Shown: piece after piece, positions 1-34,214 of the stretch | How the letters are laid out: each line of letters starts with the position of its first letter | How positions within the stretch are numbered: position 1 is the first letter of the stretch | Source of the DNA: Gammaproteobacteria bacterium | GTDB taxonomy: Bacteria; Pseudomonadota; Gammaproteobacteria; SZUA-140 | Length of the DNA: 34,214 nt | Assembly: GCA_021648525.1 (NCBI GenBank) | Contig: JAKISP010000042.1 | Coordinates: 1 to 34,214 of the forward strand | Reading direction: 5' to 3' | Program-made: the position numbers and the translations under genes | Notes under the pieces: generated by a model | Database searches by the model: none | Told to the model about the DNA's origin: nothing | Seen by the model: the letters and a program-made list of their open reading frames with translations, nothing else

Positions 1-94
1 CTGAATGTGTTGCTGCCAGAACTCTTTTTTCTGTACTGATTTCATATGATTCGCCTTGATGATGTTGAAATCAAGACGATAGCAAGAGGCTGGT

Positions 95-514
95 GTGGAT
101 GTTAGATGGGGTTTGTTGAGCGCTTACCATCTTTTAGCAGCAGGCATGCACCTTTCAGGCAGGGCAAGGTCACATAAAGAGCTTTCCTGGATCGCGGTTC
201 TGAATGGCATTGGTTACACCTTTCTTGCAATCATGATTCTCCAGTTATCAAATGGATTTTTTGATAATAGTCCTGTTGTATCTCATCCCTCAAAATTGAT
301 TGACACAGATTATTCTAGATCAAGTAAAGGTCCTGACAGCTACTATGTTATTGTTGAATCCTGGCGACATTCCGATACGGAAAAATTGCCAGTCAGCCAA
401 TCTTTTTATAATCTGTCTACCAAACGAATTAATAAGACAGTAAATATATTGACGAAGACGGGTGTATTTAATGTGGAGTGGTTGTACGGTTATCGTTTTG
501 ATAGTGATGAATGA
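95..514 (+). CDS. Hypothetical protein, one hydrophobic segment
   Basis: I do not recognise this 139-residue frame. It opens with GTG and has no clear ribosome binding site. Residues of about 30-50 (ending in IMILQL) form one plausible membrane segment; the rest is polar, with a Ser/Asn-rich linker and a C-terminal part of mixed charge. Nothing upstream in the window clarifies its context, and a downstream mobile-element remnant suggests an accessory region. It could be the tail of a gene whose start has been lost, or a chance open frame. Confidence 0.3.
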   Translation: MDVRWGLLSAYHLLAAGMHLSGRARSHKELSWIAVLNGIGYTFLAIMILQLSNGFFDNSPVVSHPSKLIDTDYSRSSKGPDSYYVIVESWRHSDTEKLPVSQSFYNLSTKRINKTVNILTKTGVFNVEWLYGYRFDSDE

Positions 515-568
515 AGAGATTTGACCCCTTGACCTTTGATCTCTTCGCCGATTTAAAGCGGGATGCTG

Positions 569-733
569 TTATTGCCCCAGCGCTTTTGACATAACAGGAT
601 CAAATGCATTGCCAAACAAACTGTGTAAAACAATGGTCTCATCTTGCTGGTCTTGCTCTTGCTCTGGCTCTTGCCAGGGGGCAATATAAATCATCTTTGC
701 CAGGTCTATGGCAATTAAGTTACGATCACTCAT
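569..733 (-). pseudogene. Possible IS110-type transposase N-terminal remnant
   Basis: A 54-codon frame starts at the ATG whose complement is at 731-733, preceded by a G-rich stretch. Its first 13 residues (MSDRNLIAIDLAK) resemble the opening of IS110/IS1111-family transposases, where the first catalytic Asp lies in an 'IDLAK' motif. After that the similarity stops: the remaining residues are Glu/Gln-rich (QEPEQEQDQQDE) and I do not recognise them. The frame can be extended upstream to 796, but the internal ATG fits the transposase-like start better. This is either a broken transposon end or a short gene with a chance match. The identification rests on 13 residues. Confidence 0.3.
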
Positions 734-767
734 TGTATGGCCCCCACTTGTTTCTGGTTGAACATTG

Positions 768-809
768 AGCCTGCCTGACAGGTAAGTGGAATCCATTTAT
801 CGGCAGGCT
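768..809. repeat. Short inverted repeat near the IS110-like start
   Basis: AGCCTGCC at 768-775 is mirrored by GGCAGGCT at 802-809, with 26 bases between. It lies just upstream of the transposase-like frame, where IS110/IS1111 elements may carry subterminal repeats. An 8-base repeat is weak evidence, and it may instead be an ordinary hairpin between divergent genes. Confidence 0.3.
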
Positions 810-922
810 TCTGGTTGGAATCTAGGTTGGGGATAAAGTGAAAGTCTGAGGGTTAAGCGCGTTATTGGGGATAGATATCGCTCTTTGCCGATATGATGGG
901 ATTTTATATTGCGAGGTAATGA

Positions 923-1966
923 ATGGCGCTAGGGCCTGTGATGATGGGGATAGCAACGCTGAAGTTGAGTGTGCAAGAGCGTGAGCTACTACTGCACCCG
1001 TTGATCGGCGGTGTGATCCTCTTTAGTCGTAACTATGAATCACCAGCACAGGTGATGGCATTGATCAAAGCGATCCATGCCGTGCGCACACCAAAATTGC
1101 TGGTAACCGTTGATCACGAGGGTGGCCGAGTGCAGCGCTTTCGTACCGGTTTTACTGAACTGCCTGCAGTGGCACATCTAGGAAAACTCTTTGATAACGA
1201 ACCGAAAGCGGCGCGTGAGCTGGCAGAGCTGAGTGGTTGGTTGATGGCGATTGAGATGCGTGCCATCGGCATCGATTTTAGTTTTGCACCGGTACTCGAC
1301 CTTGGACGAGGTCTCTGTGAGGTGATTGGTGAGCGAGCCTTTCATAAAAACCCTGAGGTAGTGGCTGATCTGGCGCATCAATATATGATCGGCATGCATC
1401 GTGCGGGTATGCCCGCAACAGGCAAACATTTTCCCGGCCACGGCGGGGTGGTGGAAGATTCACATCTTGCAGTACCGGTTGATAAACGTCGTTATGAAGA
1501 CCTGCAGATGGAAGACCTGATGCCGTTTGATCGCATGGCCCACTTTGGTATGGAGGCGGTGATGGTGGCACATGTGATCTATGAGCAAATTGATCCAGAT
1601 TTGGCCGGATTTTCACCATTCTGGTTGCAGGAGGTCTTGCGCAATCGATTTAAATTTCAGGGGGTGATCTTTAGCGATGACCTTGAAATGGAAGGGGCAA
1701 GTGTGGTGGGTGATGTGGCGGATCGCGCAGAAGCGGCGATCAATGCCGGTTGCGACATGGTACTGATCTGCAAAGAGTTCGATGCGGTGGTGAGCGTGTT
1801 AGAAAGGCTTAAAAACTGGCATAATCCTACCTCCCAGCTGCGCCTCTCTCGTTTGCATGGTAAAGGAAGTGTGACTTATGAGTCGCTCAGTTCGGACCCT
1901 GAATGGCAGCGGGCGGTGAAAAAGGTGATTGCCTATGATGAACCGCATACGCTGGGGTTATTGTAA
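923..1966 (+). CDS. nagZ: Beta-N-acetylhexosaminidase (peptidoglycan recycling)
   Basis: Cytoplasmic GH3 glucosaminidase that removes GlcNAc from GlcNAc-anhydroMurNAc-peptides during cell-wall recycling. The 347 residues match the single-domain NagZ length (about 340). VDHEGGRVQRF lies at about residues 63-73. KHFPGHG at 168-174, followed by VEDSH, carries the His of the catalytic loop. FSDDLEM at 250-256 carries the Asp nucleophile. The ATG at 923 follows GAGGT with good spacing, so the start is well supported. It heads a same-strand group with the peroxidase, the phosphoribosyltransferase and MTI phosphorylase. In other gammaproteobacteria nagZ also sits beside the last of these. Identification is secure. 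Confidence 0.96.
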   Translation: MALGPVMMGIATLKLSVQERELLLHPLIGGVILFSRNYESPAQVMALIKAIHAVRTPKLLVTVDHEGGRVQRFRTGFTELPAVAHLGKLFDNEPKAARELAELSGWLMAIEMRAIGIDFSFAPVLDLGRGLCEVIGERAFHKNPEVVADLAHQYMIGMHRAGMPATGKHFPGHGGVVEDSHLAVPVDKRRYEDLQMEDLMPFDRMAHFGMEAVMVAHVIYEQIDPDLAGFSPFWLQEVLRNRFKFQGVIFSDDLEMEGASVVGDVADRAEAAINAGCDMVLICKEFDAVVSVLERLKNWHNPTSQLRLSRLHGKGSVTYESLSSDPEWQRAVKKVIAYDEPHTLGLL

Positions 1967-1992
1967 ATTTAATGTTATTTAGAGAAGGTCGA

Positions 1993-3030
1993 ATGAATAT
2001 GAGTCGATTGTTAACTGTTATCGTAGCCGCATTGATGCTGCTGTCTAGCGCTGCATTTGCGGGCTTTGAGCCATTTCAGCCACTGCCAGCAAACCCGCCG
2101 ATTCCGAGTGATAACCCACAGACATCGGCTAAAATTGCACTGGGCAAACAACTTTATTTTGATAATCGCCTTTCTGCAACGTATCGTGTTTCCTGCAATG
2201 GTTGCCACAATGTGATGTCGGCAGGCGATGACGGCAAAGCTGTCTCACGTGGTGCTTTGGGAATCGAGGGCAAACGCTCAGCGCCAACACTCTATAACGT
2301 TGCGTACCAGACCGTCTATTTCTGGGATGGGCGTGCGGCGAGCCTTGAAGCGGCGATCAAAGAGCATTTGATCAGCCCGACTGAGATGGGCATGAAAGAT
2401 AAAGATGCGGTGGTTGAGCGTCTTTGGCAGACAGGTGATTATAAGGAAATTTTTGCGGATACCTTTGGTCCTGGTGTTGCGTTGAGTTATGAGACAATTA
2501 CGCAGGCACTTGCATCATATATCCGAACCCTGCGTACGCCGGATAGTGATTTTGATCGTTACCTGCGTGGTGATAAAGGTGCTATCTCTGCGCAGGCGAA
2601 GCGTGGTTACAATGAGTTTATTGAAGTGGGTTGTGCCTCCTGTCACTTCTGGGTAAACCTGTCTGGCCCAGTGCCTGGCCTGGCATTTCAGATGGGTGAA
2701 GGGTTTTATGAGCTATTTCCAAATTATCCTGGTACTAAAGATGAAACTCGTTATCAGCTGGCGGATGACATTGGCCGTTACTATGTGACAAAAGAGGAAA
2801 CGGACCGTCGTATGTGGCGTGTCCCTGTATTACGTAATGTGGCATTGACCGCCCCTTATTTTCATAACGGCCAGGTTAAAACGCTAGAAGAGGCGATTCG
2901 TGTGATGGGCACGACTCAGCTTGGTAAAGTGTTAAGTCGTGCGCAACAGGAAGATATCGCGGCATTTTTGCATACCGTGAGTGGGCGTTTCCCAACGCAG
3001 AAATTCCCCAGGCTACCAACTTCTTATTAA
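1993..3030 (+). CDS. Periplasmic di-haem cytochrome c peroxidase family protein
   Basis: Family members reduce periplasmic H2O2 with electrons from small c-type cytochromes; MauG-like relatives oxidise other substrates. From the chosen start the protein has 345 residues. It begins with a signal peptide (MNMSRLLT... ending SAAFA), then has two haem-binding CxxCH motifs: CNGCH at about 68-72 and CASCH at about 214-218. Between them is the family signature SPTEMGM, and near the end is APYFHNGQ, also typical. I prefer ATG 1993 to 1972 because AGAAGG sits just upstream and the signal peptide then starts cleanly. It lies 26 bases after nagZ and 8 bases before the phosphoribosyltransferase, so it is probably co-transcribed. 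Its place inside a cell-wall/purine salvage group is unexpected. The physiological substrate cannot be told from sequence. Confidence 0.9.
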   Translation: MNMSRLLTVIVAALMLLSSAAFAGFEPFQPLPANPPIPSDNPQTSAKIALGKQLYFDNRLSATYRVSCNGCHNVMSAGDDGKAVSRGALGIEGKRSAPTLYNVAYQTVYFWDGRAASLEAAIKEHLISPTEMGMKDKDAVVERLWQTGDYKEIFADTFGPGVALSYETITQALASYIRTLRTPDSDFDRYLRGDKGAISAQAKRGYNEFIEVGCASCHFWVNLSGPVPGLAFQMGEGFYELFPNYPGTKDETRYQLADDIGRYYVTKEETDRRMWRVPVLRNVALTAPYFHNGQVKTLEEAIRVMGTTQLGKVLSRAQQEDIAAFLHTVSGRFPTQKFPRLPTSY

Positions 3031-3038
3031 CAGAGTAT

Positions 3039-3599
3039 ATGATGTCCGTGAGTTTTGAGATGGCGCAGGGTGTACTGGCGCGTGCTGAATGTTTGCATTC
3101 GGTGGATGAGATCAATGCCGCATTTGACCGGATGGCAAGTGCAATCAGCCAGGAAATTGGTGATAGCGAACCGCTAGTGATCTGTGTGATGCAGGGAGGC
3201 CTGATTCCGACGGGATTGCTATTGTCTCGTCTGAGTTTTCCGCTGCAGATTGATTATCTGCACGCCTCACGCTACGGCGGCAAGACGCGTGGCGGTGAAC
3301 TTGACTGGAAAGTGTTACCGCACCATGAGTTAAAGGGGCGCACAGTATTGCTGGTGGATGACATCCATGATGAGGGGGTGACGCTTAAAGCGATCATCGA
3401 ATACTGCAACGATCATGGTGCTGAAACGGTGTTAAGTGCAGTGTTGATTAATAAGCTGCATGATCGCAAAGTAGCTGCGCCGGCTGATTTTGTTGGGCTT
3501 GATGTGGTAGACCGTTACCTGTTTGGTTATGGCATGGATTACAAGGGGCACTTGCGAAATGCACCAGGAATTTATGCAGTTTGTAGTGATGACGAGTGA
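3039..3599 (+). CDS. hpt: Hypoxanthine-guanine phosphoribosyltransferase
   Basis: A type I phosphoribosyltransferase that joins hypoxanthine (and probably guanine) to PRPP to make IMP/GMP. The PRPP-binding signature VLLVDDIHDEGVTL is at about 103-116 in 186 residues. The MQGGLIPTG loop near 51-59 and the HASRYGG segment near 75-81 fit the HPRT subgroup. Two ATGs (3039 and 3042) are possible starts. The gene is followed 7 bases later by MTI phosphorylase, whose reaction releases hypoxanthine, so this enzyme is well placed to recapture that product as IMP. The family is certain; the exact base preference is inferred from context. It is more like the clade found next to nagZ than like the Escherichia coli Hpt. 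Confidence 0.88.
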   Translation: MMSVSFEMAQGVLARAECLHSVDEINAAFDRMASAISQEIGDSEPLVICVMQGGLIPTGLLLSRLSFPLQIDYLHASRYGGKTRGGELDWKVLPHHELKGRTVLLVDDIHDEGVTLKAIIEYCNDHGAETVLSAVLINKLHDRKVAAPADFVGLDVVDRYLFGYGMDYKGHLRNAPGIYAVCSDDE

Positions 3600-3606
3600 G
3601 TAGACG

Positions 3607-4350
3607 ATGGCTGATTTAGCAATTATTGGTGGTACAGGGTTAACTTCATTAGATGGGCTGGAAATCACCAGGCGTGAGGTGATCCGCACGCCATTTGGTG
3701 AGCCATCAGGCCCATTAACGCACGGTGTGCTGAATGGCACAGAGGTTACGTTCCTGGCGCGTCACGGTTATGGCCATACGATTCCACCACACCGCATCAA
3801 TTATCGTGCAAATATCTGGGCATTGCATCACGCTGGAATTAAACGTGTGATTGCGGTAGCGGCGGTTGGTGGGATTGATGATGCTTTACCACCGGGTGCG
3901 CTGGCGATTCCGGATCAAATTATCGATTACACCTGGGGGCGTGCTGGTACCTATTTTGAAGATGATTTAAGTGAAGTCACGCATATTGATTTTAGTTACC
4001 CCTATTGTGATGAGTTACGCGCGATGCTGATTGATCAATGCAAAGTGGCAGGTTTGAGTGTCTGTAGAACGGGCACTTACGGTGTGACTCAGGGGCCGCG
4101 TCTTGAGACTGCAGCTGAGATTGCAAGGATGGGGCGTGATGGTTGTACCATGGTGGGGATGACGGGGATGCCTGAGGCTGTGCTGGCGCGCGAACTTGAT
4201 CTGAATTACGCCTGTTGTGCCGTGTCCGCCAATTGGGCGGCGGGTAAAGGGGACGGTTCCATTATCTCAATGGTCGAGATTGAAGAGAACCTCAGAGCCG
4301 GTATGGACAGTGTGAGAAAAGTTTTACAGCAGCTACTGTCCAGTTTATAA
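3607..4350 (+). CDS. S-methyl-5'-thioinosine phosphorylase (MTIP)
   Basis: A PNP/MTAP-superfamily enzyme. In Pseudomonas the enzyme of this clade splits 5'-methylthioinosine, made by deamination of methylthioadenosine, into hypoxanthine and methylthioribose-1-phosphate. The phosphate loop GGTGL is at 8-12, RHGYGHTIPPH at about 52-62 with INYRANIWAL after it, TQGPRLET near 160, and the substrate-site stretch MVGMTGMPEA near 182-191. Length 247 is normal. The combination with an adjacent hypoxanthine phosphoribosyltransferase favours MTIP over a true MTA phosphorylase. A methylthioadenosine deaminase would be needed elsewhere in the genome. Only seven bases separate it from hpt, implying one transcript. 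Confidence 0.88.
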   Translation: MADLAIIGGTGLTSLDGLEITRREVIRTPFGEPSGPLTHGVLNGTEVTFLARHGYGHTIPPHRINYRANIWALHHAGIKRVIAVAAVGGIDDALPPGALAIPDQIIDYTWGRAGTYFEDDLSEVTHIDFSYPYCDELRAMLIDQCKVAGLSVCRTGTYGVTQGPRLETAAEIARMGRDGCTMVGMTGMPEAVLARELDLNYACCAVSANWAAGKGDGSIISMVEIEENLRAGMDSVRKVLQQLLSSL

Positions 4351-4355
4351 GTTTT

Positions 4356-5411
4356 TTATTGAACAGCAGTACCGTTAGTTTCGATACTCTCTTCAATCAA
4401 AGCGGCATCAGATTCGGTATTATCTTTGAGTTCAATGACGGGTTCTGGCAGTTCGTAAGGGATAATTTTCACCAGCATGCCAAACATGGGGTGATCGAAA
4501 TAGTGTAGTTCACCACTGCGTAGACGCCTTTTTTGATGCATGCGGAATAGTGTCTGTGGTTGTTCGATCTCATCAAAATTCATAAAAAAAGTACTGTTTT
4601 TCAGTGGCTCTATCTGGCTACGATAGAGCAGGTCCGCTTCGAGGTGGAGGTAGCGACCCAGGTGTATTTTGATGGTGCCAGTGAGTGTTTTGAGTAACGT
4701 CTCTCTGGATGGCATGCCGGCTTCATTTTGAGCGACTAATAACACCGGTGCATGATTTAAGACGGCTGGTGCCATTAGTGTGTTGATACTAGTCAGATCG
4801 GGTGTTGCCGCTAATGTGATTTGTTCCATATTACTATGAATATAGATGGTTTGGGCGGCTTCTTTTGATGCCACAGGCTGACGCCATGCAATATTTAAAA
4901 TGGGTACGTAGCTAGTTGAACCTGTTAGTATTTCGGTAAGTTTAGTTAGCGATAATGCTTCATCAGGCAGTAGCTGGAAAGGTTGTTCCTGAGGTGGCGC
5001 CTCAATGAGTGATTCAGTGACAGGCGTAGAGTGCGGCGTCTCAGAGGGTGCTAAGTCACTCGTCTGCGTTGACATTAACAGCTTAGGTGTGTTGTTGTCT
5101 GTTTCAAGTCTATTTTCTGAGATTTCAGGGGTTGAAAGTAAAGGACTTTCTTCTACCACCGGGTTTATATTTCCCTGAAGCTCAGCTTCCATAAAGGGAC
5201 TAAGTTCGATGGAATTTTCATAATTTGGCAGGCCCGGATCGTCAGGCCAAATTTCCTGTGAATCTATGGTGTTTTTTTCTCGGACTTCAAAGACTATAAT
5301 CTCTGTCTGAAACCATCGATCCTCCTTGTCAGACTCTGCCTGGGCGCTGCCTGGCGTACTCAACAGTGTGCTGAGCAGGATGAATGGGAATGTAAGGGTA
5401 GTACGGGTCAT
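4356..5411 (-). CDS. csiV: CsiV-family envelope protein
   Basis: Matches the CsiV/DUF2803 family; the Vibrio member is a periplasmic peptidoglycan-binding protein. An N-terminal signal peptide (MTRTTLTFPF... ending SAQA) is followed by the family start RWFQTEIIVFE and WPDDPGLPNYE. The C-terminal family block has LGRYLHLEADLLYR, then RRLRSGELHYFDHPMFGMLVKI. A Pro/Ser/Thr-rich low-complexity linker lies between. I choose the ATG complementary to 5409-5411: the longer frame to 5471 would put about 20 odd residues before the signal peptide. It converges with the MTIP gene across only 5 bases. In several relatives csiV is next to mfd, which is not seen here. Confidence 0.8.
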   Translation of the reverse strand: MTRTTLTFPFILLSTLLSTPGSAQAESDKEDRWFQTEIIVFEVREKNTIDSQEIWPDDPGLPNYENSIELSPFMEAELQGNINPVVEESPLLSTPEISENRLETDNNTPKLLMSTQTSDLAPSETPHSTPVTESLIEAPPQEQPFQLLPDEALSLTKLTEILTGSTSYVPILNIAWRQPVASKEAAQTIYIHSNMEQITLAATPDLTSINTLMAPAVLNHAPVLLVAQNEAGMPSRETLLKTLTGTIKIHLGRYLHLEADLLYRSQIEPLKNSTFFMNFDEIEQPQTLFRMHQKRRLRSGELHYFDHPMFGMLVKIIPYELPEPVIELKDNTESDAALIEESIETNGTAVQ

Positions 5412-5666
5412 AAAATAATAACTATCAGGCCTGGATTCTAACAAACAATAACAGAAAGTGAATTGCAACATAAGGGGAGAGAGGAGGAGTCGTGCTGTTC
5501 TTTGGCAGGCGTAAAATTCTTCTCACTGACTTTTTCTAAAGTAAATTCTTAGAAACTGCCATATTACTCACTGTTCCTCGGTTTTTGACGGTCGAGCATG
5601 CATGTGTCGTTATGTCCGTAGTCTTATACTTGCTCACCGCGCATGACTAATGTACTGAGGGTGGAA

Positions 5667-6068
5667 ATGAAGGAAGAAATTTCTAGAGTGCGACTGAGCT
5701 ACGGGCGCGCGCTTTCAAAGCGGCAGTTCCTGGATCGTTTTTACGAGCTGTTTATGAGTAGCAGTCCAATTGTTGCACGTAAGCTTGCTTTGACCGATAT
5801 TGCGAAGCAGCAGGAGTTGCTGTCGCAGGCGGTCAATATGGTGATTCTTTTTCCTCAGGGTAATAAAATTGCAAGGAATGCGATTAATCGAATCAGACAA
5901 TCGCATAATCGTGATGGTCTGGATATCAGGCCGGAATACTATCGGTTCTGGATTGATAGCCTGGTGCTTGCATTGTCAGAACATGACCCTGATTTTAATG
6001 ACGAACTTGATCGAGCATGGCGGAAAGTGGCGCAGGAAGCGATTGATTTTATCGTTGAAGGGCACTGA
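5667..6068 (+). CDS. Small single-domain globin
   Basis: About 133 all-helical residues matching bacterial globins of the globin-sensor type. FLDRFYELFM comes near the start, then the KQQELL helix, then the likely proximal histidine in RQSHNRDG (about residue 80). The E/F-helix ending LDIRPEYYRFWIDSL and the C-terminal AWRKVAQEAIDFI follow. I choose ATG 5667 over 5643 because GAGGGTGG lies 3-10 bases upstream. A TATACT hexamer at 5625-5630 could be its -10 element. The position normally held by the CD1 phenylalanine seems to be leucine (ARKLALTD), so haem or ligand binding may differ. No output domain is attached. It is divergent from csiV and I see no functional partner. Confidence 0.65.
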   Translation: MKEEISRVRLSYGRALSKRQFLDRFYELFMSSSPIVARKLALTDIAKQQELLSQAVNMVILFPQGNKIARNAINRIRQSHNRDGLDIRPEYYRFWIDSLVLALSEHDPDFNDELDRAWRKVAQEAIDFIVEGH

Positions 6069-6072
6069 TTGG

Positions 6073-6753
6073 CTATAGTGCCCAGGCGAAGGCTTTTTCA
6101 AAGGTGTGGCGAGCATCCCGTGTGACGGGGGTGCCATGCGCGATAATGATCTGTTTAAAGTTCCATTTTGAGATTGCCTGAATGGAGTCATTAAAGGCTG
6201 TGCGGTCTTTTATCAGCGACTTCAGGATGCGAGTGGGTGTGAATCGGTTGTAAGCGCCATTTAAGCGTAAAAAGCTTTTGCTCCAGAGTGACATGCTTCC
6301 CCCAAGGTTAAAGGCGAGATCGGTCAGGATCAGGGTTTGGCTCTCTTCATGGAAAAAGACAAATTCCTGTAGTCGTGGCATACCATTGACTGCAATGCAC
6401 TGTATATTCGTATGCTGAAATGGCAAGAGATTCCTGCTGTGACCTGCTAGCGCGTGTTTTGTCAGGCACTGATCTGTTGGGCCGTACAGCTCTGAATCGG
6501 GGTAGCGCTGCTGCCATGCCTGGATGAAACGTGTATGTTCCAGGTTGGGTGAAATTAGATAGCGAACTTCGCCAAGTGCATCGATAGCGGTGTTGGTCTG
6601 TTCGTTGCTCGGGATCATGGAATGAATCAAAAGTTGTTGGTTGCTCAGACGTACTATCGTCATGCGCAAGCCGAATGGCACGCCGAGAAAGTTTGAGGGT
6701 TGTTCTACTATCCATATATTGGGCCCGAATTGACGAAGTGCATGACTATGCAT
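6073..6753 (-). CDS. DUF4336 domain protein (metallo-beta-lactamase-like fold)
   Basis: A 226-residue protein resembling the DUF4336 family, which has a metallo-beta-lactamase-like fold but lacks the usual full HxHxDH zinc motif. Recognisable pieces are the opening IWIVEQPSNFLGVPFGLRMTIVRL, the LISPNLEHTRFIQAW segment, LILTDLAFNLG, and the final IIIAHGTPV. Its biochemical function is unknown. Its start overlaps the end of the MarR gene by 8 bases, so it is translationally coupled and probably controlled by that repressor. The likely role is therefore in a response to whatever ligand the regulator senses, but that is inference. Confidence 0.7.
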   Translation of the reverse strand: MHSHALRQFGPNIWIVEQPSNFLGVPFGLRMTIVRLSNQQLLIHSMIPSNEQTNTAIDALGEVRYLISPNLEHTRFIQAWQQRYPDSELYGPTDQCLTKHALAGHSRNLLPFQHTNIQCIAVNGMPRLQEFVFFHEESQTLILTDLAFNLGGSMSLWSKSFLRLNGAYNRFTPTRILKSLIKDRTAFNDSIQAISKWNFKQIIIAHGTPVTRDARHTFEKAFAWAL

Positions 6754-7192
6754 TGTCTTTCTCCTGCTTTGAGTGGATAGCGCTTAGCTGAGTTATTGTG
6801 CTTCTGAACTGGTTGTATGCAGTTTTTCCCAGTGCGCGCTCATACTGGAGTTCAATGGCGTTAACAATTTCTACTGCATGTGAAATTAGCCTGGTTCCTT
6901 TGTCTGTGTAATTCACGTATTTGATACGCCGGTCTTTTTGATCTTCAGTAATCATAAGATAGTGCTTTGCAGCGAGTTCTTGCACGACTCTGCCTACAAG
7001 TTGTTTGCTAAGCGCTGCATCATGCGCAAGTTGGCTAATCATCATCCCTTCGTTATTAAGATGACGTAAAATATTCAGATGAGAAGGGGCCACGTCGGTA
7101 ATATTGTGTGCAGCAAGCTGTTCGAGCAGTGTCTGTTCAAAGTCTCTAAAGAGTTTGAGGAGAAGTCTGGCGGTGGGTTGGTCTGTTGTCAT
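6746..7192 (-). CDS. MarR-family transcriptional regulator
   Basis: A 148-residue dimeric winged-helix regulator. The helix-turn-helix lies near residues 53-75 (MISQLAHDAALSKQLVGRVV) and the wing follows as EDQKDRRIKYVNYTDKG, with the Asp-Arg-Arg typical of MarR. Long helices at both ends form the dimer interface. It is the first gene of a two-gene minus-strand unit with the DUF4336 gene. The upstream region carries a strong AT-rich palindromic site, so autorepression is likely. The sensed ligand is not evident; no reactive-cysteine pattern of the OhrR type is seen in the N-terminal helix. Confidence 0.88.
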   Translation of the reverse strand: MTTDQPTARLLLKLFRDFEQTLLEQLAAHNITDVAPSHLNILRHLNNEGMMISQLAHDAALSKQLVGRVVQELAAKHYLMITEDQKDRRIKYVNYTDKGTRLISHAVEIVNAIELQYERALGKTAYNQFRSTITQLSAIHSKQEKDNA

Positions 7193-7197
7193 GTTTT

Positions 7198-7241
7198 AAT
7201 AGTAAACCATGCTTATTAAAAAGTAAATATAGTTTACTATT
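7198..7241. promoter_or_regulatory. Candidate MarR operator (nested inverted repeats)
   Basis: AATAGTAAAC at 7198-7207 is perfectly mirrored by GTTTACTATT at 7232-7241. An additional half-site AGTAAA at 7222-7227 forms a compact palindrome with TTTACT at 7233-7238, separated by 5 bases. That size matches MarR dimer sites. The repeats start 6 bases upstream of the regulator's start codon and cover where its promoter should lie. Two dimer sites, or one strong and one partial site, are possible. The deformylase gene on the other strand begins about 90 bases away. Confidence 0.6.
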
Positions 7242-7333
7242 TGGTTGCGAGCGGTAATGGCAATCATCGTCAGCTAATTAATCAATGAGATACAATGATC
7301 TAATCAATGGTTTATATGGCTTAGGAGTTGAAG

Positions 7334-7879
7334 ATGTCGGTAAAAAAAGTGCTCAGAATGGGTGACCCTGTGTTATTAAGGGCGGCGGAGCCGGTGGTGA
7401 AATTTAATACGCGTGCGCTCAGTGGCTTAGTGAATGACCTGCTTGAGACGATGGCTAAGCAAGAGGGGGCGGGCCTTGCGGCACCTCAAATTGGGGTAAG
7501 CTTGCAGGTGGTGGTGTTTGGTCTGGTTGCGAACCCTCGTTATCCTGATGAGGAGTCGATACCGATGACAGTACTGGTTAACCCACGAATTGAGCCATTA
7601 AGCGATCAGATGGAAGATGGTTGGGAAGGGTGCCTCAGTGTGCCAGGTCTTCGCGGGCTAGTTTCTCGTTATACCCATATTCGTTACAGTGGGTTTGACC
7701 AGTTTGGTGGCAAGATTGAACGTGAAGTACGTGATTTCCATGCGCGTGTGGTGCAGCATGAATGCGATCATCTCGATGGTATTCTCTACCCGCAGCGCAT
7801 GACCAATATGCGTGCATTTGGTTTTGAAGATGAGTTAGAGAAGGCGGCTGAGGCGCAAGCGGCAGATGAAAAAGAATAA
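7334..7879 (+). CDS. def: Peptide deformylase
   Basis: Metalloenzyme that removes the formyl group from nascent N-terminal methionine. All three family motifs are intact: [10 protein letters not shown] (motif I), EGCLSVPG with the metal-binding Cys (motif II), and QHECDHLDG with the two metal His and catalytic Glu (motif III). I choose ATG 7334 because TTAGGAG is 6 bases upstream; the longer frame from TTG 7328 would place its codon against the ribosome binding site. The 181 residues end in a Glu/Ala-rich charged tail. The gene stands alone rather than beside fmt, so it may be a second deformylase. It is divergent from the MarR unit. Confidence 0.93.
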
Positions 7880-7887
7880 TATTCACA

Positions 7888-8048
7888 GGGGGTGTTAACA
7901 ATTACCTGAGTAAGCGTGATTCTGAGCTATTTTTCGTGCTGGCAAGGCGCGGTAAGGCGTAATAGTTGCTCTATTGCAACGAACCGCAACGCCGCCAGCG
8001 CGGAAAAGAGCCAGAATCCCGCCGCGAACGGTAATTGTTAACACCCCC
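7888..8048. repeat. 161-bp palindromic element, MITE-like
   Basis: Perfect 19-base terminal inverted repeats, GGGGGTGTTAACAATTACC at 7888-7906 and its complement at 8030-8048, enclose a second imperfect stem. GATTCTGAGCT and GCTGGC on the left pair with GCCAGC and AGCCAGAATC on the right. A small loop lies around the TAATAG/TATTGCA segment. The whole stretch can fold as one long hairpin. No ORF lies inside. It begins 8 bases after the deformylase stop and ends 41 bases before the amphi-Trp gene. This architecture fits a non-autonomous miniature transposon. It may also act as a bidirectional transcription attenuator. Confidence 0.75.
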
Positions 8049-8089
8049 AAGCACTACTATTGAAATGTGTATGAATAAAGGATGATCTG

Positions 8090-8311
8090 ATGTCAAAAGA
8101 AGAACGGGATATTGAGAAAAATTATTCAACAGCTGAATTTGTCGCAAAGTTACGGCGCCTCGCAGATGCGCTTGAAAATGATGAGCGCTTTGACATTCAG
8201 ATTGCTGGTGAAAGGGTTTATGTGCCGGTAAGAGCGACGTTTAATATTGAGCATGAACGAGAAGGCTCATCGGAAGAGATTGAGTTCCAACTAAAGTGGA
8301 CAAACGATTAA
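8090..8311 (+). CDS. Amphi-Trp domain-containing protein
   Basis: A 73-residue protein with the pattern of the amphi-Trp family: an N-terminal helix (FVAKLRRLADALEN), two beta-hairpins (FDIQIAGERVYVP and ATFNIEHERE) and the C-terminal FQLKW strand with the family tryptophan. Function is unknown; these proteins are small and stand alone in many proteobacteria and archaea. The ATG follows AAGGATGATCTG with good spacing. It is isolated between two unrelated palindromic repeats, so its transcription may start or be attenuated within them. Confidence 0.8.
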   Translation: MSKEERDIEKNYSTAEFVAKLRRLADALENDERFDIQIAGERVYVPVRATFNIEHEREGSSEEIEFQLKWTND

Positions 8312-8350
8312 GCGCATTTCGTTAAAGCACTAGATCAACCTTGTATTGAT

Positions 8351-8519
8351 CCAGGAGTCTCTGTCGGACTTAGGATGAATCTACTGCGAAAAAGCCATTT
8401 CGGCCCATTTTCCCGATCAATTTCGTTAAATATGCTCAATATTCGACTCAAATGATCGAAAAAATGGTCTCAAAATGGCTTTCTCTCGCGACGATCACCT
8501 AAGTCCGACAGGCTCCTGG
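8351..8519. repeat. 169-bp palindromic element, second MITE-like family
   Basis: CCAGGAGTCTCTGTCGGACTTAGG at the left end (8351-8374) pairs with CCTAAGTCCGACAGGCTCCTGG at the right end (8498-8519); two inserted bases and one mismatch separate the arms. Inside, AAAGCCATTT and CCATTTT on the left pair with AAAATGG and AAAATGGCTTT on the right, and GATCAATT with AATGATC, so nearly the whole element folds. There is no ORF. It differs in sequence from the element at 7888-8048. It lies between the convergent amphi-Trp and DAHP synthase genes, where it could end transcription from both sides. Confidence 0.72.
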
Positions 8520-8545
8520 TGCGTGATAAATTTATTCTGGTTTTG

Positions 8546-9655
8546 CTAGTGCTTGTTTGCTAACGTAACACGCTGTTCGTAGGCTTCTCGTGTGATACGG
8601 ATATCTTCGAGAAAGTAGGGTAGTTCATTGAGCGTTAACGCCTGAGGCCCATCCACCAATGCCTTTTTGGGTTCTGGGTGAAAATCAACCAGCACCATGT
8701 TGGCGCCGGCAATGATCCCCTGAGCGGTAACATGCATCACATCCAGAATATTGTCGGGCGCGATGTCACGTGAGCCAACGGAGTGAGAAGGGTCGATGCA
8801 GACTGGCATCCGGGTGAGTCGTTTTACCACGGGTACATGAGCGAAGTCGACAAAGTTACGGTGCGGATCACCCATATTGGTCTTCATACCTCGTAGGCCA
8901 AAGATTACATTGCTATTGCCTTCGCTGGCGAGATATTCAGCAGCATTGAGAGATTCTTCCAGTGTAATACCAAAACCGCGTTTCAGCAGTACGGGATGTT
9001 TCTGCTGGCGGCCAACGATTTTTAGTAACTCAAAGTTCTGAGTATTTCGGGTGCCGATCTGAAACATCACACCGGTTGGGTTCCCCGTCTGCTCTAACGC
9101 TTCATTGATCTCATCGATATGGCTTTCATGGGTGATCTCCATTGCAATCACTTTGATATCGTATTGACCGGCAAGCTCGAAAACATATGGTAGACACTCT
9201 TTACCGAAGCCCTGAAATGAGTAGGGGTTGGTGCGAGGTTTATAGGCTCCCATGCGAGTACATTGCTGGCCGTTTTCCTGCAGGATTTTCATCATTGCTT
9301 CAACATGCTCACGCGTGTTGACTGCGCACAGACCTGCAAACACATTAAGGTTGTTCTGGCCAAAGGTGATGCCGTTGTATTCGAAGGAACAAGTGCGGGT
9401 ATCGTCTTTATGGCGTCCCAGTACGCGGTACTCTTCAGAGATGCGTACAGCACGCTCTACACAGGGGAGCGTGCTCATATCATTAATGTTCAGGGCATGA
9501 GTGTCACCAATCAGATAGATTTCAGTGAGCGTCTGCTGCGATCCCTTTACCTGGTGTATGCGGTGCTCGACAGATGGTAGGTTGTTAAGATGATCCATCA
9601 GGCGGTGGTAACCGTTGCTCTGTGGCTCTGTATCTGGTGCGAGTATTAAAATCAT
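8546..9655 (-). CDS. 3-deoxy-7-phosphoheptulonate (DAHP) synthase
   Basis: First step of the shikimate pathway: condenses phosphoenolpyruvate with erythrose-4-phosphate. It belongs to the class I-beta/KDO8P-synthase-like group. The first ~95 residues form a regulatory-type domain. The TIM barrel then shows the metal Cys (FAGLCAV, Cys110), GAYKPRTNPYSFQG at 136-149, PVLLKRG at 221-227, the PEP-site LRG at 254-256, DPSHS with metal His291, and HPEP...VDG with metal Asp335. The ligand usually Glu, eleven residues before that Asp, is Asp324 (VDFHPEP). The GPCS signature is GLCA. It therefore seems to be a divergent clade; activity is probable but not certain. It stands alone, without other aro genes. 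Confidence 0.82.
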   Translation of the reverse strand: MILILAPDTEPQSNGYHRLMDHLNNLPSVEHRIHQVKGSQQTLTEIYLIGDTHALNINDMSTLPCVERAVRISEEYRVLGRHKDDTRTCSFEYNGITFGQNNLNVFAGLCAVNTREHVEAMMKILQENGQQCTRMGAYKPRTNPYSFQGFGKECLPYVFELAGQYDIKVIAMEITHESHIDEINEALEQTGNPTGVMFQIGTRNTQNFELLKIVGRQQKHPVLLKRGFGITLEESLNAAEYLASEGNSNVIFGLRGMKTNMGDPHRNFVDFAHVPVVKRLTRMPVCIDPSHSVGSRDIAPDNILDVMHVTAQGIIAGANMVLVDFHPEPKKALVDGPQALTLNELPYFLEDIRITREAYEQRVTLANKH

Positions 9656-9862
9656 ATGTGATTATCCGATGTGTTTTTAGTCAGAACTTATTATTTTACA
9701 GAAAAGGCCTGGTTCGTTCAATTAATGCCAAATTCGGTCAATTAACGGTAAGCGTAAAACAAACGCTGGACAAATCAAGGGTGAGCTGAATAGTTACATT
9801 AATTTTCCGTAATAGAGGTGCCCTTAAGCTAGGCAGGCCCCTGGTATGAGTATAGCGACCGA

Positions 9863-11968
9863 TCAGAGTGGTCTTATGATGACGGCTGAAAGTGACGGCA
9901 GGGTGATTGAGAGTGATAACGGTTGCTTCATCCAGGGGATATCGTCAGCCGGAATTCGATTGAGATTGAGTCGATCTTCGCCGCCAAAACGGCGTGAATC
10001 TGAGTTGAAAATTTCTCTGTAGGCACTGTTGCTGGCGATGCCAATGCGGTATGCGTTTCTAGTCGTAGCAGAAAAATTAAGGGCCACAATAACACTGCCA
10101 TCTTCGCTATTCCGCTGGAAAACAATCAATGACTGGCTTGAATCGTGGCGATCAATCCACTCAAACCCCTGTTCATCAAAGTCGTAATAATGTAGCGCCT
10201 GAGTATTACGATAGAGTGTATTAAGCTCGCCTACCATATGGAATAAACCACTATGCAGGGTTTCATCAGTACGCAACCTGGGTAGTTTCTCTTCAGGATG
10301 CCACTTTACATGAGAGGCAAACTCATTGCCCATGAATAGCAACTTTTTTCCGGGGTGTGTAAACAGGTAGGTATAGAGTAGTCGCAGGTTTGCAAAACGT
10401 TGAGACTTGTTCCCAGGCATCTGATGAAGTAATGGCTCGTCATTTTGAGCTAAAAGAGGCAGCATGAAGTCTTCATTAAAAGCGTAGTGCTGACTGAAAA
10501 TAAGTGTTTCATGATGAGCCTGCCGTGCCGTTGTTTGATGCGCGAGGTACCTGAGGGTGTCGTGATACCACCCTATGTTCCATTTCATACTGAACCCTAA
10601 TCCACCTAACGCGGTAGGTGTTGTAACCATTGGCCAGACGGTTTTTTCTTCTACAAACATTAAAACACCGGGATGATTTTGGTGTACAAGGTCATTAATT
10701 TCCCGCAACAGTGATAAAGCATCGTTATTTTGTTGCTCTTTTTGATAGATCATTGAGGTTGATGTACGCAGCTTCAGGCCGTCAATATGGAAGTCGCTGA
10801 GCCAGAAAAGTGCGCTTGATATTAGAAAGCTTCGGACACCATTTTTACTGTAATCAAAGGTGTCAGGGTTGTAGGCAGATTGTTCGTATAAAGGCTCACC
10901 ATCATATCGGTGAAGGGTGTCAGGGGTGGCTGGAATATGATCGATATGCCAGTTGAGGATGATACCGATACGGTGTTGATGACAGTAATCGATAAAATAC
11001 CTAAAATCATCAGGTGTCCCGTGATGATTATCAGGGGCGAAAAACCCGCAGCGAGGTCGTATGAGTGACGCTGAAAATAGTTGGATATGGGTAAAACCAG
11101 AGTCACGTACGTAAGTGACAAGCTGTTTGGCTAGCGCTCGATAGTTGAGTGATGTGTTATCACGGTCACGTTGCCATGAATCAAGATCGACTTCATAGAT
11201 CGATAGTGGTTTATGTCGCCAGTCATAAGTTGTGCGACGGGCGATCCACTGCTGGTCTTGCCATTGATAATCATTATGGCTAGCCACGATTGCACTTTCA
11301 TCGTTGTCGACTGCAAGTTGCAGGGCATAGGGGTCAGTTTTTAGCTGTGCCTCACCGTTGTGATGGTTTCTTATTTCAAATTGATATTGCTCATTTTCGG
11401 TGAGACCAGGAATGAAAATCTCCCAGATACCCGATGCACCAAGCGCTCTCATGGCCTGGCAACGATTATCCCAATGGTTGAATGGGCCGACGACACTGAC
11501 GCGTTCCGCATTGGGGGCCCAGGTGGCGAATAGTACCCCCTCAATATGATCGATGGTGGTGAGGTGCGCACCTAAATAACGGGCGGCGTTGTGTAGCGTT
11601 CCTTTGATAAAAAGAGTGAGTGCTATTTCGGCTGTTTGTTGCCGGAAACTGTAGGCATCGTAGCTACGGTGCGTGATTCCATCACTGTCTAGCCACTCGA
11701 TGATGTAGTGTTCAGGGATTGTGACAGCGGTGCTTGTTAACTCAAAAATGACATTGTTATCGAGACGTTTGAATGCCAGTTGAGGTTCGACTAACGAGGC
11801 GCTAATCGCATGGGGCAGGATGGTACGAATGACGATTTCTTGCAGACCGTTCTGTTGACTAACGTGCTGACCAAGGTAGACAAATGGATTGTGATGACGT
11901 GCCTGCAGTATCTTGCGAGCAACAGAAGCTAAAGCAGGCTGGTGACTGTTTTCCTTTGACGAATCCAT
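9863..11968 (-). CDS. GlgB-like protein lacking key branching-enzyme residues
   Basis: About 701 residues, full length for 1,4-alpha-glucan branching enzyme. It has the N-terminal carbohydrate module, GVLFATWAPNAERVSVVGPFNHWD, the GTPDDFRYFID segment, GGLGFSMKWNIGWYHDTLRY and KKLLFMGNEFA. The catalytic core is altered (numbering from the longer start at 11983). DGLRVDAVASM reads DGLKLRTSTSM, so the conserved Arg and the nucleophile Asp become Lys404 and Arg406. The region I Asp becomes Asn344. The LPLSHDE loop is shortened to LPLLAQNDE. The Glu of the EES motif is kept. I choose the ATG complementary to 11966-11968 because GCGAGG precedes it. The reading frame is intact, so it may be a non-catalytic glycogen-binding or regulatory protein. 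No other glg genes are nearby. Confidence 0.85.
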   Translation of the reverse strand: MDSSKENSHQPALASVARKILQARHHNPFVYLGQHVSQQNGLQEIVIRTILPHAISASLVEPQLAFKRLDNNVIFELTSTAVTIPEHYIIEWLDSDGITHRSYDAYSFRQQTAEIALTLFIKGTLHNAARYLGAHLTTIDHIEGVLFATWAPNAERVSVVGPFNHWDNRCQAMRALGASGIWEIFIPGLTENEQYQFEIRNHHNGEAQLKTDPYALQLAVDNDESAIVASHNDYQWQDQQWIARRTTYDWRHKPLSIYEVDLDSWQRDRDNTSLNYRALAKQLVTYVRDSGFTHIQLFSASLIRPRCGFFAPDNHHGTPDDFRYFIDYCHQHRIGIILNWHIDHIPATPDTLHRYDGEPLYEQSAYNPDTFDYSKNGVRSFLISSALFWLSDFHIDGLKLRTSTSMIYQKEQQNNDALSLLREINDLVHQNHPGVLMFVEEKTVWPMVTTPTALGGLGFSMKWNIGWYHDTLRYLAHQTTARQAHHETLIFSQHYAFNEDFMLPLLAQNDEPLLHQMPGNKSQRFANLRLLYTYLFTHPGKKLLFMGNEFASHVKWHPEEKLPRLRTDETLHSGLFHMVGELNTLYRNTQALHYYDFDEQGFEWIDRHDSSQSLIVFQRNSEDGSVIVALNFSATTRNAYRIGIASNSAYREIFNSDSRRFGGEDRLNLNRIPADDIPWMKQPLSLSITLPSLSAVIIRPL

Positions 11969-12307
11969 CCCATTGCCTCGCATTGGTCGTTTTCTCGCGT
12001 TGGAAAGTGCTCTGTAATTTGCATGTTCTTACTATAGCATATCGACCGAAATGGGCGATTTTTCGCAGAGCTGGATCTGAGTCATCCAGGTGGTCTGCTC
12101 AGTCTATCATTCACAAAAGTTCGAAATAGAATCACTATTTCTGCCTTTTTGCTTAATGCCGGACGAACGAATATGCCTAAATTTGAGCGCTAAGACAGAG
12201 AGGAGGAGGGTATTACGTGCACGTTCCTAAGGTTTCATTAACCTCCCGAGGAATAGAGTAGTGAACATAGCCACCAGGTGGTCACTGTTATTTCTTTGGA
12301 GGATAAA
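11969..12307. other. Divergent intergenic region between glgB-like and DUF2860 genes
   Basis: About 340 bases with no credible gene. Near its right end, AGTGA at about 12263 and TCACT at about 12284 flank CCACC-A-GGTGG, a nested inverted repeat that could be an operator or a small hairpin. A strong ribosome binding site, GGAGGA, at 12298-12303 serves the DUF2860 gene. A TATAGCATA stretch near 12033 might belong to a promoter for the glgB-like gene. No terminator or RNA gene is recognisable. Confidence 0.4.
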
Positions 12308-13240
12308 ATGAAAACTCTATTTATCACCGCATTTTTAACACTGGGCGCGGCTCTATTCGCAGATACACTCTGGGCAGACATTGACAGGCAGGGCTGGAAC
12401 GGCTCTATCGGTCTGGTGCTGGGAGGGGTGAGCAGCGAAAATCAGCTTGATGCCTACAGTGGTAAAAAACGCATTGAGTCACTGACGGAGGCACCTCTCC
12501 GTTTCGATTATGATTTCCTACTTCCTGAAATTCAACTGGGCTACACTTTTCAAAACAATATCACGCTTTTTATGGATGGCAGCCTGCTTGATGGTGGAGG
12601 CAGTGGTATCCGCTATACCTTTTCCGATAAAACTCGCCTGTCGCTATCGATACCCCTGTTTTTGGGTATCAGTGGTGAGGTGTGGCAGGACCCTTATTTG
12701 ATCCAGAAAGAGCGCAGGACCACGGATGCCAGGCTGGACGGTGCGATCGGCATTTCCCTTGATAATATCTGGGGAACCTATGCCTCGATTCATTATCTCT
12801 ATCAGGATATAGCCATAAAAAATGACGGTTCAGGTGAATCGCTTAAATCCCGCCTGACAGCGGCTGAAATCGAGCAACTAAGGCGCAGCAACCGGTCCCA
12901 CAGCGCCACTATTTCCCTGCCACCTTTTAGCCTGGGTCATGGTCTCTATCTGGTTGGCGGGGCCAATTACACCGACACCGATGCGCAAGGTGAAGCCAAT
13001 AGTTTCACCTCGCAAAGTGTTGATTTAACACTCGCTTATGAAAAAAAATATTTTGAATTTTTTGCGCATATCGCGGTGGGTGAGAAGCGATACCGGGCGG
13101 TTAACCCCATCTTCGCGAAGAAACATGAAAGTGACTTTGGCACAGTGGCTGCCGGCATCACCTTCTGGCACCCCTTTAATTGGCAAAACAGTAGTCTGGA
13201 GTTGCTGATCGCGGTTATGTTCACACTGAAAAGCAGCTGA
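12308..13240 (+). CDS. DUF2860-like outer-membrane protein, apparently C-terminally altered
   Basis: A signal peptide (MKTLFITAFL... ending LWA) is followed by a protein rich in alternating aromatic/polar strands. The opening WNGSIGLVLGGVSSENQLDAYSG and the LPEIQLGYTF segment resemble DUF2860, a family of predicted outer-membrane beta-barrels of unknown function. ATG 12308 is chosen over GTG 12278 because GGAGGA lies 4 bases upstream and the signal peptide then starts properly. The last residues (LELLIAVMFTLKSS) do not look like a closing barrel strand. From about 13196 another frame encodes an outer-membrane factor fragment, so the last strand or strands seem lost at a deletion junction. It heads the degraded efflux cassette. 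Confidence 0.6.
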   Translation: MKTLFITAFLTLGAALFADTLWADIDRQGWNGSIGLVLGGVSSENQLDAYSGKKRIESLTEAPLRFDYDFLLPEIQLGYTFQNNITLFMDGSLLDGGGSGIRYTFSDKTRLSLSIPLFLGISGEVWQDPYLIQKERRTTDARLDGAIGISLDNIWGTYASIHYLYQDIAIKNDGSGESLKSRLTAAEIEQLRRSNRSHSATISLPPFSLGHGLYLVGGANYTDTDAQGEANSFTSQSVDLTLAYEKKYFEFFAHIAVGEKRYRAVNPIFAKKHESDFGTVAAGITFWHPFNWQNSSLELLIAVMFTLKSS

Positions 13241-14144
13241 TTGACCTCAATAAGGCTCAGGGCAATGTGGTTGGCTACTATCAGGATGCCTATCAGGCGG
13301 GTTTGATACCGTTTAGCTATTACCAGGGGCATTTCAAGTGGGTTTGGTGCCCTATGAGTTTTTTCTGGATGCCAAGAATAGCCAGCGGCAAAGCAAAATT
13401 CGTGTCCAGGAGGTGCAGCTGGCAAAACTGAAAACGCGCCAATTCATGAATATTTTACGGGGTCGTTTTCCTGCGGATGAGCTGTGGGTAAGCGACGATA
13501 AACTCTTCCCGAGTCTGGACTCTTTCATCGCAGAGATCCCCGCAACAACACTGGTTAATCGTCCTGATATTCAAGCGGCCTTTTCGGAACTGCAAGCCTT
13601 TAACCGTTTAGAGCGCTCGGCAAACAAGGCATTGCTGCCGCAACTCAATCTCAGTGCATCACTGTCCAAAAGTGGGCGGACACTGAAAAAAGCACTGGGT
13701 GGTGATCTTCTCTGGCAGTTGGTGGGTGGCTTGACTCAGCCACTCTTCAATGGTGGGCAACTTAGCGCCATCGCCAGACAAAAATCAGCAGAGGCAGTGG
13801 CGGTCTGGTGGCAATACCAGAACAGAGTGCTTAAGGCGATGCTGGAGGTTGAAAATGCGCTGGCCAATGACAAATTGTTGCGTTGGCAGCTTGAGCAGAA
13901 AGAGGCGGAGGTCAACAATTTAGAGAAAAAAATCGGCTCAGCCAAAGAGCGCTTCAGCGACGGTGATTTGTCTCTTTCCGATTATCTACTGATTAAAATC
14001 GAACAGATTGAGGTGCAGATGGCACTGATTGATGTTGAGGTTCTCTACTTCAAAAACCGTATTGACCTCATCACTGCACTAGGGCTACCAATCGAACCCA
14101 TCCAGCAAAGTGACAACGGGGGAAATAGTGATGAAAAACCGTAA
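13204..14144 (+). pseudogene. TolC-type outer-membrane factor, N-terminal part lost and frameshifted
   Basis: Only the second half or so of an RND-associated outer-membrane channel remains. A first piece, read from 13204, encodes ADRGYVHTEKQLIDL and AYQAGLIPFSYYQ. Reading then shifts near the G4 run at 13326-13329; one more G would join it to GAFQVGLVPYEFFLDAKNS. The remainder is a good match: PATTLVNRPDIQAAFSEL (family RRPDI motif), LLPQLNLSAS, TQPLFNGGQL, the second-repeat coiled coil and final LDLITALGLP-type helix. Around 200 N-terminal residues, including the signal peptide, are missing. The longest single frame is 13338-14144. It overlaps the start of the membrane-fusion gene, as expected of an operon. 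Confidence 0.75.
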
Positions 14145-14886
14145 ATGGTGGCTGATCGCCGCCCTGCTTATTCTGTTTTCGAGCATCATTTTAGTGGATG
14201 CATTGGAAGATGTGGCAGAGATTGAGCAAAAGCAGGTATCACAATATCGTCCGCTGGTCTCGATTGTGAACCTGCAACCACAGGATAACAGTGGCATGAT
14301 CCAGACCTATGCTGAAATCAGACCGCGCTGGGCGACGACCCTGAAGGCGCAGGTGAGTGGGGAAGTGGTGCAGATTTTTGAGCGTTCATCGGTGGGTGAG
14401 CAGGTTAAAAAAGGGGCGCTGTTAATTCGCATTGAGGGGAGTCGCTATCGGGCTGATCTGTTTGATGCGGAGCTGCTGCTGGCAGAGGCAAAACTCAATT
14501 TTTTACAGGCGAAAAGCAAATCGTCTCAGGATCAAAAAAATTGGCAACGAGCTGGTATTGGCGGAATACCATCGGACCTGGTGTTAAACATACCACAACT
14601 GGTAGTGGCGGAAAAAACCGTGAATACCGCTAAAAGCCGCGTGCAAGCCGCCCGGAAAATGCTCGCTTATACCGAAATCCGAGCGCCGTTTGCAGGGATG
14701 ATTACTCGCCGTAATATCAGCATTGGGCAGATCGTTTTTGAAGGCGATGAGCTGTTGCATATTATTCAAAATGAACATCAGGAAATCGTACTCTCATTGA
14801 GCCGAAAGCAGTGGAATATGCAGGCAAAAAACTGGCAAGAGCAGACCGCATCCATTCGTAATAGCGACAACCTGGTATCTGGATGA
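14131..14886 (+). pseudogene. RND membrane-fusion protein, C-terminal part lost
   Basis: A periplasmic adaptor (HlyD/AcrA type). An N-terminal membrane anchor (WWLIAALLILFSSIILV) is followed by the lipoyl half-motif VSGEVVQIFERSSVGEQVKKGALL, a helical hairpin, then the second lipoyl half IRAPFAGMITRRNISIGQIV and the start of the beta-barrel domain. It ends abruptly at residue 251, whereas typical adaptors have about 100 more. A further open stretch in another frame (14849-14961) encodes WYLDDKDQLRQFIATV, of origin I cannot assign. ATG 14131 is preferred to GTG 14110 because GGGGGAAA precedes it. It has probably lost function, since the C-terminal pump-contact domain is missing. Confidence 0.75.
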
Positions 14887-14952
14887 CAAAGATCAATTGC
14901 GGCAGTTTATCGCCACGGTACTTTTCCATCGGAATGAACAAATTATCATTGA

Positions 14953-15822
14953 AACCCCCTCGAAGTGCGGGTAATTGTCAAAAACCGTGAAGCTTCCAGA
15001 GACAGCATGGCTGATCTGATGCAGATGCGCCTGCAAAGTGAAGAGGGTCGCTGGTTTCCACTCACTGTTGTGGCCACGATTGAGTCCACCTATGTTACCG
15101 ATTACATCGTACGCCGGGATGGAAAACGGATGAATACCATCTATGCTTCCATTGATAAAACGCAGGTGGCACCTGCGGATATTGCTCAAGACCTATTTGA
15201 CTATTTCATTCCTGATCTGGAGCAGCGTATTCCGCAAGTTGCTGTCATTGCGGCGGGTGAGCTGGAAGAGATTGGCAATTTGAAGAGCAATCTGATCAAC
15301 GCATTATTCTTCGCCTGCGTTCTTATCTACACCCTGTTGGCGATTCCATTGAAATCCTATTGGCAACCACTCATTATTATGTCGGTGATTCCATTCGGCT
15401 TTGTCGGTGCCGCCATGGGGCATCTGATGATGGATTTGCCACTGAGCTTCCTCTCTTTTCTCGGTATGCTGGCGCTGACGGGTGTAGTGGTCAATGATTC
15501 ACTGCTGCTGATTACACGCTACAACCAGAATAAAGCGCAAGGCAGTACCGTTCATGAGGCGTTGATGGAGGCCGGGCCGGGGCGATTCAAGGCGATATTT
15601 CTTACCACTGTCACCACCGTGGCGGGATTGATGCCGTTGATGAGTGAGACCTCTGAGCAGGCGCAATACCTGATTCCTGCAGCGGTTTCTCTGGCTTATG
15701 GTGAACTGTTTGCGACGCTGATCACCCTTATTTTAGTGCCGGTGCTGATATACAACTCTTCTTTATTAAAAAATCACCACAAAACAAGAAGGAACACATT
15801 TTATGAAAAAATAAATTATTGA
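14953..15822 (+). pseudogene. RND efflux permease, only the C-terminal quarter remains
   Basis: The frame opens after a stop at 14950 with NPLEVRVIVKN, typical of the second large periplasmic loop of AcrB/heavy-metal type RND pumps. It continues RWFPLTVVATIE, then the transmembrane segments: NALFFACVLIYTLLAIPL, PLIIMSVIPFGFVGAAMGHL, SFLGMLALTGVVVNDSLLLI and the final ATLITLILVPVLI. ALMEAGPGRFKAIFLTTVTTVAGLMPL is a clear family signature. About 290 residues remain of roughly 1030. The N-terminal half with the proton-relay residues is absent, so it cannot pump. It is joined to the cut adaptor gene by a short unreadable stretch, which marks a large internal deletion. Confidence 0.85.
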
Positions 15823-16623
15823 TCATTCATCTCAGCTTGTTTGCTTTTTTGTCCAGCATGGCCATGGCCGAAGAATCTGCTTCCAGAGTGCTGAATTATG
15901 ATGTTTTAGTGGAAGGGGAAGATGTGGGGGATGTGGCCTTGAAACTGACTCAAAATGGGGAGGGGTATCTCATTGTTGAACACAGCCGTATTCAGGTGTC
16001 ATCGTGGATGTGGACGCTTGATATCACCACTGTTCAGAGCGAAACATTTCAACAGGGTGTTGGTTTAATCAAGTCCGATAGCAAAACCTGGTTTGAAGGC
16101 ATTTCTTACTGGAGCAAAATTAATGCTGGTGGTGATAAGCTGTTCGTTGAGTTTACTGAAATAACCAGCATGACTGACCAGGAGGAGAAACAGCTCTCGC
16201 ATCTCTCTTTTGCTATTTCAGGCAAAGTGTCCGCCAATACAGAAGAGGCAATTTCACTCTCAGAAGCGCTGTTTTCAGGCCGAAATGAGACAGCACGCAA
16301 GGGGGGGGGCACGGAAAGACTTCGACACCACCTTTAGTAATTTACCGCTATTTATTCAGGCATATAAAGGTAAACCGTTACCCAAAAAACTCAACATTCT
16401 GGATACCGAAGAGCTGGAAATCGGTACAGTGAGCATCCGTGACCTAGGGGTTAAAACCATTTCGATCGGCAAACAAAAAATTGAAGCCCGCTATTTGGCA
16501 CTCTCTGATAACAAGTCTAAACCCCTGCAGCTGTGGATAAAAGAGGATGATTTATTGCGATATTTTGTTCGCTATACCGGTGAGGATGAGGATGGCCCGT
16601 TTGAGATCATTCTGAAAATGTGA
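15803..16623 (+). pseudogene. Secreted protein gene (DUF6134/DUF3108-like) with two homopolymer frameshifts
   Basis: A well-placed start (AAGGA at 15789-15793, ATG 15803) runs into TAA after two lysine codons. Removing one base from the A6 run (15806-15811) gives MKNKLLIIHLSLFAFLSS and a typical signal peptide. The frame then encodes a mostly beta protein (YDVLVEGEDVGDVALKL) until a G9 run at 16301-16309. With G8 it would continue into RKDFDTTFSNLPLFIQAY and end FEIILKM. I infer similarity to DUF6134/DUF3108-type periplasmic proteins only from the opening pattern, with low certainty. As written the two open frames are 15819-16337 (TTG start) and one ending at 16623. It is decayed, misread, or switchable at the G run. 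Confidence 0.6.
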
Positions 16624-16638
16624 AATTAAGGAGATTGA

Positions 16639-16956
16639 TCGGAAGTCGTTACCTCAACGGGCGGACGGTTATCCAGTATTGATCTTAGTCATGGACAGCG
16701 TAAGCGTTTGGCATTATTGCAGATGTACTGCGAAAATAGGAAAATCTTGCTGTTTGATGAGTGGGCGGCAGATCAGGATCCCGGATTCAAAGAATTTTTT
16801 TATAACGAACTCCTGCCTGCCATGAAAACGAGTGGCAAGACGGTTATAGTCATTTCTCATGATGAGCGATACTTTGATTGTGCCGATAAGATACTCAAAC
16901 TGGATGAAGGGCAATTAATCACGATGAAAAATGAACATTCTTATTATCGAAGATGA
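16639..16956 (+). pseudogene. Cyclic-peptide-type ABC exporter, C-terminal ATPase fragment
   Basis: About 105 residues of the nucleotide-binding domain of a SyrD/PvdE-like exporter. The ABC signature LSHGQRKRLALLQMY, Walker B KILLFDEWAADQDPGFKEFFY and the switch-His motif VIVISHDERYF are present. Walker A and the whole transmembrane domain are missing. FDEWAADQDP is typical of the cyclic-peptide/pyoverdine precursor exporter family. The frame is open from 16639; there is no plausible start codon. Its end overlaps the response regulator start by 26 bases, suggesting the genes were once one transcript. It cannot function alone. Confidence 0.8.
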
Positions 16957-17623
16957 AGCCGATCTGGCCGCAGCCATTGGTGACTATTTGACATTGCAGG
17001 GTGCAACATGTGATTTTGCCTATCAGGGCGAATCGGGCGTAGTGCTGGCGCAGGCGCAGCGGTTTGATGTGATCATTCTTGACTTGGTGTTGCCAAAAAA
17101 GGGAGGCTTTGAGGTCTGTGAACAACTACGCAGTGAAGGTAATAACACCCCTGTTTTGATGCTAACCGCCTGTGACACCAATACCGAACAACTTAAAGGA
17201 TTTCAGGCGGGTATTGACGACTATGTTATTAAACCCTGCCCAATGCCTTTACTCTGGGCACGTTTGCAAGCGCTGTATCGACGCGATCACCCACCAGCAG
17301 CACAGCTATCAATAGACACACTCACGCTCTATTTCAAGGAGCTAAGGGTGGCCCGTGAAGGTTACGAAATCAAGCTGACGCCCACCGGCTGGAAGATGCT
17401 TGAGCTTCTAGCACTACGTAGCCCTGAGGTGGTTTCAAGAGCAGAGTTAGAAGATTATGCCTGGCCTGATCACGGCCCTGACCATGAAGTCGATGCCGGA
17501 AATTTTAATGTTCAGTTACACCAGCTACGCAAGGCGGTGGATAAATCTTTTGCCTATCCTCTGGTTCGCACGCTTGTCGGAGTGGGGCTGTGCCTAAGAA
17601 AAAAAACGGCCTTTAATGCCTGA
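16931..17623 (+). CDS. OmpR/PhoB-family response regulator
   Basis: 230 residues with an intact receiver domain: acidic IEDEAD at 6-11, phospho-acceptor Asp51 in IILDLVLPKKGG, Thr79 in LMLTA and Lys101 in VIKPCP. A winged-helix DNA-binding domain follows at about 130-225 (ELRVAREGYEIKLTPTGWKMLELLALRSPEVVSRAELE, ending LVRTLVGVGLCL). The kinase gene begins inside its last codons (8-base overlap), so both are co-translated. It lies directly after the degraded export cassette, which it probably regulated. All key residues remain, in contrast to the genes before it. Confidence 0.92.
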   Translation: MNILIIEDEADLAAAIGDYLTLQGATCDFAYQGESGVVLAQAQRFDVIILDLVLPKKGGFEVCEQLRSEGNNTPVLMLTACDTNTEQLKGFQAGIDDYVIKPCPMPLLWARLQALYRRDHPPAAQLSIDTLTLYFKELRVAREGYEIKLTPTGWKMLELLALRSPEVVSRAELEDYAWPDHGPDHEVDAGNFNVQLHQLRKAVDKSFAYPLVRTLVGVGLCLRKKTAFNA

Positions 17624-18902
17624 AAAACCTCAACGGACAAAAACACTGGCACAGCAAGTGCGTTGGCAACTGCTATGGCTGGGTGGTGGTTTATTGATCG
17701 CTTGTCTGTTATTGCTATTTATTTTTACCTGGCATGCCGCCGAGTTAGCGACGAATAGCCTGATGAAGCTTGAAGCGCAATCGTTACTTCACCAAACCAC
17801 GAAAAATCCCGGTTTAGCACTTCCTCAAGGTGAAAGCTTCAGCGCCTACCGGCAATGGCAAGAGGTGCCTGAATCGTTGAAACAGCATTTTAATCGCTCT
17901 CTTATTGATCGTGGTGAGATTATTGAAGTGATTATTGATGACCGTGAAAAAGAGACCGAATATCTCTATTTTCTGCACCATATTGATGATGATGATTATG
18001 GTGAAATTTTTCTCTTCAATCGTTACAGCGCCAGTGAAGTGGATGAGTATTTTAGCGCCTTTTTAAACACCGCACTAAATCAAGCCATTTGGCTGGCACT
18101 GATTATTTTTTGTCTGCTATTTTTTCTGGTGAGCTGGTTGATTCGTCGCACAACCGAACCTTTACAGCTACTCAGTCAATGGGCTATCAGTCTGGGTAGA
18201 CATCCTGAACAGTCGTTGGATATTAATTTTTCGATTGAAGAATTAAATGAAATTGCAATGCAGTTACGTGGGAGCGTTGATCGAATACGGGCGTTTAACC
18301 AGCGTGAACAACAATTTTTAAAACATGCCAGCCATGAGTTGCGCACTCCTTTATCCATTATTCAGGCCAGCCTGGATACACTGGACTTACAAAATCATCA
18401 AGCAACGCAGCCGATTGTAAAACGGGCACTCAAAGCCAGTTCCAGCATGATTCGCTTATCCAGCACGCTTCTGTGGTTAGCGAGGGAGCCGAAAAGTCCC
18501 ATTGGTAAGTCAGAGGTTGATATTCATCAATTGTGTCAACAGGTGATTGATGATCACCGTTACCTGCTTAAGAATCGGAAGATTAGCATCCAGACCCGCA
18601 TAGCGATTGATACCTTACTGATTGAAGGCGACCTGTTTTCCATCGTGCTGTCAAACCTGCTCAAAAATGCCTTTCAACACAGTGTCAATGGCGCCATCAG
18701 GGTCGACATTTCAAATCACAGCCTGCAAATAAGCAATCCGATAAAAGCGGAAAACAGTGATGAAATTGACGCATCCACATCAGGGTTTGGACTAGGGTTA
18801 CAACTGGTACAGCGCATTTGCCTTCAACAGGATTGGCAGTTCTCTTTTAGCAACGAGACTCGTCAAGTCGTTGCAACAGTTTCCTGGTGTAGAAGAACGT
18901 AA
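17616..18902 (+). CDS. Sensor histidine kinase
   Basis: 428 residues. Two membrane segments (about 19-40 and 156-176) flank a periplasmic sensor of about 115 residues with an acidic cluster, HHIDDDDYGE at 121-130, that might bind cations or cationic peptides. A HAMP-like linker is followed by the H-box KHASHELRTPLSII with phospho-acceptor His240. The N-box LSNLLKNAFQHS and the G2 box GFGLGLQLVQRI lie in the ATPase domain. The usual DxGxG of the G1 box is not obvious (ISNPIKAENSDE), a variation seen in some kinases. It is paired with the preceding regulator. The ligand is unknown; the neighbouring efflux remnants suggest an envelope toxin, metal or peptide. Confidence 0.9.
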   Translation: MPEKPQRTKTLAQQVRWQLLWLGGGLLIACLLLLFIFTWHAAELATNSLMKLEAQSLLHQTTKNPGLALPQGESFSAYRQWQEVPESLKQHFNRSLIDRGEIIEVIIDDREKETEYLYFLHHIDDDDYGEIFLFNRYSASEVDEYFSAFLNTALNQAIWLALIIFCLLFFLVSWLIRRTTEPLQLLSQWAISLGRHPEQSLDINFSIEELNEIAMQLRGSVDRIRAFNQREQQFLKHASHELRTPLSIIQASLDTLDLQNHQATQPIVKRALKASSSMIRLSSTLLWLAREPKSPIGKSEVDIHQLCQQVIDDHRYLLKNRKISIQTRIAIDTLLIEGDLFSIVLSNLLKNAFQHSVNGAIRVDISNHSLQISNPIKAENSDEIDASTSGFGLGLQLVQRICLQQDWQFSFSNETRQVVATVSWCRRT

Positions 18903-19093
18903 TTGTCTATTTTCTAAGGTCAGGGGGCTGGCCATAGTCATTTATTGAAAATACGAAATAATTCAGATGATTTACCGCTCACTTTCAGGACAACTTAAGC
19001 CCGATTACCCTGTAATCTAGAGGTGAGGTATTGAAATAGAGTGGTTTGCCTGTGCTATCATTACGCGCGCATAGATAATGTTAAGAATAATAA

Positions 19094-19179
19094 TGGTGCC
19101 GAGGGAGAGACTCGAACTCTCACGACCAAAGGCCACCGGATTTTGAATCCGACGCGTCTACCAGTTCCGCCACCCCGGC
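19094..19179 (-). tRNA. tRNA-Leu(CAA)
   Basis: An 86-base gene with encoded CCA. The acceptor stem GCCGGGG pairs with CCTCGGC, including one G-U. The anticodon loop TTCAAAA gives anticodon CAA (plus-strand 19143-19145). The variable arm is long, as in leucine tRNAs, and the T-loop GTTCGAGTC is present. It reads away from queA, which begins 90 bases to its right. Confidence 0.96.
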
Positions 19180-19268
19180 ACAGGGAACGCGGATTATAAA
19201 GTGATCGATGCGATGTGACAAGCACGCCGTGTCGGTAATATAGAAACAGATGAACAACCGCAGTAGAG

Positions 19269-20321
19269 ATGATGCAGCTTTCCGATTTTAATTTTGATTT
19301 ACCAACCGATCTAATCGCACAACAGCCGTTAGCAGAACGCACCCAGAGTCGCATGTTGTGCCTGAATGGTGCGACAGGCGATTATCAGGATCAACAGTTT
19401 GCGCAGTTACCTTCGCTGCTGAATGAAAATGATCTGGTCGTGTTGAACAACACGCGTGTGATCCCTGCTCGTATCTTTGGTAAAAAGGCGAGTGGTGGTG
19501 GGATTGAGGTGATGCTGGAGCGCGTGCTCAGTGACAATGAAGTGTTGGTGCAGATACGTGCCAGTAAGGCGCCTAACGTTGGTGGTCAGTTATTATTGGG
19601 TGATGGGCCGGTTGAAGCGGAAGTAATCTCGCGTGAAAATGGTTTTTACCAACTGCGGTTGAATGATGAGCGTAGTGTGATTGATGTTTTGCAGGCGATC
19701 GGCCATATGCCGTTGCCCCCTTATATAGATCGTGCTGATGATGAACTCGATCAGCAGCGTTACCAGACTGTGTTTGCTGAACACCCCGGTGCCGTGGCGG
19801 CGCCGACGGCGGGGCTGCACTTTGATCAGGCGATTCTTGATGAGATGAGTGCCAAAGGTGTTCGGCAGGCAACGGTGACCCTGCATGTGGGTGCTGGTAC
19901 CTTTCAGCCGGTGCGGGTGGATGATATTGCCACTCACGAGATGCACTATGAATATGTGGATGTATCGCAGGCAACCTGTGATGCGATTGCCGAGACACGG
20001 CGGCGCGGTGGGCGCGTGATTGCGGTTGGCACAACCGTGGTACGCAGTCTTGAAACAGCGGCTCAAAATGGTGTGCCAGCGCCATTCAGTGGTGAGACCA
20101 ATATTTTTATCTACCCCGGCTACCAATTTAGTACGATTGATCTGTTGATCACTAATTTTCATATGCCGCAATCAACGTTACTGATGTTGGTGAGTGCCTT
20201 TTGTGGCCGAGAAAATATGATGGCGGCCTATCAGCACGCTATTGAGCAGCGTTACCGATTTTATAGTTATGGTGATGCGATGTTTATTACGCCGTCTACA
20301 ACAGCACAGTTTGAGGAATAG
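19269..20321 (+). CDS. queA: S-adenosylmethionine:tRNA ribosyltransferase-isomerase
   Basis: Adds the ribosyl moiety of AdoMet to preQ1 in tRNA, making epoxyqueuosine in anticodons of Asp, Asn, His and Tyr tRNAs. 350 residues, normal length. Signatures include [74 protein letters not shown] and [18 protein letters not shown]. Tandem ATGs at 19269 and 19272 are possible starts. It precedes tgt by 6 bases; the two act in one pathway. Identification is secure. Confidence 0.97.
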
Positions 20322-21443
<1,122 letters not shown>

Positions 21444-21564
21444 TGCTGCGCTGTTGAATTAGCAACTGCTCAGATCACCCCTGATTTGCCCGATGACGGC
21501 ATCAATAGTGTGGCCGAAGGGAATGCCTGTGATACTTATTTTCAGGTGTAAACTCCGCGCTTTT

Positions 21565-21580
21565 TTTGTTCTCGAACAAA
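21565..21580. promoter_or_regulatory. Palindrome upstream of yajC
   Basis: TTTGTTC-TC-GAACAAA is a perfect 7-base inverted repeat with a 2-base centre, about 90 bases before yajC. It lies between two copies of TCAGGTGTAA (21542-21551 and 21581-21590). It could be an operator or part of a tgt-end hairpin. No known regulator consensus is matched. The rest of the 228-base tgt-yajC gap holds nothing I recognise. Confidence 0.4.
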
Positions 21581-21671
21581 TCAGGTGTAATCTGAACAGT
21601 TACAGGTAGTTTTGTTACTTACTGTTTGAAGTCATTCTTGAATTATTTGGTTTTGATAGGAGAGGGGAGAA

Positions 21672-22004
21672 ATGAGCTTTTTTATTAATGATGCGTGGGC
21701 TGAGGGTGCTGCACCGGCGGGTGATTCTGGGCTAATAGGCCTGTTGCCATTGTTACTGATTTTTGTAATTTTTTACTTTTTACTGCTGAGGCCTCAAATG
21801 AAACGCAGTAAAGAGCATCGCACCATGGTGGCGGCGCTCGCTAAGGGCGACGAAGTGGTCACTTCTGGTGGCGTACTGGGCAAAATCACCAGTGTCGATG
21901 AGAGCTTTGTTGGGCTGGATATCGCGAATGGACTGGAGATTAAAGTTCAGCGTAGTGCCGTGTCATCATTGATGCCTAAAGGCACAATGAAAGGGAAAGC
22001 ATAA
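21672..22004 (+). CDS. yajC: Preprotein translocase accessory subunit YajC
   Basis: Small single-pass inner-membrane protein of the SecDF-YajC complex. 110 residues, the same size as in E. coli. The membrane segment (GLLPLLLIFVIFYFLLLRPQ) is at about 24-43, followed by the family motif RPQMKRSKEH and a small cytoplasmic domain with GDEVVTSGGVLGKI. AGGAGAGGGG just before the ATG is a strong ribosome binding site. It precedes secD by 33 bases. Confidence 0.96.
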   Translation: MSFFINDAWAEGAAPAGDSGLIGLLPLLLIFVIFYFLLLRPQMKRSKEHRTMVAALAKGDEVVTSGGVLGKITSVDESFVGLDIANGLEIKVQRSAVSSLMPKGTMKGKA

Positions 22005-22037
22005 ACAGCTACTGTAGCAAGTAAAGGCTAGTCGACG

Positions 22038-23897
22038 ATGAATCAATACCCTACCTGGAAATATGTCCTGATCATAGCAGTGATCCTGACAGGTGTTCTA
22101 TATGCACTACCTAATCTCTATGGTGATGATCCTGCTGTGCAGATTTCGCCGCTGCGAGGTGCGCCCATTGATGAAGCAAGTGTCACTCGTGTCAGTGAGC
22201 TGCTGAAAGGCGAAGGGATTAGCACTAAATCGATTGAACAGGTTGAGCGGGGTATTCTAGTTCGTTTTAATAATACGGAAGACCAGATGCAGGCAAAAGA
22301 CCTGATTGAGGAGAAAATGGGTGAGAACTATATCCCTGCACTCAATCTTTCACCGGCTACGCCGGGCTGGCTGACGGCGCTTAATGCGGCACCTATGTAC
22401 CTCGGCCTTGATCTGCGAGGTGGTGTCCACTTCTTGATGGAAGTTGATATGGTGGCTGCGGCACGTCAGGCCGGAGAGCGCTATGTGAGCGATCTACGTT
22501 CCATCTTACGTGGTGAAAAGGTACGTTATCTTTCGATCGCCAGGACAAGTAGTGGTAACTCGATTGAGATTAAATTTCGTAATGTGGCCGATCTTGAGCT
22601 TGGAAGCTCACTTATCCGCAAAGAGTACCCGCGCCTGTTACTTGAAGAGGAAGATCGTGGTGGAGATGCCTTTCTTGTTGTGTCCATTAGTGACGAAGAA
22701 ATTCGGGAAACTAAAAAAATGGCGCTGCAGCAAAATATCATTACGCTGCGTAATCGTGTTAACGAACTGGGTGTTGCAGAACCTGTTGTTCAACAACAGG
22801 GCGACAACCGCATTGTGGTTCAGCTGCCGGGTATTCAGGATACGGCTCGTGCAAAAGAAATTCTGGGTGCAACCGCAACACTGGAATTCAGAATGGCGGT
22901 TGAAAATGCCGATGTACAGGCGGCGATAGCAGGGCGTCCTCCGGTTGGCACACGCTTATATAAAGAGCGTGATGGCAGTCCAATTTTGCTGAAGAAACGG
23001 ATCATCGTGACGGGTGATCAGATTATTGATGCCGCCTCAGGTATTGAACAGCAAAACGGTTCACCAACGGTATTTATCTCGCTTGATAGTAAGGGTGCGC
23101 GCAAAATGGCGGATACCACACGTGAGAATGTTGGTAAGCCAATGGCTGTGGTTTTTATTGAAAATAAGACCAGTAGCAAGCGGATTGATGGTGAGTTGGT
23201 CCGCACCAGGAAGAAGATTGAGGAGGTGATTAACGTTGCCGTGATTCGAGATCAGTTCAGTAAGCGTTTCCAGATTACCGGGCTTGATAGTTCTGAAGAA
23301 GCGCGTGACCTTGCGCTGTTGTTGAGAGCGGGTGCATTGGCTGCACCCATTGAAATTGTTGAAGAACGTACGGTTGGACCGAGTCTTGGACAGGATAATA
23401 TCGATCAGGGAATGACCTCAGTGATCGTTGGTTTCATTGTCGTGATGATCTTTATGGCGGTGTGGTATCGCGTTTTTGGCTTGGTCGCTAATATTGCATT
23501 GACGGTGAACCTGGTGATGATTGTTGCGGTACTGTCGATGCTACAGGCGACGCTGACATTGCCCGGTATTGCCGGTATTGTGTTGACGGTCGGCATAGCG
23601 GTGGATGCTAATGTGCTTATTTTTGAGCGTATTCGAGAAGAGATTCGAAGTGGTAATTCACCTCAGGCGAGTATTAACGCGGGTTATGATAAGGCGCTTT
23701 CTACTATTGCGGATGCTAATATCACCACATTGATTGCGGCATTAGTGCTTTATACCTTTGGCTCTGGTCCGATTAAAGGGTTTGCGATTACCTTGTCGAT
23801 CGGGATTGTCACTTCGATGTTTACTGCGATTATGGGAACACGGGCAGTGATCAATCTGGTTTATGGTGGTCGTAAAGTCAAAAAGCTGTCAATCTAG
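22038..23897 (+). CDS. secD: Protein translocase subunit SecD
   Basis: RND-superfamily component that uses the proton gradient to finish export through SecYEG. 619 residues. The N-terminal membrane segment (YVLIIAVILTGVLYAL) is followed by LGLDLRGGVHFLMEVD and the large periplasmic P1 domain. The five C-terminal membrane segments include GIAVDANVLIFERIREE, which carries the conserved Asp-Arg proton-path motif. LLLRAGALAAPIEIVEERTVGPSLG is another hallmark. It is close to yajC and 25 bases before secF. The start at ATG 22038 is preceded only by a weak GTCGACG sequence. Confidence 0.97.
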   Translation: MNQYPTWKYVLIIAVILTGVLYALPNLYGDDPAVQISPLRGAPIDEASVTRVSELLKGEGISTKSIEQVERGILVRFNNTEDQMQAKDLIEEKMGENYIPALNLSPATPGWLTALNAAPMYLGLDLRGGVHFLMEVDMVAAARQAGERYVSDLRSILRGEKVRYLSIARTSSGNSIEIKFRNVADLELGSSLIRKEYPRLLLEEEDRGGDAFLVVSISDEEIRETKKMALQQNIITLRNRVNELGVAEPVVQQQGDNRIVVQLPGIQDTARAKEILGATATLEFRMAVENADVQAAIAGRPPVGTRLYKERDGSPILLKKRIIVTGDQIIDAASGIEQQNGSPTVFISLDSKGARKMADTTRENVGKPMAVVFIENKTSSKRIDGELVRTRKKIEEVINVAVIRDQFSKRFQITGLDSSEEARDLALLLRAGALAAPIEIVEERTVGPSLGQDNIDQGMTSVIVGFIVVMIFMAVWYRVFGLVANIALTVNLVMIVAVLSMLQATLTLPGIAGIVLTVGIAVDANVLIFERIREEIRSGNSPQASINAGYDKALSTIADANITTLIAALVLYTFGSGPIKGFAITLSIGIVTSMFTAIMGTRAVINLVYGGRKVKKLSI

Positions 23898-23922
23898 CAG
23901 CAAAGAATGGAAAAATGATTAG

Positions 23923-24876
23923 ATGAAAATATTTAATAAAGAGCCATCATTTGACTTTATGGGCAGGCGTAAGCTTGCCTTGATTGTATCGATCTTGCTG
24001 GTGATTATTTCCATCGCTTCACTGGCCACACGTGGTTTGAACTTCGGTATCGATTTCACTGGTGGTACGTTGATCGAGGTGGGTTATGAAAATTCAGCTG
24101 ACCTTTCTGAGGTGCGTGCGACACTGGAAAGCGCAGGCTATGGTAATGCCATTACCCAACATTTCGGTAGCTCGAAAGATGTCCTGATTCGTGTACCACC
24201 GCACGAAGGGATGACGAATGCTGATTTGAGTACTGGTGTCCTTAATGCGCTGCATAGATCCTCTGGTTCGGATGAGATTGAGATGCGCCGTGTTGAGTTT
24301 GTTGGGCCGCAGGTGGGTGAAGAGCTTACTGAAAAAGGTGGCCTGGCGATGATCTACGCGCTATTTGGCATCCTTATCTATATTACATTGCGTTTTGAGA
24401 AGCGTTTTGCGGTGGGTTCTGTTGTCGCACTTATTCACGATGTGGTCATTACGCTGGGTATTTTTTCAATACTACGCCTGGAGTTTGATCTCACCACGCT
24501 TGCTGCTATTCTGGCGGTGATCGGTTATTCATTGAACGATACCATTGTTGTGTTTGACAGAATTCGAGAAAATTTCCGAAAGATGCGGAAAGGATCGCCG
24601 GTCGAGGTCTCAAATCGTTCGATCAATCAGATGCTTTCCCGTACTCTGGTGACATCGTTTACGACACTGTTTGTATTGGTTGCATTGTTTGTATTGGGCG
24701 GCGAGATTATTCATAGCTTTGCAACAGCACTGATTATCGGGATTATTGTCGGTACCTATTCATCTGTTTATGTTGCGAGTGCGACTGCTCTGGCACTGGG
24801 TGTGAGTAAACAGGACCTGATGTCGGTTAAGAAAGAGGGTGAAGATGACCCCGATGTGCTTGGAGACCAGCCCTGA
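23923..24876 (+). CDS. secF: Protein translocase subunit SecF
   Basis: Partner of SecD in the inner membrane. 317 residues with six predicted membrane segments. NFGIDFTGGTLIEVGY lies in the first loop; VEFVGPQVGEEL precedes the second segment. YSLNDTIVVFDRIREN is the family motif and RTLVTSFTTLFVL follows. The charged tail is short (KEGEDDPDVLGDQP). It ends 10 bases before the convergent diguanylate cyclase gene; I see no classical terminator in that gap. Confidence 0.97.
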   Translation: MKIFNKEPSFDFMGRRKLALIVSILLVIISIASLATRGLNFGIDFTGGTLIEVGYENSADLSEVRATLESAGYGNAITQHFGSSKDVLIRVPPHEGMTNADLSTGVLNALHRSSGSDEIEMRRVEFVGPQVGEELTEKGGLAMIYALFGILIYITLRFEKRFAVGSVVALIHDVVITLGIFSILRLEFDLTTLAAILAVIGYSLNDTIVVFDRIRENFRKMRKGSPVEVSNRSINQMLSRTLVTSFTTLFVLVALFVLGGEIIHSFATALIIGIIVGTYSSVYVASATALALGVSKQDLMSVKKEGEDDPDVLGDQP

Positions 24877-24886
24877 TCAGCGGCTG

Positions 24887-26227
24887 CTAGCGCTCTTCTG
24901 GTTTATGAGGCTGCTTGAGAGTTGATGCAACAATCACCTCTCTCTCATTTACCTCTGTTGTCTCAATACGATTTCGTCCCATCCGCTTAGCGCGGTAAAG
25001 TGCTTTATCTGCCCGTTCTATCAATGACGCGGGTGTTTCACCCGCGCTATATTGCGCAATTCCGGCAGAAAAAGTTGGAATAGGGTATGTGGTGCCGTTG
25101 TACTGAAAGGTGCACTGGCTCGTCCGCCCCTTCACTTTCTCCAGTGCGCGTACAGCACCATTGGTATCCGTATTGGGTAAAATAATCGCAAATTCCTCTC
25201 CACCATACCTTGATGCCAGGTCGTGGTGTCTAAAGCCAGAAAGCGCACGTTCCGCAAAGCTACGTAGTACTTCATCTCCGATAGTATGACCATAACGATC
25301 GTTGATCGATTTAAAAGAATCAAGATCAATTAAGGCAAAGCAGAGAGGGGATGCATAGCGCTGTACACGTGAGACTTCATCTTCGATGCGCTTCATAAAT
25401 GCGCGTCGATTGGGAAGTTGTGTTAATTCATCGGTCAGACTAAGTGTGTGCGCCTTTTTGAGTTCATTGCTAAGATCCTGGCCTTCGCTTTCAATAATTT
25501 GCATGAATTTGCTGGCATTTTTGAGCTTTTCAGTGAGTGACTGGTGTCCTTGAAGCAGTGTGGATATTTTACTGGAGAACTTTACTTTAAGCGCCTGTAG
25601 TTCACCGATATCGTGGCTGTTGTCGATGTTATGCTGTTCGTTGCTGAGTGCATTTCCGAGTGTCTGGTTTTGTTCTACGACTTCACTTAGATGAAGTGAT
25701 AGTGTTCTTTGAATTTGCGCCATACGTTTACGCCTGGTCTCTAACGCGAGGAATTCATTGCTGTCTGGTGGCAGTTCAGGCGTTGTGATTAATGGTGCAA
25801 GGGGGGGCGAGTCGATATGTGGTGCTGTTTGTTTTAACTGAACTGTTTCAGCCGTTTCGGTTTGGCTCTCTGATTTAACAGTTGTTGCAGTCGTGCCAGT
25901 TTCCTGGTTCAGGGTTAAAATGTTAGTGAGCAGGTTACCAATTTCATTTAACTCAGAAAGGCCTGGTTGATGGCTGAGTCTTAGCTGCAGTAATGCTAGA
26001 TGCTGCTGGTGCGGGCGACTTATCTTAGTTTGCTGACTGAGATGAGTCGTTAATGTGGCGAAGAGCGAGCAATATGCCTGGTGCTGGCGTTGCTGTTCAC
26101 CTTCCTGTGCACTAAGCACACTTTTTAAGTGTGTCTGTATGACATCGAAATCGGCCAGCTTCTGCTCTGCAGCATCTAAAAGCTTAAGGGTTATCGATGT
26201 ATGGGCTGATTGGGAGAGGGATGTCAT
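24887..26227 (-). CDS. Diguanylate cyclase (GGDEF domain)
   Basis: Soluble 446-residue protein predicted to make cyclic di-GMP. The GGDEF domain covers about 262-425. It has DELTQLPNRRAF, the metal/GTP motif FALIDLDSFKSINDRYGH, and active-site RYGGEEF at 340-346. The inhibitory I-site RHHD is at 333-336, so product inhibition is likely. The first 255 residues are helical, with a proline-rich break near 138-155 and coiled-coil stretches near 160-260. No membrane segment or named sensor domain is visible. It converges on secF. The input signal is unknown. Confidence 0.9.
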   Translation of the reverse strand: MTSLSQSAHTSITLKLLDAAEQKLADFDVIQTHLKSVLSAQEGEQQRQHQAYCSLFATLTTHLSQQTKISRPHQQHLALLQLRLSHQPGLSELNEIGNLLTNILTLNQETGTTATTVKSESQTETAETVQLKQTAPHIDSPPLAPLITTPELPPDSNEFLALETRRKRMAQIQRTLSLHLSEVVEQNQTLGNALSNEQHNIDNSHDIGELQALKVKFSSKISTLLQGHQSLTEKLKNASKFMQIIESEGQDLSNELKKAHTLSLTDELTQLPNRRAFMKRIEDEVSRVQRYASPLCFALIDLDSFKSINDRYGHTIGDEVLRSFAERALSGFRHHDLASRYGGEEFAIILPNTDTNGAVRALEKVKGRTSQCTFQYNGTTYPIPTFSAGIAQYSAGETPASLIERADKALYRAKRMGRNRIETTEVNEREVIVASTLKQPHKPEER

Positions 26228-26699
26228 CTATCTTGTTACTTTTACCTGGGATCCCTCCTGGATAAAAAGCAGAAATAATTTCTTATAAATTGTCAATAAT
26301 ATGTACATTATACGATAAGTTGCTGTTGCTTATGTAGTTTTATGTTTTTATAAAACCACATATACAACAGTGGGTTACAGGTTTTCTTGTTTTTCCACCA
26401 GTGAATGACCTGTTTCCTGGTTTGGCTTGTTTTGATCGTAATGATGACTAAAAGTGCTTTGGTAAGCTTGTCCGGTTTGAAGTGAGCTGAATTACTGCTC
26501 ATTGATGACGGGCACTGCATCTTGATAATGAGTAATTTTGTCTGATCAGGTATGATACGTCGCTTCAAGGAGCCTCTGAATAAGTCTGGCTGGATTTCGG
26601 TACAAAATAATCATGGCTTATTCAGCGGCTTCTTAAGTTTTGATGAAATTTCGGTGATCTTTTATGAGATTATCGGGGCTACCCTGGAGAAGTGGATAG
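26228..26699. other. Intergenic region between GGDEF gene and glyA
   Basis: 472 bases without a credible gene; the one minus-strand open frame (26308-26568) shows no protein character. The left half is AT-rich. The right half holds the inverted repeat listed separately. A possible promoter, TTGATG at 26640-26645 and TATGAG at 26663-26668 (17-base spacing), would serve glyA. CTGGAGA is the glyA ribosome binding site. I see no purine or glycine riboswitch features. Confidence 0.4.
26567..26634. repeat. 68-bp inverted-repeat element upstream of glyA
   Basis: AAGGAGCCTCTGAATAAG at 26567-26584 pairs with CTTATTCAGCGGCTTCTT at 26617-26634, with 16 of 18 positions complementary. The 32-base centre is TCTGGCTGG then ATTTCGGTAC-type sequence with no ORF. 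The arm GAGCCTCTGAATAAG resembles ends seen in some IS5-related elements, but that is from memory and unverified. It is a candidate tiny MITE or solo IS end just ahead of the glyA promoter. Confidence 0.5.
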
Positions 26700-27953
26700 A
26701 TGTTTACATCGGATATGACGATTAGTGGTTTTGATGACGAATTATTCTCAGTGATGGAGAAAGAGGCTGTTCGCCAGGAAGAGCATATTGAGCTGATTGC
26801 TTCTGAAAATTACACCAGTCCTCGCGTGATGGAAGCACAGGGGTCTGTGTTGACCAACAAGTATGCTGAAGGCTATCCGTTCAAACGCTATTACGGTGGT
26901 TGTGAGCATGTCGATATTGTTGAGCAGTTGGCGATTGATCGCCTTAAAGAACTGTTTGGTGCTGATTACGCCAATGTGCAGCCTCATTCGGGTTCGCAGG
27001 CGAATGCGGCGGTTTACCTCGCACTACTAAATGCGGGTGATACCATCATGGGGATGAGCCTGGCACACGGCGGCCATCTGACCCACGGCTCCAGGGTGAA
27101 TTTTTCTGGTAAGATTTTTAACGCAGTGCAGTATGGGCTGAATGAAGAGACTGGTGAAATTGATTATGACCAGGCCGAAGCGCTGGCACTTGAGCATAAG
27201 CCTAAAATGGTGATTGCTGGTTTCAGTGCCTACTCGCGTGTGGTGGACTGGCAGCGTTTCCGAGATATCGCCGATAAAGTGGGTGCGTACTTTGTGGTTG
27301 ATATGGCGCACGTAGCCGGGCTGGTTGCGGCTGGTGTCTACCCAAGCCCAGTGAATATTGCTGACGTCACTACCTCGACCACACATAAAACATTGCGCGG
27401 TCCACGTGGTGGCATCATCCTGGCGAAGCGCAACCCTGATATTGAGAAGAAGCTAAACTCAATGGTTTTCCCGGGTACTCAGGGTGGGCCGCTGATGCAT
27501 GTGATCGCAGCCAAGGCGGTTGCTTTCAAAGAGGCGTTGTTGCCTGAGTTTAAAATTTATCAAACACAGGTGGTTGCTAATGCACAGGCGATGACGACAG
27601 TGATCCAGTCACGTGGTTATAAAATTGTTTCTGGCGGTACTGAAAACCATCTGTTTCTGATTGATCTAATTGATAAGGGTATGACTGGAAAAGAGGCCGA
27701 TGCGGCACTCGGTGCCAGTAACATCACGGTTAATAAAAACAGCGTACCGAATGACCCACAGTCACCCTTTGTGACCAGTGGTATTCGTATCGGGACACCA
27801 GCGATTACGACGCGTGGTTTTACTATTGAAGAGTCTACTCAGCTGGCTGGCTGGATCTGTGATGTGCTGGATAATCTCGGTGACGAAGCGGTGATTAAGC
27901 GCGTTAAAGGGGAAGTGCTTGCGATTTGTGAACGCTTTCCAGTTTATCAATAG
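26700..27953 (+). CDS. glyA: Serine hydroxymethyltransferase
   Basis: PLP enzyme that interconverts serine and glycine with tetrahydrofolate, supplying one-carbon units. 417 residues. Signatures: [61 protein letters not shown], and [13 protein letters not shown] with the PLP lysine. [17 protein letters not shown] and the C-terminal [13 protein letters not shown] complete the family pattern. The ATG at 26700 follows CTGGAGAAGTGGATAG. It is first in the nrdR-rib transcript group but separated from nrdR by 90 bases and a hairpin. Confidence 0.97.
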
Positions 27954-27966
27954 AACTTAGAAATAG

Positions 27967-28002
27967 CCTCCGGAATGCAGCGCACTGCGCTGCATCCTGA
28001 GG
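27967..28002. other. Strong hairpin between glyA and nrdR
   Basis: CCTC, then GGAATGCAGCGCA, pairs with TGCGCTGCATCC and then GAGG, with one mismatch and one bulged A. The loop is only about 3 bases. There is no T-tract right after it, so it is not a textbook terminator. It may attenuate transcription, stabilise the glyA message 3' end, or be a copy of a short repeat family. Confidence 0.55.
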
Positions 28003-28043
28003 TATAGTTTCAATAACCTTTTTGCTACGTTGAGTGTCCCAAC

Positions 28044-28571
28044 ATGCACTGTCCATTCTGTGGTGAAGCTGATACCAAAGTGATCGACTCACGTCTTGCC
28101 AGTGATGGTGATGTGGTGCGTCGCCGTCGTGAGTGTGTGACTTGTAGTGAGCGCTATACGACCTTTGAGACCGCCGAACTTGCATTGCCTCGTATGGTCA
28201 AAAACGATGGGACACGTGAGCCCTTTAATGAAGAAAAATTACGTACGGGTGTTCTGCGTGCGATGGAAAAGCGGCCCGTTAATATCGAAGATATTGATAC
28301 CGCGATTAGTCGCATTAAACATAAGCTGCGAGCAAGTGGCGAGCGTGAACTGCCTTCGAGTCAGCTGGGTGAATGGGTGATGGCCGAGTTGCGCGACTTA
28401 GATGAGGTGGCCTATGTGCGTTTTGCCTCTGTGTACCGGAGCTTTCAGGATGTGAATGCCTTTCGTGAAGAAATTGAACGGCTGCAAAATGAGTCATCAC
28501 CTGAGTTGAAAAAACGTCAGATAACGCTCTTACCGGGCGAAAATGATAAAGAACCGCGTGATAAAAAGTAA
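28044..28571 (+). CDS. nrdR: Transcriptional repressor NrdR
   Basis: Zinc-ribbon/ATP-cone repressor that senses dATP/ATP and controls ribonucleotide reductase genes. 175 residues. The zinc ribbon has Cys3, Cys6, Cys31 and Cys34 (MHCPFC and ECVTC). The ATP-cone follows from about 49 ([28 protein letters not shown]). [19 protein letters not shown] is the standard end of the cone. It sits in the usual gammaproteobacterial place directly before ribD, with their ends overlapping. Confidence 0.97.
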
Positions 28572-29706
28572 CGTCATAGAGCGTAGTGGCACAGATCTTC
28601 AGTTGATGGCGCGAGCGATTCAGCTGGCGCAGCGAGGTATCTACACCACTCACCCTAATCCACGTGTAGGTTGTGTTATCACCCTGCAAGGTGAGATTGT
28701 CGGCGAAGGGTGGCATATACGTGCTGGTGAGCCTCATGCTGAAATTCATGCATTGAATGCCGCAGGTGAAAAGGGTGTCGGTGCGACGGCTTATGTGACA
28801 CTTGAGCCGTGCAGTTATCATGGACGCACACCACCCTGTGCCGATGCGTTGATTAAAGCGGGTGTTAGTCGCGTGGTGATTGCGATGCAGGACCCTAATC
28901 CGCGGGTGGCCGGAGAAGGGATTGCACGGCTCAAGGCGGCGGGTATTGAGGTAGACGTTGGCATTTTGCAGGTGGAAGCGGAAGTGCTGAATCCTGGTTT
29001 TATTTCGAGAGTGACGCGTGGTCGGCCATTTGTGCGCTGTAAGTTGGCGATGTCACTGGATGGTCGCACGGCGATGGCATCAGGTGAAAGCAAGTGGATC
29101 ACTTCGCTGGCAGCGCGACAGGATGTACAGCGACTGCGTGCGAGAAGTGATGCGATCATGACCGGTATCGGCACGATGTTAGCGGATGACCCGCAGCTTG
29201 ATGTGCGACCGGAAGGGATTGATGAGTTGCATGTGGCGCTGGCAGGTGAAGCGCAACGGCCGCCCATGCGGGTGATTGTTGATTCGACGCTGCGTACGCC
29301 AATGGTGAGCCGAGCCTTATCTTTACCGGGAAAGAAGTTGATTGCGACGGCGGTTGAGTACTCTGAAATACTCGATACGTTGCATCAGAAGCGTGTTAAT
29401 GTGTGTCGCTTCGCAGGTAGTGGTCAGCGCGTTAATCTACCGTTATTAGTGGAATACCTGGCCGCGTTAGAGATCAATGAATTGATGGTTGAAGCGGGGC
29501 CGGTGTTGAGTGGTGCGATGTTGCAGGCGGGGCTGATCGATGAGTTGATTATCTATATGGCGCCCCACTTGATGGGTGATCAGGCGCAGGGGTTGATGGT
29601 TTTGCCTGGTTTGGAAAAAATGTCGCAGCGCATTACGTTAAAGACAAAAGAGATACGCGCGGTGGGTGATGACTGGCGGATAACGCTGCAGCCGATGGCA
29701 TCGTGA
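28543..29706 (+). CDS. ribD: Bifunctional riboflavin deaminase/reductase RibD
   Basis: Second and third steps of riboflavin synthesis: deaminates the GTP-derived pyrimidine and then reduces its ribosyl side chain. The N-terminal deaminase has the zinc site in [10 protein letters not shown] and [10 protein letters not shown]. The C-terminal reductase begins about residue 165 ([24 protein letters not shown]) and ends with [26 protein letters not shown]. 387 residues, slightly long. The start may be ATG 28543, or GTG 28558; both overlap nrdR by 14-29 bases, which indicates coupling. No clear ribosome binding site decides between them. Confidence 0.96.
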
Positions 29707-29723
29707 ATAAAAATGAGGCAGTT

Positions 29724-30377
29724 ATGTTTACAGGCTTGATAGAGGCAGTCGGCAAAGTTGTCTCAATCGAAAACAGGGGCAGTGAGTCACGCATGAATTT
29801 TGCGTCGGCATCGATCGGTCTGGGTGATGCGCAGTTGGGTGATAGCATCTCGATTAATGGCGTCTGTCTGACCGTGGTGAGTAAAACGGAAGTGCAGTTC
29901 GCTGCCGATGTCTCGGCTGAAACACTCTCCTGTACGACATTAGGCGCGCTTAAGCCGGGCAGTCAGATTAATCTGGAAAGGGCGTTGTTGCCGACCACTC
30001 GCCTGGGTGGCCATCTGGTCAGTGGTCATGTTGATGGTGTCGCGCAGGTGGCCAGTATCAAACCGCAGGGTGAATCGATTATTATTGTTTTTGAAGTGCC
30101 GCCAGCGCTATCGAAATATATTGCCTCTAAAGGATCAATTTGTGTCGATGGCGTGAGCTTAACCACCAATGTGGTCAGTGAGAGTGGTTTTGAGGTGAAC
30201 ATTATTCCGCACACGCAGCAGCAGACCATCATGGGTGCGTATCAACAGGGTACCCAGGTCAATATCGAGGTCGATGTGGTGGCGCGTTATCTTGAGCGTC
30301 TGTTGCAGGGTGGTAGCATTAAGCTGGCATCAAATATCTCGCATGAGTTATTGGCATCGCAAGGCTTTGTCGACTGA
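29724..30377 (+). CDS. ribE: Riboflavin synthase alpha chain
   Basis: Dismutates two molecules of dimethylribityllumazine into riboflavin (called ribC in E. coli). The sequence shows the two tandem lumazine-binding domains. The first starts MFTGLIEAVGKV and has GDSISINGVCLTVV. The second begins near residue 98 (GGHLVSGHVDGVAQV) and has GSICVDGVSLTTN and NIIPHTQQQTIM. I choose ATG 29724, preceded by GAGG, because MFTGLIE is the universal start; the GTG at 29703 would add seven residues inside the ribD stop region. 217 residues, normal length. Confidence 0.96.
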   Translation: MFTGLIEAVGKVVSIENRGSESRMNFASASIGLGDAQLGDSISINGVCLTVVSKTEVQFAADVSAETLSCTTLGALKPGSQINLERALLPTTRLGGHLVSGHVDGVAQVASIKPQGESIIIVFEVPPALSKYIASKGSICVDGVSLTTNVVSESGFEVNIIPHTQQQTIMGAYQQGTQVNIEVDVVARYLERLLQGGSIKLASNISHELLASQGFVD

Positions 30378-30410
30378 TGAACCGTCATGCCGTAAACGGA
30401 GTTTAAGCAG

Positions 30411-31523
30411 ATGCCTTTGAGTAGTGCAGAAGAGATTATTGACGAGATTCGCCTGGGGCGAATGGTGGTGTTGGTCGATGATGAAGATCGTGAAAATGAG
30501 GGTGATCTAATCATGGCGGCAACCGCAGTTAGCGCAGATGATATCAACTTTATGGCGCGTTATGGGCGTGGCCTGATCTGTTTGACCTTGACGCGTGAGC
30601 GTTGTGAAAAATTGAATCTGCCGTTGATGGTGAGTGACACCCATAGCAATCATGCGACCAACTTTACCGTTTCAATTGAAGCAGCAGAAGGTGTGACGAC
30701 GGGTATTTCGGCGGCTGATCGCGCAACCACTGTGCTGGCGGCAGTTAAGCCTGCCCCCGGCCCTGATGACCTGACCCAGCCAGGACATATCTTCCCCTTG
30801 ATGGCGCAGGATGGTGGTGTGTTAACGCGCGCGGGTCATACTGAGGCAGGTTGTGATCTGACGCGCCTGGCAGGGCTTGAACCCGCGAGTGTGATTGTGG
30901 AGATTCTCAATGAGGATGGCACCATGGCACGTCGTCCTGAGCTGGAGCTGTTTGCAGAAAAACATGGGCTGAAAATGGGGGCGATTGCTGACCTCATTCA
31001 CTATCGTGTACAGAATGAAAAGACCGTTGAGCGAGTGGCTGAATGTACTCTCTCGACGCTGTATGGTACTTTTAGAGTAATTTCCTATCAGGATGTGGTT
31101 GATGCTCAGTTGCATCTGGCGCTGGTTTACGGTGAGCTTGATATGAGCCAGCCGGTGCTGGTGCGTGTTCACCTTGAAGATCACCTGGCGGATATGTTGT
31201 CTGCTGATCGCCTTGATGGTGCCTGGCCGTTGAAATCGGCGATGGAACGGGTCGCCAAAGAGGGAGCAGGAGTCATCGTGATTCTAAAAAAAGAACTCGA
31301 TGCCAATGCGACCATTCGACAGATGATGGATTATCAGTTGCGCGAGCGAGGTATTAATCAGCCACAAGCGACGCATGGTAATGAGTTGCGAACCTATGGG
31401 GTGGGTGCACAGATCTTACTCGATGTTGGCGTCCATGAGATGCGGGTATTGGGACAGCCGAGACGGCTGCATGGCCTTTCTGGTTTTGGCCTGGAAGTAG
31501 TAGAATATGTACCGTGTCATTAA
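30411..31523 (+). CDS. ribBX: RibBX: DHBP synthase fused to an inactive GTP cyclohydrolase II-like domain
   Basis: Makes 3,4-dihydroxy-2-butanone-4-phosphate from ribulose-5-phosphate. The N-terminal RibB domain is intact: [15 protein letters not shown] at about 24-38, [12 protein letters not shown], and [17 protein letters not shown] at about 142-158. The C-terminal domain (from about 207) follows the cyclohydrolase fold ([37 protein letters not shown]) but lacks the zinc cysteines: the usual RCDCG stretch reads AWPLKSAM. This is the RibBX variant known from many proteobacteria. A separate ribA must exist elsewhere. GGAG precedes ATG 30411. Confidence 0.93.
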
Positions 31524-31574
31524 GTTTAACCACGCGACTACGTTAATTAATCAATTTTGTTGTGAGTATTAAAG

Positions 31575-32048
31575 ATGACGATTAAAACTTTTGAAGGTGA
31601 TTTCAACGTAACCAATACACGCTTTGTGATTGTTGCGGCGAAGTTTAATAGCTTTATTGTTGATCACCTGTTGAAGGGCGCGTTGGCGACATTGAAGCAG
31701 CACGGTGTTATTGAAGATAATATTCACATTGTGCATGTGCCAGGTGCCTTTGAACTGCCGACCGTGGTAAAAAAAGTGGCGGCGAGTAAGCGTTATGATG
31801 CGGTGATCACTTTGGGGGCGGTGATTAGAGGTGGCACCCCTCATTTTGAATATGTTGCCGGTGAATGTGTCAAAGGGATTGGTGCTGTTGCAATGGAATA
31901 TGATATTCCCGTGACCTTTGGTGTATTGACAGTCGACACCATTGAACAGGCGATTGAACGTGCCGGAACAAAGGCGGGTAACAAAGGTGCCGAAGCGGCG
32001 ATTACCGCGATTGAAATGGCAAGTTTAATGCGCTCGTTAGACGCATAA
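31575..32048 (+). CDS. ribH: 6,7-dimethyl-8-ribityllumazine synthase
   Basis: Condenses the RibB and RibD products into the riboflavin precursor; family members form pentameric or 60-meric shells. 157 residues. Motifs: [20 protein letters not shown] near the start, [10 protein letters not shown] (substrate loop), [15 protein letters not shown] with the catalytic His in the PHF segment, and [20 protein letters not shown]. It is followed 32 bases later by nusB, as in most gammaproteobacteria. Confidence 0.97.
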
Positions 32049-32080
32049 TTTTCAGTTTATAAAGCTAGTAAAAAGGTATT

Positions 32081-32518
32081 ATGAGTCGAACACGTAGTCA
32101 AGCGCGTCGTTGTGCCGTACAGGCACTATATCAGTGGCAATTGAGCGGAACGGATGTTGCCGAAGTTGCCGCACAGATTCTTGAAGAGAAGGATGTTAAG
32201 AAAGTTGATAGCAGTTATTTTCGCGGCCTGTTGAGTGGTGTGGTGAAGCAGGTTGATAAGATGGATGCGTTATTGACACCCTTCTTAGATCGTTCAATTG
32301 AAAGCCTTGATCCTGTTGAGCTGGCGATTATGCGCCTGGGTGCCTATGAGCTTCAGTACAATATTGAGGTGCCTTACCGGGTGGTGATTAATGAAGCGGT
32401 TGAGCTGGCCAAAACCTTTGGTGCGGATCAAGGGCATAAGTATGTCAATGGCGTGCTTGATAAATTAGCCGTGGCACTGCGTGGTGCTGAAGTTAAACAG
32501 AAGAGATCCTCCAGGTAA
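32081..32518 (+). CDS. nusB: Transcription antitermination factor NusB
   Basis: RNA-binding partner of NusE (ribosomal S10) in rRNA antitermination. 145 residues, all-helical. The N-terminal RSQARRCAVQALYQWQLS binds boxA RNA. RSIESLDPVELAIMRLGAYEL and VPYRVVINEAVELAKTFG near the end are the family core. The C-terminus is a basic tail (KQKRSSR). Its stop is 73 bases before the preferred thiL start. Confidence 0.97.
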   Translation: MSRTRSQARRCAVQALYQWQLSGTDVAEVAAQILEEKDVKKVDSSYFRGLLSGVVKQVDKMDALLTPFLDRSIESLDPVELAIMRLGAYELQYNIEVPYRVVINEAVELAKTFGADQGHKYVNGVLDKLAVALRGAEVKQKRSSR

Positions 32519-32590
32519 CGGTTGTGCTGTTGTGGCAGATCATTTTTCCTGTCTGTAAACAAAATGTCAACAGACTCTGGGGTTTTAACC

Positions 32591-33592
32591 ATGACTGTAA
32601 TAGAGTTTGAACTGATCGAACGTTACTTCACCGGCTCTGGTAGTGAACGTGATGATGTGGTGCTGGGTGTCGGTGATGACGCAGCGATCCTGTCGCTGCC
32701 AGCAGGGCATGAGCTGGTTGTTTCAACCGACACACTGGTTGCTGGCATTCATTTTTTCCCTGATGTTGATCCCTGCTCGTTAGGCCATAAAGCACTGGCC
32801 GTTAACCTGAGTGATCTGGCTGCGATGGGTGCCAGGCCTGCGTGGGTCACACTTGCGCTGACACTACCACAGGTGGACGAGGTGTGGCTTGCTGCGTTTA
32901 GTCAGGGTTTTACAGCGCTGGCTCATCAACATGGGGTGCAGTTGATTGGTGGTGATACAACCAGTGGCCCGCTGTCGATCACTGTGCAGGCGATGGGCTT
33001 TGTTGAAAAGGGCAGAGCGTGGCGACGTGATGCCGCGAAGCCGGGTGATGCGATCTATGTGACCGGTGCGCTGGGTGATGCAGGTCTGGCATTGCAGGCA
33101 ATAGAACAGAAAATAGTATTTCCGCAAGAGCCACTGGCCAGGATCATCTCCCGCCTGGAAAAACCGACGCCTAGAATTGCCGAAGCGTTGGCGCTGAGTG
33201 GAGTGGTGAACGCTGCCATTGATCTTTCAGATGGCCTGCTGAGTGATCTTGGCCATATTCTGAAGGCGAGCAGGGTTGGCGCGGAGATTCAACTAGATGC
33301 GTTGCCGTTGTCATCTGCTTTTCGTGGTTGTCGACAGGACAAAGTGGCGCAACAACTTTCAGATGAGTGCTGGCAATCGTTACCGCTGTCGGCAGGTGAT
33401 GATTATGAACTCTGCTTTACGGTTGGTTTTGAGAAACAACATGAAGTAGCATCGACACTCGCGACGCATGGCTTTATGGCGCACTGTATTGGGCGCATTG
33501 ATAACGGCAGTGGTTTGCGCTGTGTACAGAAAAACGGTGAACAGTATCTAACAGGGCAATCAGGTTATGAACATTTCAAAGGTTCAGTGTAG
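32591..33592 (+). CDS. thiL: Thiamine-monophosphate kinase
   Basis: Phosphorylates thiamine phosphate to the active pyrophosphate. 333 residues from the chosen start. The metal/ATP motif GVGDDAAIL is at about 28-36, then STDTLVAGIHF, AVNLSDLAAMGA, LIGGDTTSGPLS, and NAAIDLSDGLLSDLGHI and SAGDDYELCFT further on. I choose ATG 32591 because homologues begin with an EFELIERYF-type helix; upstream codons from 32522 (with MCCCGRS) look non-coding. There is no strong ribosome binding site. Its stop codon directly abuts the pgpA start. Confidence 0.96.
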   Translation: MTVIEFELIERYFTGSGSERDDVVLGVGDDAAILSLPAGHELVVSTDTLVAGIHFFPDVDPCSLGHKALAVNLSDLAAMGARPAWVTLALTLPQVDEVWLAAFSQGFTALAHQHGVQLIGGDTTSGPLSITVQAMGFVEKGRAWRRDAAKPGDAIYVTGALGDAGLALQAIEQKIVFPQEPLARIISRLEKPTPRIAEALALSGVVNAAIDLSDGLLSDLGHILKASRVGAEIQLDALPLSSAFRGCRQDKVAQQLSDECWQSLPLSAGDDYELCFTVGFEKQHEVASTLATHGFMAHCIGRIDNGSGLRCVQKNGEQYLTGQSGYEHFKGSV

Positions 33593-34081
33593 ATGAGTCA
33601 ATATAATAGACGGTTGCTGTTATCAGATCTAAAAGATCCCGTTAATTTCTTTGCGCTGGGTTTTGGTTCGGGGTTATCAAAATATGCACCGGGAACGATG
33701 GGTACTCTGGTGGCCGTGCCGCTGTATCTATTGCTGCAGCCTTTGTCGTTGGCCAGTTATATTGCGGTAGCGATTGCAGTAACGTTGGTGGGTATCTGGC
33801 TGTGTGATCGTTCAGCAAAAACGCTGGGAGTGCATGACCATCCCGGTATTGTATGGGATGAAATAGCGGGTTATCTACTGACAATGATTGCTGCTCCCGA
33901 TGGCTGGCAATGGATTGTGCTGGGTTTTGTGTTGTTTCGCCTGTTTGATATCTGGAAGCCGTGGCCAATCAAGGTGATTGATCGTCAGGTGGAAGGTGGT
34001 TTTGGTATTATGATGGATGATGTGGTGGCGGCGCTGTTTGCATGGGGAGTATTGCAGTTAATTGCGTTATTTGTTGTGTAA
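33593..34081 (+). CDS. pgpA: Phosphatidylglycerophosphatase A
   Basis: Inner-membrane phosphatase that makes phosphatidylglycerol from its phosphate precursor. 162 residues. GFGSGLSKYAPGTMGTL near 22-38 is the start signature; CDRSAKTLGVHDHPGIVWDEIAGYLL contains the conserved acidic residues. FRLFDIWKPWPIKVID and GGFGIMMDDVVAA complete the active-site pattern. Membrane segments lie at about 39-53, 54-72, 105-118 and 143-161. The ATG follows the thiL stop without a gap, so it is probably co-translated. Confidence 0.96.
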   Translation: MSQYNRRLLLSDLKDPVNFFALGFGSGLSKYAPGTMGTLVAVPLYLLLQPLSLASYIAVAIAVTLVGIWLCDRSAKTLGVHDHPGIVWDEIAGYLLTMIAAPDGWQWIVLGFVLFRLFDIWKPWPIKVIDRQVEGGFGIMMDDVVAALFAWGVLQLIALFVV

Positions 34082-34152
34082 CGTTATTAGTTAGTGCCCA
34101 TCCAGAAATCTTCAATACCATGAAAAATAAAGAAATATTCTTGTAATCGGTT

Positions 34153-34212
34153 AAAAAACCCTCTTGGATTTGTTAAGTTTAGAGTCTGAACAAAAAACCA
34201 CAAACCAAGAGG
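34153..34212 (-). terminator. Hairpin with T6 at the window edge (terminator or IS end)
   Basis: Read on the minus strand, CCTCTTGGTTTGT pairs with ACAAATCCAAGAGG (plus-strand arms 34200-34212 and 34160-34173), followed by GTTTTTT. That is the form of a rho-independent terminator, but the loop is about 26 bases, which is long. The element lies at the cut of the window, so it could also be one end of an insertion sequence. It does not match the orientation of pgpA. Confidence 0.45.
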
Positions 34213-34214
34213 AT

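Follow-up and report, generated by a model that had tools for sequence, protein, structure and literature searches.

A nine-guanine tract at the frame change of a DUF6134-like gene: probable decay within a putatively inserted efflux cluster

Long G runs are prone to slippage during replication, and one that falls where a gene changes frame raises the question of whether it is a switch or a scar. We address this question for a tract of exactly nine Gs at positions 16301–16309 of the forward strand of a 34,214-base stretch of DNA ('the window'), 47.7% of which is G+C. The window is contig C73 of a genome (G000) of 3.36 Mb, in 76 contigs, that is 99.91% complete. A first-pass annotation had proposed two readings of the tract, contingency switch or decay. 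On the evidence below, the tract is very probably the frameshift site of a pseudogene, within a cluster of about 7 kb that is itself decaying.

Two open frames, offset by one base, meet at the tract: frame 0, from 15807 to 16334, and frame 1, from 16174 to 16620. Both are open from 16174 to 16334, and so stop codons alone bracket the shift only to about 160 nt. It is placed more closely by a 3-periodic codon model, for which 19 intact genes of the window served as the training set. Frame 0 scores highest as far as about 16300, frame 1 beyond; the best change point, 16304–16307, lies inside the tract, and change points no more than 2 log units from the best extend from 16271 to 16317. The annotated tract is thus confirmed, and its placement exactly at the frame change is supported by the model rather than proven. 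To either side of the tract, the coding signal remains strong. A promoter and terminator scan of 15500–17000 gave no more candidates than shuffled sequences did. The features of the gene are these:

16301–16309, + strand: G9 tract at the frame change (sequence; codon-model change point 16304–16307)
15807–16337, + strand: DUF6134-like exported protein, N-terminal half, frame 0, with a signal-peptide-like opening (PF19630 positions 1–96, E 9.9e-5)
16174–16623, + strand: DUF6134-like protein, C-terminal half, frame 1 (PF19630 positions 99–167, E 5.4e-4; 30% identical to L172 across 101 aa)
15803–15814, + strand: putative original start region, an ATG preceded by an AAGGA-type ribosome site (probable second lesion, from sequence)

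The two ORFs read as halves of one DUF6134-like protein, for they match consecutive parts of the profile, albeit at sub-threshold scores: scored separately, the halves reach 22.9 and 20.5 bits, both below the curated gathering cut-off of 27.9. The frame 0 body begins with a lysine-rich and then hydrophobic stretch that resembles a signal peptide. Export of the product, as first annotated, is therefore plausible, but it does not separate a switch from decay. The start of the gene appears to be broken as well. The ATG at 15803 lies in a different frame from the protein body, runs into a stop three codons on, and is overlapped by a stop in frame 0. A TTG at 15819, which overlaps the stop of the preceding RND remnant (TTGA, 15819–15822), may possibly act instead as a translationally coupled start. 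A change in tract length alone would leave the probable start lesion in place, and would probably not suffice for a clearly working gene.

Most of the stretch around the gene is damaged as well. Of five congener stretches taken around queA, four (G003, G004, G009 and G006) have glgB next to it; the fifth, from G005, contains queA but no glgB within its 15.7 kb. Nucleotide homology runs on the left to about 12063 in all four, and resumes on the right at about 19025 in the two nearest (G003 and G009) and at about 19093 in the other two. The DNA between was matched in none of the nine other genomes of the genus, and no direct repeat at its edges was convincing. An insertion of some 7 kb beside a tRNA gene would be the simplest account; repeated loss in the congeners is possible, and less simple. 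(The queA gene of congener G009, L178:13691–14702, is itself in two pieces, residues 8–210 and 203–350, a possible frameshift or draft error.) The insertion and its contents, apart from the DUF6134-like gene, are as follows:

12064–19024, edges approximate, no strand: lineage-specific insertion of about 7 kb, from glgB to tRNA-Leu/queA (congener comparison)
12278–13240, + strand: DUF2860 outer-membrane protein gene, 3' end lost (matches only residues 9–311 of a 337-aa relative in L158)
13210–14144, + strand: TolC-type outer-membrane efflux remnant, about the first 172 residues unmatched, then two frames (comparison with intact relatives)
14110–14966, + strand: RND adaptor (HlyD/MFP) remnant, a block of about 50 residues lost and a frame change near the 3' end (comparison with intact relatives)
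14953–15822, + strand: RND pump (ACR_tran) remnant, reduced to its C-terminal part, from residue 793 of at least 997 (comparison with intact relatives)
16639–16956, + strand: cyclic-peptide-type ABC exporter remnant, positions 438–533 of 547 (NF007813, E 9.1e-38; TIGR01194, E 1.6e-37)
16931–17623, + strand: response regulator, open, full-length match (profile match)
17616–18902, + strand: sensor histidine kinase, open (profile match)
19094–19179, − strand: tRNA-Leu (CAA) at the right edge, 3' end towards the insertion, some 70 nt away

The ABC exporter remnant amounts to the last 100 or so of about 550 residues; NF007813 is PRK10522, a multidrug ABC transporter, and TIGR01194, matched at the end of the model, describes cyclic peptide exporters. 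Intact relatives of the upstream operon occur in a Chromatiales MAG (L034) and in G093 (L158). In both of these nearest intact operons the contig breaks off within the RND gene or shortly ahead of it; L034's genome gave no DUF6134 match, and G093 gave no match to the N-terminal half. Outside the cluster, each of the 15 genes scanned has an open frame and matches a family, so that the damage stays within the cluster, a pattern that an assembly-wide error rate would not give. Not all of the insertion is dead, to judge by its response regulator and kinase, which appear intact. The decay proposed by the first-pass annotation is accordingly supported by large deletions in the neighbours, by the lineage-specific insertion and by the probable start lesion. 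In the manner of a pseudogene, the DUF6134-like gene is interrupted here vs intact in a homologue (L172), and lesions run through its operon neighbours.

That homologue, L172:7870–8823 in genome G286 of the same class, carries both halves in a single frame of 318 aa, with 21% identity over 151 aa to the N-terminal half and, as listed above, somewhat more to the C-terminal half; it has no Pfam match at E 1e-5. The longest G/C run in its gene is 5. In 20 full-length DUF6134 loci, likewise, the first 600 nt counted from where the match begins contain no G/C run longer than 5; strong profile matches in G062, G182, G115:C53 and G215 lie outside this set. Phase variation would have homologues share the tract at differing lengths; no such tract occurs in L172 or the 20 loci, all of them distant relatives from other species. 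The N-terminal half has no match in 93 other genomes, congeners included, and the C-terminal half has none in 19 other genomes of the order or on the plasmids searched. In a sample of the class, with a cut-off of E ≤ 0.01, the C-terminal half has matches in three of 368 other genomes; the match in G286 (E 2.9e-7) is the clear one. The DUF6134 profile itself matches in 34 of 369 genomes, and in ten stretches with weaker profile matches neither half was matched. A literature search on DUF6134 returned no paper.

How unusual is a G9 tract in this genome? The annotation had held long G runs in coding DNA to be unusual, a claim that fails here. G/C tracts of nine or more number 24 (12 per strand), against expectations of 14.0 from base composition, 8.9 from a first-order model and 3.0 from a second-order model, all built from 145 kb of the genome with G8+ tracts excised; the excess is roughly two- to eight-fold, depending on the model. 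Per window, about 0.09 such tracts are expected (first order) vs about 0.24 from the genome count. The tract is uncommon for a single window, and ordinary for this genome. Among congeners, G003 has 21 tracts of this length, G004 has 25 and the other seven have 5 to 13.

Assigned to classes by hand, nine of the 24 are in frame and spanned by a single Pfam domain match. The genes concerned encode a glycosyltransferase-41/TPR protein, an FGE-sulfatase, a 2-oxoacid dehydrogenase E2 (G10), a DUF498 protein (G11), a class-III aminotransferase, CheW, DUF945 and DUF4381 proteins, and an amino-acid kinase. Two more lie in ORFs that Pfam identifies (GlnE and DUF3943), but away from the domain; three are in ORFs that match no family clearly (L111, L114 and L115), and another nine fall between genes or at the edges of ORFs. 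Just one, 16301–16309, sits at a frameshift. Such a distribution does not suggest a collection of surface genes under switching, and the nine in-frame, domain-spanning tracts show that tract lengths in the assembly are generally called correctly.

At a threshold of eight there are 58 distinct tracts, which cover all 97 eight-base matches. A G8 tract in L019 looked like a possible second frameshift; this reading was discarded, as the site is simply the border between an NHL-repeat gene and the multihaem-cytochrome gene next to it, and a start codon follows close behind the tract. For ORF pairs near G8 tracts in L004, L101 and L134, the junction is 80–95 nt from the tract. A G13 tract (L131:40–52, in G000:C69) and a G11 tract (L030:1501–1511, in G000:C21) lie near contig ends and are perhaps assembly-limiting or artefactual. 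In a family member, G011, runs of at least nine Gs recur every ~17–46 nt in contigs C51, C127, C159 and C209, some at contig ends, as a repeat array or a read artefact.

From these observations we infer the following history. The cluster—outer-membrane protein, TolC, adaptor, RND pump, DUF6134-like protein, ABC exporter and two-component system—would have entered the lineage beside tRNA-Leu and is now eroding. Selection would have been relaxed first; slippage at the G9 hotspot could then have shifted the frame. In genes under selection, out-of-frame variants would be purged, as the in-frame G tracts elsewhere in the genome suggest; in a decaying cluster they would persist. The strong coding signal on both sides of the tract implies that decay is recent, or that the product continues to be made in part.

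The alternatives each have something in their favor. The tract length might be a sequencing or assembly error, and the gene whole at this site. Homopolymers are where such errors usually occur, and this is a single site in a 76-contig draft, but we consider a miscall unlikely: the genome's other coding G9–G11 tracts are in frame (nine with a domain match across them), the flanking genes scanned are all open and family-matched, and the large deletions next door would be left unexplained. Alternatively, slipped-strand mispairing at the tract might toggle the exported DUF6134-like protein. Nine Gs fall within the length range of known switches and are long enough to slip, the frames are one base apart, the product looks exported, and a coupled start at the TTG is possible. 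Such a contingency locus is very unlikely even so, and the annotation's suggestion of one is not supported: the probable start lesion would remain, and the upstream operon genes are destroyed; neither the intact relative nor the 20 DUF6134 loci have a comparable tract; genome-wide, genes with long tracts include those for the 2-oxoacid dehydrogenase E2, the aminotransferase and the amino-acid kinase; and the congeners have no copy for comparison.

Long homopolymers can also slip at the RNA level, and slippage of RNA polymerase or of the ribosome along the tract might yield some full-length protein. The persistence of coding signal on both flanks would fit such a bypass; the probable start lesion and the absence of a conserved tract in relatives speak against it, and we regard it as exceedingly improbable. 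Highly improbable, too, is a tract that is switching still, in which the TTG would serve as a coupled start and a slippage subpopulation would export the DUF6134-like protein beside the intact two-component system, all in a genus where long G tracts are mildly over-represented. Ordinary decay of the DUF6134-like gene, and not an on/off switch, is probably what the tract records.

Known systems bear on the comparison. In Campylobacter, decayed capC genes with poly-G tracts upstream are attributed to lineage-specific pseudogene formation and not to phase variation (PMC7168839). Homopolymer-frameshifted pseudogenes in general have the halves of one domain in adjoining frames at a long mononucleotide run, with further lesions nearby, and the window gene differs from them in no notable way. 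Poly-G contingency loci of the Campylobacter and Neisseria type also resemble it, in having a tract of about nine Gs within the coding sequence of an exported protein and a frame off by one. Unlike those loci, it has a probable start lesion, a destroyed operon, relatives that lack the tract, and a genomic background in which housekeeping genes carry long G tracts in frame. The comparison shows how weakly a long G run, met where the frame changes, argues for phase variation unless the gene, its operon and the genome's G-tract background have been checked. The importance of the case lies mainly in annotation, with little beyond, and the insertion between glgB and tRNA-Leu/queA offers a clear example of a gained efflux and two-component cluster in decay. 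As for DUF6134 (PF19630) proteins themselves, the window gene differs in its broken frame and in halves that score under the gathering threshold; the halves match consecutive parts of the profile all the same, and L172 provides a distant, intact relative.
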